NCBI RefSeq assembly: GCF_029643245.1
Contig: NZ_CP116398.1
Span: 1 to 64,000, forward strand
DNA from: Methylomonas sp. EFPC3
GTDB lineage: Bacteria; Pseudomonadota; Gammaproteobacteria; Methylococcales; Methylomonadaceae
DNA: 64,000 nt
Direction: 5' to 3'
Every line of letters begins with the position of its first letter. Within the stretch, counting starts at the first letter, position 1. Below the pieces are notes generated by a model. The model did not search any database, was not told where the DNA came from, and saw only the letters and a program-made list of their open reading frames with translations. The translations under genes and the position numbers were made by a program. Below are positions 1 to 64,000 of this stretch, in pieces.

Positions 1-942
1 GGTAATGCCGGCTTCGTGGCAGGCGAGGATTTCTTCGCTTTTGAAATAACCGCGATCGGCAATGACGGTTAAATCGTCAACTCCCATCGCACTGCGAGCT
101 TTTTTCGCCATGTTTGAAAGCTGGCTGCGGTCCACACCCTCATTGATCACCTCGTGCGCCACAATCAGATGATGCTTAGTGTCAACAGCGGTCTGAGCGT
201 TATAACCCACGATGCCCGTACCCCGCGTTTTCATGGAACGGGCATCGGGATCAGTCAGGGAAATCTGTTTGTCGGGTATTTGGTTGAGCTGAACTTCAAC
301 GTCTTTCAGGGCTTTCATCTGCGCTTTTAGGGCAGCAATTTTATCTTGCAAACGCTCGGTTTTCGCCTCTGCCACGGTGGGTTCTTGCCGATCGGCGCTA
401 TCCAGTTCAGTCAAATATCGATTGATACTGGATTCGATTTCTTCCATCCGCCGTTGTAATTTGGCGCTGGTGAAGTTGCGGTCGCGGTTATTAACGGCTT
501 TGAACTTGCTGCCGTCTATGGCCACCAGGGCTTCTGAAAATAAACCCAGCTGCTGACAGAGCATGACAAATTGGCGGCAGACATTACGGATGGCTTTACC
601 GTTCTCTTTGCGGAAAGTGGCGATGGTTTTGAAATCCGGCATCAAGCGTCCGGTTAACCACATCAACTCGATATTACGCTGCGTTTCTTTCTCCAAACGA
701 CGGCTGGATTGGATGCGATTAAGGTAACCGTAGATATAAATCTTCAGTAAAACCGCAGGGTGATAGGCGGGTCTGCCAGTAATAGCGGGTTGAACACCTT
801 CGAAACCGAGTGGCTTAAGATCCAACTCATCCACAAAGACATCAACGACACGAACCGGATTGGTTGCCACCACATAGTCATCCAGACTTTCAGGTAGCAA
901 GGTAATTTGAGTGCGACATTCACCTTTAACAAATCGATTCAT
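1..942 (-). mobile_element. IS1182-type transposase, 3' part outside window
   Basis: An open frame of 314 codons runs from an ATG at 942 to the window edge with no stop, so the C-terminus lies outside. It begins MNRFVKGECRTQ and continues with PAYHPAVLLKIYIYGYLNR and FKTIATFRKENG, the DUF772 pattern of IS1182/IS5-group DDE transposases. A first catalytic Asp is visible in VAIDGSKFKAVNNRD and a later DDE stretch in VIADRGYFKSEEI. A charged coiled-coil segment separates them, as is usual for IS1182. The visible part is not broken, so the copy may be functional. Terminal inverted repeats were not identified. Confidence 0.85.
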
Positions 943-1004
943 CGGCTGACTCCAATCAGTAAACCCTGAGCCAAATTATACCAAAGCTGGCGTTTTGACA
1001 CATA

Positions 1005-1262
1005 TATGGACTCCTCCCCAATTGCAAGCCAAGCTTACCTTAATTGATGATTTCAACAGAGATCGAGATTGCAAACATATATTCGGCCTCTTGGTAGGGG
1101 CATTTACTAAACCTCTGGGCCTTGATGAATCTATCCGCGCGCATTTTCCCAAAACAGCCTGTCGGTTTCTATGAACCACTGTGTCAATCGGGTTTTAAAA
1201 GCACCGGTCTGACCTGTTGTCACCATCAATATGGGTTTTCTTGCCTCCGCAATCTGGTTTAA
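1005..1262 (+). pseudogene. Possible frameshifted coding remnant, unidentified
   Basis: One forward frame reads KLTLIDDFNRDRDCKHIF and on through GLLVGAFTKPLGLDESIRA to a stop at 1172-1174. The adjacent frame takes over at about 1167 with FYEPLCQSGFKSTGL and reaches TAA at 1260-1262. The composition looks protein-like on both sides of the shift, which suggests the C-terminal end of a decayed gene between two IS remnants. I do not recognise the family, and a chance open frame is a real alternative. Confidence 0.25.
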
Positions 1263-1303
1263 CTCTATTTTTTGGTATGAAAGTTATTCTGGTTTTCGAT
1301 CGG

Positions 1304-1882
1304 TTAAGCCGTAACTGTTTGGTATGTTTTATCTTGGGTAGCCATCGCCCATAGCACACGGGCATTTTTGTTTGCCAACGCTACGGCGGCTTTGTTAAAA
1401 CCGCGTCGTTCCACCAAAGACTGAAGCCATCGGCTGAGTGGGTCTGTCTTGCCACTGCAGCATTTGATCACAGACCTAGCTCCGTGGATCAGCAAGGTGC
1501 GAAGGTAGCGATTGCCGCGCTTACTGATTCCAAGCAAAACCTGCTTATCGCCGCTACTATGCTGTCGTGGCACCACGCCAAGGCTTGCGGCATAATCCCG
1601 GCTTTTCGCATAGCCCTTACCTTCGCCGATATCGGATGCCATGATCGTCGCGGTTATCGGACCGATGCCAGGGACATCAAGGAATCGGCGACTGAGGGTG
1701 TTTTGCTGACATAAGCGGTTTATTCGTCTATCTTGCGCATGGATGTCGTTATCCAGCTTACTGAGACATTCATACATTTCTGCAAACAATTCGCGGCTTA
1801 ACGGGGGCAAACTATTTTCGGCATCTTCCAAAATTAGTGGCAACTGTTTCCTGACTTGATTAACACCTTGCGCTATTACAGT
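1304..1882 (-). pseudogene. IS110-family transposase, 5'-truncated remnant
   Basis: The frame contains QGVNQVRKQLPLILEDAE, then DVPGIGPITATIMASDIG and YAASLGVVPRQHSSGDKQ, followed by GNRYLRTLLIHGARSV. This is the C-terminal Transposase_20 (IS116/IS110/IS902) domain with its conserved Ser. The N-terminal DEDD RuvC-like domain is absent: upstream of about 1882 the frame runs into a stop at 1901-1903 in unrelated sequence. No genuine ATG precedes the conserved part. It is therefore a non-functional remnant, and it ends cleanly at a TAA. Confidence 0.85.
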
Positions 1883-1957
1883 CTGGGTCGAACCAAGCCG
1901 TTAATCACCGAGAAGGGTTTTGAGAAGAATGCTCAATGCCATTCCTAGCAAAAATAT

Positions 1958-2512
1958 TCATGTATTCGGTCGAGTTCCTTTGCTACTCAGAATTTTTAAT
2001 GTGCAAATTTGGCAAATCGGCGGGTAATTGGTGCAGTAAATGATGAAGAAATTCCTGCGGCAGGCCGAGCAGAACTGCAAGTCGGCTGAGCCATTTTTTA
2101 TGGCGTGAGCAATCACCCAAGCTTCATCAAAATTAGCAGGTCTTATCCGGCCGTAAGGTCGACGTTCTCGAATATGGCCTGGAAACATATTGCAGAAATA
2201 GTCCCAGGCAAACACGATGGCGTTTATATCCATATTGGTTTTGATGTCTACGCGACTGGCACTGCGATAAATCGAAGCAAACACAGCCATGTATAGGAAT
2301 GACTCCCGTGTTTGTGCGATGGCTTCAATACTGGGAATAACGCCAGAAATTGGCCGCTCTTTATGGATGGAATAATAGATATAGCGAAGGTCTTTAGGCC
2401 GCAGGATTTGGATGATCTGCCTGACAATAGACGTTCGCAATTTTCGCTTTAACAGTTCGTATGCCAGGTTGTGTTCTTTCAATCCTGATTGATATGCACT
2501 CAACTGGCTCAT
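1958..2512 (-). CDS. FlhC-like transcriptional activator (SetC/AcaC type)
   Basis: A 184-residue protein with the FlhC fold signature. A helical N-terminal region is followed by a C-terminal four-cysteine zinc site, FCSACRRNFF and PPICQICTLK (CxxC...CxxC near residues 147-173). FlhC acts with FlhD as a DNA-binding heterohexamer. Homologous pairs named SetCD (SXT/R391 elements) and AcaCD (IncA/C plasmids) switch on conjugation genes. Its ATG overlaps the FlhD-like stop by four bases (ATGA), so the two are co-translated. Beside a lytic transglycosylase and an integrase, with no flagellar gene visible, a mobile-element activator is more likely than a flagellar one. Base composition is AT-richer than the core genome further right. 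Confidence 0.78.
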   Translation of the reverse strand: MSQLSAYQSGLKEHNLAYELLKRKLRTSIVRQIIQILRPKDLRYIYYSIHKERPISGVIPSIEAIAQTRESFLYMAVFASIYRSASRVDIKTNMDINAIVFAWDYFCNMFPGHIRERRPYGRIRPANFDEAWVIAHAIKNGSADLQFCSACRRNFFIIYCTNYPPICQICTLKILSSKGTRPNT

Positions 2513-2817
2513 GATTTGCCGCTGGGACAGGGTAGAAACATTAATAACTCGCTAGCACGACTTTCTGCTGAATCATCATCAGCATTGGCGATTTGTAGAA
2601 ACTCTTCCCATTGGTTTGGGTTAAAGCGGGGTGCAAATTTCAAGTAATCGCTTCGGGCAAGCAGCTTGAACTGCTTGATTGACATCCCCCTGATTAACGG
2701 AATGGCTTCGGGCGTCAGTCCCAGAGAAAAAAGGGCTTTGTGTTCATTGCCGGCTGAGATCAATTCTTTGGCCGCAATAAGATAATCCAGATTCAGGTTG
2801 TACAGATTATCGTCCAC
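2509..2817 (-). CDS. FlhD-like transcriptional activator (SetD/AcaD type)
   Basis: A 102-residue protein with an FlhD-like helical core: NLDYLIAAKELISAG, then FSLGLTPEAIPLIRGMS and IKQFKLLARSDYLKF. FlhD dimers pair with FlhC to form the activator, so the adjacent FlhC-like gene is the expected partner. The start is 11 bases after the lytic transglycosylase stop, and the stop overlaps the FlhC-like start, giving a three-gene leftward operon. The family is inferred from the motif pattern and the paired gene. Target promoters cannot be seen in this window. Confidence 0.72.
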   Translation of the reverse strand: MDDNLYNLNLDYLIAAKELISAGNEHKALFSLGLTPEAIPLIRGMSIKQFKLLARSDYLKFAPRFNPNQWEEFLQIANADDDSAESRASELLMFLPCPSGKS

Positions 2818-2828
2818 CCCGTTAGCCC

Positions 2829-3476
2829 TTAGATCAATGTCCTGATTTGGTTGGCCAGAGCAATGACGCGCTGTCCATACTGAATTGCAGCATGTGCATT
2901 TTGCCAGCTGTGATACCGACCTATCCCCAATTCCAGATTATTTGGAGATGACTGTATAGCCTCAGCCAATACCTTGGCACCAATTTCAAGATTGGTGACA
3001 GGATTGAGTAATTGCTCGGGTTTTGCGACGTTGTGACCATGCCAATAAAGATTGACTTGCATCATACCAACGTCAATATGGCGATTCCCTTCAGCAATAG
3101 CGGTATTAAGGATATGTTGTGCTTCTTGCTTTGAAGTCGAAACGATCGACTTACCCGATTTATTGATAGCCCAAGGCCAAGGCGTTATGCTGGCATATCC
3201 ATTACTATTGGCCGACTCGACTAGAGCAACGGCATATAAAATGTAGGGATCAAGCTCGTGCTTATTTGCAACTTGCCCCCACAGCGAGTTCCGTAATTTG
3301 GTTTTTGACACTAGGGTCTGTTGGCCGTTGCTGATCGTTTGCATGGATTCAGCTGCCATTGATTCCATGGGTTGGCTGATGACGCAAAGGCTTCCGATCA
3401 TGCCAATCCCAAGATGCTTAACAGTGTTTTGAAATGGAAGCGTAAGCTCAAGATTTTTTGAAGTATTAATGAACAT
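2829..3476 (-). CDS. Lytic transglycosylase, conjugation-element type
   Basis: A 215-residue SLT-like protein. After a hydrophobic stretch (about residues 20-37) that may be a signal sequence come LDPYILYAVALVESAN, with the likely catalytic Glu at 87, the DVGMMQVNLYWHG segment and the closing LGIGRYHSW. Such enzymes cut peptidoglycan glycan strands and are often carried by conjugative elements to let the transfer apparatus span the wall. It is first in the operon with the FlhDC-like pair. The IDVGMMQVN and GRYHSW spacing resembles the transglycosylases of ICE modules more than housekeeping Slt enzymes. Confidence 0.78.
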   Translation of the reverse strand: MFINTSKNLELTLPFQNTVKHLGIGMIGSLCVISQPMESMAAESMQTISNGQQTLVSKTKLRNSLWGQVANKHELDPYILYAVALVESANSNGYASITPWPWAINKSGKSIVSTSKQEAQHILNTAIAEGNRHIDVGMMQVNLYWHGHNVAKPEQLLNPVTNLEIGAKVLAEAIQSSPNNLELGIGRYHSWQNAHAAIQYGQRVIALANQIRTLI

Positions 3477-3670
3477 CGCAAGTAGCCGTAATGATTTTGA
3501 TGCGAGTTTACGACGTTGCCAAAAATTCTATATGCTCGAAAAACCTCTTTTTTTGCGGTTTTTAGCCGGTTCTCTGAATTTGGCTTTGCTTGATCTTGCG
3601 CTCGGAAGGAAGGTGGTGAGGGAGCGGGCAACAAGGTGGAATAGGTGTAAATGTGTCACTAAGATGTTTT

Positions 3671-3731
3671 TGTGGCGCGATTTTTGGTTTAATGACATAT
3701 TAAATGGCGCATTAAAATTAATCGCGACACC
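3671..3731. promoter_or_regulatory. Inverted repeats in the divergent Fic/transglycosylase region
   Basis: Two nested symmetries lie just upstream of the Fic gene. GTGGCGCGATT at 3672-3682 faces AATCGCGACAC at about 3720-3730 (10 of 11 positions complementary). TTTAAT and ATTAAA flank a five-base centre at about 3688-3704. The position between divergent transcription units suggests an operator, possibly for an autoregulator carried by the element. No function is proven. Confidence 0.35.
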
Positions 3732-3743
3732 AAAAATAAAATC

Positions 3744-5150
3744 ATGCCAAAAATAGTCCCATCAGAAGAGTTGGATCGAATCGAGAAGTTGATTGCTCAA
3801 TATTGCGAAGGTATTGGTGCGAAAGCTATTGCGGAACAGCTAGATTTTGAAATCAAGGGGCGTACCCTACAACGTCGTTTGGCCACATTGGTAGCCGAGC
3901 GGCGAATAGTTTGTGAAGGTGATGGGCGAGCACTGAAGTATAAAATTGCAAGATCTGGCAGGAATATCGCCTCAGTTGATTGTGTGGATGATTCAAGCCG
4001 GCAAGACGTAGAGGAAGTATATATTCCCATTTCGCCAGAAGGCGAAGAGATCAAATCCTTTATTCGTCAGCCACGAACTCAACGTTCTCCCGTCAGCTAT
4101 CGGCCTGATTTCCTGGGGCAGTACTATCCAAACAACACCTATTACTTACCAGCCAGTTTACGCGAACAATTACATGCCTTGGGCCGGTCGCCGGCCGAAC
4201 AAACCCCGGCAGGCACCTTTGCTCGAGACATTCTGAATCGCTTGCTCATCGATCTTTCGTGGGCTTCTTCCCGCTTGGAAGGCAATACCTACAGTCGGCT
4301 GGATACCGAACGCTTGATTGAATTCGGTCAGGCTGCTGAAGGGAAGGATGTTATGGAAACCCAGATGATCCTCAATCACAAGTCGGCCATCGAATATTTG
4401 GTACGCGATACGGAGCATGCCGACGTTACGGCCGAAACCGTTGTTGCCTTACATGCTTTTTTATCGGATGGTTTGTTGGCGGACCCGATGAGTTGTGGTC
4501 GCCTGCGTAATCGGGCGGTCGATATCGGCGGCAGCGTTTATTTGCCGATTGCCATGCCGCAACGGATTGAGGAGTTGTTCGGAATCGTCATGACGATGGC
4601 GGCGGAAATCAAAGATCCGTTTGAACAATCGTTTTTCCTGATGGTGCATTTGCCTTACTTGCAGCCCTTCGAAGATGTCAACAAACGGGTTTCGCGGTTG
4701 GCGGCCAATATCCCACTAATTCAACACAATCTTTGTCCACTGTCCTTTATCGACGTGCCGCAACAGGCTTATGTGGATGCGGTCCTCGGCGTCTATGAAC
4801 TGAATCGAATTGAATTGTTGAGAGACGTTTATATCTGGGTTTACGAACGCTCATGCCAGCAATACGTTGCCGTCCAGCAGCAACTCGTGCCGCCGGACAT
4901 CGTTCGATTACGATATCGAAACGAACTGGCCGAAGTAATACGAGCTATTGTCCGGGATGGACTGGCGACAGATGAAGCATCGATTTTGGCTGGCATTCCG
5001 GATTCTGTGTCTCAGGAAGACAAGCAGAAATTCATTATTTTGATACAAAACGAACTCAAAACCTTGCATGCGGGAAATGCAATTCGTTTCGGTCTGCGTC
5101 CTCTGGAGTTTTCGGTATGGCAGGAAAAAGGAATAAAATTCAGTGATTGA
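3744..5150 (+). CDS. Fic-family protein with degenerate catalytic motif
   Basis: 468 residues: an N-terminal winged-helix-like region (about 1-60), a linker, a Fic core (about 150-350) and a C-terminal winged-helix-like region. The segment SSRLEGNTYSRLDTERLIEF matches the (S/T)xxxE(G/N) inhibitory helix of Fic proteins. The canonical active site HPFxxGNGR reads QPFEDVNKRVSRL here, with Gln307 in place of the catalytic His and Val/Lys in the anion-binding loop. Family proteins with His AMPylate targets. This sequence should not do so in the usual way and may be regulatory or use another chemistry. ATG at 3744 is the first in-frame start. It lies between the conjugation-type operon and the integrase, on the opposite strand to both. 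Confidence 0.82.
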   Translation: MPKIVPSEELDRIEKLIAQYCEGIGAKAIAEQLDFEIKGRTLQRRLATLVAERRIVCEGDGRALKYKIARSGRNIASVDCVDDSSRQDVEEVYIPISPEGEEIKSFIRQPRTQRSPVSYRPDFLGQYYPNNTYYLPASLREQLHALGRSPAEQTPAGTFARDILNRLLIDLSWASSRLEGNTYSRLDTERLIEFGQAAEGKDVMETQMILNHKSAIEYLVRDTEHADVTAETVVALHAFLSDGLLADPMSCGRLRNRAVDIGGSVYLPIAMPQRIEELFGIVMTMAAEIKDPFEQSFFLMVHLPYLQPFEDVNKRVSRLAANIPLIQHNLCPLSFIDVPQQAYVDAVLGVYELNRIELLRDVYIWVYERSCQQYVAVQQQLVPPDIVRLRYRNELAEVIRAIVRDGLATDEASILAGIPDSVSQEDKQKFIILIQNELKTLHAGNAIRFGLRPLEFSVWQEKGIKFSD

Positions 5151-5200
5151 ACTGAATCAAAAAAATAATTAAGGTCCAAATTTTATTTATCTAATAAAAA

Positions 5201-6397
5201 TCAACAGAAGGTGTTTTTATCTGCATTCAACTCGATTAAGTAGTTTTCCCATTTTAATAAGGCGCTTCGTTTTTCCTGTAAGTAATCATATCTATCATAA
5301 TGTTTTGAGCTTACATCATTTAGAGCATGATTTTGTATCTTATCTCTGATGCTTTTTTCTATTCCAATTTCTCCCATACGAGTTTTTACTGTTCTCCTTA
5401 AATCTCTCGGTGTGAAAGTATCGATGCTGCTTATTCGAGTAATCGCGTGCGCCAAAGATGTTTTATGTATCGGTTTTTCTTCGTTATACCTGCTTGGAAA
5501 GAGATAGTCAGAGTTTCCAGAATATGGCCATAATTCATTAAGTAATTTTTTAGCTAACGGAGTAATAGGCAATATCAACCATCGTTCGTTTTTCACGCGT
5601 TCTGGCGGGGCGCTCCAAATCATGGCTTCAAAATCAAACTCATGTTTCATTGCGCCGCAGAGTTCCCAAGAACGGCAGCCATATAGGAGTAGTAGTTTTG
5701 TAGCTAGATGAAATTGCTCATGAAGGCATGTTTCGTTCCAAAGGACTTTGATTTCGGCAAATGATAATGCCCTTTCTCCAGCAACTTCTGCACTGGTATC
5801 TTTTGGAATTGCATCGACTGGGTTAGTTTGTATTTGAAAGGTAAATTCATTTGATAGGTTTTTGGGGTCATTATCATGATAAACTCCTAATTCAAATGCT
5901 CTTCTTAAGTAAGACCGAATCCGATTAGCCTGAACATTAGAGCCTCGCGAAATAATAGTGTAAAGTATTTTCCTTATATGGGCTGGCGTTACGTCCTTGG
6001 CTTGTAAGTCCAAAATGTCTTTACAGTTGTAATTAAGATCTGCCTCGACTTTTTCAAAAGTTCGCTTTCCTGAATCAACCATGTGCTTGATGTAATAATC
6101 AAACAAATCGGCTACGCTGCCAAGTCTCAGCTCAATGCGGGATTGTGGGTCAATTCCGCGATCGATCTCCCGTCTCAGTTCACGACACTTATCCCTTGCC
6201 TCAGATAGGCTAATCGATGGATACCGTCCTAGGCTTGCGAATTTTTGTTTACCATCTGGACCTGCATATTGAATAAAAAAGGTTACGCTTCCAGCTGGCG
6301 TCACTTTGACGCCAAAGCCTTTATCTGGCCCCTTTTCATAGAGTCTATATGCCGACGGTTTTGCCTTGAGCCCTTTGATTGATTTGTCAGTAAACAT
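5201..6397 (-). CDS. Tyrosine recombinase / integrase (DUF4102 type)
   Basis: 398 residues with an N-terminal arm-binding DUF4102 domain (KSIKGLKAKPSAYRLYEKG, about 1-85), a core-binding domain and a C-terminal catalytic domain. Visible active-site residues are Arg242 (YGCRSWEL), the TPRDLRR box with Arg334, His357 (NHALNDV) and the likely nucleophile Tyr367 (HYDRYDYL). The usual His of the HxxR box is Arg331 here, a substitution seen in some P4-like integrases. The gene starts about 150 bp from a tRNA-Asn 3' fragment and reads away from it, as expected for an element that integrates in that tRNA. Composition is AT-rich. Confidence 0.93.
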   Translation of the reverse strand: MFTDKSIKGLKAKPSAYRLYEKGPDKGFGVKVTPAGSVTFFIQYAGPDGKQKFASLGRYPSISLSEARDKCRELRREIDRGIDPQSRIELRLGSVADLFDYYIKHMVDSGKRTFEKVEADLNYNCKDILDLQAKDVTPAHIRKILYTIISRGSNVQANRIRSYLRRAFELGVYHDNDPKNLSNEFTFQIQTNPVDAIPKDTSAEVAGERALSFAEIKVLWNETCLHEQFHLATKLLLLYGCRSWELCGAMKHEFDFEAMIWSAPPERVKNERWLILPITPLAKKLLNELWPYSGNSDYLFPSRYNEEKPIHKTSLAHAITRISSIDTFTPRDLRRTVKTRMGEIGIEKSIRDKIQNHALNDVSSKHYDRYDYLQEKRSALLKWENYLIELNADKNTFC

Positions 6398-6404
6398 AAT
6401 TTCG

Positions 6405-6446
6405 TGGTCACTTTGTGGTCACTTGAATTCCGCAACATAAGGTCAC
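6405..6446. repeat. GGTCAC direct repeats beside the attachment site
   Basis: TGGTCAC at 6405-6411 and 6416-6422 and AGGTCAC at 6440-6446 are same-orientation copies. The first two are spaced 11 bp, about one helical turn. They lie between the integrase start and the tRNA fragment, where arm-type integrase or excisionase sites usually occur and where they could also autoregulate the integrase. Confidence 0.5.
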
Positions 6447-6547
6447 AGAATGAAACAACCATGAACGGAAGATGTGATAAAGTTCAATATAATCTGGCAT
6501 TTAGGAATATTCTGCAACCTGCAGAAATACATGGAAACATGGTCTTT

Positions 6548-6597
6548 AGCGACTGTTAATCACTAGGTCGGCGGTTCGAGCCCGTCCGGGGGAGCCA
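6548..6597 (+). tRNA. tRNA-Asn(GTT) 3' fragment, putative attR
   Basis: The sequence fits the 3' half of a tRNA: loop CTGTTAA with anticodon GTT, T arm GGCGG-TTCGAGC-CCGTC, then an acceptor strand and encoded GCCA ending at 6597. The matching D arm and 5' acceptor strand (expected TCCCCCG) are missing upstream, so this is a partial gene. Integrases that target tRNA 3' ends leave such a displaced fragment at one end of the element. An intact tRNA-Asn is then expected to the left, outside the window. The anticodon stem has one C-A mismatch. Confidence 0.8.
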
Positions 6598-6604
6598 AAT
6601 ACAT

Positions 6605-6637
6605 AAAGGGCTTGCAGCGATGCAAGCCCTTTTTTTG
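6605..6637 (+). terminator. Rho-independent terminator after the tRNA fragment
   Basis: An 11-bp perfect stem, AAGGGCTTGCA paired with TGCAAGCCCTT around a GCGA loop, is followed by a T-run. It is probably the original terminator of the tRNA-Asn gene, now downstream of the displaced fragment. Confidence 0.85.
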
Positions 6638-7189
6638 CTTTGGGGGCCCGGTAAGGCAATTGTTTACAAATTTCCGTTATCGTTGATAGCTACACCCCAT
6701 GGTTTTTTCAACTCCGCATTTGCCGGGGCGATATTGGGATTTTCCGCCATTTTGTGCCGGACAGAAAGCGGATGAATGCGCTAGAGACCTCAGATAGTTA
6801 TGGGGCAAACCTATGTCCGGCATCGGCAAGCGATTTTATGACGTCGGCGCAACACAGAATTTCTAATGCAAGTCCTGGCCGAGACTAATCCGGCGTCGCG
6901 CTTATATCAAGCCGCCATATCGGTATTGCTATAGCGGCGTTTCAAACCCTCGGGCGGATTGTCGTTGACCAGTTCCACCTTATCCCGCTTGTCTTGCTTG
7001 ATATCGCGAAAACCCGGCGTGAAACCGCACTTTAGCCGGGTAACCCGCGGAGCCAGTTTCCAGCGGCGAATATCGGACCTCGGACATCCGGTACGCTGGC
7101 GATATTGATTCCTCCCACAGCGCTACAAAAACCCATTACTGTTTTTCAAAGGCGTTTAAGCTTCTGGGAGACGATTTCAAACTTAGCGA
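6638..7189. other. Gene-free interval between element end and metE
   Basis: No convincing gene was seen. One minus-strand frame without an ATG (6907-7122) reads protein-like text such as RWKLAPRVTRLKCGF and ends ...RRYSNTDMAA. It could be the tail of a decayed gene, but in GC-rich DNA it may be chance. Confidence 0.4.
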
Positions 7190-7197
7190 TTGACCAC

Positions 7198-9477
7198 TCA
7201 GCCCACCCTAGCACGTAAAGTCTTGGCGGCCGCGACCATGGCGGCCAGCGCCGGCCTTACTTCGTGCCATTGCCGGGTTTTCAGGCCGCAATCCGGGTTG
7301 ACCCATAGTTGCGCGGGCGGGACACGTTCGGCGGCGGTGCGCAGGCGTTGTTCCATTTCCTCGGCCGCTGGGACGTTGGGACTGTGGATATCGTACACGC
7401 CGGGGCCGATGTCGTTCGGGTAGCGGAAATCGGCGAAAGCTTCCAGCAGTTCCATGTTGGAGCGCGAGGTTTCGATGGTAATCACGTCGGCGTCCAGATC
7501 GGCGATCGCGGCGATGATGTCGTTAAACTCCGAATAGCACATGTGGGTGTGAATCTGGGTGGCGTCGTCCACGCCGGAAGCGGCTATGCGAAACGCCCGC
7601 GCTGCCCACGCCAGATAGGCCGGCCAGTCGGTGCGGCGTAGCGGCAAGCCTTCACGGAAGGCCGGTTCGTCGATCTGGATGGCGCGGATGCCGGCCTTGT
7701 CCAGGTCGGCGGCCTCGTCGCGCACCGCCAGCGCCAGTTGGTAGGCGGTGTGCTCCCTGGGCTGGTCGTCGCGCACGAACGACCAGTTCAGCAGCGTCAC
7801 CGGCCCGGTCAGCATACCCTTCACCGGCCGGTCGGTCAGGTATTGGGCGTAGCGGCTCCAGGCCACCGTCATCGGTTGGGGTCGGGCCACGTCGGCATGG
7901 ATGATCGGCGGCTTGACGCAGCGCGAGCCGTAGGATTGCACCCAGCCGTGGCCGGTAAACAAAAAGCCGTCCAATTGTTCGCCGAAGTATTCGACCATGT
8001 CGTTGCGCTCCGGCTCGCCGTGCACCAGCATGTCCAGGCCCAGGGTTTCCTGCTCGCGGATGCATTGCTTGATTTGGCGTTCGATGAAGGCGCGGTAGTC
8101 CGCTTCGCTCAGGTCGCCGCGTTTGTATTCCTGCCGGGCCTTGCGGATTTCCGGGGTTTGCGGAAACGAACCGATGCTGGTGGTCGGAAATGCCGGCAGG
8201 TTAAGCCGGTGTTGCTGCAAGGCTTTGCGCACCGGAAACGGGCTAGCGCGCCGGTCCAGATTCGGCGCGGCATTCTCCAGACGGCCGCGCACTTCGGCAT
8301 TGCCTGTTTGGCTGGCCGCGCGGCGGCCAGCCAGCGCGGCTTGCGCCGTGCCCCATTCCGGTTGGGCGGCGTCCACGCCTTCTTCAAGCGCCAGCCGCAA
8401 CAGTTCCAGCTCGGTCAGTTTTTGCTTGGCAAACGCCAGCCACGGTTTTACCGCCGGGTCCAACGCGGTTTCCCGTTCCAGATCGATGGGCACGTGCAGC
8501 AGCGAGCAGGACGGTGCCAGCCACAGCCGGCCGCGAAACGCTTGCCGAGTGCGCTGTACCGCCGCCAACGCCGCCGCCAGATCGGCGCGCCAGACGTTGC
8601 GGCCGTCGATCAGGCCCAGCGACAGCAGCTTGGCGTCGCCGATGTTCGCCAGCACCTCGGGCAGTTGCTCGGCGCCGCGCGTCAGATCGACGTGCAAGCC
8701 GGCCACCGGCAAACTGCAAGCCAGCGCGGCGTTGTCGCCCAGACCGCCGAAGTAGGTTGTCAGCAGGATGTAAGGCGCCGGCCGTTGCAAGGTGGCGTAA
8801 GCCGCGGCAAAGGCTTGGTGCCAGTCCTCCGGCAGGTCCAAAACCAGGATCGGTTCGTCGATCTGCACCCATTCCGCGCCCAGCTCCGCCAAACGTTGCA
8901 GGATTTGCGCGTACACCGGCAACAGGCGCGGCAGCAGTTCAAGTTTGTCGAACGGCGCGGCGGTTTTCGCCAGCCACAACCAGCTCAACGGCCCCAGCAA
9001 TACCGGCTTGGGCCGGTAGCCCAAAGCCAGCAACTCGCGGGTTTCGTCGAACAGCCGGTTGCTGGACAGCGCGAAGCTCTGATCCGATGCCAGCTCCGGC
9101 ACCAGATAGTGGTAATTGGTGTCGAACCACTTGGTCATTTCCAGGGCGCGGCACGCCTCGCCGTCCGCGCCGCGGCCGCGCGCCATGCGTAAATACGTCT
9201 CCAGATCGACTTCGCCGCCGGCCCAGTTAAAGCGCTCCGGCACGGCGCCGAGCATGGCGCTGGTGTCCAGTACGTGGTCGTACAACGAAAAATCGCCGAC
9301 CGGCAAGTAATCCAGGCCGCAACCGGCCTGCAAATGCCAATGCCGCGCGCGCAGTTCCGCGCTTAGCGCCAGCAGTTCGCCGGCGTTGATTTCGCCGCGC
9401 CAGTAACGCTCCAGCGCAAATTTCAATTCGCGGCTTTTGCCGATGCGCGGAAATCCCAAGTTGTGAATTTTTGTCAT
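7198..9477 (-). CDS. metE: Cobalamin-independent methionine synthase
   Basis: 759 residues, the usual full length. It transfers a methyl group from 5-methyltetrahydropteroyl-polyglutamate to homocysteine in the cytoplasm and needs zinc but not B12. The N-terminal barrel begins NLGFPRIGKSRELKFALE. In the C-terminal catalytic barrel the zinc ligands are seen in IHTHMCYSEF (His645, Cys647) and NPDCGLKTR (Cys near 730). The sequence FPTTSIGSFPQTPEIR marks the start of the second barrel. ATG at 9477 is 107 bp from the divergent metR, the classical metE/metR layout. Having MetE lets the cell make methionine when cobalamin is short, matching the B12-switched nrdAB nearby. Confidence 0.97.
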   Translation of the reverse strand: MTKIHNLGFPRIGKSRELKFALERYWRGEINAGELLALSAELRARHWHLQAGCGLDYLPVGDFSLYDHVLDTSAMLGAVPERFNWAGGEVDLETYLRMARGRGADGEACRALEMTKWFDTNYHYLVPELASDQSFALSSNRLFDETRELLALGYRPKPVLLGPLSWLWLAKTAAPFDKLELLPRLLPVYAQILQRLAELGAEWVQIDEPILVLDLPEDWHQAFAAAYATLQRPAPYILLTTYFGGLGDNAALACSLPVAGLHVDLTRGAEQLPEVLANIGDAKLLSLGLIDGRNVWRADLAAALAAVQRTRQAFRGRLWLAPSCSLLHVPIDLERETALDPAVKPWLAFAKQKLTELELLRLALEEGVDAAQPEWGTAQAALAGRRAASQTGNAEVRGRLENAAPNLDRRASPFPVRKALQQHRLNLPAFPTTSIGSFPQTPEIRKARQEYKRGDLSEADYRAFIERQIKQCIREQETLGLDMLVHGEPERNDMVEYFGEQLDGFLFTGHGWVQSYGSRCVKPPIIHADVARPQPMTVAWSRYAQYLTDRPVKGMLTGPVTLLNWSFVRDDQPREHTAYQLALAVRDEAADLDKAGIRAIQIDEPAFREGLPLRRTDWPAYLAWAARAFRIAASGVDDATQIHTHMCYSEFNDIIAAIADLDADVITIETSRSNMELLEAFADFRYPNDIGPGVYDIHSPNVPAAEEMEQRLRTAAERVPPAQLWVNPDCGLKTRQWHEVRPALAAMVAAAKTLRARVG

Positions 9478-9544
9478 GAATAAACGCCTATTGTTGAAGT
9501 TTTAACAGGCGTGGCATTGTAAAGAGGCTTTCTAATGAAGATAA

Positions 9545-9562
9545 TCGATGATTATTCATCGA
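9545..9562. promoter_or_regulatory. Inverted repeat in the metE-metR intergenic region
   Basis: TCGATGA and TCATCGA face each other across TTAT, 22 bp before the metR start. It overlaps a second dyad, ATAATC-GAT-GATTAT. It sits where MetR would bind between the divergent genes, but it is not an exact match to the enteric TGAA-N5-TTCA MetR box, so assignment to MetR is inference. Confidence 0.45.
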
Positions 9563-9584
9563 TTTATGAGGCTAACTCATCGAT

Positions 9585-10469
9585 ATGGAATTGATACATC
9601 TGCGCATCCTGCTGGCGTTGAAGCGCCAAGGCACCCTCAGCGCCGCCGCCGAAACTCTGCATCTGACCCAATCGGCGCTGTCGCACCAGATCAAAAACCT
9701 GGAACAGCGCCTGGGCGTGACGCTGTGGTACAAGCAAGGCCGTTCGCTGGTGCTGAGCCAGGCCGGGCGGTACTTGTCGGAAGTGGCCGAGTCGGTGATC
9801 GCCACCGTCGATTCCGCCGAGAACCACCTGAGCCAGCTGGCCGCCGGCAAAACCGGCAAACTCACCATCGGCATCGAATGCCACGCCTGTTACGAATGGT
9901 TCCGCAACATCCTGCAACCCTATCTGCGCGCCTGGCCGGATTTAACCGTGGAAGTCACCTCGCGCTACCGCTTCGAGTCGTTCGAGGCCATCCGCCAATA
10001 CAAGCTGGACGCGGTGCTGACCTCCGACCCGGTGGATAACGGCCTGCTCAGCTACCAGCCGCTGTTCGATTTCGAACTGGTGTTGATCGTCGCCGACAGC
10101 CATCCGCTGGCCGGCCGCGGGCAAATCCAGCCCGGCGATCTGCGCGGAGAAACCGTGCTGACCTACCCGGTGGCGCGCGAGCGGCTGGACATGTTCCGCA
10201 AGGTGTTGCAGCCGGCCGGCATCGAACCCGCCGCCCACATCCAGGTCGAGGAAACTGACATCATGCTGCAACTGGCCGCCGCCGGCCGCGGCGTCTGCCT
10301 GCTGCCGGAATGGCTGCTGGCAGACAAATCGGCCAAGCTGGACCTGACCGGCCTGCGCTTCGCCGGCCTGCCGCTACGCAAAACCATGTACCTGGCCTGC
10401 CGGCACGAGGATGCCGAGTTGGAATATTTAAGGTGGCTGGTGGCGCATGCGGGTGCGGTGGTAGGGTGA
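9585..10469 (+). CDS. metR: LysR-type regulator MetR
   Basis: 294 residues. The N-terminal winged helix-turn-helix (LSAAAETLHLTQSALSHQI, about 18-37) is followed by a LysR substrate-binding domain (about 90-290). It lies divergent from metE, and KTGKLTIGIECHACYEWF fits MetR, which senses homocysteine and activates metE and related methionine genes. The ATG at 9585 follows the intergenic dyad. The C-terminus is complete. Another LysR function is possible in principle, but position and sequence both favour MetR. Confidence 0.9.
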   Translation: MELIHLRILLALKRQGTLSAAAETLHLTQSALSHQIKNLEQRLGVTLWYKQGRSLVLSQAGRYLSEVAESVIATVDSAENHLSQLAAGKTGKLTIGIECHACYEWFRNILQPYLRAWPDLTVEVTSRYRFESFEAIRQYKLDAVLTSDPVDNGLLSYQPLFDFELVLIVADSHPLAGRGQIQPGDLRGETVLTYPVARERLDMFRKVLQPAGIEPAAHIQVEETDIMLQLAAAGRGVCLLPEWLLADKSAKLDLTGLRFAGLPLRKTMYLACRHEDAELEYLRWLVAHAGAVVG

Positions 10470-10723
10470 GGAGTTTTAGATGGGAGTTTCCAGCGGATGT
10501 AAATGGAGTGAAGGCTCGCGGAGTCCTGGGATGTCATCTGAAATAGATTGAACATCCCGAACTATTGCGAATATCCAATATCAACGGCACGGTTCTAAAA
10601 AATGTAGCATGTGCCGACGGAAGGCGGCGCGTCTGTCGAGAACGGTGGGCCTGACGGCAGCACCCTATATTCCGCGCACCTTATGGCCTGGTCTCGGAAA
10701 TTGAATAGCCAAAGCCATTCGAT

Positions 10724-10742
10724 TGCGCATACACTGTGCGCA
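10724..10742. promoter_or_regulatory. Candidate ccdAB operator
   Basis: Two TGCGCA boxes (10724-10729 and 10737-10742) flank TACACTG, which itself resembles a -10 element. The site lies 23 bp before ccdA, fitting the autorepression usual for CcdA-CcdB complexes. A Shine-Dalgarno GAGGAA follows at about 10755. Confidence 0.4.
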
Positions 10743-10765
10743 TTAAAAGTACGCGAGGAATAGCC

Positions 10766-11011
10766 ATGCAACCCGCCGTTAACCCGACTGCCCCCAAAAA
10801 AGCCGCCAATCTCAGTATCAACAGCGAGTTATTAAATCAGGCCAAGGCATTGCAGATCAATTTATCCGCTACGCTGGAGCGCGCGCTGACCGAAGCCATA
10901 CGCGACAAGCAACGGCAGCAATGGCTGCAGGAAAACCGACAAGCTATCGAAGACTATAACCAACGTATCGAAACCGAGGGCTGTTTCAGCGATAGCTTGC
11001 GGAGTTTTTGA
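10766..11011 (+). CDS. ccdA: CcdA-type antitoxin
   Basis: 81 residues from the ATG at 10766, chosen over an upstream in-frame start because GAGGAA lies at the right distance. The N-terminal AANLSINSELLNQAKALQI is the ribbon-helix-helix DNA-binding part. The acidic C-terminal tail, ENRQAIEDYNQRIETEG then FSDSLRSF, is the CcdB-binding region seen in CcdA. It neutralises the gyrase poison CcdB and represses the operon. Its stop overlaps the ccdB start by one base (TGATG), the usual translational coupling. Confidence 0.93.
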   Translation: MQPAVNPTAPKKAANLSINSELLNQAKALQINLSATLERALTEAIRDKQRQQWLQENRQAIEDYNQRIETEGCFSDSLRSF

Positions 11012-11322
11012 TGGCGCAGTTCACCCTGTACCGCAATACCAATCAGCAAACCCAGGGCCGCTATCCTTTTTTACTCGACGTACAGAACGATTTTCTCGAT
11101 GCGTTGAAAACCCGGTTGGTGGTTCCTGCCATCAACCTATCCGGGCAGAAGGCCATCACTCATTTGAATCCGGTGTTTGAATACGAACAACAGCAATACC
11201 TGCTAGTGGTGCAGGAAATGGCGGCCATTCCCGCGACTAATCTGGGTGCCAAGGTGACGGAGTTGGCGGCATTGCGGAGCGAGATATTGGCGGCCGTGGA
11301 TTTGTTGATTACGGGGATTTGA
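11011..11322 (+). CDS. ccdB: CcdB-type gyrase toxin
   Basis: 103 residues, near the usual 101. YPFLLDVQNDFLDALKTRLV, the VPAINLSG segment, HLNPVFEYE and the C-terminal AVDLLITGI match CcdB. The last residues are essential in F-plasmid CcdB (WGI) and are TGI here, so the Trp contact is replaced. CcdB traps DNA gyrase on cleaved DNA. In a chromosomal toxin-antitoxin cluster it may stabilise the region or be a plasmid relic. Confidence 0.92.
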   Translation: MAQFTLYRNTNQQTQGRYPFLLDVQNDFLDALKTRLVVPAINLSGQKAITHLNPVFEYEQQQYLLVVQEMAAIPATNLGAKVTELAALRSEILAAVDLLITGI

Positions 11323-11398
11323 TTGGGGAAGGTGTCGCTATCACGAGTAGATTCAATGCCGATTTCCGCACCGGCGGGCCTTATATTGGGACGCGTAG

Positions 11399-11420
11399 CC
11401 TGGATGAAGCGGAATCCGGG
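11399..11420. repeat. REP-like short palindrome
   Basis: CCTGGAT and ATCCGGG flank an eight-base centre, giving a seven-pair hairpin with one wobble. The surrounding motif (GTAGCCTGGATGAAGCGGAA) resembles intergenic palindromes dispersed in many proteobacterial genomes. Confidence 0.45.
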
Positions 11421-11441
11421 ATTGGGGGATATTGATTATTC

Positions 11442-11697
11442 GGTGTCGCTATCGCGACGGCTTTTTTAAGTCGGGTCTCGGCCCGACAGCCGAGATACTT
11501 TTCTTTGCTTGTCCAAAGAAAAGTATCCAAAAGAAACGACACCCCATGCCGCTTTGATCCTGCGCTCCGGAGGGTTTGGACGGGGTTTTCGGAAGGGCTA
11601 TCCATAGCCCTCCGAAAACGCGATGCATCCCTGCATCGCCCCTTTCGGGCAAATCCGCCCAAACCCTCCGGTGCTCGGCGCGGCATCAGGGGAGAAA
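11442..11697 (-). repeat. Structured repeat element, copy A
   Basis: Read on the minus strand, this stretch aligns over most of its length with copy B at 12032-12243. It carries successive hairpins: GCGATGCA-GGGA-TGCATCGC (11620-11639), a 15-bp stem with TGGA loop (11585-11619), a 13-bp stem beginning ATACTTTTCTTTG (11495-11526), CTCGG/CCGAG interleaved with GTCGGG/CCCGAC (11470-11494), and GTCGC/GCGAC (11445-11458). Compared with copy B the stem sequences differ but pairing is kept. No open frame is conserved between the copies, so RNA or DNA structure is what is maintained. Confidence 0.75.
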
Positions 11698-11737
11698 ACC
11701 ATTCCAAAATCGAAGTTTATAAATTCAGGATCGGTAG

Positions 11738-11763
11738 GTCCGATTAGCGAAGCGTAATCGGAC
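11738..11763. repeat. REP-like palindrome
   Basis: GTCCGATTA (11738-11746) and TAATCGGAC (11755-11763) pair perfectly around GCGAAGCG. This resembles the dispersed 'ATTAGCGAAGCGTAAT' intergenic palindromes common in Proteobacteria. It lies between the two copies of the larger structured repeat. Confidence 0.6.
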
Positions 11764-11896
11764 GCATGTCATCTCACGGTTTTCAATAATAAAAGACTTG
11801 ATAGCGGATTGATTTCGCGGATCGAGAAACCCGATATTCATGTTGCACATCCAATGAATCCGTTTTAATAAAAAACCTTCAATTCATTTATTTCTT

Positions 11897-12031
11897 TAAC
11901 AGGTTGGTGAAAAACCATATTTCAGACGCTAATTTTGGCCAGCTTAATCAATATATAGTGTCTGAAGCATCATGCTTCAACTAAATACAGACTGAGTTAG
12001 GGTCAAAAATGAGTTTTTCACCAACCTGTTA
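11897..12031. mobile_element. 135-bp MITE-like element with 19-bp inverted ends
   Basis: TAACAGGTTGGTGAAAAAC at 11897-11915 is exactly repeated in reverse complement at 12013-12031. The interior is AT-rich and noncoding, and contains a GAAGCAT-C-ATGCTTC dyad. Perfect terminal repeats around a short core are the hallmark of a miniature transposable element mobilised by a transposase elsewhere. I see no clear target-site duplication. The right end abuts structured repeat copy B within one base. Confidence 0.7.
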
Positions 12032-12243
12032 GCCCGAGAGGGGAGCGGCAGGGATGCCGCTCGTTTTCGGAGGGCTAGGACAGCCCTTCCGAAAACCCTC
12101 GCCAAATCCTTCGGAGCGCAGGATTCAAGCGGCATCCGGGTCGCCTTTTCTTTGGATACTTTCTTTTGGCGACGCAAAAGAAAGTATCGCGGCTGTCGGT
12201 CCGCGAACCGACATTAAAATCAAGCCGTCGCGCCAGCGACATC
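12032..12243 (+). repeat. Structured repeat element, copy B
   Basis: Plus-strand counterpart of copy A, in opposite genomic orientation. Hairpins in order: AGCGGCA-GGGA-TGCCGCT (12044-12061), a 14-bp stem (12063-12096), ATACTTTCTTTTG with its complement (12156-12187), CGCGG/CCGCG interleaved with TGTCGG/CCGACA (12188-12213), and GTCGC-GCCA-GCGAC (12227-12240). Each stem is conserved in shape but not in sequence relative to copy A, with paired substitutions. It sits immediately downstream of the MITE-like element and against the 3' end of vapC. Confidence 0.75.
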
Positions 12244-12251
12244 TTCCTCTC

Positions 12252-12653
12252 TCACTCCAACCAATTCTCCATCAACAACCCCGGCACGCGTGCGAACTCC
12301 CGCAAGTTGTTGCTGACCAGTATCAAGCCATGGCTGCGGGCATGAGCGGCAATGTGCAGGTCGTTGACGCCTATCGGCTGGCCGATTTTCTCCAACGCGG
12401 CGCGTATGCCGCCGTAATGCAGCGCGGCGCTGTCGTTGTAAGGCAATACCTGCAAACGGCTGCAAAAGTCTTCTACCGTGGCGAGATTTCTCGCGGGGAA
12501 TTGGCTTTTCTCGGCACCGTGGATCAATTCGGCCAAGGTCACGGCGGAAATCGCCATGCGGCCGTGATGCCGGTTGAAGGTCGCCAACACCTCGATCGGT
12601 CGTCGCTTAATCACATAGATGACGATGTTGGTGTCGAGCAGGTATTTCAGCAC
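12252..12653 (-). CDS. vapC: VapC-type PIN-domain toxin (intact active site)
   Basis: 133 residues starting at GTG. Acidic PIN residues are all present: Asp in LLDTNIVIYVI, Glu in AVTLAELIHGAE, Asp in GVNDLHIAAHA and the NN/REF segment. VapC toxins are Mg-dependent RNases that usually cut initiator tRNA or rRNA. The GTG lies four bases after the vapB stop, so the pair is co-transcribed. The 3' end abuts the structured repeat. Confidence 0.93.
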   Translation of the reverse strand: MLKYLLDTNIVIYVIKRRPIEVLATFNRHHGRMAISAVTLAELIHGAEKSQFPARNLATVEDFCSRLQVLPYNDSAALHYGGIRAALEKIGQPIGVNDLHIAAHARSHGLILVSNNLREFARVPGLLMENWLE

Positions 12654-12657
12654 GCGC

Positions 12658-12891
12658 TTAAAAGCTCTCGCGCTCGCCTTGCTGCTGGCTAGGTCGTTCG
12701 TTTAGAAAGTCGTCGCTGACGCTCGGACCGTCGAGAAAAAAACTGTCCCAAGCTGCGTCCGCCGGGGCAATGATGCGCTCCTGCCCGACGGCACGAACCT
12801 CAACTTTTTTGACGCTGTCGGGAAAGCGCATGTCGGCGGGTAAGCGCACGGCCTGACTGCGGTTGTTGGTAAATACGGTACTGGTCGCCAT
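12658..12891 (-). CDS. vapB: VapB-type antitoxin
   Basis: 77 residues from the ATG at 12891, chosen because GGAG lies seven bases upstream. An earlier in-frame ATG has none. VFTNNRSQAVRLPADMRFPD is the AbrB/SpoVT swapped-hairpin DNA-binding domain of VapB. The C-terminal DFLNERPSQQQGERESF is the toxin-binding tail. It neutralises the adjacent VapC and represses the operon. Confidence 0.9.
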   Translation of the reverse strand: MATSTVFTNNRSQAVRLPADMRFPDSVKKVEVRAVGQERIIAPADAAWDSFFLDGPSVSDDFLNERPSQQQGERESF

Positions 12892-13052
12892 GGGTGACTC
12901 CGGAGTGCTATATCCAAGGAATATATCCCTGTCTTCACATGACGTCAATCAAGTCCCGTGGTGTGCAGCAAGCGATTGATGCGCTTCGCTAGCGCTCAGC
13001 GGATCCTGTGTTTAGTGCGAAGCGACATTTACAGAACAATTGCGCCGAAAAG

Positions 13053-13466
13053 TTACCGCTCGCTCGCCCAAGCCTCGACCGCCAAACCCTCAATCCGCTC
13101 GAATTCCCGCACGTTATGCGTGACCAAGCGAGCGCCAATCGCCAGCGCATGGCAGGCAATCCACAAACCGTTGGCGCCTATCGGTGTTCCGGCCGATTTC
13201 AGCCGAGTAAATTGGCTGGCGTAGTGCCGGCATAACGCACCGTCAACGGCGTATTCGACCGGGACGATCCGCAGCAATTGTTCCAACTGCGCTAACACCT
13301 TTTCTTTGCGCTGGCTGCGCTCGGCGGCTTTCAACAACTCGGCATAGGTGACGAACGACATGCACAGCCTGCTATCGGCGGGCAAACTATTGATGCGTTC
13401 GGCCACCGTCGGCGGTTTATTTTTGATCAGATAGATCAGCATGTTGGTATCCAGCATGTAGATCAT
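13053..13466 (-). CDS. vapC: VapC-type PIN toxin with catalytic Asp changed to Gly
   Basis: 137 residues. Asp6 (YMLDTNMLIYLI) and Glu43 (VTYAELLKAAE) are present, but the third conserved acid, which is Asp in the xxNDLxIA motif of the neighbouring VapC, is Gly100 here (GANGLWIACHA, codon GGT at 13167-13169). One A-to-G change explains it. Loss of this metal ligand should weaken or abolish RNase activity. The gene is otherwise full length and overlaps its antitoxin by four bases, so it may be a recently inactivated toxin kept with a repressor function. Confidence 0.9.
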   Translation of the reverse strand: MIYMLDTNMLIYLIKNKPPTVAERINSLPADSRLCMSFVTYAELLKAAERSQRKEKVLAQLEQLLRIVPVEYAVDGALCRHYASQFTRLKSAGTPIGANGLWIACHALAIGARLVTHNVREFERIEGLAVEAWASER

Positions 13467-13717
13467 AAAGACTCGCGCTCCTGCATCGGCGCTTGTTCGC
13501 GGGCGTCTTCGAGCAAACGTTCGGCAAAGTCGTCATCGAAATCTTGCAGAACCGCCAACAAGGCGCCGCCGCGGTCGGCCGGCACCGGGTGAATCAGCAA
13601 ATCGCCGTTAGGGCAGCGGCTGATTTCCACTTGGCTAACGTCCAGACGAAATTCCTGCGGAATCCTCACCGCTTGGCTATTGCCGTTTTTGAAGATACGG
13701 GTGGTCAAGGTGGTCAT
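13463..13717 (-). CDS. vapB: VapB-type antitoxin, second pair
   Basis: 84 residues. TRIFKNGNSQAVRIPQEFRL is an AbrB-like DNA-binding domain, followed by EISRCPNGDLLIHP and a C-terminal toxin-binding tail (FAERLLEDAREQAPMQERES). The stop overlaps the vapC2 start by four bases (ATGA). It should bind the mutated VapC2 and autorepress the operon. Confidence 0.92.
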   Translation of the reverse strand: MTTLTTRIFKNGNSQAVRIPQEFRLDVSQVEISRCPNGDLLIHPVPADRGGALLAVLQDFDDDFAERLLEDAREQAPMQERESL

Positions 13718-13893
13718 GTCGCGGCCTCCTGTGTGTACGGTGTGTGTGTATTATTATGCGATTGCTGTAACGACACAAGCCATGCCCGCCCGAATCGACG
13801 AATTCCTGTCGATAGACTTGCCCGTGTCGATTGTAGTTCACTATATACGGGGTTAAATTAAATAAATTTACGCAATATATAGTGTTTATTGGC

Positions 13894-13922
13894 TTGACAG
13901 ATAACTTTGCCCCACCTAAACT
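13894..13922 (+). promoter_or_regulatory. Sigma70-type promoter for the cobalamin riboswitch-nrdAB unit
   Basis: A consensus -35 TTGACA (13894-13899) is followed by a 17-base spacer and TAAACT (13917-13922, four of six -10 positions). Predicted initiation near 13929-13930 is just where the riboswitch homology starts. Confidence 0.7.
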
Positions 13923-13930
13923 CCCTTTCC

Positions 13931-14124
13931 GAGACGGTTCCCCCCGAAGGGGATTAAAAGGGAATCCGGTCGGCGCTTTTGCATTTTTCGCATGATCGCC
14001 GGAAAGCCGGAGCTGCCCCCGCAACTGTAATCGGCGAGTCTTTGTTCAACGATGCCACTGGACGCGAGTCCGGGAAGGCTGAACCGAGGCGGCGACCCGA
14101 GAGCCAGGAGACCTGCCCTCGAAA
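13931..14124 (+). promoter_or_regulatory. Cobalamin (B12) riboswitch
   Basis: The element contains conserved cobalamin aptamer blocks in order: GGTTCCCCCCGAAGGGGATT and AAAAGGGAATCCGGT at the 5' side, GCTGCCCCCGCAACTGTAA, the GCCACTG core, CCGGGAAGGC and the B12 box AGCCAGGAGACCTGCC near 14102-14117. Adenosylcobalamin binding normally lowers downstream expression. The next gene is nrdA, so reductase class Ia should be repressed when B12 is plentiful. That would make sense if a B12-dependent class II reductase exists elsewhere. About 130 bases with possible hairpins separate the aptamer from the nrdA start, room for an expression platform. Confidence 0.93.
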
Positions 14125-14254
14125 CTTCAATCAACCGGGAGCGGGGTGTCTCCGAGGACGATGGCAAGCGTTGCGGGTCGGGCGATTTCGGGTTCGCGCC
14201 GCGCGCCTTTCCGTTGCGGCTTCGCGCTTCCCGCCCAAGAGCAAGGAGAATCGC

Positions 14255-17149
14255 ATGCAAACCGCCGCCGTCCGCGCGTCCGCCCATTATGCCCATGCTG
14301 GCGAAGCCGCCTCGTTACCCCCGTCGTTACCGCCGCACGCCGGCCTGGAAGTGATCCGCCGCAACCGCGCGGTGGTGGCGTTTCAGCCGGAAAAAATCGC
14401 CATTGCCATTACCAAGGCCTTTCTGGCGGTGGAGGGCCAGCATGGCGTCAACTCGGCGCGCATCCGCGAGCAGGTGGCGCAACTTACCGCTAGTGTGGTC
14501 GAGGCGTTGACCCGGCGTTTGCCCGGCGGCGGCACTGTGCATATCGAGGACATTCAAGACCAGGTGGAGCTGGCGTTGATGCGCTCCGGCGCCCACGACG
14601 TGGCCCGCGCCTACGTGCTGTACCGGGAAAAACACGCCGAGCAACGCGCCGCGCAACAACTCCAAGCAGATGACACGCCAGCCCTGCAGGTAGACGACGC
14701 CGGCCAACGCCGGCCGTTGGATCAGGCCGCCTTCATCGCCTTATGCAGCGAGGCTTGCGCCGGTTTGGCCGGCGCCGATGCCGAACGGGTGTGGGCACAA
14801 ACCCTGCCTAATTTATACGACGGCATGCCGCTGGCGGCGGTGCGCCAGGCGCTGGTGCTGGCGGCGCGCACTTTGATCGAAACCGACCCGGACTACGCCA
14901 AAGTCGCCGCGCGCCTGCTGTTGAGCAATCTGCGTCTGGAAGCGACCGGTACGGCCTGGACCCAAGCGGACATGCACGAACATTACGCCGGCTGCTTTGC
15001 CGAATTCGTCGCCGCCGGCGTGGCCGCCGAATTGCTGGACCCGCGTCTGGCCGAGTTCGATTTGGCGGTGTTGGGCGCGGCCTTGCTGGCCGAACGCGAT
15101 CTGCAATTCGATTACCTGGGCCTGCAAACCCTGTACGACCGCTATTTCCTGCACATCGACGGTCGCCGCATCGAGCTGCCGCAGTGCTTTTTCATGCGGG
15201 TGGCGATGGGGCTGGCCTTGAACGAGATCGACCGCGAGGCCCGCGCCATCGAGTTTTACCGGTTGCTGTCCAGCTTCGATTTCATGTGCTCGACGCCGAC
15301 CTTGTTCAACAGCGGCACCCGCCACCCGCAATTGTCGTCGTGCTATCTGACCACGGTCTCCGACGACTTGGACGGCATTTACCAAGGCATCAAGGAAAAC
15401 GCGCTGCTGCAAAAATACGCCGGCGGCCTGGGCAACGACTGGACGCCGGTGCGAGCGCTGGGCAGCCGCATCAAGGGCACCAACGGCCACAGCCAGGGCG
15501 TGATTCCGTTTTTGAAGGTAGTCAACGATACCGCAGTGGCGGTCAACCAGGGCGGCAAGCGCAAGGGCGCGGTCTGCGCCTATCTGGAAAACTGGCATCT
15601 GGATTTCGAGGAATTTCTGGAATTGCGCAAAAACACCGGCGACGAGCGCCGCCGCTGCCACGACATGAACACCGCCGCCTGGGTGTCGGATTTGTTCATG
15701 CAGCGGGTGCGGGACAACGGCGACTGGACCTTGTTTTCGCCGGTGGACGCGCCGGACTTGCACGATTTGTACGGCGCCGCCTTCGCCGAGGCCTACCAAG
15801 CCTACGAAGCCAAGGCCGAGCGCGGCGAAATCCAATTGTGCAAACGCATCGGCGCGGTGCAGTTGTGGCGCAAGATGCTGACCATGCTGTTCGAGACCGG
15901 TCACCCGTGGCTTACCTTCAAGGACGCCTGCAACCTGCGTTCGCCGCAGCAACACGCCGGCGTGATTCACAGCTCCAACCTGTGCACCGAAATCACGCTG
16001 AATACGTCCGCCGACGAAACCGCCGTCTGCAACCTGGGTTCGGTGAATCTGCCGGCGCATTTGGTCGAGCGTGGCGGCGTCTGGCAACTGGACGCCGACA
16101 AACTGCAACGTACCGTCGCCAGCGCGATGCGCATGCTGGACAACGTCATCGACATCAACTACTACGCCACGCCCAAGGCCCGCAACGCCAACCTGCGCCA
16201 CCGTCCGGTCGGCCTGGGGATGATGGGTTTTGCCGACTGCCTGCAGCGTTTGGGCGTCGGCTACGCCAGCGCGGAAGCGCTGGAATTCGCCGACCGTTCC
16301 GCGGAAATGCTCTGCTACTACACCTACCAGGCTTCGGCGGATTTGGCCGAGCAGCGCGGCCGCTACAGCAGCTTCGCCGGCAGCCTGTGGCAGCAAGGTT
16401 TGCTGCCGCCGGACACGCTGGAACGCTTGGGCGAAACCCGCGGCGATTTGGGTGTGCCCGCCGGTGGGCAACTGGATTGGCAAGCCTTGCGTCAACGCAT
16501 CGGCCAGGTCGGCATGCGCAATTCCAATTGCGTGGCGATTGCACCGACCGCGACCATCGCCAACATCGTCGGCGTGTCGGCGTCCATCGAGCCGGTGTAC
16601 CAAAACCTGTACGTCAAATCCAACCTGTCCGGCGAATTTACCGTGGTCAACGCCGCGCTGGTGCGCGAGTTAAAGGCACTGGGGTTGTGGGACGAGGTGA
16701 TGGTGGCCGATTTGAAATACTTCGACGGCTCGCTAGCGGCCATCGAGCGGGTGCCGACGGAGGTCAAGGCGCGTTACGCCACGGCGTTCGAAATCGACCC
16801 GGAATGGCTGATCGAGGCCGCCGCCCGCCGCCAGAAATGGATAGACCAGTCGCAATCGCTAAACCTGTACGTCGCCGCGCCGACCGGCAGCAAGCTGGAC
16901 CGCCTGTATCGGCTGGCTTGGCAACGTGGTTTGAAGACCACTTACTACCTGCGCAGCTTGGGGGCGACGGCGATGGAGAAAACCGGCGGCGCCAGCGATT
17001 ATGGTTCCCAGGCTTCGCGCGGGAACCCGAAGGAGGACGCTCCGGCGTCCGGAACCGCGGAGCGGTTCGAGCTGAATTCCCACGCCGAGCGTGGGAACGA
17101 TATGAAAGTCTGCTCGATTGCCGATCCGGATTGCGAGGCCTGCCAATGA
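14255..17149 (+). CDS. nrdA: Ribonucleotide reductase class Ia, large subunit
   Basis: 964 residues from the ATG at 14255, selected by AGGAG eight bases upstream and because upstream sequence is the riboswitch. It reduces ribonucleoside diphosphates in the cytoplasm with NrdB. An N-terminal ATP-cone (about 28-130) provides allosteric activity control. Active-site cysteines appear in LSSCYLTT (near 366), SSNLCTEITL (near 570, with Asn and Glu) and TAVCNLGSVNL (near 593). The redox-active tail is CSIADPDCEACQ. The linker before the tail is encoded by a cluster of palindromes. The stop overlaps nrdB (ATGA). Several hundred N-terminal residues exceed E. coli NrdA length (761), as in other long NrdA proteins. 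Confidence 0.95.
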   Translation: MQTAAVRASAHYAHAGEAASLPPSLPPHAGLEVIRRNRAVVAFQPEKIAIAITKAFLAVEGQHGVNSARIREQVAQLTASVVEALTRRLPGGGTVHIEDIQDQVELALMRSGAHDVARAYVLYREKHAEQRAAQQLQADDTPALQVDDAGQRRPLDQAAFIALCSEACAGLAGADAERVWAQTLPNLYDGMPLAAVRQALVLAARTLIETDPDYAKVAARLLLSNLRLEATGTAWTQADMHEHYAGCFAEFVAAGVAAELLDPRLAEFDLAVLGAALLAERDLQFDYLGLQTLYDRYFLHIDGRRIELPQCFFMRVAMGLALNEIDREARAIEFYRLLSSFDFMCSTPTLFNSGTRHPQLSSCYLTTVSDDLDGIYQGIKENALLQKYAGGLGNDWTPVRALGSRIKGTNGHSQGVIPFLKVVNDTAVAVNQGGKRKGAVCAYLENWHLDFEEFLELRKNTGDERRRCHDMNTAAWVSDLFMQRVRDNGDWTLFSPVDAPDLHDLYGAAFAEAYQAYEAKAERGEIQLCKRIGAVQLWRKMLTMLFETGHPWLTFKDACNLRSPQQHAGVIHSSNLCTEITLNTSADETAVCNLGSVNLPAHLVERGGVWQLDADKLQRTVASAMRMLDNVIDINYYATPKARNANLRHRPVGLGMMGFADCLQRLGVGYASAEALEFADRSAEMLCYYTYQASADLAEQRGRYSSFAGSLWQQGLLPPDTLERLGETRGDLGVPAGGQLDWQALRQRIGQVGMRNSNCVAIAPTATIANIVGVSASIEPVYQNLYVKSNLSGEFTVVNAALVRELKALGLWDEVMVADLKYFDGSLAAIERVPTEVKARYATAFEIDPEWLIEAAARRQKWIDQSQSLNLYVAAPTGSKLDRLYRLAWQRGLKTTYYLRSLGATAMEKTGGASDYGSQASRGNPKEDAPASGTAERFELNSHAERGNDMKVCSIADPDCEACQ
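17003..17098. repeat. Palindromic repeat cluster inserted in frame in nrdA
   Basis: Three inverted repeats lie back to back: GGTTCCC/GGGAACC (17003-17027), GCTCC/GGAGC (about 17039-17063) and a perfect TTCCCACGC-CGA-GCGTGGGAA (17077-17097). The last is typical of dispersed intergenic palindromes. Here it codes for about 32 residues (about 917-948) of the low-complexity linker between the NrdA body and the mobile cysteine tail. Confidence 0.75.
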
Positions 17150-18246
17150 AGGCCGGGTTAGCATTCGACGATTGGGATTTGCCGGCCGCGCCGGTTGCCG
17201 GCGCGGGAGACGAAAGTGTCGTGCAGCGGACCGATTCGGCCTTGCCGCCGGTCGAGGCCGGGCAAAAGCGGGTGGTCAACGGCCAAGCCGACGTCAACCA
17301 GTTGGCGCCGTTCAAATACCCGTGGGCTTGGTCGTTTTTCCTGAACGCCAACCGCAACCACTGGACGCCGCTGGAAATCTCGATGGCGCAAGATGTGCAC
17401 GATTACCAGCACGCGCTGACGCCGGCCGAGCGCCACGTGTTCGAAAACGTGCTGGCCTATCTGACCACCTCCGACATTCTGGCGATGCGCAACATCGGGC
17501 TGGCGGTGATGGAAAAGATGAGCGCGCCGGAACTGCAAATCTACCAGGCCCGGCAAGTCTACGAGGAAGCGTTACACACCTGGACCTACCAGCACTGCAT
17601 CGAAACCCTGGGGCTGGACCAGCGCGAAATCTACAACCGCTACCGGGTAGTGCCGGAAATCCACGCCAAGATCGCGCTGGCCAACCGCCGCCTGCACGGC
17701 GTGCTGCAATCCGGGCGGCCATTGACCGACCGCGACGCGCTGCACGAGTTTGCCATGGCCTATCTGTTTTTCGCCGCCGTGTTCGAGGGTTGCTGGTTTT
17801 ACAATGGCTTCAGCCCGGTGTTTGCCTTGCAGCGGCGCGGTTTAATGAAGGGCGCCGCCGAGCAGCTCCAGTACATCATGCGCGACGAAGTGCTGCATTG
17901 CGCGTTCGGCATTCGCGTGGTGCGCCAGTTGCTGGAGGAAGAAAATCTGGCATTGGACCCGCAAGCGCTGCGGCAAATGTGGGACGAAGCCGAAGCCGCC
18001 GAAGCGGCCTATGCCGGCTACATCCTGCGCCAGCCGATTCTGGGCTACAACGCCGGCTTGCACGTCGAGCAATTCCGCTACGTCGCCAACCGTCGTGCGC
18101 GGCAAGTCGGCTTAGACGAGCCGTTTCCCGGCGCCGGCAACGTGCTGCCGTGGCTGGACGAACAGGCCAACCTGCGCAAGGAAAAAAACTTCTTCGAAAC
18201 CCGGGTCACCGAATACCAGAGTGGCGGTGCGTTGGCGTGGGAGTGA
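17146..18246 (+). CDS. nrdB: Ribonucleotide reductase class Ia, small subunit
   Basis: 366 residues from the ATG overlapping the nrdA stop. It houses the di-iron tyrosyl-radical cofactor that starts catalysis in NrdA. Iron-ligand segments are visible as YEEALHTWTYQH (Glu, His and the likely radical Tyr), FFAAVFEGCWFYNGF and IMRDEVLHCAFG. The C-terminus FETRVTEYQSGGALAWE is the tail that docks on NrdA. The longer open frame upstream is an out-of-frame extension within nrdA and is not translated. Confidence 0.95.
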   Translation: MKAGLAFDDWDLPAAPVAGAGDESVVQRTDSALPPVEAGQKRVVNGQADVNQLAPFKYPWAWSFFLNANRNHWTPLEISMAQDVHDYQHALTPAERHVFENVLAYLTTSDILAMRNIGLAVMEKMSAPELQIYQARQVYEEALHTWTYQHCIETLGLDQREIYNRYRVVPEIHAKIALANRRLHGVLQSGRPLTDRDALHEFAMAYLFFAAVFEGCWFYNGFSPVFALQRRGLMKGAAEQLQYIMRDEVLHCAFGIRVVRQLLEEENLALDPQALRQMWDEAEAAEAAYAGYILRQPILGYNAGLHVEQFRYVANRRARQVGLDEPFPGAGNVLPWLDEQANLRKEKNFFETRVTEYQSGGALAWE

Positions 18247-18315
18247 GCGGGTGAGGGCATTTGAATTATGGGAAAATCTGTTTGTTAGCGGCAGACGTTT
18301 TAAAGAGGACATAGG

Positions 18316-18603
18316 TTGAGCAGCACAACTACCGATAGCGAGCACGAACCCAAACATTGCCCGCGCTGCGGCCGGCAATTCCGCTGTAACGCCGACAATA
18401 TTCGTCGTTGCGAGTGCACTAGTGTCGAATTGTCGCCCGACGCGCGCAACAAAATTCGGCAGCTTTACGCCGATTGTCTGTGTCCGTTTTGCTTACGGGG
18501 GTTGCAGGGTGGCATGCAGGTCTGGCGGATTACGGGTCAAGTACACCAGGCCTCGATGATTCGGATCTCGTGCCGGCCGCCGGCCAGCTCTCCCGGCGGA
18601 TGA
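18316..18603 (+). CDS. Cysteine-rich CWC-family small protein
   Basis: Up to 95 residues from a TTG at 18316 with AGAGGA six bases upstream. Cysteines are arranged CPRCGRQFRC, CECTS and CLCPFCLRGL, the CWC pattern, probably a zinc-binding fold. Family members usually end soon after CLCPxCL. Here translation continues about 40 residues and overlaps the 3' end of the convergent gene by 67 bp, so the tail may be a recent readthrough. Function unknown. Confidence 0.7.
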   Translation: MSSTTTDSEHEPKHCPRCGRQFRCNADNIRRCECTSVELSPDARNKIRQLYADCLCPFCLRGLQGGMQVWRITGQVHQASMIRISCRPPASSPGG

Positions 18604-19370
18604 ATCTGCCAGGGCCATTGGCCGATACATGCGGCGTCGGTTTGAAACCCGTGCAGCAGGCTACGGTAGTCCATCCGGCCGGTTAAGGCGTCATGGCGGT
18701 CGAAGTGGCGGTCTTCGACTTCGGTGATCAGGCAGATCGGCACTTGCCATGCCTGCAACCAGCGTAGATGGGTTTGCACCAGTTCGCGGCCGAATGCCTC
18801 GAGCAGATTTTCGTCGGTTACTCGCGAGGCCAAGTAAGCGATCGGTAATACCGGCAATTGCGTCAGGCAATTCACCGACGCCACCCAATCCGGCGGTGTG
18901 TCGAGTTGCGGTAACGCCAGATGCGATAACAATTCGGCGGGCGGCAAGCGGCGGTGTTTGGCCAACCAGTCGACGATACCGGTAACGTCGTGAGGACAGC
19001 AATGCACGCGTTGCGGCCAGCGTCTGCTGAGTCGCCGAGCGCCGGGGCCGAAGCAAATGTCCAATAACACGAGGCGATCGAAGCGGTCCAGCAACTCGGC
19101 CACCGGCAGGTCGTGGACGCTGCCGCCGCCGCCGATTAATGCGCAGGCACGATTCGGCCCGGCGCGTTCGGCGGCGCTCAGCAAGGCGGCACGGGTGGAG
19201 GCTAAATGCGCTTGCCAAGCTTTGCGGCAGCGGCGGTGGCGGGTTTCCAGCGCCGCGGTCTCGCCGGCATAACCTAGTCGGCGGGCGCCGGGGCTGGCCG
19301 CGCGGGTGCCCAAATAGTGAATGAACTCTGAGATCATGGAAATCGGGTGCTTAGTCGAAAGCCGGCCCAT
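18537..19370 (-). CDS. Hypothetical protein with Rossmann-like core
   Basis: 277 residues from ATG 19370, or 266 from the in-frame ATG at 19337 (MISEFIHYLG). Neither has a clear ribosome binding site. The segment ACALIGGGGSVHDLPVAELL followed by RLVLLDI resembles the first strands of a SAM-binding Rossmann fold, so a methyltransferase-like fold is possible. Later text (NCLTQLPVLPIAYLAS, then EVEDRHFDRHD) is not one I can assign. It overlaps the CWC gene tail to tail. Confidence 0.6.
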   Translation of the reverse strand: MGRLSTKHPISMISEFIHYLGTRAASPGARRLGYAGETAALETRHRRCRKAWQAHLASTRAALLSAAERAGPNRACALIGGGGSVHDLPVAELLDRFDRLVLLDICFGPGARRLSRRWPQRVHCCPHDVTGIVDWLAKHRRLPPAELLSHLALPQLDTPPDWVASVNCLTQLPVLPIAYLASRVTDENLLEAFGRELVQTHLRWLQAWQVPICLITEVEDRHFDRHDALTGRMDYRSLLHGFQTDAACIGQWPWQIHPPGELAGGRHEIRIIEAWCT

Positions 19371-19539
19371 GGCGGTTTGGTCGAGGTTTGTCCGCTAAAT
19401 GCCGGCCATGCACGGAAAGCTTGGTTGTTTTTGTGACGCTTGCCGCTTTCTGTCGTTAATTTTTCGGTTTGTACTGCTAAACATTATGGCATCTGTGATT
19501 GCGGTCAAGGTTTTTGGTCCCGGCTGCTTCTATAACTAA

Positions 19540-19653
19540 TCCCGAACTATGAGCATTGGCTGGACGATAGGGTTCCGGAGCGAATACCTGGCCCAGTTGG
19601 AAGCACAGTTCCCCCTCTTTAACTTCGGCCCCGTTGTTTCGGGGCTTTTTTTT
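19540..19653 (+). ncRNA. Candidate small RNA 1 with orphan terminator
   Basis: A strong plus-strand terminator at 19628-19653 has no plus-strand gene upstream: the nearest upstream gene on that strand ends at 18603 and a minus-strand gene intervenes. A transcript must therefore start within this gap. A TATAAC at 19531-19536 is a possible -10, but no good -35 is seen. The body contains TAGGGTTCCGG, like the guanidine-I core, but the rest of that aptamer is missing. A short frame could start at 19549, but it runs through the terminator stem. Confidence 0.45.
19628..19653 (+). terminator. Rho-independent terminator
   Basis: GCCCCG (19628-19633) pairs with CGGGGC (19640-19645) around TTGTTT, followed by eight T residues. 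Confidence 0.9.
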
Positions 19654-19746
19654 GCGTTGGCGTCGGTAAATTCGTCGGTTCCGAGCGGCGGGAGGCCACG
19701 CCAGACAAGGGCTGGCGCCGCGTGCGACAAAACGTCGCAGTTTTTC

Positions 19747-19775
19747 TGGACAACGGTTTTTTTATCCCCTACAAT
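19747..19775 (+). promoter_or_regulatory. Strong sigma70-type promoter for small RNA 2
   Basis: TGGACA (19747-19752), a 17-base spacer and TACAAT (19770-19775) match the consensus at five of six positions each. Initiation is expected near 19782. Confidence 0.75.
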
Positions 19776-19781
19776 GCGCCC

Positions 19782-19966
19782 ACCTTGAGTAGGTAACCCG
19801 CTTCGCAAGAGCCGGAGCCTGCCATATGGGGGAGGGAGGAAAGCGACCAGCTTGCTGGTAGAAAAACAATAACAAGCGCGAGCCATTAAACTGTCGGATT
19901 ACCCGGCAGGCGTCCAACACATAAAAAATAGAACCGGACGAAGCCCACTTAGGTGGGCTTTTTTAT
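19782..19966 (+). ncRNA. Candidate structured small RNA 2 (pseudoknot)
   Basis: About 185 nt bounded by the strong promoter and a terminator, with no coding potential. GGTAACCCG (19792-19800) can pair with CGGATTACC (19895-19903, 8 of 9). GGAGCCTGCC (19814-19823) can pair with GGCAGGCGTCC (19905-19915, with one bulge). These two long-range helices interleave, forming a pseudoknot. A local hairpin ACCAG-CTTG-CTGGT lies inside (about 19846-19859). Several GGA motifs occur (19814, 19831, 19838, 19896, 19935), so a Csr-sequestering role is conceivable, but the fold is unlike CsrB/RsmZ. It does not match 6S, 4.5S, tmRNA or RNase P RNA. Confidence 0.6.
19941..19964 (+). terminator. Rho-independent terminator of small RNA 2
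   Basis: AAGCCCAC and GTGGGCTT pair around TTAG and are followed by a T-run. Confidence 0.88.
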
Positions 19967-20096
19967 GCCCGCAACTTCGGCAACGGAACTGCCAGGCGAG
20001 ACAGGTTGATTCGTGTCAGCCGCCCCCGGAAAATCCCCGCTATTCCCGTGTTCCCTGAGCGAACCGCAAGCTTGTTTTGACTGCGCCAAGCCGATC

Positions 20097-20129
20097 AAAA
20101 ATCGCTTTTTCGATTTTTGCTGATACATT
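20097..20129 (+). promoter_or_regulatory. Inverted repeat and extended -10 upstream of crtN1
   Basis: AAAAATCG (20097-20104) and CGATTTTT (20111-20118) form a perfect 8-bp dyad. TGATACATT (20121-20129) directly after is an extended -10 motif. The dyad covers the -20 to -35 zone, so a bound regulator would compete with polymerase. This would be the promoter of the carotenoid operon. Confidence 0.4.
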
Positions 20130-20173
20130 ACCGGCATATTTCAAGGAAATCGATAGCAATCCCCAGTCTGAAC

Positions 20174-21700
20174 ATGAGCCAATCCAAACACATCATCATC
20201 GTCGGCGCCGGTCCGGGAGGCTTGTGCGCAGGCATGATCCTGAGCCAGCGCGGTTTCAAAGTCTCGATTTACGACAAGCATCCGGAAGTGGGCGGCCGCA
20301 ATCGGCCGATTCGCCTCGACGGTTTTACCTTCGATACCGGTCCCACCTTTTTGTTGATGAAAGGCGTGTTGGACGAAATGTTCGAATTGTGCGGACGGCG
20401 GAGTGAGGATTACCTGGAGTTTCTGCCGCTGTCGCCGATGTACCGGCTGGTATATGACGACCGCCAGATCGAAGTGTATTCCGACCGGGAAAACATGCGG
20501 GCCGAGTTGAACCGGGTGTTCGACGAAGGTACGGCCGGTTACGAAGCGTTCTTGCAACTCGAGCGCAAACGCTTCAACGCGCTTTACCCTTGTATCACCC
20601 GCGACTATTCGAACCTGAGTTCGTTTTTATCGGCGGATTTGATCAAGGCGTTGCCGTGGCTGGCGTTCCCGAAAAGCGTGTTCGCCAATCTGGGCCGTTA
20701 TTTCACGCAGGAAAAAATGCGGCTGGCTTTTTGTTTCCAGTCCAAATATTTGGGCATGTCGCCGTGGGAATGTCCGGCACTGTTCACCATGTTGCCTTAT
20801 CTGGAACACGAATACGGTATCTACCACGTGGCCGGCGGCTTGAACCGCATCGCCGCGGCGATGGCGCAAGTCGTCACCGAAAACGGCGGCGAAATTCATA
20901 CCTCGACCGGCGTCAAGTCGTTATGGGTCGAAAACGGTGCGGTGAAGGGCGTGATCCTCGACGACGGCAGCCAGGTGCGCGGCGACGAAACGGTGGTGAA
21001 TGCCGATTTCGCCCACGCCATGAGCCGGCTGGCGCCGGCCGGCAGCCTGAAAAAATACGCGCCGGAGAAATTGCAAAAGCTCGATTACTCCTGCTCCACT
21101 TTCATGCTTTACCTGGGGCTGGATAAACGTTACGACTTGCCGCATCACACCATCGTCTTCGCCAAGGACTACCGGACCAACATCGACAATATTTTCGCCA
21201 ATAAGACCTTGAGTGCGGATTTGTCGTTCTACGTGCAAAACGCCTCCGTCAACGATCCGAGTCTGGCCCCGGCCGGAAAATCGGCGCTGTACGTGTTGGC
21301 GCCGATGCCGAACAACGACAGCGGGCTGGATTGGGAAGCCCATTGCCAGACGGTGCGCGAACAAGTACTGGATAGCCTGGGCGCGCGCTTGGGTCTGGCC
21401 GACATTCGTGACCATATCGAATGCGAAAAAATCATCACGCCGGGCGGCTGGGAGCGGGACGAATACGTCTATAAAGGCGCTACCTTCAGTCTGGCGCATA
21501 AATTCAGCCAGATGCTGTACTGGCGGCCGCATAACCGTTTCGAAGAACTGGACAATTGTTATCTGGTCGGTGGTGGCACCCATCCCGGCAGCGGTTTGCC
21601 GACCATTTACGAATCGGCGCGCATCTCCGCGAACATGATTTCCCGCAAGCACGGTGCCGCGTTTGCCGAGATCCAGCACAGCCGCTGGCTGAAGTCGTAA
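20174..21700 (+). CDS. crtN1: CrtN-type carotenoid oxidoreductase (C30 pathway)
   Basis: 508 residues from ATG 20174, chosen because the FAD-binding motif IIIVGAGPGGLCAGM then follows directly. An upstream ATG would add an unconserved leader. The phytoene desaturase signature is present: GGRNRPIRLDGFTFDTGPTF at the N-terminus and YLVGGGTHPGSGLPTIYESA at the C-terminus. Such enzymes introduce double bonds or oxidise C30 diapocarotenes in the membrane. It is first in a three-gene set with an aldehyde dehydrogenase and a second CrtN-like enzyme, the order reported for Methylomonas sp. 16a. Which of the two is the desaturase and which the oxidase cannot be fixed from motifs alone. Confidence 0.9.
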   Translation: MSQSKHIIIVGAGPGGLCAGMILSQRGFKVSIYDKHPEVGGRNRPIRLDGFTFDTGPTFLLMKGVLDEMFELCGRRSEDYLEFLPLSPMYRLVYDDRQIEVYSDRENMRAELNRVFDEGTAGYEAFLQLERKRFNALYPCITRDYSNLSSFLSADLIKALPWLAFPKSVFANLGRYFTQEKMRLAFCFQSKYLGMSPWECPALFTMLPYLEHEYGIYHVAGGLNRIAAAMAQVVTENGGEIHTSTGVKSLWVENGAVKGVILDDGSQVRGDETVVNADFAHAMSRLAPAGSLKKYAPEKLQKLDYSCSTFMLYLGLDKRYDLPHHTIVFAKDYRTNIDNIFANKTLSADLSFYVQNASVNDPSLAPAGKSALYVLAPMPNNDSGLDWEAHCQTVREQVLDSLGARLGLADIRDHIECEKIITPGGWERDEYVYKGATFSLAHKFSQMLYWRPHNRFEELDNCYLVGGGTHPGSGLPTIYESARISANMISRKHGAAFAEIQHSRWLKS

Positions 21701-21742
21701 CAGCAGGGTGCCAGGTTTGTTTACTCACCGGTTTTGCTAGCC

Positions 21743-23332
21743 GTGGCGACGTTACAGGCTTTTTCGCCCTTGGATGGCCGCTTGCTCGGCGAATACCCGG
21801 TCGCCACCGAGGACGACATCCGCCGGACCCTGCAGCGCGCCCGTGCCGCGGCCAGTATTTGGAGCGAAACGCCGGTCAAGCAACGCTGCCGGATTCTGGC
21901 GAAATTCGGCGAACTGCTCCTGGCCGAACTCGACGCCATCGTCGATTGCCTGCGGCTGACCTCCGGCAAGGTGGCTTGCGAAGCCTTGCTCGGCGAGATC
22001 TATCCGCTGCTGGATTTGCTGGCGTATTACCGTAAACACGCGCCGGATATTTTGGCCGAACGCGGCGTGACGACGTCGCCGTTCGCTTTTCCCGGCGCCA
22101 CTGCCAAGGTCTGTTACCGGCCTGTCGGCGTCGCCGCGGTGATTTCGCCGTGGAATTACCCGTTTCAATTGTCGGTGGCGCCGCTGTTGACTGCCTTGTT
22201 CGCCGGCAATGCCGTGATTTTGAAACCTTCCGAACTCAGCCTGCCGGTCGGCCAACTGATTGTCGATTTGTTCCAACGCCTGGATTTGCCGCCGGATTTG
22301 GTGCAATGGTTGCCTGGCGACGGTGCGGTCGGCGCCCAATTGATCGACGCCGGCCCGGATCTGGTGTTTTTCACCGGCAGTTTGGCGGGTGGGCAGGCGG
22401 TGATGCGCCAGGCGGCGCAGCATCCGATTCCGGTCTTGCTGGAATTGGGCGGCAAGGACGCGATGTTGGTGTTCGCTGACGCCGATTTGGATCGGGCCGC
22501 CGCTGCCGCGGTTTACGGCGCGTTCAGCAACAGCGGTCAGGTTTGCGTCTCGGTGGAACGCCTGTACCTGCAACGCCAGTGCCACGACCAATTTCTGCAG
22601 CGCTTGCTCGACGCCAGCAAACAACTGCGGGTCGGTACCGGTGCCGATGCCGAGTTGGGGGCGATGGTTTCCGGCCGGCAAATCGAACTGATCAAGGCGC
22701 ACTACGACGACGCACTGGCGCAAGGCGCTGTAGCTTCCGGACCGTTGGTTTGCGACGGCAACTTCGTCCGGCCGCTGGTGTTGTGGAATGTGCACCACGG
22801 CATGCGCGTGATGCGGGAAGAGAGTTTCGGCCCCTTGCTGCCGGTGATGGCATTCGACAGCGAAGCCGATGCGGTAGCGCTGGCCAACGACAGCGAGTTC
22901 GGTTTGAATGCCTCGGTCTGGAGCCGCGATATCGCTAAAGCCGAACGGGTGGCTCAGCAACTGCAAGTCGGCAACTGGGCCGTCAACGACGTGATCAAGA
23001 ATATCGGCCATGCCGGCTTGCCGTTCGGCGGCGTCAAACGCAGCGGTTTCGGCCGTTATCACGGTGCGGAAGGCCTGCTGGCGTTCAGCTACCCGGTGTC
23101 CGGGTTGACCAGCCGCAGCCATTTGCCGAAGGAACCCAACTGGTTTCCGTATTCGGCGCAACATTACCGGGCGTTGCAAGGCTACCTCGATTTCGTCCAC
23201 GGCGGCGGTTCGCTGCGGCAACGCATAAAACGCAATTGGCCGGCCTTACAGGCGTTTCGCGAATATTCGGCGTTCGATCTGGTCCAGCGCTGGCACAACC
23301 TGAAATTACTGCTGTCTTGGCATAGGAAATAG
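21743..23332 (+). CDS. ald: Carotenoid-cluster aldehyde dehydrogenase
   Basis: About 529 residues from GTG 21743 (a TTG at 21734 is also possible; neither has a strong Shine-Dalgarno). NAD-dependent aldehyde dehydrogenase motifs are visible: SPWNYPFQLSVAPLLTAL, FFTGSLAGGQAV, the general base Glu in LLELGGKDAM and nucleophile Cys in NSGQVCVSVERLY. The end is hydrophobic and basic (FDLVQRWHNLKLLLSWHRK), suggesting membrane association. By position it oxidises carotenoid aldehydes to carboxylic acids, as proposed for the Methylomonas cluster. The stop TAG overlaps a GTG of the next gene and lies two bases before its chosen ATG. Confidence 0.88.
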   Translation: MATLQAFSPLDGRLLGEYPVATEDDIRRTLQRARAAASIWSETPVKQRCRILAKFGELLLAELDAIVDCLRLTSGKVACEALLGEIYPLLDLLAYYRKHAPDILAERGVTTSPFAFPGATAKVCYRPVGVAAVISPWNYPFQLSVAPLLTALFAGNAVILKPSELSLPVGQLIVDLFQRLDLPPDLVQWLPGDGAVGAQLIDAGPDLVFFTGSLAGGQAVMRQAAQHPIPVLLELGGKDAMLVFADADLDRAAAAAVYGAFSNSGQVCVSVERLYLQRQCHDQFLQRLLDASKQLRVGTGADAELGAMVSGRQIELIKAHYDDALAQGAVASGPLVCDGNFVRPLVLWNVHHGMRVMREESFGPLLPVMAFDSEADAVALANDSEFGLNASVWSRDIAKAERVAQQLQVGNWAVNDVIKNIGHAGLPFGGVKRSGFGRYHGAEGLLAFSYPVSGLTSRSHLPKEPNWFPYSAQHYRALQGYLDFVHGGGSLRQRIKRNWPALQAFREYSAFDLVQRWHNLKLLLSWHRK

Positions 23333-23334
23333 TG

Positions 23335-24837
23335 ATGAAGCAAAACCTTGGGAATCAAAAAGTCGTGGTGATCGGCGCCGGCCTCGGCGGTTTGTCTGCG
23401 GCAATCTCGTTAGCCAGCGAAGGCTTTCAGGTCGAGTTGCTGGAAAAGAATGACAAGGTCGGCGGCAAACTCAATATCATGACCCAGGCCGGATTCACCT
23501 TCGATTTGGGGCCATCGATCCTGACCATGCCGCACGTGTTCGAAGCCTTATTCGAGCGGGCCGGCAAACGCATGGCCGATTATGTCGCTATCGAAAAAGT
23601 CGAACCGCACTGGCGCAATTTCTTCGAAGACGGCACCGTCGTCGACTTGTGCGAAGACCCGGACCACCAGCGCCGGGAACTGGACAAGCTCGGTCCGCAG
23701 GTCTACCAAGAATTTCAGCGTTTCATGGCGTATTCGCAAGAACTCACCCAAGAAACCGAAGCCGGATATTTCGCCAAAGGCCTGGACGGATTTTGGGAGC
23801 TGCTGAAATTCTACGGCCCGCTACGCAGTTTGAAATTCGACGTATTCCGCACCATGAACCAAGGCGTCCGCCGTTTCGTCTCGGATCCGAAACTGGTCGA
23901 CATTCTGAATTATTTCATCAAGTACGTCGGTTCCTCGCCCTACGACGCGCCGGCCCTGATGAATCTGATGCCTTATATCCAGTACGGCTACGGCTTGTGG
24001 TACGTCAAAGGCGGTATGTACGGTCTGGCCCAGGCCATGGAACGACTGGCGTTGGAACTGGGCGTGACGATACGCGTTAATGTCGAAGTCACCGAAATCG
24101 AACGCCAAAACGGCCGGGCGACCGGCGTGCGTCTGGCCGATGGCGAACGGTTGCCGGCCGACATCTTGGTTTCGAACATGGAAGTGATCCCGGCGATGCA
24201 GAAGTTGCTAAACAGCACCCCGGCCGAGCTGAAACCAATGCAGCGCTTCGAACCGAGTTGCTCCGGACTGGTATTGCACCTGGGCGTTGACCGGATTTAT
24301 CCGCAACTGGCCCACCACAATTTCTTTTATTCCGCCGATTCGCGGGCGCATTTCGACGCGGTGTTTCACAGCCACCGATTATCCGACGACCCCACCATCT
24401 ACCTGGTCGCACCCTGCAAAACCGACCCGGCGCAGGCCCCGGCCGGTTGCGAAATCATCAAGATTCTGCCCCACATTCCGCATCTGGACCCGGAGAAACC
24501 GTTAAGCGCCGAGGATTACTTGGCTCTACGCGAACGGGTATTGCTGAAGCTGGAACGGATGGGACTGACCGATCTGCGCCGGCACATCGTCACCGAAGAA
24601 TACTGGACGCCGCTGGATATTGAGGCCCGCTATTACTCGAACCTGGGCTCGATCTACGGCGTCGTGGCCGACCGCAACAAAAATCTGGGCTTCAAAGCGC
24701 CGCAACGCAGCAGCCAGTTGCCGAATTTGTATTTCGTCGGCGGCAGCGTCAATCCGGGCGGCGGCATGCCGATGGTGACGTTGTCCGGGCAATTGGTGCG
24801 GGACAAAATCTTGGCGGATATGGGCGTGTTGCGTTAG
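23335..24837 (+). CDS. crtN2: CrtN-type carotenoid oxidoreductase, second copy
   Basis: 500 residues from ATG 23335 with AGGAAA a few bases upstream. FAD motif VVVIGAGLGGLSAAISLA, then GGKLNIMTQAGFTFDLGPSI and the C-terminal YFVGGSVNPGGGMPMVTLSG. The family and gene order match the C30 carotenoid set of Methylomonas. Sequence detail such as SVNPGGGMP rather than THPGSGLP separates it from the first copy, so the two act at different steps. No squalene or diapophytoene synthase is present in the window. Confidence 0.9.
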   Translation: MKQNLGNQKVVVIGAGLGGLSAAISLASEGFQVELLEKNDKVGGKLNIMTQAGFTFDLGPSILTMPHVFEALFERAGKRMADYVAIEKVEPHWRNFFEDGTVVDLCEDPDHQRRELDKLGPQVYQEFQRFMAYSQELTQETEAGYFAKGLDGFWELLKFYGPLRSLKFDVFRTMNQGVRRFVSDPKLVDILNYFIKYVGSSPYDAPALMNLMPYIQYGYGLWYVKGGMYGLAQAMERLALELGVTIRVNVEVTEIERQNGRATGVRLADGERLPADILVSNMEVIPAMQKLLNSTPAELKPMQRFEPSCSGLVLHLGVDRIYPQLAHHNFFYSADSRAHFDAVFHSHRLSDDPTIYLVAPCKTDPAQAPAGCEIIKILPHIPHLDPEKPLSAEDYLALRERVLLKLERMGLTDLRRHIVTEEYWTPLDIEARYYSNLGSIYGVVADRNKNLGFKAPQRSSQLPNLYFVGGSVNPGGGMPMVTLSGQLVRDKILADMGVLR

Positions 24838-24861
24838 CCCGGCTACGGACTAAAATGATTT

Positions 24862-24891
24862 CCGGTTCGGCCGGGTTCGACGCCGAGCCGG
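24862..24891. other. Intergenic hairpin after crtN2
   Basis: CCGGTTCGGC (24862-24871) and GCCGAGCCGG (24882-24891) form a 10-pair stem with one wobble. There is no T-run, so it is not a classical terminator. It may stabilise the mRNA end. Confidence 0.35.
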
Positions 24892-24930
24892 AGAGCATTA
24901 GAGTCTGCCGTTAATGTTTCGAGCAATTTT

Positions 24931-25338
24931 ATGATCTTATTTTTCAAGGATATTCCGGTTAACTCCCGGCCCAACGAATTGTACAGCCTGATAGCCTCGG
25001 CCGTTGGCGGTGAAGCGGACAGCGGCGAGGTGTTGAAAGCCGAAGTCATGGTGATTCGGGACAAACGGACCAACGCGCTGGAATACCATGGCTTGACCAT
25101 GATCAACTCGGAACAGTTCGGCTTCAAGGTCATCGAACGACTGAACGGTAAGCCCTTCAACGGTAGTGAAATCCAGGTAAGACCCTATAACTTCCGGGAT
25201 TATTTGAACGATCGCCGACGCAGCGCCAACGCTCAGGTAGCAAGCGAGCAAAGACGGCAGGAACGTCGGCGCGGCGACCGCATCGAAATTTTTATCGATT
25301 TATCGAATATTTTTTTCGCTCCTGATCCAGTGGTATAA
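24931..25338 (+). CDS. RRM-domain RNA-binding protein
   Basis: 135 residues. The text MILFFKDIPVNSRPNELYSL, then EVMVIRDKRTNALEYHGLTM and VIERLNGKPFNGSEIQVRPY gives the strand-helix-strand order of an RNA recognition motif, with RNP-like positions degenerate. A basic arginine-rich stretch (NDRRRSANAQVASEQRRQER) and a hydrophobic end follow. It likely binds RNA. Target and role are unknown. It stands alone between crtN2 and a convergent chemoreceptor. Confidence 0.65.
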   Translation: MILFFKDIPVNSRPNELYSLIASAVGGEADSGEVLKAEVMVIRDKRTNALEYHGLTMINSEQFGFKVIERLNGKPFNGSEIQVRPYNFRDYLNDRRRSANAQVASEQRRQERRRGDRIEIFIDLSNIFFAPDPVV

Positions 25339-25377
25339 CGGCTGGCTCAAGCCCCGGATCCGGGCGGACCGGCACGA

Positions 25378-26511
25378 TCAGGCGTGTTTGGCCTGACACA
25401 GCAAATTGCTGTTCAGCTCCGCGCTATGTGCCATCTTTTCCAGATTTGCCAGCACTTGCAGGCTGGCGTCCTCCATATTCCCGACCTCGCGCAGCATGGT
25501 TTCGTTATCGCCGGCAGCATGCGCTTTTAGCGCGTTGATGGCACTGGCGTGCACCGAAATATGCGGTTGCTCGATGTCGTGGTAACCGGGCAATTGCGAA
25601 AAACAGGCCTTGCCCTCGCCCTGGTAATACCATTTTCCCAAGCGGCATTCGGTGTGTTGCGCAAAATCGTGCACCGATTTTTGCGATAAATGGAACAGCA
25701 CTTTGTACAGCTCGAACTTGTAAATCAGATGGTCCAGTTTTGCCAGCTCGCAAAAACTGCGTAACGACGACGCGGCCACCACTTGTTCCATCGTTACCGA
25801 AAAATCCAGCAGTTCGCGCATCGTGCCGGTGGCGCGCTGGCCGTCTTCGCTGAAGCTGAGCGACTGTTCCGCCAGCGAGTTCATCTGGTCGCGGGTGCCG
25901 CCGCTGGCAATCCGGATCGATTCGGCGAGTTTGGCGATTTTATTGGTGGCCTCGGCGGTTCTTTGCGCCAGGGTCCGCACCTCGTCGGCGACGACGGCAA
26001 AACCGCGCCCCTGTTCGCCGGCACGGGCCGATTCGATCGACGCGTTTAACGCCAGTAAATTGGTTTGATCGGCGATATCGTGGATCAACTTGACGACACC
26101 GATGATTTCCCGCGAGCTCTGATCCAGCGACCCGGCTTGCTTTGCGGCAGTGCTGGAGGCGTCGGCCAGATTGGCCAGGTTTTTGGAAATGCGTTCGATG
26201 GCGTTGCTGCTGTTCAGGGAGATGCCTTGCGCTTCGACGGCATTGTCTTTCTCATCGCGCAGGCGGTTTGCCAGCGTCAGCAAACTGCCTTGCATCGTGA
26301 TTAAAGATTGGCCGAAGTTTTGCAAATGCCGCACCGTACCGGCCTGGCTGCGCAACTGCTGTTCCAGTTCGGCGTTGGTATTGTCGGCCGCTTGTAAACG
26401 CCGACGCAGTTGTTCGAGCTCGTTATCCTGTCGCTCGACACGTTGATTGGCTTTGGCCAGGTGTTGCTGCAACTCTTCGATTTCGCGTTTGCGGGTAAAT
26501 ATGGAAAACAT
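25378..26511 (-). CDS. Soluble chemoreceptor with C-terminal CZB zinc domain
   Basis: 377 residues with no transmembrane segment. An N-terminal coiled coil (about 8-60) leads into a methyl-accepting signalling domain whose hairpin tip reads [20 protein letters not shown]. The C-terminal chemoreceptor zinc-binding domain (about 255-370) shows the His/Cys set in [36 protein letters not shown] and a final AHAAGD segment. CZB domains sense zinc or oxidants such as HOCl and signal through CheA/CheW. Monocistronic on the minus strand. Confidence 0.9.
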
Positions 26512-26778
26512 AGTTCGGAAGTGGGTGGTAACGAGGTGATGTTTTTAAAAACGGGTTCTATTCAATCCTACGGATCGGGCAGGGTGCCGGAACCAGTACG
26601 GTCCGCTCTGCCGTTTTCTGCACCAGCTATCGGTTAAAGGTTAGCAGATTACGGTTTAGCTTGATTTTTCGCTTGCGCTGGCCAGTGTAAATCGATTCGG
26701 CTTAGTGACTTCGGTCAAGTGATTTAATTTATTCTAATATGCGGTTAAATGCGAGCTGATTCGGCGCCAAGGCGGCGT

Positions 26779-29202
26779 TCAATGCGACAAACAGTCGTGG
26801 ATTGCCATTGTGGCTGCTTTCCGAGCCGGGAAATACGAGGCCGCCGCAGCCAATAGCAGGATCAAGCCCAGCCATGACCAAGCCGCCGCCGCAGCGAATT
26901 GATAGTCCAGGCTGACCCCGAGCATGGTTTCGCCAAGTTGTTTGGCAAGTGGTTCGCCAGCCCAGTAGCCGAGCGGCAAGCTGATCAGCCAAGCCAGAAT
27001 GCCGTGGAACAGACCTTCCAGCATGAACAGCCGGAACAAGGTCGGCGACGGCGCGCCGATCGCTCTCAACACGCCGATTTCCCGGCTGCGTTGCAACACG
27101 CCGATGGCCAACGCGCCGGAAAGGCCGATACCGCCGACCGCGGCCAGCATCGCCGCCAAGCCGGATAAGGCTCCGATCACCGGTTGAAATTGGTGGCGGG
27201 CGAATTCGCGTTGTTCCTGCCGGCCGTGAGTGTTGTAAATATCCAGGGCGACGCCGCGCTGTTGCAACATTTCGCTGAGCCGGTGCAAGCGGCCGGATTC
27301 CTCCTCCCGTGTCCCCACCGGTGCCGACACCAGCGCCAACGATGCGGAACCGCCGCCAACCGATTTTTCGACGGTCTCCAGCGGCGCGTAGACCGGTTCC
27401 ACGGCATATTGGCTGCCGGCCAGCCAGCGGTACAAACCCACGACTTGCCAAGTTTGGCGATGTCTGCCGATTGTCGCTTCGACGGTGTCGCCCGGTTGGA
27501 TGCCGTTCAAGGCTGCCGTTTCGGCATTCAGCACCAGTACGGCCCGGCCGGCGTCGTCGGCCTGCAGCCAGCGGCCGCTCTCCATCCGGGGCCGGTAGTT
27601 TTCGCTAGCGGCCGGTAGTGCGAGCAATTGCAGGCCCATACTGCCTTTTTGGCGGAAAATGCCGCGGTCGTGGCCGAGTTCCAGTGGCAGGCGGCGCCAA
27701 GTTTCGATCGTGCAGTCCGGATCGGCGGCTTTGATCGCGTCTTGCAGCATTGGCTTGGGTTGGTCGTTGACGAAGCCCAATTTCAAGGAATAGCGGCTGC
27801 GGGCCATTTCGTTGTCCAAGGTCAGGTTGACCGAGGCGATCAGACTGGTCAGGCTCAAAAACGCCGCGCCGGCCACGACCAAGACGATTTGGGTCAACAA
27901 CAGTCGGGTTTTGCGGCGGAACAGATTGCCGAGCGCGGCGGCGTAAACGGTAGGCAACCAGCGGCCCGCCAAACCTTGTAGCCAGCGGTCGATTCGGGCG
28001 TTGCCGAAATCCGCGCCCAGGCCGTAGCTGGCAATCGCATCGCGTACGGTCATCGTCGCTCCGCGCCATACCGGCCCGGCTGCGGCCAGCAGCGGCACCA
28101 GCAAGCCGCCGGCCACCAGATACGCCAGCGCGCGATAGGGGAGTTCGAATCCGCCGCAGTCGATATTGAAAATAGCCAGCAGCCGGCACGAGCCCAGATC
28201 AGCCGCCAGTGCCGCCGGCGGCGCGGCGACCAGGATGGACACAAACGCCAGCAACAGGGTTTCGCTCAGGTACAAACCGGCGACTGCGAGATGGCTGCCG
28301 CCGATCGCCTTCATCACGCCGATCTGGCTGGTTTGTTGGGCGATATGGGCCGATACGGTGTTGACGATCAGGCTGGCGGACAGCGCCAACGCGGCCAAGG
28401 CCATGATTTCCAACACACCGTTGATACCGGCCAGAAATGGCCGGCCCCAATGTCGGTCGGGGTCTTGCAGTAATGTAGCGTTGGCGGCGACGCCGTGTTC
28501 GGCGAGCAGGGTGCGGATCTGGACGGCGGCGGCACGGGCCTTGTCTTCGCTGTAAGGTTGCCGAATCCGTATCAGTAGTTGGCGAAAACCGTGAGGGGCG
28601 AGTCCGAATAGTTTTGCATCCGCGACCGAGCCGAAGAATACGGCCTGGCCGCCGAATTTGGGCGGTTTGACGAAGGGATGGCGGACGATGCCGTCCAGCG
28701 GGAAGCTGAGCGTCCCGCGCTCGGTTTGTATTTGTACGTTGCTGCCAAGGCCGAGGCCGGTGTTTTGTGCCGACAGGTTTTCGATAGCGAGCTTGCCCGA
28801 TACGGGCCAGTTGCCGGCGACCAAAGCGGACTTGTCGTAAAGCTGGCGGGTGTAATCGCTGCGGATGATCAGGCTGCCGTTCTGCCAGGCGCTTTCCGGC
28901 GTTGGCCGGAACCGCAAATTCAATTGGTTCAGCGCTTCGATCCCGGCAACATCGGGTTGTGCCGCGATTTGCTGTAACACGCCGGGATCGGCATCGCTAC
29001 GCAATATCAGATTCAGGTGCGAAGGCTGCGATAAGCGGTGGGCGGCATCCATTTTCGCCAGCAACAAATCGATCATGCCGAATATGGTGCCGACGCCGAA
29101 CAAGCCGATGGCGATGCTGGCGACCGCCAACAGGCTGCGGCCTTTGTGGCGCCACAAATCGGCGCGGAATTTATAAGCCAGCGCGCTCAACGCGGCTCCC
29201 AA
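26779..29202 (-). CDS. ABC transporter permease, FtsX-like, YbbP-sized
   Basis: 807 residues from a TTG that overlaps the ATPase end by 16 bp. Two FtsX-like blocks are seen: an N-terminal TM helix (SLLAVASIAIGLFGVGTIFG), a large periplasmic part, TMs around 275-390, a second TM-periplasmic unit and the final TMs (LSGALAIGVLQRSREIGVLR, then AAAAWSWLGLILLLAAAASY). Size and ten-helix layout resemble YbbP. The LolE/MacB superfamily uses ATP to push lipids or lipoproteins across the periplasm rather than to import. Substrate cannot be read from the sequence. Co-transcribed with the ATPase. Confidence 0.82.
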   Translation of the reverse strand: MGAALSALAYKFRADLWRHKGRSLLAVASIAIGLFGVGTIFGMIDLLLAKMDAAHRLSQPSHLNLILRSDADPGVLQQIAAQPDVAGIEALNQLNLRFRPTPESAWQNGSLIIRSDYTRQLYDKSALVAGNWPVSGKLAIENLSAQNTGLGLGSNVQIQTERGTLSFPLDGIVRHPFVKPPKFGGQAVFFGSVADAKLFGLAPHGFRQLLIRIRQPYSEDKARAAAVQIRTLLAEHGVAANATLLQDPDRHWGRPFLAGINGVLEIMALAALALSASLIVNTVSAHIAQQTSQIGVMKAIGGSHLAVAGLYLSETLLLAFVSILVAAPPAALAADLGSCRLLAIFNIDCGGFELPYRALAYLVAGGLLVPLLAAAGPVWRGATMTVRDAIASYGLGADFGNARIDRWLQGLAGRWLPTVYAAALGNLFRRKTRLLLTQIVLVVAGAAFLSLTSLIASVNLTLDNEMARSRYSLKLGFVNDQPKPMLQDAIKAADPDCTIETWRRLPLELGHDRGIFRQKGSMGLQLLALPAASENYRPRMESGRWLQADDAGRAVLVLNAETAALNGIQPGDTVEATIGRHRQTWQVVGLYRWLAGSQYAVEPVYAPLETVEKSVGGGSASLALVSAPVGTREEESGRLHRLSEMLQQRGVALDIYNTHGRQEQREFARHQFQPVIGALSGLAAMLAAVGGIGLSGALAIGVLQRSREIGVLRAIGAPSPTLFRLFMLEGLFHGILAWLISLPLGYWAGEPLAKQLGETMLGVSLDYQFAAAAAWSWLGLILLLAAAASYFPARKAATMAIHDCLSH

Positions 29203-29882
29203 TGGCTATCGGCGTGCAGCCGACCGTCGCGGATTTCCAGTTTGCGGCTGGCGGCATCGGCCAGCGCCTCGTTATGGGTGACCATCAGCAGGGTTTTGCC
29301 GCGGTCGCGCAGATGGCTGAACAAATCGAACACGGCATCGGCGCTGGCGCTGTCCAGATTGCCGGTCGGTTCGTCGGCGACGATCAACGGCGGATCGTTG
29401 GCCAGGGCGCGGGCGATGGCGGCCCGTTGCTGTTGGCCGCCGGATACCTGACTCGGGAGGCGGTCGGCTGCGCCGCTTAAGCCCACGCTGTCCAGTAATT
29501 GCAGCGCCCGCTCGCGGCGTTGCGTTTTGCTCAATCGGCCGAGGAAGTCCATCGGCAGAATCACGTTTTGCAGCAGGCTTAGCGCCGGCAGCAGTTGGAA
29601 GAACTGAAACACGATGCCGACATGCTCGCCGCGCCAGCGTGCCAGGCGTTCGTTGCCGAGGTTTTGCAGGGCGTGGCCGGCGACGACGATTTCGCCGCGG
29701 CTGGGGTGGTCGATGCCGGCGATCAGGTTCAATAGGGTGGATTTACCGTTGCCGGACGGGCCGACAATCGCGACGAATTCGCCGGCGGCAATGCGCAAAT
29801 CGATGCCGTGCAATACCGTTTGCCGGCCGCCGGCTTGCGGGTAATCCTTGTAGACCTGATTCAGTTCGATAATGGGCTGCAT
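29187..29882 (-). CDS. ABC transporter ATPase, LolD/MacB/YbbA type
   Basis: 231 residues from ATG 29882. Walker A GPSGNGKSTLLNLIAG, signature LPSQVSGGQQQRAAIARALA, Walker B LIVADEPTGNLDS and H-loop LMVTHNEA are intact. The sequence GNLDSASADAVFDLFSHL is typical of the LolD/MacB branch. It powers the adjacent FtsX-like permease at the inner membrane. An upstream start (29933) would add 17 unconserved residues. Confidence 0.93.
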   Translation of the reverse strand: MQPIIELNQVYKDYPQAGGRQTVLHGIDLRIAAGEFVAIVGPSGNGKSTLLNLIAGIDHPSRGEIVVAGHALQNLGNERLARWRGEHVGIVFQFFQLLPALSLLQNVILPMDFLGRLSKTQRRERALQLLDSVGLSGAADRLPSQVSGGQQQRAAIARALANDPPLIVADEPTGNLDSASADAVFDLFSHLRDRGKTLLMVTHNEALADAASRKLEIRDGRLHADSHWEPR

Positions 29883-29966
29883 GGCGCTCGCCAAATTGGG
29901 GTATGTTACACGAGGTAACGAGACGCGAGGCAAAGGATTATGCCGTTAGCCGGAGGAGGGCAAGCA

Positions 29967-30539
29967 ATGACATGGGTGAGGATTTTTTGGTTTTTGGTTT
30001 GCCTGGTTTGGGTCGGCGCCGAGATCGGTCTGGCTCGACGGCAGCGGGCGGCGGATGGCGAAATCGCCTGCGACGAGCGCCATTCGCAAGGCCGGCTGTG
30101 GTTGTTCATTACGCTCGGGCTGGTATTGGCGCTGCTGTGCAAACAATTGGCGTTGCTGCCGATTCCGCTGGCCTATCTGCCACGGCAGATATTGGCCCTG
30201 GCAATTTTTGCCGGTGGCTTGTATCTGCGTTATACGGCAGTGATCGGTTTGGGCCGGTTTTTTACGACCCATGTGGCGATTTTGAACGGGCATCGCTTGA
30301 TCGAGGACGGACCCTATCGTTTGTTGCGGCATCCGGCCTATACCGGCTTGTTAATGGCGTTGGCTGCCGCCGGGTTGGCAATGGGTGATGGCTTGGCGCT
30401 GCTCAGTCTTTTGCTGTGTTCGGGCTGGGCTCTGGCGCACCGGATAGAGATTGAGGAACGCATGCTGGAACAACAATTCGGCGACTGTTACCGCGACTAT
30501 CGGAACCGTCGTTGGCGCTTGCTGCCATGGATATACTGA
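29967..30539 (+). CDS. Isoprenylcysteine carboxyl methyltransferase-like membrane protein
   Basis: 190 residues from ATG 29967, which has GGAGGAGGG just upstream. It is an integral membrane protein with about five helices. The C-terminal signature LIEDGPYRLLRHPAYTGLLM, then RIEIEERMLEQQFGDCYRDY is the ICMT/PEMT SAM- and lipid-binding motif. Bacterial members methylate small lipophilic or phenolic substrates rather than isoprenylated proteins. Substrate unknown. It is divergent from the ABC pair. Confidence 0.8.
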   Translation: MTWVRIFWFLVCLVWVGAEIGLARRQRAADGEIACDERHSQGRLWLFITLGLVLALLCKQLALLPIPLAYLPRQILALAIFAGGLYLRYTAVIGLGRFFTTHVAILNGHRLIEDGPYRLLRHPAYTGLLMALAAAGLAMGDGLALLSLLLCSGWALAHRIEIEERMLEQQFGDCYRDYRNRRWRLLPWIY

Positions 30540-30664
30540 AGAATGCGCCCGGTATTTATCGGCCGGATATTTTCAGCCGCATTTATAGACGTCATGTTGC
30601 GGGCATCAGAAATGGTGGGGTTGTGCCGGAGCATCGTTGCCGAATCGACTTGAAAACCCAGTGG

Positions 30665-30693
30665 TAGCGTTGCGGCTCGCTGCCGCAACGCTA
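30665..30693. other. Strong hairpin between ICMT-like gene and trxB
   Basis: TAGCGTTGCGGC and GCCGCAACGCTA form a perfect 12-bp stem around TCGCT, between convergent genes. It lacks a T-run on either strand but may still help termination or mRNA stability. Confidence 0.45.
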
Positions 30694-30700
30694 AGGCGAG

Positions 30701-31678
<978 letters not shown>

Positions 31679-31829
31679 TTAGTATGAAACGATTATATGG
31701 GCAATCCCCCGCGGTTTAAACCGGCAGAATGCCGGGATTTTGCAGGCTGCGCCGGCCAAGCTAATGTGAAATCGATTTTTATCATCTATAATCAGGTTTT
31801 AGTTACGCTTTTAACGTGAGCCGTCACCC

Positions 31830-34142
31830 ATGGTTGCTGTTGTGGAAGAGAGAGACACGCGAGGATATCGCGAAATCGCATTGCTGGGCTGTTCCTGTTT
31901 TGCACTGTTCTTTTTGATTGCCTTATTGACCTTTAACTCCAACGATCCGGGTTGGAGCCACAGCACGTCCTACCAATCGATCAGCAACGCCTGCGGCGTG
32001 TTCGGCGCCTGGCTGGCCGATTTCGTGTTGAGCTTTCTCGGTTTGATGGCCTACCTGATTCCGGTCATGCTGTTTTGGTACGGTTACATGGTCTATCAGG
32101 GGCCGAACCAACAACAAGCCAGCCAATGGCTGGTGGCGGCGCGCTCGGTCGGCTTTTTGGCGACCGTCGTGTCCGGTTCGGCGATCTTGTTCTTACATCT
32201 GCATTTTTTGCGCACCAAAGTCGATCTGCCGGAAAGTCCGGGCGGCATTTTGGGCCGGGAAATCGGCGACGCGCTGGTGCATCTGTTGGGCAATTCCGGC
32301 TCGACCTTGCTGTTGCTGGCGATATTCATGACCGGCGTAACCATGTTCACCGGCTTGTCCTGGCTGATGGTGATGAGTTTGATCGGCAAGTGTGCGATGA
32401 GCGCATGTTCCGTGGTCGGCCGTCAGGCCGTGACCGGCGCCGAACGCTATCGCAGCAGCGAGAAGCCGGTGCGGGCCGAAGCCAAAAAAGTGCGGATCAA
32501 ACCGGAAACCAAAGCCGAATTCAGATCCGACGAAGCGCCGCGCGCCAAGCCGCAAATTCAAGTTGTGGAAACCGTTTCCGCCAAGCCAGCCGAAACCGTC
32601 AGACCGTTGCGGCGCAAAGACAGCAAGGTCTTGGAAAATATGGACGACAGTGCGTTCCTGAACGCCTTGCCGCCGTTGTCCTTGCTGGACAAACGCGATA
32701 TCAAGGTCAAACGCTATTCCAAAACCGAGCTGGAAGAAATTTCGCGCCAGGTCGAAGACGTGCTGCAAGATTATGGTATCGCCGCCGAAGTGGAAGCGGT
32801 GTTGCCGGGTCCGGTCATCACCCGATTCGAATTGCGGCTGGCGGCCGGTGTCAAGGTCAGTCGGATCAGCAGTCTGGCCAAGGACTTGGCGCGCGGCTTG
32901 TCGGTGACCAGCGTGCGCATCGTCGAAATCATCGAAGGCAAATCCGTCATTGGTTTGGAAATTCCGAACCAGGAACGGGAAATGGTCTCGTTGCGCGATC
33001 TGCTGGTTTCGGACGAATTCGAGCGGGCCAAATCCAAGCTCAGCATCGCGATGGGCAAGGACATCGCCGGTACCCCGGTGGTGGCCGATCTGGCGAAAAT
33101 GCCGCATGCGTTGGTGGCCGGTACCACCGGCTCCGGTAAGTCGGTCGCGATCAACACTATGATTCTGAGTTTGCTGTACAAAGCCAAGCCGGAAGACGTG
33201 CGGATGATCATGATCGACCCGAAGATGTTGGAGTTGTCGGTGTACGAAGGCATCCCACATTTGCTGACGCCGGTCGTTACCGACATGAAGGACGCCCAGA
33301 ACGCCTTGCGTTGGGCGGTGGCGGAAATGGAGCGGCGCTACAAGTTGATGTCCAAAGTCGGCGTACGCAATCTGGCCGGTTACAACCATGCCATCAAGGA
33401 AGCCGAAGCGGCCGGCCAACCGATCCGCGATCCGTTGTTCAATCCGCAAACCCCGATTCCATTGGATGATTATCCCTATCTGACCACGTTGCCCAGCATC
33501 GTCATCGTCATCGACGAGTTGGCCGACATGATGATGGTGGTGGGCAAGAAGGTGGAGGAGCTGATCGCGCGCTTGGCGCAAAAAGCCCGCGCCGCCGGCA
33601 TCCATTTGGTGTTGGCGACGCAGCGGCCGTCGGTGGACGTCTTGACCGGTTTGATCAAGGCTAACGTGCCGACCCGGATTTCGTTTCAGGTTTCTTCGCG
33701 CATCGACTCGCGGACCATTATCGACCAGGGTGGTGCCGAAGCTCTGTTGGGCAACGGTGACATGTTGTTCCTGCCGTCCGGTACCAGCATTCCATTGCGG
33801 GCGCACGGCGCCTTCGTCGACGATCACGAAGTGCATCGGGTGGTCGAGTTCATGAAAAAAACCGGACCGACCGACTACCTGGACGAAATTACCCAGGAGC
33901 GCACCGACAGCGGCGAAGTGGCGGGCTTGGACGGGGAAGACAGCGAGTCCGATCCGTTGTACGACGAAGCGGTGGCCTTTGTCACCGAGTCGCGCAAGGC
34001 TTCCATTTCCAGCGTGCAGCGCCGCTTTAAGATCGGTTACAACCGCGCGGCGCGGATTATAGAAGACATGGAAAACGCCGGCGTGGTCAGTCCGCCGGAA
34101 ACCAACGGCTCCCGCGAAGTGCTGGCGCCGCCGCCGCGCTGA
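31830..34142 (+). CDS. ftsK: DNA translocase FtsK
   Basis: 770 residues. Four N-terminal membrane helices (about 18-185) are followed by a short charged linker, then the motor: Walker [18 protein letters not shown] (near 430), Walker [13 protein letters not shown], and the C-terminal gamma winged helix ([20 protein letters not shown] and on). It pumps DNA at the division septum and activates XerCD at dif. The linker is short compared with E. coli FtsK (1329 aa), as in SpoIIIE-like forms. A TATAAT at 31787-31792 may be its -10. Confidence 0.96.
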
Positions 34143-34147
34143 AGCCG

Positions 34148-34342
34148 ATGAATCCCGCCATCGGCGCATTGCTGGCCATCCTTGCCGTATCGGCCTTGGG
34201 CGGCTGGCTGCTGTGCCGTAACAAACCGGTCGAAAAGCCGGTTAAAGCCATGCTGTTCGTCGGTTATTTTTGGGGCTTGGCTTTTTCTTTATTGATATTA
34301 GCGGTGTTGGCCTACCTGGGCTGGCAGCGTTACGCAATCTAA
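34148..34342 (+). CDS. Small two-helix membrane protein
   Basis: 64 residues: helix 1 AIGALLAILAVSALGGWLLC, a short basic loop (RNKPVEKPVK) and helix 2 AMLFVGYFWGLAFSLLILAV. It starts five bases after ftsK and its stop overlaps the SemiSWEET start (TAATG), so it is part of that operon. No known family recognised. Confidence 0.6.
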   Translation: MNPAIGALLAILAVSALGGWLLCRNKPVEKPVKAMLFVGYFWGLAFSLLILAVLAYLGWQRYAI

Positions 34343-34608
34343 TGACTATGAATTCCGATTGGATAGGCTATCTGGCCGCGGCCCTGACCACCGCCTCGTT
34401 TTTGCCGCAGGCGGTGATGACCGTCAAAACCCGCGATACCTCGTCGCTGTCTTTGGGCATGTACAGCCTGTTTACCTTGGGCGTACTGTTGTGGCTGATT
34501 TACGGCGTGTTTTTGGGGAACTGGGCGATTATCGTCGCCAACGCCGTAACCTTTTTACTGGCCGCGGCGATTCTGGCGGTTAAGCTCCATAACTCGTGGC
34601 GTAAATAG
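34342..34608 (+). CDS. SemiSWEET-type small transporter
   Basis: 88 residues with three helices and the PQ motif in LTTASFLPQAVMTVKTRDTS, then MYSLFTLGVLLWLIYGVFLG and WAIIVANAVTFLLAAAI. This is the SemiSWEET half-transporter that dimerises to move sugars. The ATG at 34342 overlaps the preceding stop. A second ATG at 34348 is possible. Substrate not inferable. Confidence 0.88.
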   Translation: MTMNSDWIGYLAAALTTASFLPQAVMTVKTRDTSSLSLGMYSLFTLGVLLWLIYGVFLGNWAIIVANAVTFLLAAAILAVKLHNSWRK

Positions 34609-34712
34609 CCCAGGGTTTTGCCGCTGCCGCAGTCGGCTTAAAGCAGTGGCTATGCCAATAACTTGCTACAATGCGGACCCTTTAACGGTCCGGATGGTAA
34701 AGGCTGCAGCCA

Positions 34713-35249
34713 ATGAAAGTAAGAGAAAAACGACACGGTCTGGTATTGGTACATACCGGCGAAGGCAAGGGCAAATCCTCCAGCGCGTTCGGCATGGTGT
34801 TTCGTGCCGCAGGTTGGGGCATGAAGGTCTGCGTGATCCAGTTCATCAAGGGCCAGTGGCAGACCGGCGAACAGAAGGCGGCGACCCGCTTCGAGGAGAT
34901 CGAGTGGCATGCCCTGGGCGACGGTTTTACCTGGGATACCAAAAATCCGGAGCAGGATATCAAGACCAGCCGCGAGATTTGGGAGTTTGCCAAACAAAAG
35001 ATCCAGTCGGAACAATTCGATCTGGTCGTGTTGGACGAAATCAACTACTGCTGCGGCTACGGCTGGATCAGCGGCCAGGAAATCGCCGATTTCATCCGCC
35101 AGCATAAACCCGGTTGGCTGCATCTGGTGCTGACCGGGCGCAATGCGGCGCCGGAAGTGATCGAAGTCGCCGACACCGTCACCGAAATGACCCGTGTCAA
35201 ACATGCTTTCCAGGCCGGAATCAAAGCCGAGCAGGGCGTTGAATTTTAA
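34713..35249 (+). CDS. cobO: Cob(I)yrinic acid a,c-diamide adenosyltransferase
   Basis: 178 residues with P-loop VHTGEGKGKSSSAFGM (about 14-29), the VIQFIKGQWQTGE segment and VVLDEINYCCGYGWI. This is the BtuR/CobO/CobP family, which transfers adenosine from ATP to cobalt(I) corrinoid to make adenosylcobalamin, the ligand expected for the riboswitch before nrdAB. It stands alone, not in a cobalamin operon, so it may serve salvage as well as synthesis. Confidence 0.93.
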   Translation: MKVREKRHGLVLVHTGEGKGKSSSAFGMVFRAAGWGMKVCVIQFIKGQWQTGEQKAATRFEEIEWHALGDGFTWDTKNPEQDIKTSREIWEFAKQKIQSEQFDLVVLDEINYCCGYGWISGQEIADFIRQHKPGWLHLVLTGRNAAPEVIEVADTVTEMTRVKHAFQAGIKAEQGVEF

Positions 35250-35302
35250 GCTGAAAAAAAACCGGGCTTCTGGCAAAATTGCCGCCTTTTTTAATCCAGG
35301 CT

Positions 35303-35722
35303 ATGACCACTATGCAACAAGCAATCGAATTGATCAAAAAGTATTATCAAGCATTCAACGACGGCGACATGGAGACCTTCCTGAGCTTGTTGACCGACGA
35401 CGTGGTGCACGATATCAATCAAGGCGGCCGTGAACAAGGTAAGGCCGCGTTCGGCGAATTCATGAAAAAAATGAACCACCACTACAAAGAGCAATTGGTG
35501 GACATGGTGGTGATGGCCAACGCAGACGGCAGCCGCGGCGCCGCCGAGTTCGTCGTTTTGGGTGAGTATCTGAATACCGACGAAGGTCTGCCGGAAGCCA
35601 ACGGTCAGACTTACCGCCTGCCGGCCGGCGCCTTCTTCGAAATCCGTGACGGTAAAGTCGCCCGCATCACCAATTACTACAATCTGGGCGACTGGATTGC
35701 TCAAGTCGATCCGCAGGCCTAA
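35303..35722 (+). CDS. SnoaL/NTF2-like protein
   Basis: 139 residues from ATG 35303 (another in-frame ATG at 35312). IELIKKYYQAFNDGDMETFL, then LLTDDVVHDINQGGREQGKA and the C-terminal AGAFFEIRDGKVARITNYYN are the SnoaL-like ketosteroid-isomerase fold. Such small domains bind or isomerise hydrophobic ligands. The function here is unknown. Confidence 0.8.
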   Translation: MTTMQQAIELIKKYYQAFNDGDMETFLSLLTDDVVHDINQGGREQGKAAFGEFMKKMNHHYKEQLVDMVVMANADGSRGAAEFVVLGEYLNTDEGLPEANGQTYRLPAGAFFEIRDGKVARITNYYNLGDWIAQVDPQA

Positions 35723-35828
35723 ACGCCCTGTAACCGGCGCATTGCCGCTACCGGCCATTTAGCTTAGAATCCGGAACTTAACGTTTCGGATTTGCTTTGA
35801 AAATAACTAGAAACAGAGGAGAGCAACA

Positions 35829-36191
35829 ATGGGCGAAATACAAAAAGCGATGATCGCTGTGGTGGGTGTGTTCGTGGTCGGTTTCATTCTGGTGGGCGCC
35901 AGCAAGGAGCAAAGCAACGAAGAGAAGGAAGCCGCGTCGCAGATCCGATCCTTGGTGGCCATGCAGGAAATGGCCAACCAAAAATGCCCGAAATTGATTC
36001 AAAACAAGACCGGTACCCAAGTGTATTTCCCGTCCAAAACCGACACGGATAAAGCAACTTACGTGACGATGGAATGGGTCGGCGAGCCGGGCTCCAACTT
36101 TAAAACCGCATCCTGCACGCTGCATTTGTCGCTGGGCGGCGTATCGAAGTTGATCATCGACGATAAAGTTCTGATCGACAAGAAAATTTAA
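35829..36191 (+). CDS. Hypothetical membrane-anchored protein
   Basis: 120 residues with an N-terminal helix (MIAVVGVFVVGFILVGA, about 8-24) and a soluble periplasmic domain containing two cysteines (NQKCPKLIQ, TASCTLHLS) that could form a disulphide. GAGGAGA lies just upstream of the ATG. No family recognised. It stands alone, followed by a hairpin. Confidence 0.65.
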   Translation: MGEIQKAMIAVVGVFVVGFILVGASKEQSNEEKEAASQIRSLVAMQEMANQKCPKLIQNKTGTQVYFPSKTDTDKATYVTMEWVGEPGSNFKTASCTLHLSLGGVSKLIIDDKVLIDKKI

Positions 36192-36199
36192 GTGCGGAC

Positions 36200-36227
36200 G
36201 GCGTTTATGCGGTTATGCGTAAACGCC
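36200..36227. terminator. Hairpin, possible terminator
   Basis: GGCGTTTA (36200-36207) and TAAACGCC (36220-36227) pair perfectly; the inner TGC/GCG may extend it. Only GTTTCC follows, so it is a weak terminator at best. Confidence 0.4.
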
Positions 36228-36465
36228 GTTTCCGTATCGGCCGGTTCCGCGTGGTTTTTGCCGAAGCGGGGCCGTCTTACAACTTGCAAGCTGCTAATTT
36301 GCTAGCCTTTCGCCCCTTTTCCAGTCCCGCGGGTTCGGCCGGAGCGATCCGGATTAACCGAATTGTCGCGCATTTCGTCCAAAATACGGGCGACGTTAGC
36401 CTGATCCTTGCTGCTGCAGCCGAGTTCTTACGTAGTCCCGTTCGTAATTTAAGAGGTGAATCGAT

Positions 36466-36792
36466 ATGGCGGATAACACCGTCCACAAAGGTATTTTAAA
36501 AACCTGGAAAGACGATAGAGGTTTTGGCTTTATTCAGCCGGATGGCGGCGATAAGGATATTTTTATTCATATTTCTTCGCTGAAAGGCATGGCTCGGCGG
36601 CCGCAACGCGGCGATGTGATCGTTTACCGCGTGGCTCGCGAAGCCGACGGTAAATTGAAGGCGGTTGACGCCAGCATCGAAGGCGTTGCCTATCAGGCTG
36701 CATCTTCCAAGCCCGTTAAATTCTGGCGTTGGCTGGTTGCGTTGTTGCTGGGGTTGATCAGCGCCGCGGCCGCCGCCTATTTCTACCGGTAA
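36466..36792 (+). CDS. Cold-shock domain protein with C-terminal membrane helix
   Basis: 108 residues. The cold-shock domain (about 6-68) has RNP1-like RGFGFIQPDGGDKDIFIHIS. After a linker, WRWLVALLLGLISAAAAAYF forms a single membrane helix ending YFYR. GAGGTG precedes the ATG. CSD proteins bind single-stranded nucleic acid. The tail would tether this one to the inner membrane. Confidence 0.88.
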   Translation: MADNTVHKGILKTWKDDRGFGFIQPDGGDKDIFIHISSLKGMARRPQRGDVIVYRVAREADGKLKAVDASIEGVAYQAASSKPVKFWRWLVALLLGLISAAAAAYFYR

Positions 36793-36844
36793 CCCGGCCT
36801 GTCGGCGCATTACCGCACTATTTACAGGATTCCAGGGATTACAG

Positions 36845-37480
36845 ATGGATTGGCTACATTATCTGCTCGACGTTTTGTTACACATTGATAAACATCTGGC
36901 CGAATTGATCGGCGAATACGGTGCAGTCACCTACGCGATCTTGTTTGCCGTGATCTTTGTCGAAACCGGTTTCGTGGTGATGCCGTTTCTGCCGGGCGAT
37001 TCGCTGCTGTTTGCCGCCGGAGCCTTTGTCGCGGTCGATGCGCTGAATCTGCCGATGCTGCTCGGCATCATGAGCGTTGCCGCGGTCCTGGGTGACACGG
37101 TGAATTATTGGATCGGGCGTAGCGTCGGTAAACGTGCCTACTCGTTGAGTTGGGTCAATCGGCAACATCTGGAGCGGGCGCAGACCTTTTACGAAACTTA
37201 CGGCGCGAAGACGATTGTGTTGGCGCGTTTCGTGCCGATCGTCCGCACCTTTGCCCCGTTCGTCGCCGGCATCGGCCGCATGCCGTACGGCTATTTCTTC
37301 CTTTACAACGTCGTGGGTGGCTTGGCCTGGGTCTTGATTTGCGTGTTTGCCGGCTATTTTTTCGGCAACATTCCAATCATCAAACAAAATTTCGAACTGG
37401 CGATCCTGGCGATCGTGCTGATGTCGATCACGCCTATCGCCGTCGAACTTTTGAAAGCGCGTAAGCATCCCGAAAATTGA
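36845..37480 (+). CDS. DedA-family membrane protein
   Basis: 211 residues with several helices and the VTT/DedA motif: FVETGFVVMPFLPGDSLLFA, then FARFVPIVRTFAPFVAGIGR-like text (VLARFVPIVRTFAPFVAG) and the conserved GRMPYGYFFLYNVVGG. DedA proteins flip lipid carriers such as undecaprenyl phosphate and support proton-motive-force homeostasis. It is followed 18 bases later by a PerM-like transporter gene. Confidence 0.92.
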   Translation: MDWLHYLLDVLLHIDKHLAELIGEYGAVTYAILFAVIFVETGFVVMPFLPGDSLLFAAGAFVAVDALNLPMLLGIMSVAAVLGDTVNYWIGRSVGKRAYSLSWVNRQHLERAQTFYETYGAKTIVLARFVPIVRTFAPFVAGIGRMPYGYFFLYNVVGGLAWVLICVFAGYFFGNIPIIKQNFELAILAIVLMSITPIAVELLKARKHPEN

Positions 37481-37498
37481 ATTCAGCGGAGAACCGAC

Positions 37499-38572
37499 GT
37501 GGAGATGAGCGATTCGCAGAAGTGGTTGGTATTGGCCTTCGTTGCCGGATTCGGCGGCTTGCTGTATTTGCTGGCTCCGGTATTGATGCCGTTTGCGGTC
37601 GCGGCGATTCTGGCGTATCTGGGCGATCCTTTGGTCGATCGTTTGGAAACCCTGCAATTGCGCGGCTGGCGCCTCAATCGCACCCTGGCGGTGATCGTGG
37701 TGTTTTCCGGCATCATCTTTACCATCGCCGCCTTGCTGGTCGTGATTATTCCGGCGCTCGAATACCAGATCGGCGAGTTCATCGATAAACTGCCGTCCTA
37801 CTTGAATTGGGTCAACAAAGCGGTCATACCCGATCTGCAGAAGTACTTCGGCCACAGCATCCGCCCGCTGCGCGAAGAGCAATTGCTGAATATGATCCGG
37901 AATCACTGGCAAAACGGCGGTGTCGGCGAAAACCTGCTCGAATCGGTGTCGCATTCCGGCGCGGTGTTGATCGGTTGGGTCATGAATCTGGTGTTGATTC
38001 CGGTCATCACCTTTTATTTGCTGCGCGACTGGGATGAACTGGTCAGAAGAATCCACGATTTGTTTCCGCGCCGTGCAGCCGGGACCGTGGCGAAACTGGC
38101 CGCGGAAGCCGACGACGTGCTGGGAGCGTTCATGCGCGGCCAGTTTTACGTGATGCTGGCTTTGGGCGGCATCTATAGCTTTGGGTTGTGGTTGGTCGAT
38201 CTGGAATTAGCCCTGGTCATCGGCATGATGGCCGGGTTGGTCAGTTTCGTACCCTATATGGGAGCGATCACCGGCATCGTGTTTGCCTGCATTTCGGCTT
38301 TGCTGCAATTTCAGGATGCAATGCATTTGCTTCCGGTCCTGATCGTGTTCGCCGTCGGCCAAAGCATCGAAGGCATGTTGCTGACGCCGTGGCTGGTCGG
38401 CAACAAGATCGGCCTGCACCCGGTCGCGGTGATGTTTGCGGTGATGGCCGGCGGCCGTTTGTTCGGGTTTTTGGGGGTGTTGCTGGCTCTGCCGGTGGCA
38501 TCGGTGGTGATGGTGCTGTTACGCCACATCCACGAGCGTTATACCTTCAGCGGTTTCTACAGCAACGGTTAG
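37499..38572 (+). CDS. AI-2E/PerM-family membrane protein
   Basis: 357 residues from GTG 37499, chosen because GGAGAA lies eight bases upstream, whereas the ATG at 37505 has none at a usable distance. About eight helices. MAGLVSFVPYMGAITGIVFA and the ending LLALPVASVVMVLLRHIHERY are typical of the AI-2E transporter (PerM/TqsA) family. Substrate unknown. Likely co-transcribed with dedA and the following gene. Confidence 0.88.
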   Translation: MEMSDSQKWLVLAFVAGFGGLLYLLAPVLMPFAVAAILAYLGDPLVDRLETLQLRGWRLNRTLAVIVVFSGIIFTIAALLVVIIPALEYQIGEFIDKLPSYLNWVNKAVIPDLQKYFGHSIRPLREEQLLNMIRNHWQNGGVGENLLESVSHSGAVLIGWVMNLVLIPVITFYLLRDWDELVRRIHDLFPRRAAGTVAKLAAEADDVLGAFMRGQFYVMLALGGIYSFGLWLVDLELALVIGMMAGLVSFVPYMGAITGIVFACISALLQFQDAMHLLPVLIVFAVGQSIEGMLLTPWLVGNKIGLHPVAVMFAVMAGGRLFGFLGVLLALPVASVVMVLLRHIHERYTFSGFYSNG

Positions 38573-38577
38573 CCGCT

Positions 38578-39354
38578 TTGCGCTTCCGGCCGGCGTTCGC
38601 GATATTCTGCTTGGCGGCGGCGTTGCCGGCCGCTGCCGGCGACCTGCGCCGCGAGCAGGATTATGCCGAACAAATTCAACGCCAATTGGCAGTGGGACGC
38701 GTGGTTTGGCTGCAGAGTTCGAACCAGCCTGTTCTTGGGCTCTATACCGATGCCGAAAAAACCGACAACCGTAGCGCGGTAATCGTGTTGCACGACATGG
38801 GCGGCCATCCGGACCAGCGCCCGGTGATTCGCGGATTGCGCGCCGCCTTGCCGAAACACGGTTGGGCGACCTTATCGTTACAAATGCCGCTGCAGGAGAT
38901 CGGCGCGAACCTCGACGATTACCTTGTACTGTTCGACGACGCGGCGGCACGCATCGATGCCGCGGTGGCCTATTTGCAGCAAGGCGGTGCCAAACGCATC
39001 GCCGTCGTCGGTTACGGCGTCGGCGCGGCAATGGCGCTGTATCGGCTCAGCGCCAAACCGGACGGTATCATGGCGTTCGCGGCTATTAGTCTGCCGATCG
39101 GCGATAATCGTTTACCACAGGCGCAAAGCCTGGAGCAAATCAAAAACATTGGCCTGCCGTTTCTGGATGTCTACGCTGAATTCGACGTCGCGGCGGTGGT
39201 CGATAGCGCCTGGCAACGGCGCATGGCCGCAAAGGATAATCCGGTGTACCGGCAAATCCGGATGGAAGGCGAAGGGCACGCATACCAACACGACGACAAT
39301 CTGCTGATAAAGCGGGTTTACGCTTGGCTGACACTGACCGCCAACGAAAAATAA
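38578..39354 (+). CDS. DUF3530-like secreted alpha/beta hydrolase
   Basis: 258 residues from TTG 38578, chosen because it gives a clean signal peptide (MRFRPAFAIFCLAAALPAAAG). A longer upstream frame lies inside the previous gene. AVIVLHDMGGHPDQRPVIRG is the first strand and oxyanion region. The nucleophile elbow reads VVGYGVGAA with Gly instead of Ser, so ordinary esterase activity is doubtful. A late His lies in EGEGHAYQH. It starts six bases after the PerM-like gene. Confidence 0.72.
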   Translation: MRFRPAFAIFCLAAALPAAAGDLRREQDYAEQIQRQLAVGRVVWLQSSNQPVLGLYTDAEKTDNRSAVIVLHDMGGHPDQRPVIRGLRAALPKHGWATLSLQMPLQEIGANLDDYLVLFDDAAARIDAAVAYLQQGGAKRIAVVGYGVGAAMALYRLSAKPDGIMAFAAISLPIGDNRLPQAQSLEQIKNIGLPFLDVYAEFDVAAVVDSAWQRRMAAKDNPVYRQIRMEGEGHAYQHDDNLLIKRVYAWLTLTANEK

Positions 39355-39380
39355 TCATAACCACCACAGGGGGAAAACCG

Positions 39381-39620
39381 ATGCTATTTAACGATGAACT
39401 GGTTGCGGAAATCCGGTTTCTATCGCTGTTCAATTTGGCCAGCGCACAGGAAGGGGTCAAGGTGCACGGCAATGCTGATCCGGCATTGATCGAAGCGGCC
39501 CGGCGCTTATTCGATAAAGGCTTGATTTCGCAGGCCGACGGCGGCTATTTGACCGACTTGGGAATAGAAGCTGCCGAACATGTCCAGCGGGCCTTGGCCG
39601 TATTGGCAACAGCGCCTTAA
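39381..39620 (+). CDS. TIGR02647-family small protein
   Basis: 79 residues from ATG 39381, with GGGGGAAAA upstream. ELVAEIRFLSLFNLASAQEG, then KVHGNADPALIEAARRLFDK and GLISQADGGYLTDLGIEAAE match the TIGR02647 family, small helical proteins suggested to bind DNA. The 3' end overlaps the convergent DUF6164 gene by four bases. Confidence 0.8.
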   Translation: MLFNDELVAEIRFLSLFNLASAQEGVKVHGNADPALIEAARRLFDKGLISQADGGYLTDLGIEAAEHVQRALAVLATAP

Positions 39621-39982
39621 AGGCCCAATTCGAACAGCCATATCAGCGAGACGAAGCCGACCAGCGCTACCAATACGCTCAAGGCGATGAAACGTAGCGG
39701 CCGGGCCAGATTGTGACGCCAGAACCCGGCGGCTTCGCCGCTGTTTTTCAGGGCCTGGTAATGTGCACGTTGAGTCAGAGCGCGTTTGGTTTGATAGTGT
39801 TCGAACAAGTCATCAGCCAGTTGCCGATCCTGGTCGCGGTATAGCCAGATCGCCGGCAACGAGGTACCCCAGGTGCCGGCCGAGGTCTCGTAAAAGTCGA
39901 TGTCGTTATCGATCAGCAATTGTCGGACGTCCTCGATTTCATCGGCCGGAACGCCGCGTAACGAAAAAAATAATATCGCCAT
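39617..39982 (-). CDS. DUF6164-like protein with C-terminal helix
   Basis: 121 residues from ATG 39982. Starting further upstream would add an unconserved leader. ILFFSLRGVPADEIEDVRQL, then IDFYETSAGTWGTSLPAIWL is the conserved soluble part; a single membrane helix (FIALSVLVALVGFVSLIWLF) ends the protein. Function unknown. Confidence 0.75.
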   Translation of the reverse strand: MAILFFSLRGVPADEIEDVRQLLIDNDIDFYETSAGTWGTSLPAIWLYRDQDRQLADDLFEHYQTKRALTQRAHYQALKNSGEAAGFWRHNLARPLRFIALSVLVALVGFVSLIWLFELGL

Positions 39983-40104
39983 AGCCGCAGAGTTTAAGTT
40001 GGGAGGGACTATTATAAGCCAGCAGCCCACGTTAGCCGCTCGGCCGCTCAATAGCCGCGGCCACTTGGCGTAAGCGCAAATCATCCGTTCGATAGCCACT
40101 AATC

Positions 40105-41778
40105 ATGCAAACAGTCATTGTCTTTTTCAGGGATGCCGGCGCCGACGCCGAAGTCGATCACTTGGAGCGCCAGATCATCGGCCAAGGCTACATTTGTCAG
40201 CCGGCTACCAGCGATGCGGAAGTGTTGGCCTTGGTCGAATCGCAACCGATCGATTTGTTGATCGTGGCTTGCCGCCATTGGCATTGGCAGGCATTGGCGG
40301 AGGTGCGCGAGGCTGCAGACAACTATTTGCCTATCGTGTTAATCAGCGAGTCGATTAGCGATACCTTGTTGGAGCGTTGCGCCACGGTTGATATCGATAC
40401 GGTATTGTGTCGGCCGGTAAACTTCGGTTTGTTATTGTTCAAGATTCGGTCATCGTTACGTTTGAGCGAATTGTACCGGCGCGAACGGGAGCAGAAAAAC
40501 CGGTTATTGGACTATTGGCAGATGTCCGATCTCGAGCAAGAGGTTGCAGCCAAATTGTTCAACAGCGTACTGAAAGCCGATTTTCTGGAAACCGACGCGG
40601 TTAGTGTGTCGATGTCGCCGATGGCCTTGTTCAACGGCGATTTGGTATTGGTGGCGAAAACGCCGGAAAACCATTTGCACCTGTTGCTGGGCGATTTTAC
40701 CGGCCACGGCTTGGCGGCGTCGATAGCGGCGACGCCGCTGGCGGACATCTTTTACGGGATGACCCGGAAAGGCTTCGACATCAGCGAGATCGTGGTGGAG
40801 GTCAACACCAAGCTTCACCGGATGCTGCCGGCTAACCGGTTCTTGGCGGCGACTCTGGTGGCGTTGTACCCCGAAGATTCGATGTTAAAAACCATTACTT
40901 GCGGTTTGCCGGACCACTACCTGGTCCACCGAGTCGATAAAAGCTATCGGGCCATCCGTTCCTCCAATATTCCGCTGGGGATTCAGGCCGTTATCGAGCC
41001 CGATGTCCAACTGCATCGCGTCGGCGAGCATGAAAGTTTGTATTTGCTGACCGACGGTGTGTTCGAGGCGGAGAATGCAAGCGACGAGTTGTTCGGCGCC
41101 GAGCGCGTGTTGCAGGCGATTCTGGAGAGCCGGGACAGCGACTTCGACATATTACAACGCCGGCTGGCGGAACATACCGGCGGAGCCGAGCGCAAAGACG
41201 ACAACACGATGGTGGTGTTGCGTTGCGCGGTCGATAGCGTGCCGTGGGCCGGCAGTCAGGTCCAGGCCGCCGGGCATAAATTAGCGGCGATGACCTGGAA
41301 ACAGATGATGGAATTCGACATCGACAGCCTGCGTTGTACCAACCCGGTGCCGGTGATCGTAAACACCTTGACTGAATTGCAAGGCCTGCAGCGCCATCGC
41401 CAAGCGATATTTCTGATCGTGACCGAATTGTTCGCCAATGCCCTGGATCATGGCGTGCTGAAGTTGGATTCCGCCGAGAAAACTACCCCGGAAGGCTTCC
41501 TGCGGTTTTACGAATTGAAACAACAGCGCCTACAAATGCTAAGCGAGGGCAAAATCCGTTTGTTTTTCTCCCATCATCCCACCGAGACCGGCGGGCGGTT
41601 GATCGTCAAGGTCGCCGACAGCGGCAGCGGATTCGACTGGCGCCGCCACCGCACCGATTTACAACACAATGCCGGCTATAGCGGACGCGGTATTGCACTT
41701 CTGGAAAAACTCTGCAGCAGCGTGACCTACCACGGACGCGGCAACCGGGTCACAGTTGCGTTCGATTGGCAGGCCTGA
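40105..41778 (+). CDS. Pseudo-receiver, PP2C phosphatase and HATPase regulator
   Basis: 557 residues. An N-terminal CheY-like domain (about 1-125) lacks the phospho-acceptor: the strand reads IDLLIVACRHWH, with Ala55 where Asp is expected, and the late Lys is Arg (LCRPV). A SpoIIE/RsbU phosphatase domain follows (about 145-380; GDFTGHGLAASI, LLTDGVFEAEN and KDDNTMVVL give metal ligands). A C-terminal HATPase like anti-sigma kinases (about 420-557; IVTELFANALDHGVLKL, ADSGSGFDW) completes it. Phosphatase and kinase halves of a partner-switch are joined in one chain. It probably controls an anti-sigma-antagonist not present here. Confidence 0.88.
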   Translation: MQTVIVFFRDAGADAEVDHLERQIIGQGYICQPATSDAEVLALVESQPIDLLIVACRHWHWQALAEVREAADNYLPIVLISESISDTLLERCATVDIDTVLCRPVNFGLLLFKIRSSLRLSELYRREREQKNRLLDYWQMSDLEQEVAAKLFNSVLKADFLETDAVSVSMSPMALFNGDLVLVAKTPENHLHLLLGDFTGHGLAASIAATPLADIFYGMTRKGFDISEIVVEVNTKLHRMLPANRFLAATLVALYPEDSMLKTITCGLPDHYLVHRVDKSYRAIRSSNIPLGIQAVIEPDVQLHRVGEHESLYLLTDGVFEAENASDELFGAERVLQAILESRDSDFDILQRRLAEHTGGAERKDDNTMVVLRCAVDSVPWAGSQVQAAGHKLAAMTWKQMMEFDIDSLRCTNPVPVIVNTLTELQGLQRHRQAIFLIVTELFANALDHGVLKLDSAEKTTPEGFLRFYELKQQRLQMLSEGKIRLFFSHHPTETGGRLIVKVADSGSGFDWRRHRTDLQHNAGYSGRGIALLEKLCSSVTYHGRGNRVTVAFDWQA

Positions 41779-41788
41779 CTAAGGCCTG

Positions 41789-42604
41789 TCAGCTTTGGCA
41801 GCGGCTACAGTAGTAGCTGGCGCGCTGGCCGATTTTCGAATGTTGTATGGGTTCGGCGCAGGTCCGGCAAGGTGCGCCGTCGCGGCCGTAGACGGCCAAT
41901 GCCTGTTTGAAGTAGCCGGGTTTGCCCTCGGCATTGATAAAGTCGCGCAAGGTGGTGCCGCCCTGTTCGATGGCCTGGCCCAGCACGGTCTTGATCGCCG
42001 CCGCCAGACGTTCGAATTCGGCCCGTTGCAAACTTCCGGAGGCACGGGTAGGCAACACGCCGGCCAGAAACAACGACTCGCTGGCGTAGATATTGCCGAC
42101 TCCGACCACGATATGGCTGTCCATGATCAGGCTTTTGATGCACGCCGTCCGTTGGCCGGCGCGGCGTTGCAGGTATTCCGCATCGAAGTCGGCCGACAAT
42201 GGCTCCGGCCCGAGCTCTGCCAGCAGCGGATGCTGCAGCGGATCGGCGGAAGTCCACAGTGCCGCACCGAATTTGCGCTGGTCGTTGAAGCGCAGCACGG
42301 TATCGTCGGCAAACACGAAATCGAGATGGTCATGTTTGCCCGGAATCTGAAGCGGATTGGTGATTCGCAAATTGCCGGACATGCCCAGATGCAGAATCAG
42401 CGTTCCGGTCTCCGCGCCCAGTAGCAAGTATTTGCCGCGGCGCTCGACCGCATTCAGGCGCTGGCCGGCCAGAACCGCCGGCAGGTCGACAGGAACCGGC
42501 CAGCGCAAGCGTGATTCTCGTACCGCTACCGTTTTAAACGTTTTGCCCAGAATGTGCGGCGCGATACCGCGCCGACTGGTTTCGACCTCGGGTAATTCCG
42601 GCAT
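41789..42604 (-). CDS. mutM: Formamidopyrimidine-DNA glycosylase
   Basis: 271 residues beginning MPELPEVETSRRGI, with Pro2 as catalytic nucleophile and Glu3. The helix-two-turn-helix (MDSHIVVGVGNIYASESLF) and the C-terminal zinc finger (CRTCAEPIQH with YYCSRC) are intact. It removes 8-oxoguanine and formamidopyrimidines. The gene is convergent with the phosphatase gene and upstream of nothing obvious in its operon. Confidence 0.96.
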   Translation of the reverse strand: MPELPEVETSRRGIAPHILGKTFKTVAVRESRLRWPVPVDLPAVLAGQRLNAVERRGKYLLLGAETGTLILHLGMSGNLRITNPLQIPGKHDHLDFVFADDTVLRFNDQRKFGAALWTSADPLQHPLLAELGPEPLSADFDAEYLQRRAGQRTACIKSLIMDSHIVVGVGNIYASESLFLAGVLPTRASGSLQRAEFERLAAAIKTVLGQAIEQGGTTLRDFINAEGKPGYFKQALAVYGRDGAPCRTCAEPIQHSKIGQRASYYCSRCQS

Positions 42605-42613
42605 GGTGCTGCG

Positions 42614-43237
42614 TTAGATTTGCGTTAACAGGAACTCGGCTTCGTGGCGAATTTTCTGCCGCGCCAATAGCAGCTTCCAGCGGCTACCGCCGCATTGGCG
42701 CCACAGGTGGGCTGAGCGGATACCGGACAGCAGTACCGCGCGAATTTTATTGACCGTGCCTTGGCTGCCCAGATGCTGCGGATCGCCCTGGACCATGATC
42801 CGCGGTTGCAGCGTGCTGATGGTGCTGTGGTAGACGTCGGCCAGATTTGCCAGTACGTTTTCATGCAATACGCCGAAATGTTCGGCCTGGGCCTGAGCCC
42901 GACCGATGCCGGTCCGGATGCTATCCAACATGTCCGGCTTGCCGGCCAGCCGCTTTTGCAGGTAGACCAGTTGTGCGGCGTAACGGGCTTGTTCCGGATT
43001 GGCTGATGCCCGGCTACCCAACTGGGTCTGCAATTGTTCCAAGCCGTGGCGGATGCCGGCCAGGCCGCCGTAGACGTCGGCGACGCTATCCGAGTCGATT
43101 TTCAACAGACTGCCGATGCTGGCTTCCAAGGCCCCGCTTTGGCAGGCACCGGCCGTTGCCAGTTGCTGTACCAGAGAACAGGCTTGGGCGATGCCGGCCA
43201 GCGCGATGGTCTGGTTGGTGATCGTGGACAGTGACAT
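42614..43237 (-). CDS. hflD: HflD-like protein (DUF489)
   Basis: 207 residues from ATG 43237 (MSLSTITNQTIALAGIAQAC). QLVYLQKRLAGKPDMLDSI, then STLQPRIMVQGDPQHLGSQG and NKIRAVLLSGIRSAHLWRQC are the DUF489/HflD signature. HflD is a peripheral inner-membrane protein that restrains the phage lambda CII regulator in E. coli. Its general role is unclear. It follows the rhodanese gene with one base between them. Confidence 0.92.
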   Translation of the reverse strand: MSLSTITNQTIALAGIAQACSLVQQLATAGACQSGALEASIGSLLKIDSDSVADVYGGLAGIRHGLEQLQTQLGSRASANPEQARYAAQLVYLQKRLAGKPDMLDSIRTGIGRAQAQAEHFGVLHENVLANLADVYHSTISTLQPRIMVQGDPQHLGSQGTVNKIRAVLLSGIRSAHLWRQCGGSRWKLLLARQKIRHEAEFLLTQI

Positions 43238-43238
43238 A

Positions 43239-43676
43239 TCAATTGCAGGCGTTGGCCAGACAATCCGGCGCAACCGGCCGGCCGGAGCGGATCCAGGACT
43301 GGATGCCGTTATTCAAATGATAAACCTTGGGCATGCCGGGCTGTTCGCTGAGCATTTTGCCGATTTTGGCGCTACGGTTGCCGGAACGGCACACCAGAAT
43401 CACCGGTTGGTCGGGCGAGGTTTTCAATTTCTCCAGATCGGCCAGCCATTTTTGCTGGTCGAATTTGCCGTCGGCATCGAACGATTGCAGCTTGTGGCTG
43501 CCCGGAATCAGGCCGGTAGCCTGCCATTCCTGCGGCGTGCGGATATCCACCACCAGCGCGTTTTGGTTTTGTTGCATCGTACCAAGTTGTTCGGTGTCGA
43601 GTTCGCCGAGTTCTGCGGCTTGCAAGCTGGCGGACAATAATCCGGCCAGCAAGAAAAAGGGTAGTTTTCGTTTCAT
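43239..43676 (-). CDS. Periplasmic rhodanese-like protein
   Basis: 145 residues with a signal peptide (MKRKLPFFLLAGLLSASLQA) and a single rhodanese domain. The active-site loop is VCRSGNRSAKIG with Cys near 111. NALVVDIRTPQEWQATGLIP and the late GIQSWIRSGRPV complete the fold. It may transfer sulphur or act on thiols in the periplasm. It lies one base upstream of hflD. Confidence 0.92.
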   Translation of the reverse strand: MKRKLPFFLLAGLLSASLQAAELGELDTEQLGTMQQNQNALVVDIRTPQEWQATGLIPGSHKLQSFDADGKFDQQKWLADLEKLKTSPDQPVILVCRSGNRSAKIGKMLSEQPGMPKVYHLNNGIQSWIRSGRPVAPDCLANACN

Positions 43677-43703
43677 AGTCTATCCATACCAGTCAATGAA
43701 GTG

Positions 43704-44909
43704 TTATGCGGACAGTAACGGCGAGATGTGGGTCGCCCACCAGTCGATGCTTTCCAAATAGATATTGGCGATGCGCTCCGGCGCAATGTTGCGGTAGTTA
43801 TTTAGCCCCGTTTCCCAGCGCTCGTAGGCGATACAGAATTTTAAGGTTTCGCCGGCAGGGCCGCGATGGTGGAGCACGGCGTCGTTTATGTCCTGCGCCA
43901 GCGGCAAGTGTTCCAGCAATTTCGGCAACGGCGAATCCATCAGACTGTCCAGGCCCGACAGCATGCCGATCAGGAAGTAATGCTCGCCGTCATCCTTAAC
44001 TTCCCGCGCGAGCAGTTCGCACATTTTGGCCCGGATCAGTACGTTTTGCAGTACCGAGGAAGGTTTGTCCGACAGGGTCGATAAAGTCAGGATATTGAGC
44101 CAACGCTTGATTTCGACCAAGCCCAAACAGACTACCGCATGTTGTATCGATTCTATTTTGTACGGCAACGCAAAAAACGCTGAATTCAGGTAGTGCAGTA
44201 GCTTGAAGCTCATGCTGACGTCTTGCGAGACGATCCCGCTGATCTCGACAAAACTGGCCTCGGGTTTGTTGACTGTGGCTAGTAACTGCAGTGCCGTGGT
44301 CTGGCTGGCGCCGATGCGTTTGCCTTCAACGATGTTGGGCTTGCTGAAGAAAAAACCCTGAAATAACTCGCAGCCCCAATCGCGCAGGGTTTCGAACTGC
44401 TGATGGGTTTCGACCTTTTCTGCCAGGAGTTTTAATTTATAAGGGGCGAGTTGGTCTATCAGTTTGCGGGTGGCGTCCAGCGTGTCTGCCATGATGTCGA
44501 TCTTGACGATGTCGGCGAATTCCAGCAGCGGCAACCACTCCGGCGCCAGCACGAAATCGTCCAGCGCCAGCGTGTAACCGAGTTGGGACAGCTCCTTCAA
44601 GTTGGCGACGATCTCGGCGTCGACGGTCACGCTTTCCAGTACCTCGACCACGATGCGGTCTTTCGGCAGATGCAGCGGCACTTTATCCAGAATGTTTTGG
44701 GTCGTGAAGTTGATGAAGGCTTTATGCGGCCCGACCAGTTGGTTTAGGCCGATCTCCAGCAAAGTATCGCTGATGACTTGTTTGGTGGCGTTGGCGGCCC
44801 CATCTTTCAGGTTAAGGTCGAAATCGGTGCCGCGGAACAGAATTTCGTAAGCGAAGGTATTCAATTGCCGGTCCAGTATTTGCTGCCGGCCAATTAGAAA
44901 ATCTGTCAT
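43704..44909 (-). CDS. EAL-HDOD (YuxH-like) signalling protein
   Basis: 401 residues. An EAL-like domain (about 1-200) has YEILFRG, VVEVLES, YTLALDDF, VKIDIM, LLAEKVET and CELFQGFFFSKP. It is followed by an HDOD domain (about 205-390; SFKLLHYLNSAFFALPYKIE). Such proteins often bind c-di-GMP without hydrolysing it and relay to partner regulators. The EAL-to-EIL change and lack of a neighbouring GGDEF gene leave enzymatic activity open. Confidence 0.9.
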   Translation of the reverse strand: MTDFLIGRQQILDRQLNTFAYEILFRGTDFDLNLKDGAANATKQVISDTLLEIGLNQLVGPHKAFINFTTQNILDKVPLHLPKDRIVVEVLESVTVDAEIVANLKELSQLGYTLALDDFVLAPEWLPLLEFADIVKIDIMADTLDATRKLIDQLAPYKLKLLAEKVETHQQFETLRDWGCELFQGFFFSKPNIVEGKRIGASQTTALQLLATVNKPEASFVEISGIVSQDVSMSFKLLHYLNSAFFALPYKIESIQHAVVCLGLVEIKRWLNILTLSTLSDKPSSVLQNVLIRAKMCELLAREVKDDGEHYFLIGMLSGLDSLMDSPLPKLLEHLPLAQDINDAVLHHRGPAGETLKFCIAYERWETGLNNYRNIAPERIANIYLESIDWWATHISPLLSA

Positions 44910-45027
44910 TTATTTACGGGCTCCCGATCATTGCACTATGATGCTGCTACGCCCCGCCTTATAACATGTAAGCCGAGATTTAGTCGAGTTCAGGCGCGGC
45001 GCATCTCTAACAACCCTAGGAGGAACA

Positions 45028-45237
45028 ATGTCCGAATCAGCAACGCTAACGGTTACCGGCATGAAATGCGGCGGTTGCGAAAATAGTATCGTCAGCAAAG
45101 TGTCGGCGCTGGCCGGAGTCAAATCGGTCAAGGCATCGCACTTGGATAAGCAGGTCGGCGTCGAATTCGACCCGGCTCAGATCAGTCTCGACGAGATCGA
45201 AGACACCATCGTCGACGCCGGCTTCAAAGTAGAATAA
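45028..45237 (+). CDS. copZ: Copper chaperone, HMA domain
   Basis: 69 residues. The metal motif [10 protein letters not shown] (CxxC) in a ferredoxin-like HMA domain. A strong AGGAGGA lies seven bases before the ATG. It passes Cu(I) to the following P-type ATPase. No MerR/CueR-type dyad was recognised upstream. Confidence 0.93.
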
Positions 45238-45283
45238 TTTTTCGCCGGCAGCCGGCGGTGCTGCCGACATTCGAGGAGGCAGG

Positions 45284-47551
45284 ATGACAGATGCCCAACA
45301 GATAGAAAGCGGCGACGTCCAAGAGATTAGGCTGTCGATTCTCGGCATGCGTTGCGCCGGTTGCGTCAGTGCGGTCGAAACCGCTTTGCAGTCGGTGCCC
45401 GGAGTCGCATCGGTCGCAGTTAACTTCGCCGACCATTCGGCAACCGTGCTTGGCGATCCCGACCGGCAGATCATGAAACAGGCTTTGAAGGACGCCGGTT
45501 ACGACGCCGCGGTGATGGAAGGTCTGGAAGATCCGGCGGAAGAGGAAGCCCAGGAAGAGCTGCGTTACCGCGATTTGATGCGCAAGGCGGCTGTCGCCGG
45601 CGCGTTGGGGTTGCCGTTGATGTTGGGCGCCCATATCGATCTGTTCCCGGCGATGGGCACGCCTTCCGGCACGCTGTTCTGGTCCGAAGTTGCGTTATTG
45701 ACCTTGGCGGTGTTGTATTACTCCGGCGGCCATTTTTTTCATAGCGCGCTGAAATTGCTGGCTGTGAAGCAGGCCAACATGGATACCTTGATTGCATTGG
45801 GTACCGGCTCCGCCTGGTTTTATTCCTGCATCGTCATCGACTATTCCGCGCAATTGCCGTCGCTGTCGGCGCACGCTTATTTCGAAGCCTCGGCCGTGAT
45901 TCTGGCCTTCATCAATCTCGGCAGCGCCCTGGAAACCCGGGCCCGCGGCAAGACTTCGGCGGCGATCAGAGCCTTGATCGGCCTACAGCCGCGCACCGCC
46001 AGAGTCGTGCGCGACGGTCGCGAGATCGACGTACCGATTGAGGAAGTCGGTCTTGGCGAGACCTTGCGGGTGCGGCCGGGGGAAAAGATCGCGGTCGACG
46101 GCACGGTGGCGGAAGGTCATTCCAGCGTCGACGAATCGATGCTCACCGGCGAATCGATGCCGGTCGAGAAAAATGTCGGCGACAGCGTCGCCGCCGGGTC
46201 GATCAACGGCCAGGGCAGTTTTTTGTTCACGGCCACCCATATCGGCCGCGACACGGCGCTGGCGCATATCATTCAAAGCGTGCGCCAGGCGCAAAACAGC
46301 AAGCCCGCCATCGCCAAACTGGCCGACAGAATTTCGGCCGTGTTCGTGCCGACGGTGGTTGCAATTTCTGTTCTCACCTTTCTTATCTGGCTGGCGATTG
46401 GTCCCGATCCTGCCTTCGGTTATGCCTTTGTTACTTCCATGACAGTTTTGGTAATCGCCTGCCCTTGCGCGTTGGGTTTGGCAACGCCGATCTCGGTCAT
46501 GGTCGCGGTCGGTCGGGCGGCGCAAACCGGGATTTTAATCCGTAAGGGCGAGGCGCTACAGACGGCCGGCAAACTGACTTGCCTGATACTGGACAAAACC
46601 GGCACGGTAACCGCCGGCAAGCCGGCCTTGGCCGAAGTGTTGGGATTCGGCGATTACGACGAAACTCAGGTGTTGCAACTCGCGGCCAGTCTGGAATCCG
46701 GTTCCGAGCACCCGCTGGCGGCGGCGATTTTGGCTGCGGCCGAACAGCGTTCGTTGGCTTTGGACAAAGTCAGACGCTTCCAGGCTGTGGCGGGACACGG
46801 CGTCATCGGCCGGATCGGCGAGCGGCAATGCCTGTTCGGCAACGCCGCATTAATGGCCGAACATGGGGTCGATACCAGTGTGTGTCGGGATAAGCTGGCG
46901 GAATTGGCCGGAAAAGGCCAGACGCCGATGATGTTGGCGGTCGAACAGGCCATAGTCGGCGTGGTTTCGGTAGCCGACCCGATCAAGCCCGACTCGGCTG
47001 AAGCCGTGCGGGAATTGCAAGGCCGCGGCGTCCGGGTGTTGATGGTGACCGGCGACAACGAAATCACGGCCAAGGCCATCGCCGCCCAGGCCGGTATTAC
47101 CGAATTCCGCGCCCAGGTGTTGCCGACCGACAAAGCCGCAACGGTCAAAGCACTGCAGCAGCAGGGCGAGTTGGTCGGCATGGTCGGCGACGGTATCAAC
47201 GATGCGCCGGCCCTGGCCCAGGCCAATGTCGGCTTTGCGATGGGCGCCGGTACCGACGTGGCGATCGAAAGTGCCGACATCGTCTTGCTGCAAGGTTCCT
47301 TGCTGAAAATTCCGGAGGCGATCGCGCTGTCGCAATTGACGGTCGCCAACATCCAGCAGAACCTGTTCGGCGCCTTTGTCTACAACACCATCGGCATCCC
47401 GGTCGCGGCCGGCTTGTTGTATCCGCTGTTCGGCATTTTGCTGAATCCGATGATCGCCGGTGCGGCGATGGCGATGTCGTCGGTAACCGTGGTCAGCAAC
47501 GCCAACCGGTTGCGCTGGATCAAGTTGGATAGCGCCGCTAAGCGCCGATAA
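45284..47551 (+). CDS. copA: Cu(I)-exporting P-type ATPase
   Basis: 755 residues. One N-terminal HMA domain ([12 protein letters not shown]), eight helices, actuator motif TGES, the transmembrane CPC in [13 protein letters not shown] (near 393), the phosphorylation site DKTGTVT (near 436), HP in [10 protein letters not shown] and [10 protein letters not shown]. It exports Cu(I) from the cytoplasm. Copper homeostasis suits methanotrophs, whose particulate methane monooxygenase is copper-dependent. It starts 46 bases after copZ. Confidence 0.96.
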
Positions 47552-47560
47552 AACCTTGTT

Positions 47561-47582
47561 CCCGCGGCGTTGCGGCCGCGGG
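47561..47582. other. GC-rich hairpin between copA and the chemoreceptor gene
   Basis: CCCGCGGC and GCCGCGGG form an 8-bp stem around GTTGCG, in the short gap between convergent genes. No T-run follows, so it is only a possible bidirectional stop. Confidence 0.4.
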
Positions 47583-47587
47583 GGCTC

Positions 47588-49204
47588 TTACAATCTGAAT
47601 TGGGAAATGGTTTTTTGCAGGTTACCGGCGATAGCCTGCAAATGATGAGCTTCGCGCGCGGTTTGTTCGGCGTCGGCCGTATTGTTGACGGTGGCTTCGT
47701 TGATAGCGACCACATTCTGATTGATGTGCTCAACCACAATTTTTTGTTCCTTTACCGCATCGGAAATATGCGTGTTCATTTCCGAGATGCGCTCAACCAT
47801 CGCCGAGATTTCGTCCAACACTGCCCCTGTGCTTTCGATCACCGCCACGGTTTCCTTGGTTTGGGTTTGGCTTTCCGTCATGGCTTTGACTGCTTGGCGC
47901 GAGCCTTGTTGCAGCTTCTCGATCATGGCCTGGATTTCGTGGGTCGACTCCTGGGTGCGGCTGGCCAGCGTGCGGACTTCGTCAGCCACCACGGCAAAGC
48001 CGCGACCTTGCTCGCCGGCGCGCGCCGCTTCGATGGCGGCGTTCAGGGCGAGTAGATTGGTCTGGTCGGCAATGCTTTGAATCACGTCCAGGACCGAGCT
48101 GACGTTGACGCAATCGTTTTCGACGCTACCGATCACCTGGCTGGCGCGATCGATGTTTTGCGAAAGTTCGTGAATCGAGCGTACGGTACTGGTTACGACT
48201 GCTTTACCGTCGTTGGCGGCCTGACTGCTTTGGCGTGCGGTTTGCGCCGCATCGGCCGTATTGTTCGAAACGCCGGTGACTGTCGCAGACAATTCGGTCA
48301 CTGTGGTTGCGACTTGGTTGGCTCCCATTTGCGATTTGAAAATATCTTGTTGTACCCGTTCCGACATTTGGCTGAGCCGGCTCGACGAGACGGTCAACTG
48401 CTCTGATTCCGTCGCTACTTGCTGCATCAAGCCTTGCAGCATGCTGAGAAATTCGTTGAACAGTCTGACGATACTACCGATTTCGTCGCCGCCCTCGTGC
48501 GGAATCCGCCGGGTCAAGTCGCCGCCGCCTTGTTTCATGTCCCGCAGGGATTTTTGCAGCGCATTCAGCGGCGGTTCGATTTTGAAATACAGCAGCGCCA
48601 AACAGATGACCACGAACAATAACAGCGCGATCGAAAAGGCGATGCGCGAAACGCTGTAGTCATGCAACGACGAACTCAATACTTGTTTGGCCTGAGCTAG
48701 TTCGCGGTCCAGTTGCTCGGTCAAGATCGAGAGCTCCGACGTCAGGCTGGCCGCCGTATCGTCCAGGCCGGTGCCGGGCGCTTTCATGGTCACCGTGCCG
48801 GCTTCGTTACCGAGTTTGATGTAGTCCCAACCCATTTTTACGCCGGCGGCGTGCATGGTCCTGATTTTGGTTTTCAGTTCGTCCAGTTTCGATTGCAGGT
48901 TCGGTTGCAGTTTGGCCGCGGCATCCAGATTTTTGAGCGCATCGGCCAGATTCTGTTCGGCTTCGGCGAAACCGTCTTCGGTATGCGTGGCGCCGACGTC
49001 GGTCAAAAATTGTTGAATTTGTACCACGTGAAAACGGACATGGGCCAGCGCATCGGAGGTGTCTTGTTTTTGGGTGGCGTCGGCGAGGCTGGCGTCGATG
49101 CTGGAGAAGGCGTGCCAGAGCGATGCTGCGAACAACAGGTTGGCGGCAAATAAGGAGGATGCGATATAAATCAGCGCGCTTTTGATTGTCAGGTCTTTGC
49201 TCAT
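47588..49204 (-). CDS. Membrane chemoreceptor (methyl-accepting)
   Basis: 538 residues from ATG 49204. An N-terminal helix ([20 protein letters not shown]) and a second helix (about residue 200, [19 protein letters not shown]) bracket a periplasmic four-helix-type sensor. A HAMP domain and a long signalling coil with tip [20 protein letters not shown] follow. It lies 13 bases after a HAMP-domain gene and is last in a four-gene operon with a tetraheme cytochrome and an outer-membrane barrel, so it may sense redox or an electron acceptor. It ends QFRL without a CheR-tethering pentapeptide. Confidence 0.93.
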
Positions 49205-49217
49205 AGAGTTGGGTGGG

Positions 49218-49796
49218 TTATTTATCGAGTTTTTCCAATGCCGCCGCCAGATTGGCCAGCGCGGCAATCGTTTCGTGTTGGGTCGTGGACAAGTCGTTGC
49301 CGTTGTTCAACGCGCACAAGCCGATCTGCCGGTTCAGTTCGGCGATCAGACGCTGGCGCTGGTCGCGGCGGTCGCGCAATTTGCCGACCATCGCCGCAAA
49401 CGACGCGGCCAGTTCCTGCAGCTGGTCGTGTTCGCGCAGATGGGTGACGGTATCCAGGTTTCCGTCGCCCACTTCCCGGCACAGGGTTTCGAAGCGGTAC
49501 AACGGACCGGCGATCTTGTGCGAGCCGTACAGCACGCCGGCTACGGCAATTGCGCCGGCCGTGACGATGGAGACGACATTGCCGATCATGATCGATATTC
49601 CCAAACGCTCCGTCGCATTGACGATATTGGCGTGAGCGGACTGTGCCTGGGCTTGCAGATCGCCGCCGGTCATCCAGTAAATCAGCAGCGCCGAGCACAG
49701 GCCGGACAAAAGAATCAGGGCGAAGGCGCCGAGAATGAAGCGGCCCTGGAACTCTTTTTTAATGAAAATTTGCCGACGGGGTACGGTGTTGTTCAT
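49218..49796 (-). CDS. HAMP-domain membrane protein without output domain
   Basis: 192 residues with two membrane helices ([40 protein letters not shown]), a short periplasmic loop, a HAMP-like region ([20 protein letters not shown], then [20 protein letters not shown]) and a coiled-coil tail. There is no kinase, cyclase or receptor output. It sits between the cytochrome and the chemoreceptor, so it may act as a membrane adaptor. Nine bases separate it from the cytochrome gene. Confidence 0.8.
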
Positions 49797-49805
49797 GGTT
49801 GAGCC

Positions 49806-50312
49806 TTAGTTGACGTTGTGACAGGTTAAACAGAGCTCGCCGTCGCTGTTGTTACGGCGCAGTAAGAAACTTTTGCGCAAGCGCTCGGAATTCATCAATT
49901 TGTCCATGAAACTGTGGCTGGCCTGCGGCCGGTCGCTATCTAACTTGCCATGGGTGTAGTGGCAGGTCAGGCAGGTGATGTCGTTTTCCTCGTTTAACGG
50001 CAAATCCGCCGGCACCGGAAAATCGATGTTCAGACCCACTTTGTGGCCCTGGTTGGGGTTATGGCAGGACGCGCACATCGCCACGCCGTCGAGTTTGAAG
50101 GCGCTTTGATCGATAGTGATGTTTTTGCTGTGCAATATGTTGTCGTCTTTCAGCTCCGGAACCGACAAGTGACAGCTGCTGCAATCGGATTGCATGTTTT
50201 GTTTGGCGATGACATGAGGATTTTCGCCAGCCGTGTGTGCGGCGTGAGTATAAAACAGCAAGCCGGAGCAACTGGCCAGTGCCAATAGCAGTGAAGTTAT
50301 TCGTTTTTTCAT
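49806..50312 (-). CDS. Tetraheme periplasmic cytochrome c
   Basis: 168 residues with a signal peptide (about 1-27) and four CxxCH heme sites: CSSCH, CASCH, CLTCH and CLTCH. Two extra His (HVIAK, LHSKN) may be distal ligands. The doubled-CxxCH pattern occurs in small electron-shuttle cytochromes. The gene starts two bases after an outer-membrane protein gene and precedes the HAMP and chemoreceptor genes. Confidence 0.92.
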   Translation of the reverse strand: MKKRITSLLLALASCSGLLFYTHAAHTAGENPHVIAKQNMQSDCSSCHLSVPELKDDNILHSKNITIDQSAFKLDGVAMCASCHNPNQGHKVGLNIDFPVPADLPLNEENDITCLTCHYTHGKLDSDRPQASHSFMDKLMNSERLRKSFLLRRNNSDGELCLTCHNVN

Positions 50313-50314
50313 AG

Positions 50315-51757
50315 CTAGAACGACATCACGATTTGAGCAATACCGAGTTTCCGGTCGAAGTAGCGTTCCGCCGTTTCGGTGCCAAGCGAATCGTCGTATT
50401 CGAACTTGACCTGCAAGTGGTCGCTGAATTTGTAATTGAAGCCCAGGCTGAGCATCGAAATATCGTTGATGGCGACGGTACTGCCGTCAAAGTCCAGGCC
50501 CAGATTCTGCGAAGGCTGCCAACGGCTGTAGCGGGCGAAGGCAATGATCGGCATCTTAGCCAGACTTGCCAAATCCACGGTGAAGGTGGAGTGGTAACCC
50601 AACTGGTGGCCCTTGCCGAACGGACTATTATTCGGGCCGACGACGATAATCGGATTGCCGTCCCCGTCCTGGTCCAGAAACACTTGTTGGTGCGCATTCA
50701 ACAGCATGAACTCGTTCTGCAAGCGCCAGATGCCGTAGCCGATGGCTAAATCGGCGCCGTACACGGTATTGCGGATCCGGTTTTCGCCGTCCAGTTCGCT
50801 CAAATGCGAGATGCCGAATTCGATACCTTCCGGATTGCTGCTATGGATTTTGTAGGCGTTTTGCCCCAGGCTCAAGCCGAGACGGCCGCCGATGGTATGA
50901 CCGTCGTTGGCGTACAAGGCATCGGTCCAAAATACGGAGTAATTGAACCAGTCGAAATTGCCGTAGGAACGCAAGCCGTCGGCGTTGTACCCGCCCAGTT
51001 GCATGCGCGAAGTGGTCAACGGCGCCGTGACCGTGACCCGGTCCTTGTTGGCGAAGTATTGGTAATCGCTGCCGAACGGCAAGTCGAAACGGCCGGCCTG
51101 GATATGCAAGCCTTTGTTGTTGAAAATCCGGCCGCGCGGCGGAATGCGGTCGTTGAACAGATGGTAGTCGACCAAGGCGACGGCAATGCCGGCCGTGGTA
51201 CTGCCGCCGCTCAATGCACCTGGACCGCTGTTGCCGCAAAACACCGCTCCCGGTGCGCCGTAGTCGGCATTGGACGAGTTGCCGCACAGTACCAAGGCCG
51301 AGCTGGCACCGAAATGGTCGTCGTGGACGTAGTCAAGATCCAGCTCCACCGAGCCGACGCTGAAAGTCTGGTCGGTGGAGTTGCCGGTTTTGGCGTTGAT
51401 GTCGAAGAAGCCGCTCATGACCAGGCCGTTGGCTTCGGCGGCTTCTTTCAGCTCGGCCACCTTTTTGTCCAGCGCTTTCAGTTTGCTGTCTACCGTCGGC
51501 TCCGGCTTGGCATTGGCTGCGGTTTTTTCCGGAACCGCTGCCGGCGCGGCTGGCGGCAAAGCGGCAACGGTAGGCGCGCGTTCTTGTTCCAGTTGCCGGA
51601 TGCGAGCTTCGAGTTGTTCGATCTTCCGGTCCTTGTCCTGCAACATGGTTTGGACGATCTTGCGGATATGCTCGTCGTCTGCCGTTGCGGCATGGCAATC
51701 GGGTTGTGCTCCCAAAGCCAGTGCGGTCAATATAGATAGATATCGTCTTTGGGGCAT
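50315..51757 (-). CDS. Outer-membrane beta-barrel protein with coiled-coil N-terminus
   Basis: 480 residues from ATG 51757. A signal peptide (MPQRRYLSILTALALGAQ) is followed by a coiled coil (KIVQTMLQDKDRKIEQLEAR) and a Pro/Ala linker, then an amphipathic beta-strand barrel with many aromatic girdle residues (GSVELDLDYVHDDHF, GLHIQAGRFDLPFG). The C-terminus FDRKLGIAQIVMSF ends in Phe, the usual BAM signal. It resembles porins with a periplasmic coiled-coil trimerisation stalk. First in the operon with the tetraheme cytochrome, so it may admit a substrate or complete a conduit across the outer membrane. Confidence 0.8.
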   Translation of the reverse strand: MPQRRYLSILTALALGAQPDCHAATADDEHIRKIVQTMLQDKDRKIEQLEARIRQLEQERAPTVAALPPAAPAAVPEKTAANAKPEPTVDSKLKALDKKVAELKEAAEANGLVMSGFFDINAKTGNSTDQTFSVGSVELDLDYVHDDHFGASSALVLCGNSSNADYGAPGAVFCGNSGPGALSGGSTTAGIAVALVDYHLFNDRIPPRGRIFNNKGLHIQAGRFDLPFGSDYQYFANKDRVTVTAPLTTSRMQLGGYNADGLRSYGNFDWFNYSVFWTDALYANDGHTIGGRLGLSLGQNAYKIHSSNPEGIEFGISHLSELDGENRIRNTVYGADLAIGYGIWRLQNEFMLLNAHQQVFLDQDGDGNPIIVVGPNNSPFGKGHQLGYHSTFTVDLASLAKMPIIAFARYSRWQPSQNLGLDFDGSTVAINDISMLSLGFNYKFSDHLQVKFEYDDSLGTETAERYFDRKLGIAQIVMSF

Positions 51758-51959
51758 CGGTTTTCGAAATGTAAGATAAAGACTACTTCTGCAATTGCTA
51801 AGGCCAAAGTTAGACATATTTGCCGGGAATACAAGCAAGCGGGCGCAGTTTGGCAAGCGGCTTATTCGCGCTCAATTCTGGTGATACAATGGCCGGCTTT
51901 TTATGCCCGGCGGAGTGTGGTAATTGGCCGGGAAACCGCGAATCGTGCTTAGGTCGTCT

Positions 51960-52898
51960 ATGAGTAAATTGAAATGTGCCGTGATCGGCGCCGGATATTT
52001 GGGGAAGTTTCATGCGGAAAAATATGCGTCGTTAAAAAATTGCGAACTGGTGGCGGTGGTCGACATCAACGAAGACGCTGCGCGGCAGGTCGCCGAAAAA
52101 CACGGCACCCAGGCCTTGACCGATTACCAATCCCTGCTCGGCCAGATCGATGCCGTCAGCATCGTGGTGCCCACCAGTTACCACCACAGCGTATCCAAGG
52201 ATTTTCTGCTCGCCGGTACTCACGTGCTGGTGGAAAAGCCGATAACGGTGACCGTTGAAGAAGCTGACGAATTGATCGCCATCGCCCAGGAAAAGAACGT
52301 CATTTTGCAGGTCGGCCATCTGGAGCGCTTCAACCCGGCGGTGCGGGGACTGGAGACCTTGGACGAAAAACCGCTGTTCATAGAATCGCACCGCTTGTCG
52401 CCGTTCAACCCCCGCGCCAACGACGTCAGCGTGGTGCTGGACCTGATGATTCACGATATCGACATCATCCTGGCCCTGGTCAATTCCGAGATCGAAAAAA
52501 TCGACGCCAGCGGCACTGCGGTATTGACCCAGGGTACCGATATCGCCAACGCCCGCATCACCTTTAAAAACGGCTGTGTCGCCAACGTCACCGCCAGCCG
52601 GATCAGCATGAAAATGGAACGCAAGATGCGCATGTTCCGACCCAGTTCCTACGTCTCGGTCGATTTTCAGAATCGGGTGCTGGTCAAGCATAAAACCGGC
52701 GACAAGGAGATGTTTCCCGGCATTCCGGAAATCGTTACCGAGGAACTGACTTTCGAGAGCGGCGACGCGCTTCTGGAAGAAATCAAACATTTTGTCAATT
52801 GCATCCAAACCGGCGAGAATCCGCTGGTTCCCGGCGAAGCCGGCCGCAAGGCGCTGGCGACCGCGATTGAAATCACCAAGTTTTTAACCCATCGCTAA
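51960..52898 (+). CDS. gnnA: Gfo/Idh/MocA oxidoreductase, GnnA-like
   Basis: 312 residues from ATG 51960. NAD-binding VIGAGYLGKFHAEKY, the EKPITVTVEEADELI motif with Lys, and GHLERFNPAVRGLETL. The neighbours (a DegT-type aminotransferase and lpxB) match the GnnA-GnnB pair of Acidithiobacillus, where GnnA oxidises C3 of UDP-GlcNAc so GnnB can add an amino group, giving lipid A with amide-linked chains at C3. The function is taken from that context. Another UDP-sugar dehydrogenase remains possible. Confidence 0.8.
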   Translation: MSKLKCAVIGAGYLGKFHAEKYASLKNCELVAVVDINEDAARQVAEKHGTQALTDYQSLLGQIDAVSIVVPTSYHHSVSKDFLLAGTHVLVEKPITVTVEEADELIAIAQEKNVILQVGHLERFNPAVRGLETLDEKPLFIESHRLSPFNPRANDVSVVLDLMIHDIDIILALVNSEIEKIDASGTAVLTQGTDIANARITFKNGCVANVTASRISMKMERKMRMFRPSSYVSVDFQNRVLVKHKTGDKEMFPGIPEIVTEELTFESGDALLEEIKHFVNCIQTGENPLVPGEAGRKALATAIEITKFLTHR

Positions 52899-52910
52899 AG
52901 GGCGGCCACT

Positions 52911-54008
52911 ATGATCCCGATGGTCAATTTGCAAGCGCAGTACGCGGAAATTCAAGATGAAATTGTCGGCGGTTTCAGCGAAACCCTGAACAATTGCGCA
53001 TTCATTCTGGGGCCGAACGTACAGGCGTTCGAGAAAGAGGCTGCCGAGTATTTGGGCGTCAAACACGCCATCGGTTGCGCCTCCGGCACCGACGCCTTGC
53101 ATCTGGCCTTGTTGGCGGAAGGCATCGGCGCCGGCGACGAAGTCATCACCAGCGCCTTTACCTTCATCGCCACGGCCGAAGCGATCAAATACGTGGGCGC
53201 GACACCGGTGTTCGTCGATATCGATCCGGGCAGCTTCAACATCACACCGGAAAACATCGAAAAAGCCATCACCGCCAAAACCAGGGCGGTGATGCCGGTA
53301 CACCTGTTCGGCCAGCCGGCCGACTTGCCGGCGATCAAAGCCATTTGCGACAAGCATGGTTTGAAACTGATCGAAGACTGCGCCCAGTCTTTCGGTGCCA
53401 CGGTTTACAACAAGCAGACCGGCAGTTTCGGCAATGCTGCCGGTTTCAGCTTTTTTCCGAGCAAAAATCTGGGCTGCTTCGGCGACGGCGGCCTGGTCAC
53501 CACCGATTCCGACGCGACCGCGGCCAAGGTCAAACAATACCGCAACCACGGCTCGGAAGTGCGTTATTACCATGATGTGATCGGTTACAACAGCCGGCTG
53601 GACGAGTTGCAGGCCGTGGTGTTGCGCGCCAAGTTAAAACGCATCGACCAATACAACGCCGCCCGCCGCCACGCCGCGCATTTGTACTCCGAACTGCTGG
53701 CCGGTTTGCCGCTGACCACCCCTTATGAGGACGGTATCGGCGTGCACGTTTACCATCAATACACTTTGTTGTGCGATCGCCGCGACGAAGTCATGAAAGC
53801 CTTGCAGGAGCAACAGATTGCCAGCGCGATTTACTATCCGGTGCCGCTGCATCAACAAAACGTGTTCAAGGCCGAATGCGCCGGCGTGTCGTTGCCGGTG
53901 ACCGAATCGGTCGCGGCGCGCTGCATGTCGTTGCCGATCTGCGCCAACCTGAGTGACGACAACGTGCATAAAATCGCCGGTGTCATCCGCGGCGTACTCT
54001 CCGCCTAA
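52911..54008 (+). CDS. gnnB: DegT/DnrJ-type aminotransferase, GnnB-like
   Basis: 365 residues. PLP fold with SGTDALHLALLAEGIGAG, ITSAFTFIATAEAIKYVG, IEDCAQSFGATVYNKQTG and the cofactor Lys in GFSFFPSKNLGCFGDGG. It begins 12 bases after gnnA. It should transaminate the 3-keto-UDP-GlcNAc made by GnnA, using glutamate. The following gene is lpxB, so the product feeds lipid A. Confidence 0.85.
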   Translation: MIPMVNLQAQYAEIQDEIVGGFSETLNNCAFILGPNVQAFEKEAAEYLGVKHAIGCASGTDALHLALLAEGIGAGDEVITSAFTFIATAEAIKYVGATPVFVDIDPGSFNITPENIEKAITAKTRAVMPVHLFGQPADLPAIKAICDKHGLKLIEDCAQSFGATVYNKQTGSFGNAAGFSFFPSKNLGCFGDGGLVTTDSDATAAKVKQYRNHGSEVRYYHDVIGYNSRLDELQAVVLRAKLKRIDQYNAARRHAAHLYSELLAGLPLTTPYEDGIGVHVYHQYTLLCDRRDEVMKALQEQQIASAIYYPVPLHQQNVFKAECAGVSLPVTESVAARCMSLPICANLSDDNVHKIAGVIRGVLSA

Positions 54009-54064
54009 ATCAATCTTATCCAGGCAGGCTTGGTTGCAACCGGGTCTGCCGTCTTATCCGTTCG

Positions 54065-55220
54065 ATGAATAGTCCGCAGCCACCCTATACGCTGTTGTTC
54101 AGCGCCGGCGAAGCGTCCGGCGACCGCCACGCCGCCAATATGTTTTTGGAAATGAAACAACGTTACCCGGCGCTTGTCGGCATCGGCATGGGTGGCACCA
54201 AAATGCGCGAGGCCGGGATCGATGTGCGCTACGATTCGGCCGGTATCGGCGTGATCGGCTTGGTCGAGGTTTTGAAACACTACGGCGAAATACGGCGCGC
54301 CTTGCGGCTGATGCAACAGATCGTGGCCCGGGAAAAACCGGATTTGCTGGTTTGCGTCGATTACAAGGAATTCAATCTGAAATTGGCGCGGTTCGCCAAG
54401 CGGCAGGGCATCAAAGTCCTGTTTTACGTCAGTCCGCAGGTCTGGGCCTGGCGGCAGGGGCGGGTCAAAACCTACGGTAAGGCCATCGATATGATGGCGG
54501 TGATTTTCCCGTTCGAAACTCGATATTACGAAGCGGAAAAACGTGCCGGTCCGCTACGTCGGCCATCCTTCCGTCGATAAAGTGCATCCGCAACGTAGTA
54601 AATCCGAAGACTTCGAGCTGTTCGGCCTGGATCCGGCGCGGCCGGTGGTCGGGATCTTGCCCGGCAGCCGGGGCAACGAGATCAAACGCATGTTGCCGGT
54701 GATGCTCGAAGCCGCCGAAAAACTGGCTGCAGTTCGGCCGCAGCTGCAATTTATTTTGCCGCAGGCGGATTCGATCGAAGATAGCGTGCTGGCCGAGCAT
54801 TTGCAGCGGACCATCTTGTCGGTGCACGTCGTCAAGAGCCAGCCTTACGACGCCATTCAATGCTGCGACGCGGTAATGACCACCTCCGGCACCGCCTCGC
54901 TGGAAATCGCATTGTTGCAAGTACCTATGGTAATCGTCTACCGGCTGGCGGCGTTTAGCTATTGGCTGGGCAAACGGCTGGTGAAAATCCCATTCATCGG
55001 CCTGCCCAACATCATCGCCGGCAAGGGTATTGTCCGCGAATTGATTCAGGAACAATTGACCGCCGACAACCTGGCTGCAGAAATTGGGCGGCTATTGGAC
55101 AATACTGCTTACCGCGAGGGCTGCATTGCCGAATTGGGCGAGGTCAAACGCCAACTCGGCTGCGGCGGCGGTTCGCGCAACATGGCCGAGCTGGCCTTGG
55201 AAATGCTGCGCGGCCGCTAA
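54065..55220 (+). pseudogene. lpxB: Lipid-A-disaccharide synthase, frameshifted
   Basis: The N-terminal half (ATG 54065; LFSAGEASGDRHAANMFLEM, VDYKEFNLKLARFAKRQGIK, FYVSPQVWAWRQGRVKTYGK) runs into a frameshift at a five-A run (54537-54541). The second half resumes in the next frame as VPVRYVGHPSVDKV, then GILPGSRGNEIKRMLPVMLE and VMTTSGTASLEIALLQVPMV to the stop at 55220. Both halves are well conserved, and lpxB is normally essential in Gram-negative bacteria, so a sequencing or assembly error at the homopolymer, or slippage, is more likely than true loss. It joins lipid X and UDP-2,3-diacylglucosamine. Confidence 0.85.
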
Positions 55221-55229
55221 TTCGGCGTT

Positions 55230-56652
<1,423 letters not shown>

Positions 56653-57753
56653 ATGCATAATAAAAAAATACAGACCATATTAGTCGTCGACGATTCCCCG
56701 GAAAACGTCATCGTGCTTAGCGAATTGTTGCAGCCGCAATACCGGGTCAGAGTGGCGACTTCGGGGCCGCGCGCGTTGCAAGTGGTCGCTACCACACCGC
56801 ATCCGGATCTGATCCTATTGGACGTGATGATGCCGGAGATGGACGGCTACCAAGTGTTCGAGAATCTGCGCGCCGAGCCGGCGACGAGTCAGATCCCGGT
56901 GATTTTCGTCACGGCGATGGACAGTATGGAATCGGAACTGCGCGGCTTGGATGCCGGCGCGGTGGATTACATCACCAAGCCGATATTACCGCAGATCGTG
57001 TTGGCGCGGGTGCGTACCCAGTTGGAATTGAAACAGGCCCGCGACTGGCTCAGCGATCAGAACGTCTATCTGGAAGCAGAGGTGACCAGACGGATGCGGG
57101 AAAACGAATTGATACAAAAGACCGCCATCAGGGCGTTGGCCCATTTGGCGGAAATCCGCGATCCGGAAACCGGAAACCACATCCTCCGCACCCAGGCCTA
57201 TGTCCAGCATCTGGCCGAATCCTTGCAAAGCCACCCGCGCTTTGCCGGAGTCCTGAGCGACCACTACGTCGATTTGCTGGCCCGGTCGGCCCCGCTACAC
57301 GATATCGGCAAAGTCGGCATTCCGGACGTGATCTTACATAAACCGGGGCCGTTGACAGTCGACGAGTGGAAAATCATGAAAACTCACGCCAAATTAGGCA
57401 GCGATGCGATCGAAATGGCGGAACGCGACGCCACCCCCAATGTGGAATTCCTGGTGCTGGCCAAGGAAATCGCCCACTGGCACCATGAACAATGGGACGG
57501 CAGCGGTTATCCCGACGGTCTGGCGGGGGACGATATTCCGGTCTCGGCCCGCATCATGGCGATCGCCGACGTATTCGATTCCCTGATCTCCCGCCGAGTC
57601 TACAAGCCGCCGTTGCCGCCGGCGGATGCCAAAATCATCATTGCCGAAGGCAGTGGCCGCCATTTCGACCCGGACATGGCCGAGGTATTCCTGGAGGACT
57701 TCGATTTCTATTGCGAAATCGCCCGCCGCAACCCTGACGGTCCGGAGAGGTAG
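56653..57753 (+). CDS. Response regulator with HD-GYP domain
   Basis: 366 residues from ATG 56653. A receiver (about 8-125) has Asp near 55 in LILLDVMMPEMDG and a late Lys in DYITKPI. The HD-GYP domain (about 155-345) has HDIGKVGIPDVILHKPGP (HD near 216) and HEQWDGSGYPDGL (GYP near 285). It should hydrolyse c-di-GMP when phosphorylated. It starts a three-gene set with another receiver protein and a hybrid kinase. Confidence 0.94.
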   Translation: MHNKKIQTILVVDDSPENVIVLSELLQPQYRVRVATSGPRALQVVATTPHPDLILLDVMMPEMDGYQVFENLRAEPATSQIPVIFVTAMDSMESELRGLDAGAVDYITKPILPQIVLARVRTQLELKQARDWLSDQNVYLEAEVTRRMRENELIQKTAIRALAHLAEIRDPETGNHILRTQAYVQHLAESLQSHPRFAGVLSDHYVDLLARSAPLHDIGKVGIPDVILHKPGPLTVDEWKIMKTHAKLGSDAIEMAERDATPNVEFLVLAKEIAHWHHEQWDGSGYPDGLAGDDIPVSARIMAIADVFDSLISRRVYKPPLPPADAKIIIAEGSGRHFDPDMAEVFLEDFDFYCEIARRNPDGPER

Positions 57754-57757
57754 CGGT

Positions 57758-58651
57758 ATGAACACGGCACCGAGCGTATTGCTGGTCGAAGACGAAGAGA
57801 TCATATCCATAGTGATCGAAAGCATATTGCAGACCCGAGGTTATCGGATAGACCTTTGCAGTAACGGCATGCATGCCTGGGAAAAGTTGCAAGCCGATCC
57901 GGCTGCCTACGATCTGGTATTGCTGGATTGGGGCTTGCCTAGCCTGAACGGCATCGAGTTGTTGAATTTGATTAAAAGCGACCGGGTGTTGGCTGACATC
58001 CCGGTGATCATCGAAACCGCCCGTAGCGATAAAAACAGTATTCAGCAGGGCTTGAGCCAGGGCGCTTATTACTATCTGACCAAGCCCTTTCAGCCCGAGG
58101 TGTTGCTGGCCGTTGTCGATGCCGCGTTGGAGCAGCGTAGCGAGTTGCGCGAAATGGTGGAAAACCTGCGCAGCGCGGAACGGCCGTTGGTATTGATGCG
58201 CGAAGGCCGGTTCAGCTTCCAGACCTTGGAAGACGCCCGGGTGTTGGCGACTCATCTGGCCAGAATCTGCCCGGAGCCAGAGCGAGCGGTGCAGGGCTTG
58301 CAAGAGCTGCTGATCAATGCCGTCGAACACGGCAACCTCGGAATTTCCTACGCCGAAAAAGGCCGTTTCGTATTGGCGGGAACCTGGACCGAAGAAATCG
58401 ACCGCAGGCTGCAATTGCCCGAGTATCGGCAACTTTTCGCCGAGGTCTGCTTCCTGCGCGGCGACGACGAATTGCGCTTCACCATCACCGATCAAGGCAG
58501 CGGCTTCGATTGCTCGGGATACCTGGACTTTTCTCCGGAACGGGCTTTCGATATCCACGGCCGCGGCATCGCGATGGCGCGGCATTTGAGTTTCGACAGT
58601 CTGGAATATGTCGGAAACGGCAATACCGCCATCGCCCGTTTCAAGTTATGA
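57758..58651 (+). CDS. Response regulator with anti-sigma-type HATPase
   Basis: 297 residues. A receiver (about 6-125) has phospho-acceptor Asp in LVLLDWGLPSLNG and Lys in YYLTKPFQP. After a linker, a HATPase_c_2 domain like RsbW/SpoIIAB (QELLINAVEHGNLGI, ITDQGSGFDCS, GRGIAMARHL). It begins four bases after the HD-GYP gene. Phosphorylation probably gates its serine kinase activity on an anti-sigma antagonist. It resembles the HATPase half of the regulator at 40105. Confidence 0.88.
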   Translation: MNTAPSVLLVEDEEIISIVIESILQTRGYRIDLCSNGMHAWEKLQADPAAYDLVLLDWGLPSLNGIELLNLIKSDRVLADIPVIIETARSDKNSIQQGLSQGAYYYLTKPFQPEVLLAVVDAALEQRSELREMVENLRSAERPLVLMREGRFSFQTLEDARVLATHLARICPEPERAVQGLQELLINAVEHGNLGISYAEKGRFVLAGTWTEEIDRRLQLPEYRQLFAEVCFLRGDDELRFTITDQGSGFDCSGYLDFSPERAFDIHGRGIAMARHLSFDSLEYVGNGNTAIARFKL

Positions 58652-58806
58652 GGATGCATCGGTACGTTTCGACCGGTTAAAACCAATGCTGCCCCGTTCC
58701 AGTCGCCTTGTTGTACGGTTTGCTTCGCGCGCGGAGGCGGCCGGCACCGCGCAATTTTTCGGGCCGGTCCGCTGCTCTCTTCCCTTCGGTTACCGCGCGA
58801 ATTCCC

Positions 58807-61800
58807 ATGTCCAGCCTCAAACGTAGCCGGACGATCATCCCTTATCTCTTTGCCGTGGCAGCAGTTGCGGCGGTGTTTGCAGTGAGCCAGGGTTTTCCCG
58901 CCACCGGGCAGACGCCAGCCAGTTTGCTGTGGCTGATGTTGCCGATCATTTCCTGCGCGCTGTTTTGCGGGCCGGGGCCGGGTGTGGTTGCAACACTGGC
59001 GGCCGCAGCCGTTATGGTAACGGGGGCGGCGGCGGGCGAAGCCGGCCTTTCCTTCTGGCTTTTTCTGGCGAATGCGGTGTTGGTTTGCTGGGCAGGCTTG
59101 CTGCTGCAACGGCGCCGCAACCGGGAGCTGCAAAAAGCCAGAGCCGAGGCGGCCAATTTGGTGGACGAAGCCTTGATGGCACAGCAGCGGGCGGAGCTGG
59201 CCAGCATTGCTCTGCGCGAGAGCGAGCAACGGCTGCGGATGGCGCAAGAGGGGGCGCACGTCGGTATCTGGGATTGGGACGTGGTCAACGACGTGTGCCA
59301 TTGGTCGCCGGAATGCACCCGGCTTTACGGGCTGGAACCGGGCGACTTACGCAGCAATGCCGATTGGCTGCTGCGGGTGCATCCCGAGGATCAGCCGTTG
59401 ATCGAGGCGCAATGGCGGGAGCGGGTGATGCAACATCTGCCGATCGACATCGAGTTCCGGTTTTTGCACCGTTCCGGCGAAATCCGCTGGATGGTCAGCC
59501 GCGGCCAGGCTCAGTACGACGCGGACGGCAAGCCGATCCGCTTGTTCGGCGTCAATCTTGACATTACCGAACGTAAAACGGCGGAGCAAGACTTGATGAA
59601 ACTGGCTCAGGTCGTCGAACAGAATCCGTCCGGCATCATCGTCACCAACGCCGACGGTAAAATCGAGTACGTCAATCAAGCTTTTCTGGCTCAAACCGGT
59701 TACAAGCGCGAAGACGTCTTGGGCGCCAACCCGCGGTTCTTACAATCCGGGAAAACCCCGCGGGCGGTATTCCGGGAAATGTGGCGAACGCTGCAAGAAG
59801 GCCGGGTTTGGAAAGGCGAATTCATCAACCGCGACAGACGCGGCCGGGAATACACCGAGTTTGTCAGCGTGATACCGATCCGCCAACCCGACGGCCGCGT
59901 CAGCCATTTTGTCTCGGTGCAGGAAGACATCACCGAAAAAAAACGGATCGGCGCGGAATTGGACCGGCATCGCCATCACCTGGAAGAATTGGTGGCCAGC
60001 CGCACTGCCGAGTTGGCGGCGGCCAGGGCGCAGGCGGACGCGGCCAACCAGGCCAAGACTGCGTTTTTGGCCAACATGAGTCACGAGATCCGCACGCCGA
60101 TGAATGCGATCATCGGTCTGACTTATCTATTGCGGCAAAGCCGCGTCGACGCCGAGCAGATCGACCGTTTGGATAAAATCGATAATGCGGCCCAGCATCT
60201 GTTAGCGGTAATCAACGACATCCTGGATTTGTCCAAAATCGAAGCCGGCCGCTTGGAATTGGAACACACCGATTTTTCGCTGCCGGCGCTGCTGGACCAT
60301 GTGCGCTCGCTCATCGCCGATCAGGCCCGGCTCAAAGGTGTGAAGCTTGTGATCGATCAGGATGGCGTGCCGCAGTGGTTGCGCGGCGACCCGACCCGGT
60401 TGCGGCAGGCCATGTTGAATTACGCCAGTAATGCCGTGAAATTTACCGAGCGCGGCGAGATCCGGCTGCTGGCCGAGTTGTTGGCGGAAGACGCGGACGG
60501 TTTGACTTTGCGTTTTGCGGTCGAGGATTCCGGCATCGGGATCGCGGCGGACAAAATGCCGATGTTATTCGAAACCTTTGCCCAGGCCGACGTCACGACC
60601 ACCCGCAAATTCGGCGGTACCGGCCTCGGGCTGGCCATTACCCGGCGTCTGGCGTGGATGATGGGCGGAGAAGCCGGTGCCGACAGCTGCGCCGGACAGG
60701 GCAGCCGGTTTTGGTTTACGGCTCGCTTGCAGCGCGGACACGGGGAGGGCGAATGTAGCGTCGCCAAACCCAGTGGCGCGGAAGACGCCTTGAAGCTCCA
60801 GCATCCGGGGGCCCGTATTCTGTTGGTGGAAGACAATCCTATCAATCGCGAAGTCGCACTGGAATTGCTGAACGGGATGGGCCTGGCCGTGACTACGGCC
60901 GAGAACGGCCGGGTTGCGGTCGATAAAGTCTTTGCCGACCGGTTCGATTTGGTGTTGATGGACGTGCAAATGCCGACAATGGACGGCTTGGAAGCGACCC
61001 GACTGATCCGGGAGCGGGCGGAATTTGCCAAGTTGCCGATCTTGGCGATGACGGCAAACGTGTTCGATGAAGACCGGCAGGAATGTCTGGCCGCGGGTAT
61101 GAACGGATTCGTGGTCAAGCCGGTGGTTCCCGACGACTTGTATCGGGCGTTGTTGGACTGGCTCGGGCGAGGTGTTACCCCGGCGCCGGCTGCCGAGCTG
61201 CCGTCTGCCGGATGCTCGGCGGACGCCAAGCGATCGGAAGCGCCGATTGCGATTGCCGGTTTGAACAGTCTGCAAGGTCTGGCCGTCGTCAGAGGAGACG
61301 GGGCAAAATACCGGCGGCTGTTGCGGATGTTCCGAGACGCTCATCGCGACGATACGAAACGGATAGTCGATGCGCTGCTGGAGCAACGCCGGGCCGAAGC
61401 CCGGGCCTTGGCCCATGCCTTGAAAGGCGTCGCCGCTACACTGGGGGCCTTTGGCGTAGCCGCCGCGGCCGCCAGACTGGATCAGGCCTTGCATGAGGAA
61501 ACCGAGCTGGCCGGCTGCCTGGATTTGGTGCGACTATGCGAAGAGGAACTGAGTCCGTTGTTGGCGGGAATCGAGGCCATGGGCGAAGCCGAGACGATTG
61601 CCGACGCAGATGCCGCTACCGACGTTCGCGCCGACGCCGCGATTGCCGAATTGCAGAATCTGCTGGGCGAGGACAACGCGCTGGCCTGCCGTCTGGCCAA
61701 AAAGTACGCCGCAACCTTGGCCGCGGTGTTGGGGCAGGATTACGCCGAATTTAGCCGGCAAATCGACGGCTTCAATTTCGTAGCGGCGTTGGCATTGCTG

Positions 61801-61851
61801 AATAAGGCGACCGGAAATTCCGGCCTGGGCGGGGAATCCGGCCCGCTGTAA
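58807..61851 (+). CDS. Hybrid histidine kinase (PAS-PAS-HisKA-HATPase-REC-Hpt)
   Basis: 1014 residues from ATG 58807. An N-terminal membrane region (about 8-100), PAS1 (about 138-258), PAS2 (about 262-380; NPSGIIVTNADGKIEYVNQA), HisKA with FLANMSHEIRTPMNAIIG (His near 427), HATPase (NYASNAVKFTERGEI, GTGLGLAITRRLA), a receiver with LVLMDVQMP (Asp near 717) and an Hpt domain with AHALKGVAATLGA (His near 868). All phosphorelay residues are present. It likely feeds the two receivers upstream. Confidence 0.93.
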   Translation: MSSLKRSRTIIPYLFAVAAVAAVFAVSQGFPATGQTPASLLWLMLPIISCALFCGPGPGVVATLAAAAVMVTGAAAGEAGLSFWLFLANAVLVCWAGLLLQRRRNRELQKARAEAANLVDEALMAQQRAELASIALRESEQRLRMAQEGAHVGIWDWDVVNDVCHWSPECTRLYGLEPGDLRSNADWLLRVHPEDQPLIEAQWRERVMQHLPIDIEFRFLHRSGEIRWMVSRGQAQYDADGKPIRLFGVNLDITERKTAEQDLMKLAQVVEQNPSGIIVTNADGKIEYVNQAFLAQTGYKREDVLGANPRFLQSGKTPRAVFREMWRTLQEGRVWKGEFINRDRRGREYTEFVSVIPIRQPDGRVSHFVSVQEDITEKKRIGAELDRHRHHLEELVASRTAELAAARAQADAANQAKTAFLANMSHEIRTPMNAIIGLTYLLRQSRVDAEQIDRLDKIDNAAQHLLAVINDILDLSKIEAGRLELEHTDFSLPALLDHVRSLIADQARLKGVKLVIDQDGVPQWLRGDPTRLRQAMLNYASNAVKFTERGEIRLLAELLAEDADGLTLRFAVEDSGIGIAADKMPMLFETFAQADVTTTRKFGGTGLGLAITRRLAWMMGGEAGADSCAGQGSRFWFTARLQRGHGEGECSVAKPSGAEDALKLQHPGARILLVEDNPINREVALELLNGMGLAVTTAENGRVAVDKVFADRFDLVLMDVQMPTMDGLEATRLIRERAEFAKLPILAMTANVFDEDRQECLAAGMNGFVVKPVVPDDLYRALLDWLGRGVTPAPAAELPSAGCSADAKRSEAPIAIAGLNSLQGLAVVRGDGAKYRRLLRMFRDAHRDDTKRIVDALLEQRRAEARALAHALKGVAATLGAFGVAAAAARLDQALHEETELAGCLDLVRLCEEELSPLLAGIEAMGEAETIADADAATDVRADAAIAELQNLLGEDNALACRLAKKYAATLAAVLGQDYAEFSRQIDGFNFVAALALLNKATGNSGLGGESGPL

Positions 61852-61985
61852 CTGCGGTAATCCGGCGGCCGGGCGGGCCATAACGCCTGTTTTAACACGC
61901 GTCGGTCAGGGGAGCTGAAACGGTCGACCGCCCTTGATGGCGGGCTGGTCGAACCGCAAGCCGGCTGAGTGCGTTGCGAGTGCGG

Positions 61986-62453
61986 TTAAATCTGCGATTG
62001 CAGATAGTTTTCCAAACCGACCATTTCGATCAAACCCAGTTGTTTTTCCAGCCAGTGGGCGTGGTCGATTTCGGTATCGTCCAGCATCACTTTCAAAATT
62101 TCCCGGGTCTGGTAGTCGCGGACGCTTTCGCAATAGGCCATGACCTTACGCAAATCGGCCACCACTTTTAACTCGACCGCCAGATCGTTTTTCAACATGT
62201 CCGGCACCGTGGCGCCCACCGCCAGCGGTTCGCGTTTCGATAAATCCGGCGTGCCTTCCAGAAACAGAATCCGCTTGATCAGCGCGTCGGCGTGGTTGGT
62301 TTCGTCCTGGACTTCGTGGTTGATGCGTTCGTACAGCTTTTCCAGGCCCCAGTTTTGGTACATCCGCGAATGGATGAAATATTGGTCGATGGCCGTCAAT
62401 TCGCCGGCCAGTAATTCGTTCAAGTAGCTAATGACTTGTTTGTCGCCTTGCAT
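61986..62453 (-). CDS. bfr: Bacterioferritin-family ferritin lacking the heme Met
   Basis: 155 residues from ATG 62453. Diiron ligands are Glu18 ([12 protein letters not shown]), Glu51 and His54 ([11 protein letters not shown]), Glu94, and Glu128/His131 ([11 protein letters not shown]). The heme-binding Met52 of E. coli Bfr is Thr52, so heme should not bind. Such subunits occur in Pseudomonas FtnA/Bfr-alpha, often paired with a Met-bearing partner. It stores iron as ferrihydrite. Confidence 0.93.
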
Positions 62454-62575
62454 GGTCTGCCTCCCGCTGAATGTCTGCAATTACGCTGCCTGCTATGGTA
62501 ATACAAATAACCTAGCCCCGTATCCGGTTTTCGTCGTAAAACCCGCCCGCAGCGCCGGGTTGGGCGGGATCAGCG

Positions 62576-63556
62576 CTAGATCCTCGTGCCGGTTTCCGTG
62601 CCGAAAGCTTTGCTCAGATCTTCCGCTAACGCGTCGGTATTCCCGTCGGCGATGAATACCAGGCGCCCGTAGTGGTCGCCGTCATCGCGCGCTGGCAACA
62701 CCTGGGGCGGATACAAGCGCTCCCCGGCCGCCTGCACCGCAACCGGCTCCGCACGGTCGGCGAGATAAACCACGCCTTTGATACGCAGCAATTCGGGGTG
62801 GCCGGCGAGCAGTGAACTGAGGATGGATGCCAACCTTGACCAGGCCGGCGCAGCTGCCAAGGCCACGGACAGGCTGTTGAAGCCGTGCGCAATCGGCGCG
62901 GCGCCCGGTAAACGCCGCAATTGCGGCGTGTCCAGGCCGAGTATCTCCGCCGGAAGGTCCGTACCCGGTTGCAAGGTCAGAGTCGGCGTCGCCGGGGCCA
63001 ATGTACGCAGGCGTTGCGCCAACGCATCTCGTTGCCCGGCAGCGGCCAGATCGGCATGCGTCAGCAGCAATCGGTCCGCCCATGCGACCTGGGCCGCGGC
63101 TTCCGGAAAACGTTCGATTTGTTGGATCGCCGACGGGATCGCCAGCGTCGCCAGCACAGCCTGCAGCCGGTAACGGCCGGCCAGCCAGCGCTCGCGCAAC
63201 AGGGTATCCAGAATCGGCGCCGGGCTGGCGACGCCGCTGGTTTCGATCACGACGCGGGCGAACGGTTTGTCTGGCGCGGCGTCCCAGGCCATCCGTAAAT
63301 TTTTCAAGGTTGGCGCCAGCGCGCCTTTTACCTGGCAGCACAAACAGCCGCCGGACAGCACCGTCAGCGGCGTGTCCTGGCGTTGCAGCAAATCCTGGTC
63401 GACCGGCTCGGCGCCGAATTCGTTGATCACCACCGCGGTGTTGATACCGTCTGCCAGCAAGCGGTTCAGCAAGGTCGTCTTGCCGCTGCCGAGGAAGCCG
63501 GTAATCAACACGACCGGGATTTTGGGAAGAGGGGCGTTGGTTGCAGGTTTAAGCAA
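62576..63556 (-). CDS. COG0523 GTPase, zinc metallochaperone-like
   Basis: 326 residues. P-loop GFLGSGKTTLLNRLLADG, the metal motif GGCLCCQVKGALAP (CxCC), switch ETSGVASPAPIL, and a C-terminal CobW domain (from about 210; RIKGVVYLADRAEP). The base-specificity motif is THAD in place of NKxD. COG0523 proteins include cobalt, nitrile hydratase and zinc chaperones. The upstream palindrome GTTACATTGTAAC suggests Zur control, favouring a zinc role over cobalamin. Confidence 0.85.
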   Translation of the reverse strand: MLKPATNAPLPKIPVVLITGFLGSGKTTLLNRLLADGINTAVVINEFGAEPVDQDLLQRQDTPLTVLSGGCLCCQVKGALAPTLKNLRMAWDAAPDKPFARVVIETSGVASPAPILDTLLRERWLAGRYRLQAVLATLAIPSAIQQIERFPEAAAQVAWADRLLLTHADLAAAGQRDALAQRLRTLAPATPTLTLQPGTDLPAEILGLDTPQLRRLPGAAPIAHGFNSLSVALAAAPAWSRLASILSSLLAGHPELLRIKGVVYLADRAEPVAVQAAGERLYPPQVLPARDDGDHYGRLVFIADGNTDALAEDLSKAFGTETGTRI

Positions 63557-63610
63557 ATCGTTTGGGTTCCGAGGTTGGTGACTTAGTCACTGAGTCAGTG
63601 GCCGGCCGGC

Positions 63611-63623
63611 GTTACATTGTAAC
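63611..63623. promoter_or_regulatory. Zur-box-like palindrome
   Basis: GTTACA-T-TGTAAC is a perfect dyad 55 bp before the COG0523 GTPase start. It resembles Zur sites (TGTTATAnnATAACA type) found upstream of zinc-chaperone GTPases. Not proven. Confidence 0.45.
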
Positions 63624-63688
63624 CGCCTTGCGGCCGGCTGAGCCGGTCGAATAGGGCAACTCTAACAACAAGACGGTAGGTATCGGTT

Positions 63689-63862
63689 ATGAAAGAACTC
63701 ATTTTCGGTTTTGCTTCGAACATCCTGCAGATGAATCTGCGCGATCCGCACGACATCCCGTTTGCATTGCCGCTGATGCTGGCGGCGGGCTTGGGCTTTA
63801 TCCTCGGCTTCATTTTTATCCAGTTGGTCGGTAACGAGCAGCGCCAACAGCGCGACGACTAA
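63689..63862 (+). CDS. Small single-helix membrane protein
   Basis: 57 residues from ATG 63689: a soluble N-terminal part (MKELIFGFASNILQMNLRDP) and one strong membrane helix (LPLMLAAGLGFILGFIFIQL), ending in a charged tail. The stop at 63860-63862 overlaps the stop codon of the convergent Crp/Fnr gene. Family not recognised. Confidence 0.6.
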   Translation: MKELIFGFASNILQMNLRDPHDIPFALPLMLAAGLGFILGFIFIQLVGNEQRQQRDD

Positions 63863-64000
63863 TCGCCGGCGGACAGCATGTCGCGTAACGCGGCGGCGTC
63901 GACGATTTCGATGCTGCCGCGGCTTAAATTCAGCCAGCCCAGGCTTTCGAAACGCTTCAAATGCCTGGACACCACTTCCCGCACCGAGCCCAATTCCAGC
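63859..64000 (-). CDS. Crp/Fnr-family regulator, C-terminal part only
   Basis: The 3' end of a gene whose start lies right of the window. The visible end reads LELGSVREVVSRHLKRFESL, then GWLNLSRGSIEIVDAAALRD and on to TAG, the recognition helix and wing of the Crp-type winged helix (V-R-E-V-V-S-R). The ligand-binding domain is not in view, so the effector cannot be inferred. Confidence 0.85.
   Translation of the reverse strand, partial: LELGSVREVVSRHLKRFESLGWLNLSRGSIEIVDAAALRDMLSAGD

What the first reader, a model, noticed from the sequence alone, without database searches (positions are those of the whole stretch)
11442..12243. Inverted pair of a multi-hairpin element with covarying stems
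Copies A (minus) and B (plus) share the order of five hairpins. Stem sequences differ yet stay paired: GCGATGCA/TGCATCGC against AGCGGCA/TGCCGCT with the same GGGA loop; ATACTTTTCTTTG against ATACTTTCTTTTG with matching complements; CTCGG/CCGAG against CGCGG/CCGCG. Double compensatory change between two copies is strong evidence that folding is selected. The CTCGG and GTCGGG helices interleave, suggesting alternative folds or a pseudoknot. I know no named family matching this.
Basis: seen in the sequence. Interest (0 to 1): 0.75.

Follow-up and report, generated by a model that had tools for sequence, protein, structure and literature searches.

The report
Gene cassettes with triple-helix-folding ends
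The two structured repeats are the outward-facing ends of a family of gene-carrying cassettes found in many proteobacteria; each end is predicted to fold into a knot that probably contains a three-stranded helix, and related bacteria carry different genes between the same ends, which points to a gene-swapping system for which no description was found.

Summary
Arms A (11438-11691, -) and B (12032-12243, +) belong to a ~255-nt repeat found in 34 of 37 genus genomes and, by covariance model, 92 of 369 genomes of the class. Arms mostly form inverted, outward-facing pairs. In the genus, 71 of 81 pairs enclose one to four ORFs of 90 aa or more; cargo GC is below the flanks in 76 of 77. At one site, 13 genomes have the pair with 12 cargo groups, and five lack it.

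Folding is selected: 68 pairs are 97.4% paired in 65 arms, 39 with double changes. The core is an H-type pseudoknot. Its pyrimidine loop changes with the stem in the parallel register of a triple helix in 65 of 65 arms; with sliding allowed, parallel beats antiparallel in 55, ties in 9 and loses in 1.

Best reading: the arms are recombination ends recognised as a folded single strand. Cargo turnover is shown; enzyme, physical triple helix and RNA versus DNA are not. No Rfam family or paper was found. The window copy is worn: B is truncated at a MITE, and no gene remains.

The parts
11438..11691 (-). Left arm (A), complete; outer end TGTCGC begins at 11444, folded strand reads 11691 to 11438
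   Evidence: nhmmer profile of the arm, positions 2-257 of 259; alignment A2
12032..12243 (+). Right arm (B), inner part missing (profile match 26-253 runs 12012-12243, its first bases in MITE sequence)
11692..12031 (.). Space between the arms, which in other copies holds the cargo gene; no ORF of 90 aa here (320 nt by profile bounds, GC 0.37 against 0.59 in the flanks)
11655..11671 (-). P1 helix, 5' strand (arm A only; absent in B)
   Evidence: P1 has 13 of 17 pairs with double changes in the family
11567..11583 (-). P1 helix, 3' strand (arm A)
11620..11639 (-). P2 hairpin (arm A), GCGATGCA/TGCATCGC
11586..11618 (-). P3 hairpin (arm A)
11538..11541 (-). PK1 5' strand TGTC (arm A), pairs with GACA at 11510-11513
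   Evidence: columns 159-188 and 160-187 covary above every null pair
11529..11536 (-). Third strand TTTCTTTT of the proposed triple helix (arm A)
   Evidence: columns 166-200 and 167-201
11494..11527 (-). P4 stem with purine strand CAAAGAAAAGTATC and a loop holding GACA (arm A)
   Evidence: (I7)
11470..11494 (-). Interleaved helices PK2a CTCGG/CCGAG and PK2b GTCGGG/CCCGAC (arm A)
   Evidence: columns 210-225 and 221-228 covary
11445..11458 (-). Terminal hairpin GTCGC-GATA-GCGAC (arm A)
12043..12062 (+). P2 hairpin (arm B)
12064..12095 (+). P3 hairpin (arm B)
   Evidence: (I15)
12141..12144 (+). PK1 5' strand TCGC (arm B), pairs with GCGA at 12169-12172
12146..12153 (+). Third strand TTTTCTTT of the proposed triple helix (arm B)
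12155..12188 (+). P4 stem and loop with purine strand CAAAAGAAAGTATC (arm B)
   Evidence: (I9)
12188..12212 (+). Interleaved helices PK2a CGCGG/CCGCG and PK2b GTCGGT/ACCGAC (arm B)
12227..12240 (+). Terminal hairpin GTCGC-GCCA-GCGAC (arm B)

Best explanation
The two copies are the left and right ends of a repeat-bounded gene cassette.

Shown by comparison: (1) each end is an outward-facing ~255-nt arm. The conserved core is the outer ~110 nt, which folds (strand reading from cargo to outside) as an H-type pseudoknot whose loop 1 changes together with the stem in the register of a pyrimidine third strand, followed by two interleaved helices and, in many members, a terminal mini-hairpin. (2) In the genus the arms usually enclose one or two AT-rich accessory genes. 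(3) At several fixed chromosomal sites the pair stays while the enclosed gene differs between species, and at some sites within one species.

Inferred: the arms are the sites at which a trans-acting recombinase or transposase, not encoded in the cassette, recognises the folded single strand. They let the whole unit spread slowly to new sites and its cargo be exchanged more often. Single-stranded DNA is favoured over RNA as the folded substrate. The copy in this window is a worn one that has lost its gene and part of one arm.
For: Pairing and orientation: 81 of 134 neighbouring arm hits are left(-)/right(+) in the genus loci (many of these loci were chosen because a pair was listed). In loci of other genera, not chosen for pairs, 42 of 46 neighbouring hits are -/+ (my reading of the tables, short antisense overlaps left out).

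Cargo: of 81 pairs, 48 hold one ORF of at least 90 aa, 18 two, 5 three or four, 10 none. GC is 0.42 against 0.555 in the flanks, lower in 76 of the 77 cargos over 300 nt. Content is diverse.

Cargo turnover: at site L033, 13 occupied genomes (two of one species) hold 12 cargo groups, and 5 genomes lack the element. At L025, 5 genomes hold 4 groups, and at L027c, 6 hold 4. Arms at the same site and side in other species are more alike than other arms (inner part 0.896 against 0.795).

Fold: 30 column pairs exceed a tree-aware null; 97.4% of cells are paired against 38-47% in slid controls. G·T outnumbers A·C 136 to 17, which points to the cargo-to-outside strand as the folded one.

Triple register: third strand and purine strand match in 65 of 65 arms. 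Parallel beats antiparallel in 55 of 65 genus arms (9 ties, 1 loss) and 26 of 43 distant arms (12 ties, 5 losses); the mean advantage among distant arms is 0.58 against -0.17 (maximum 0.23) for shuffled partners. 41 of 43 distant arms have at least 7 consecutive triples (shuffled mean 28, maximum 35).

DNA rather than RNA: terminal loops are GNYA in 138 of 147 genus ends. They are C[GNA]G or C[GNYA]G in 30 of 98 distant hairpins against GNA or GNYA in 70 of 2564 background hairpins, GNRA in 1. GNA and GNNA loops make extraordinarily stable DNA mini-hairpins (PMC4686876, passages).
Against: No enzyme was found. Homologous recombination between arms could explain the cargo exchange without any dedicated enzyme; one search shows matches ending inside arms or near their inner edge, which fits either reading. 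Cargo is not swapped everywhere: RAYT1 stays at site L027a in many species, and the two same-species genomes share cargo at L022, L027a and L030. Five of the L033 cargos share a ~165-nt stretch, below the threshold used to group them. Same-site arm identity is only modestly raised, and the nearest other-genome arm is at the same site and side for 31 of 73 arms (outer part). No clean, recent insertion with an exact empty site was found. No target duplication was seen, although the test has little power at offset 0. Some neighbouring arms are ++, -- or solitary. Many distant two-arm units enclose no gene.

Triple helix: with a one-base shift the tract can also pair antiparallel over 7 or more bases in 65 of 65 genus and 39 of 43 distant arms, and the mirror arrangement could serve only to keep the tract from competing with P4. 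The six columns change as one block, so the 17-25 switches may in part be exchanges of that block between arms. No transcription or probing data exist here, so folding as RNA cannot be excluded.
Confidence: 0.47

Rival explanations
1. Repeat-assisted homologous exchange: the arms are ordinary dispersed repeats, and accessory genes are swapped between them by RecA-dependent recombination after DNA uptake, as in neisserial minimal mobile elements. The fold serves another purpose or is the arms' own selfish requirement.
For: Different whole-gene cassettes between the same conserved genes in different strains, incorporated solely by homologous recombination, is the definition of a minimal mobile element (PMC3898611, passages). 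Here cargos differ at conserved sites, and high-identity matches end within the arm in 49 and less than 150 nt into the cargo in 48 of 157 comparisons (48 end before the arm, 12 run deep into the cargo).
Confidence: 0.3
2. The arms act as RNA: each is a 3'-UTR or terminator module (pseudoknot, perhaps with triple helix) that insulates or stabilises the transcript of the enclosed gene and blocks read-through from outside.
For: G·U-type wobble excess on one strand (136 against 17); the fold resembles known RNA pseudoknots with major-groove triples (guanidine-III riboswitch, PMC5696562, passages); read inward, each tip is a hairpin followed by a T-rich stretch.
Against: Both ends carry the arm whatever the direction of the gene. 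Many distant two-arm units hold no gene. Terminal loops avoid GNRA (0 of 147, 1 of 98). No transcript data are available.
Confidence: 0.2
3. The arms are large REPIN-like units moved by REP-associated tyrosine transposases (RAYTs), some of which lie inside cassettes.
For: 16 of 101 cargo ORFs match the RAYT family; arm-bearing genomes have RAYTs more often (70 of 92 against 155 of 277, odds ratio 2.5).
Against: The in-cassette RAYTs examined (four copies of three kinds) are bracketed by their own different REPs, such as GTAGGGTGGGCAC and GTAGGTCCGATTAGCG. 22 of 92 arm-bearing genomes have no RAYT match at 1e-10 (drafts among them). RAYT1 stays at one site in many species.
Confidence: 0.1

Closest known systems
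Minimal mobile elements (Neisseria)
   Same: Different whole-gene cassettes between the same conserved neighbours in different strains (definition from PMC3898611, passages)
   Different: Here every cassette is bounded by a conserved, folded, outward-facing repeat pair that occurs at many sites and in many genera
Integron gene cassettes with attC sites
   Same: Small AT-rich, mostly single-gene units of diverse accessory function; ends conserved by structure and read as a folded single strand (the attC side is recalled, from no call)
   Different: Two inverted ~255-nt arms per unit instead of one attC; units scattered over the chromosome, not in an array; no integron integrase among the families shown for 101 cargo ORFs (tables cut at 25 families)
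REPINs moved by RAYTs
   Same: Two inverted hairpin units that form the likely minimal mobilisable unit (PMC3390384, passages)
   Different: Much longer, multi-helix with a pseudoknot core, carry genes, occur without a RAYT match in 22 of 92 genomes
Telomerase RNA and guanidine-III riboswitch pseudoknots (major-groove triple helix)
   Same: [quoted passage not shown] telomerase side recalled)
   Different: Here mostly 7-9 consecutive pyrimidine-motif triples, inferred from sequence only, at the ends of repeated DNA units; substrate RNA or DNA unknown
Pseudomonas fluorescens intergenic repeats such as R178 and R200
   Same: Dispersed intergenic repeats, R178 with internal inverted repeats (PMC2718517, passages)
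   Different: No sequence comparison was made here, and the passages seen describe no cargo or covariation for them

Membership tests
Integron gene cassette | Recombination site attC, one per gene, in direct order (recalled) | tested here: not met
   Two inverted arms per unit, 81 pairs
Integron gene cassette | Integron integrase nearby | tested here: inconclusive
   None among the families shown for 101 cargo ORFs (E up to 1e-4, first 25 of 30, 26 and 28 families shown); the rest of the genomes was not scanned for IntI
REPIN / RAYT system | A RAYT gene in the genome | tested here: not met
   22 of 92 arm-bearing genomes lack a match at 1e-10 (draft genomes among them)
REPIN / RAYT system | RAYT gene flanked by the same repeat that it moves | tested here: not met
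   RAYT1, RAYT2 and RAYT3 are bracketed by other REPs inside the arms
DDE transposon or MITE | Target-site duplication | tested here: not met
   No shared 4-6-mer at offsets 0-3 in more than 1 of 76 junction pairs (18 of 94 pairs could not be used; weak at offset 0, where the flank bases are nearly fixed)
DDE transposon or MITE | Terminal inverted repeats | tested here: met
   TGTCGC...GCGACA ends
Minimal mobile element | Different whole genes between the same conserved neighbours | tested here: met
   12 cargo groups in 13 genomes at site L033
Minimal mobile element | Incorporated solely by homologous recombination | not testable with these tools
   Needs recombination-deficient strains
H-type pseudoknot with triple helix | Two interleaved helices with covariation | tested here: met
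   PK1 columns 159-188, 160-187 and P4 columns 173-208, 180-201, 181-200
H-type pseudoknot with triple helix | Loop 1 in parallel register with the purine strand | tested here: met
   65 of 65 genus arms (64 with the full 8-mer); better than antiparallel in 55 of 65 and 26 of 43 distant arms, worse in 1 and 5
H-type pseudoknot with triple helix | Physical triple helix | not testable with these tools
   Needs probing or a structure
Any Rfam 15 family | Match at the arm | tested here: not met
   None over the window arms at gathering score. In 14 loci at E 0.05 none over the outer domain; one sub-threshold match (TwoAYGGAY, 37.6 of 43 bits, E 0.021) lies beside it at L198 436-490

The most novel reading that the evidence does not exclude
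A gene-cassette exchange system, so far undescribed as far as I could search and spread over the gammaproteobacterial class (in the GTDB sense, with the beta-proteobacteria), in which single accessory genes, some of them candidate phage-defence genes, are bounded by two outward-facing ends that fold as single-stranded DNA into a triple-helix pseudoknot read by an unknown recombinase.
Probability: 0.32. Interest if true: 0.95.

Novelty: categorically new. Interest (0 to 1): 0.85.

Why it matters
If true, there is a second widespread way, beside integrons, for bacteria to swap single genes in and out of fixed chromosomal docks. Its recognition elements are a covarying pseudoknot with a probable triple helix, a fold known mainly from telomerase RNA and a few riboswitches. 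It would make three things directly testable: which enzyme reads folded single-stranded ends of this kind, how many of the unknown cargo genes are phage defences, and whether pyrimidine triple helices occur in bacterial DNA or RNA in vivo. Even if the exchange is plain homologous recombination, the comparative case for such a structure in a dispersed bacterial repeat would be worth testing.

Tried and rejected
RAYT as the mobilising enzyme: pursued because several cassettes contain one (16 of 101 cargo ORFs), then weakened by their own REPs and by the genomes without RAYT. IS110 elements in three cargos look like ordinary insertions (two cassettes of one genome share 1272 bp at 99%). IS3-type matches are two ORFs and IS481-type one. 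Target-site duplication and palindromic target: no excess. Plasmid and phage collections: no match by blastn; viral contigs: one exact match to one of two patterns. A first script for the triple rule mis-parsed the stems (there antiparallel scored slightly higher, 5.98 against 5.70) and was replaced; the antiparallel control on the correct parse is.

Literature: of ten paper searches, seven were aimed at this family or its relatives and gave no paper describing it; three were for comparison. The library is open-access only, so 'not in print' is not claimed. Read in passages only: PMC2718517, PMC3898611, PMC5696562, PMC4686876, PMC3390384. The rest were seen as search listings.

Rows dropped: A2 holds 63 of the 64 non-redundant arms (165 of 240 arm hits passed its length and score limits) plus the two window arms; A3 and model R1 hold 54 of the 64. 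One search was given 29 of the 30 loci; one search was given 80 of 107 loci (56 of the 80 listed, mostly leaving out the genus and its order, and 24 of the 27 new ones). In one search, 9 of the 53 matches were left out (short antisense hits, one cut-off arm) and 1 of 44 could not be parsed. In one search the same nine and 4 of the 114 were left out, and 56 of 154 arms had no such hairpin; many of the 98 'terminal hairpins' outside the genus are really PK2b. In one search, 31 of 183 arms had no exact end hairpin. In one search, 18 of 94 pairs were unusable. groups cargos by the longest ORF (E 1e-4, 60 aa) or 250 nt of blastn match; its L027b groups are not used, because two short cargos there are alike but below the limit.

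Odds: after the antiparallel control I lowered the best explanation from 0.50 to 0.47 and the novel case from 0.35 to 0.32.

Full report
What was claimed and what is there. The window holds two inverted copies of a folded element, A on the minus and B on the plus strand. Each half of each copy folds better than dinucleotide shuffles (z -7.7, -3.8, -4.2, -3.0). Copy B lacks its inner 44 or so alignment columns, including the 5' strand of the long P1 helix; a MITE of about 131 bp, with 14 further full-length copies at 74-100% identity, lies there at 11897-12031.

A large family. Arm B as a DNA query finds 44 matches (several of them partial or self-complementary) in the window's own 4.44-Mb genome, matches in 34 of 37 genomes of the genus and in 68 of 151 of the order, 22 of 44 genera. 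The covariance model R1 of the outer 118 nt finds it in 92 of 369 genomes of the class, 75 of 272 genera, at E up to 1e-3, and in 46 of 398 of the phylum at 1e-4, of which 41 (the own genome included) are in the same class and the other five are weak matches in one family. Plasmid and phage collections gave no blastn match, and viral contigs one exact match to one of two patterns.

Mostly a pair, facing outward. In the window's genome and relatives the arms come largely as left(-)/right(+) pairs. Among 134 neighbouring arm hits in the fetched genus loci, 81 are -/+, 32 +/-, 12 -/- and 9 +/+; part of these loci were fetched because a pair was visible in a list. Loci of other genera, not picked for pairs, are a fairer sample: 42 of 46 neighbouring hits are -/+ (my reading of the tables). 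Many of those distant units are compact, about 350-450 nt between the outer domains, and hold no gene; the six that I printed have other palindromes inside. The outer pseudoknot domain is what is conserved across the class.

Cargo. Of 81 genus pairs, 48 hold one ORF of at least 90 aa, 18 two, 5 three or four and 10 none; the window pair is one of the ten. Cargo size is 143-3759 bp, median 1238; GC is 0.42 against 0.555 in the flanks, lower in 76 of 77 cargos over 300 bp. Of 101 cargo ORFs, 16 match the RAYT family and 3 IS110. Others match NACHT with SNaCT11, KAP NTPase, DUF3644, DUF5677, DUF4357, T5orf172, GNAT, LprI, OmpA, ankyrin and TPR families, and several match candidate defence models (PDC-S20, -S19, -S14, -S05, QatA, PifA). 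Of 30 proteins scanned singly, 13 had no Pfam match at E 0.01.

Cargo turnover at fixed docks. Orthologous flanks were located in the fetched loci. At site L033, 13 genomes (two of one species) carry a pair and five have no element; the 13 hold 12 cargo groups. Site L025 has 5 genomes and 4 groups, L027c 6 and 4. Five of the L033 cargos share a stretch of about 165 nt, too short for grouping. Within one species (flanks about 95-98% identical) the cargo differs at L033, L025 and L027c, and is the same at L022, L027a and L030. At L027a a RAYT gene is kept across many species. At L027c two genomes have, in place of a cassette, a collapsed palindrome of about 80 bp made of the two terminal hairpins and PK2b, with other DNA beside it. 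Arms at the same site and side in other species are more alike than other arms: 0.877 against 0.843 for the outer and 0.896 against 0.795 for the inner part; the nearest arm in another genome is at the same site and side for 31 of 73. So arms tend to stay while genes change. High-identity matches anchored in the flank end inside the arm in 49, up to 150 nt into the cargo in 48, before the arm in 48 and deeper in 12 of 157 comparisons. Because all arms are similar, this last count does not by itself prove that the arm is orthologous.

Ends. The outer end reads, from inside to outside, A-rich, CC, GTCGC-GNYA-GCGAC, AC, A-rich (147 unique ends with the exact stem, from 152 of 183 arms). No target duplication or palindromic target preference was found (76 of 94 junction pairs).

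The fold. On 65 arms (63 non-redundant at 90% plus the two of the window), a G-test with average-product correction and a tree-aware null (40 simulated alignments, maximum 63.5) leaves 30 column pairs at E below 0.05. They fall in P1, P2, P3, PK1, P4, PK2a and PK2b, plus off-register pairs inside P1 and P3 and those of the T-tract. The given structure pairs 97.4% of 4378 cells, with 39 of 68 pairs and 600 cells changed on both sides; sliding the partner by 1-3 columns drops this to 38-47% and 9-17 pairs (the structure was read off the same alignment, which favours it on cells paired). In the helices 136 cells are G·T and 17 A·C, so the folded strand is probably the one that runs from cargo to outside in each arm.

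The probable triple helix. PK1 pairs TGTC, TGGC, TCGC, CCGC, TGCC, TTGC or CGGC upstream with the matching loop of P4. The stretch between PK1 and P4 is TTTTCTTT in 34 arms (one of them one base short) and TTTCTTTT in 31. The purine strand of P4 is AAAAGAAA and AAAGAAAA respectively, without exception. In the anchored register the two strands match in parallel (T·A, C·G), which is the register of a pyrimidine third strand in the major groove of stem 2 of an H-type pseudoknot; the anchored antiparallel register always has two mismatches (columns 166-201 and 167-200). The six columns change as one block, so the statistics alone do not choose the register. Controls: with sliding allowed, parallel gives the longer run in 55 of 65 genus arms, a tie in 9 and a shorter run in 1; in 43 distant arms 26, 12 and 5; antiparallel runs of 7 or more exist in all 65 and in 39 of 43; the mean advantage of parallel among distant arms is 0.58, against -0.17 (maximum 0.23 of 2000) for shuffled partners. 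At least seven consecutive parallel triples are found in 41 of 43 distant arms, including TTCTCTTT/AAGAGAAA, TTTTTTC/AAAAAAG and TTCTTTT/AAGAAAA, against a mean of 28 and a maximum of 35 of 5000 shuffles. The state switches 17 times on the arm tree and 25 times on a tree built without these columns, with no intermediate; exchange of the whole block between arms may account for part of these switches. A rival reading is that the mirror arrangement only keeps the upstream tract from competing with P4. The two helices of PK2 both covary, but a single nucleotide would have to span a five-base-pair helix, so they may be alternatives.

RNA or DNA. The comparative evidence cannot decide. Terminal loops favour DNA: GNYA in 138 of 147 genus ends, C[GNA]G or C[GNYA]G in 30 of 98 distant hairpins against GNA or GNYA in 70 of 2564 background hairpins, GNRA once (56 of 154 arms had no such hairpin). 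GNA and GNNA loops give extraordinarily stable DNA mini-hairpins (PMC4686876, passages). Bacterial RNA does use the pseudoknot-with-triplex fold (guanidine-III riboswitch, PMC5696562, passages).

Enzyme. None is known. RAYTs inside cassettes are bracketed by their own REPs, and 22 of 92 arm-bearing genomes of the class sample have no RAYT match, though RAYT presence is commoner among arm-bearing genomes (odds ratio 2.5). No integron integrase or other recombinase shared by many cassettes, apart from the RAYTs, appears among the families shown for the cargo ORFs.

Verdict. Shown: family, pairing, cargo, turnover at several fixed sites, covarying fold with a preference for the parallel triple register. 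Inferred: that the arms are recombination or mobilisation ends read as a folded single strand. Not shown: enzyme, transcription, physical triple helix, a recent jump. Membership tests for integron cassette, REPIN and DDE transposon each fail on a feature that was tested; the minimal mobile element definition is met for gene content but untested for mechanism. No Rfam family matches the outer domain, and the paper searches found no description. I rate it as a new kind, with the reservation that subscription journals and preprints could not be searched.

Noticed in passing
window 11897-12031: A ~131-bp MITE with 19-bp perfect inverted ends (TAACAGGTTGGTGAAAAAC) sits at the inner edge of arm B; 14 further full-length copies in the genome, four of them 92-100% identical.
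   Followed up: partly
window 11731-11768: A REP of the type GTAGGTCCGATTAGCGAAGCGTAATCGGAC just inside arm A; the same REP brackets a RAYT gene in other cassettes.
   Followed up: partly
window 11331-11346: GGTGTCGCTATCACGA, a near copy of the cassette tip 111 nt outside arm A, perhaps the relic of another end (D2). In the same-species genome a second right arm follows the first (L067 11030-11280).
   Followed up: no
window 10736-11322 and 12252-13717: Small gene pairs that look by eye like a CcdAB-type and two VapBC-type toxin-antitoxin modules flank the cassette (ORFs; the library scan failed and was not repeated for them).
   Followed up: no
window 13918-14134: Cobalamin riboswitch (118 bits) at the start of a long ORF that looks by eye like a ribonucleotide reductase.
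   Followed up: no
L027 1667-2083, 3473-3815, 9599-9941; L030 6568-6770; L035 4692-4992: Arms carry extra hairpin modules (CAAATTTG...GGCTG...GAAAACCA) inserted at similar places, among them the P4 loop, as if loops tolerate nested insertions.
   Followed up: no
L120 17354-17519 and L126 16132-16243: Two relatives have at the L027c site a ~80-bp palindrome made of the two cassette tips, which suggests a deletion between the interleaved helices.
   Followed up: partly
L075 and L081: Three cassettes lie within about 15 kb at a region whose flanks are shared by many species, a hot region of docks.
   Followed up: partly
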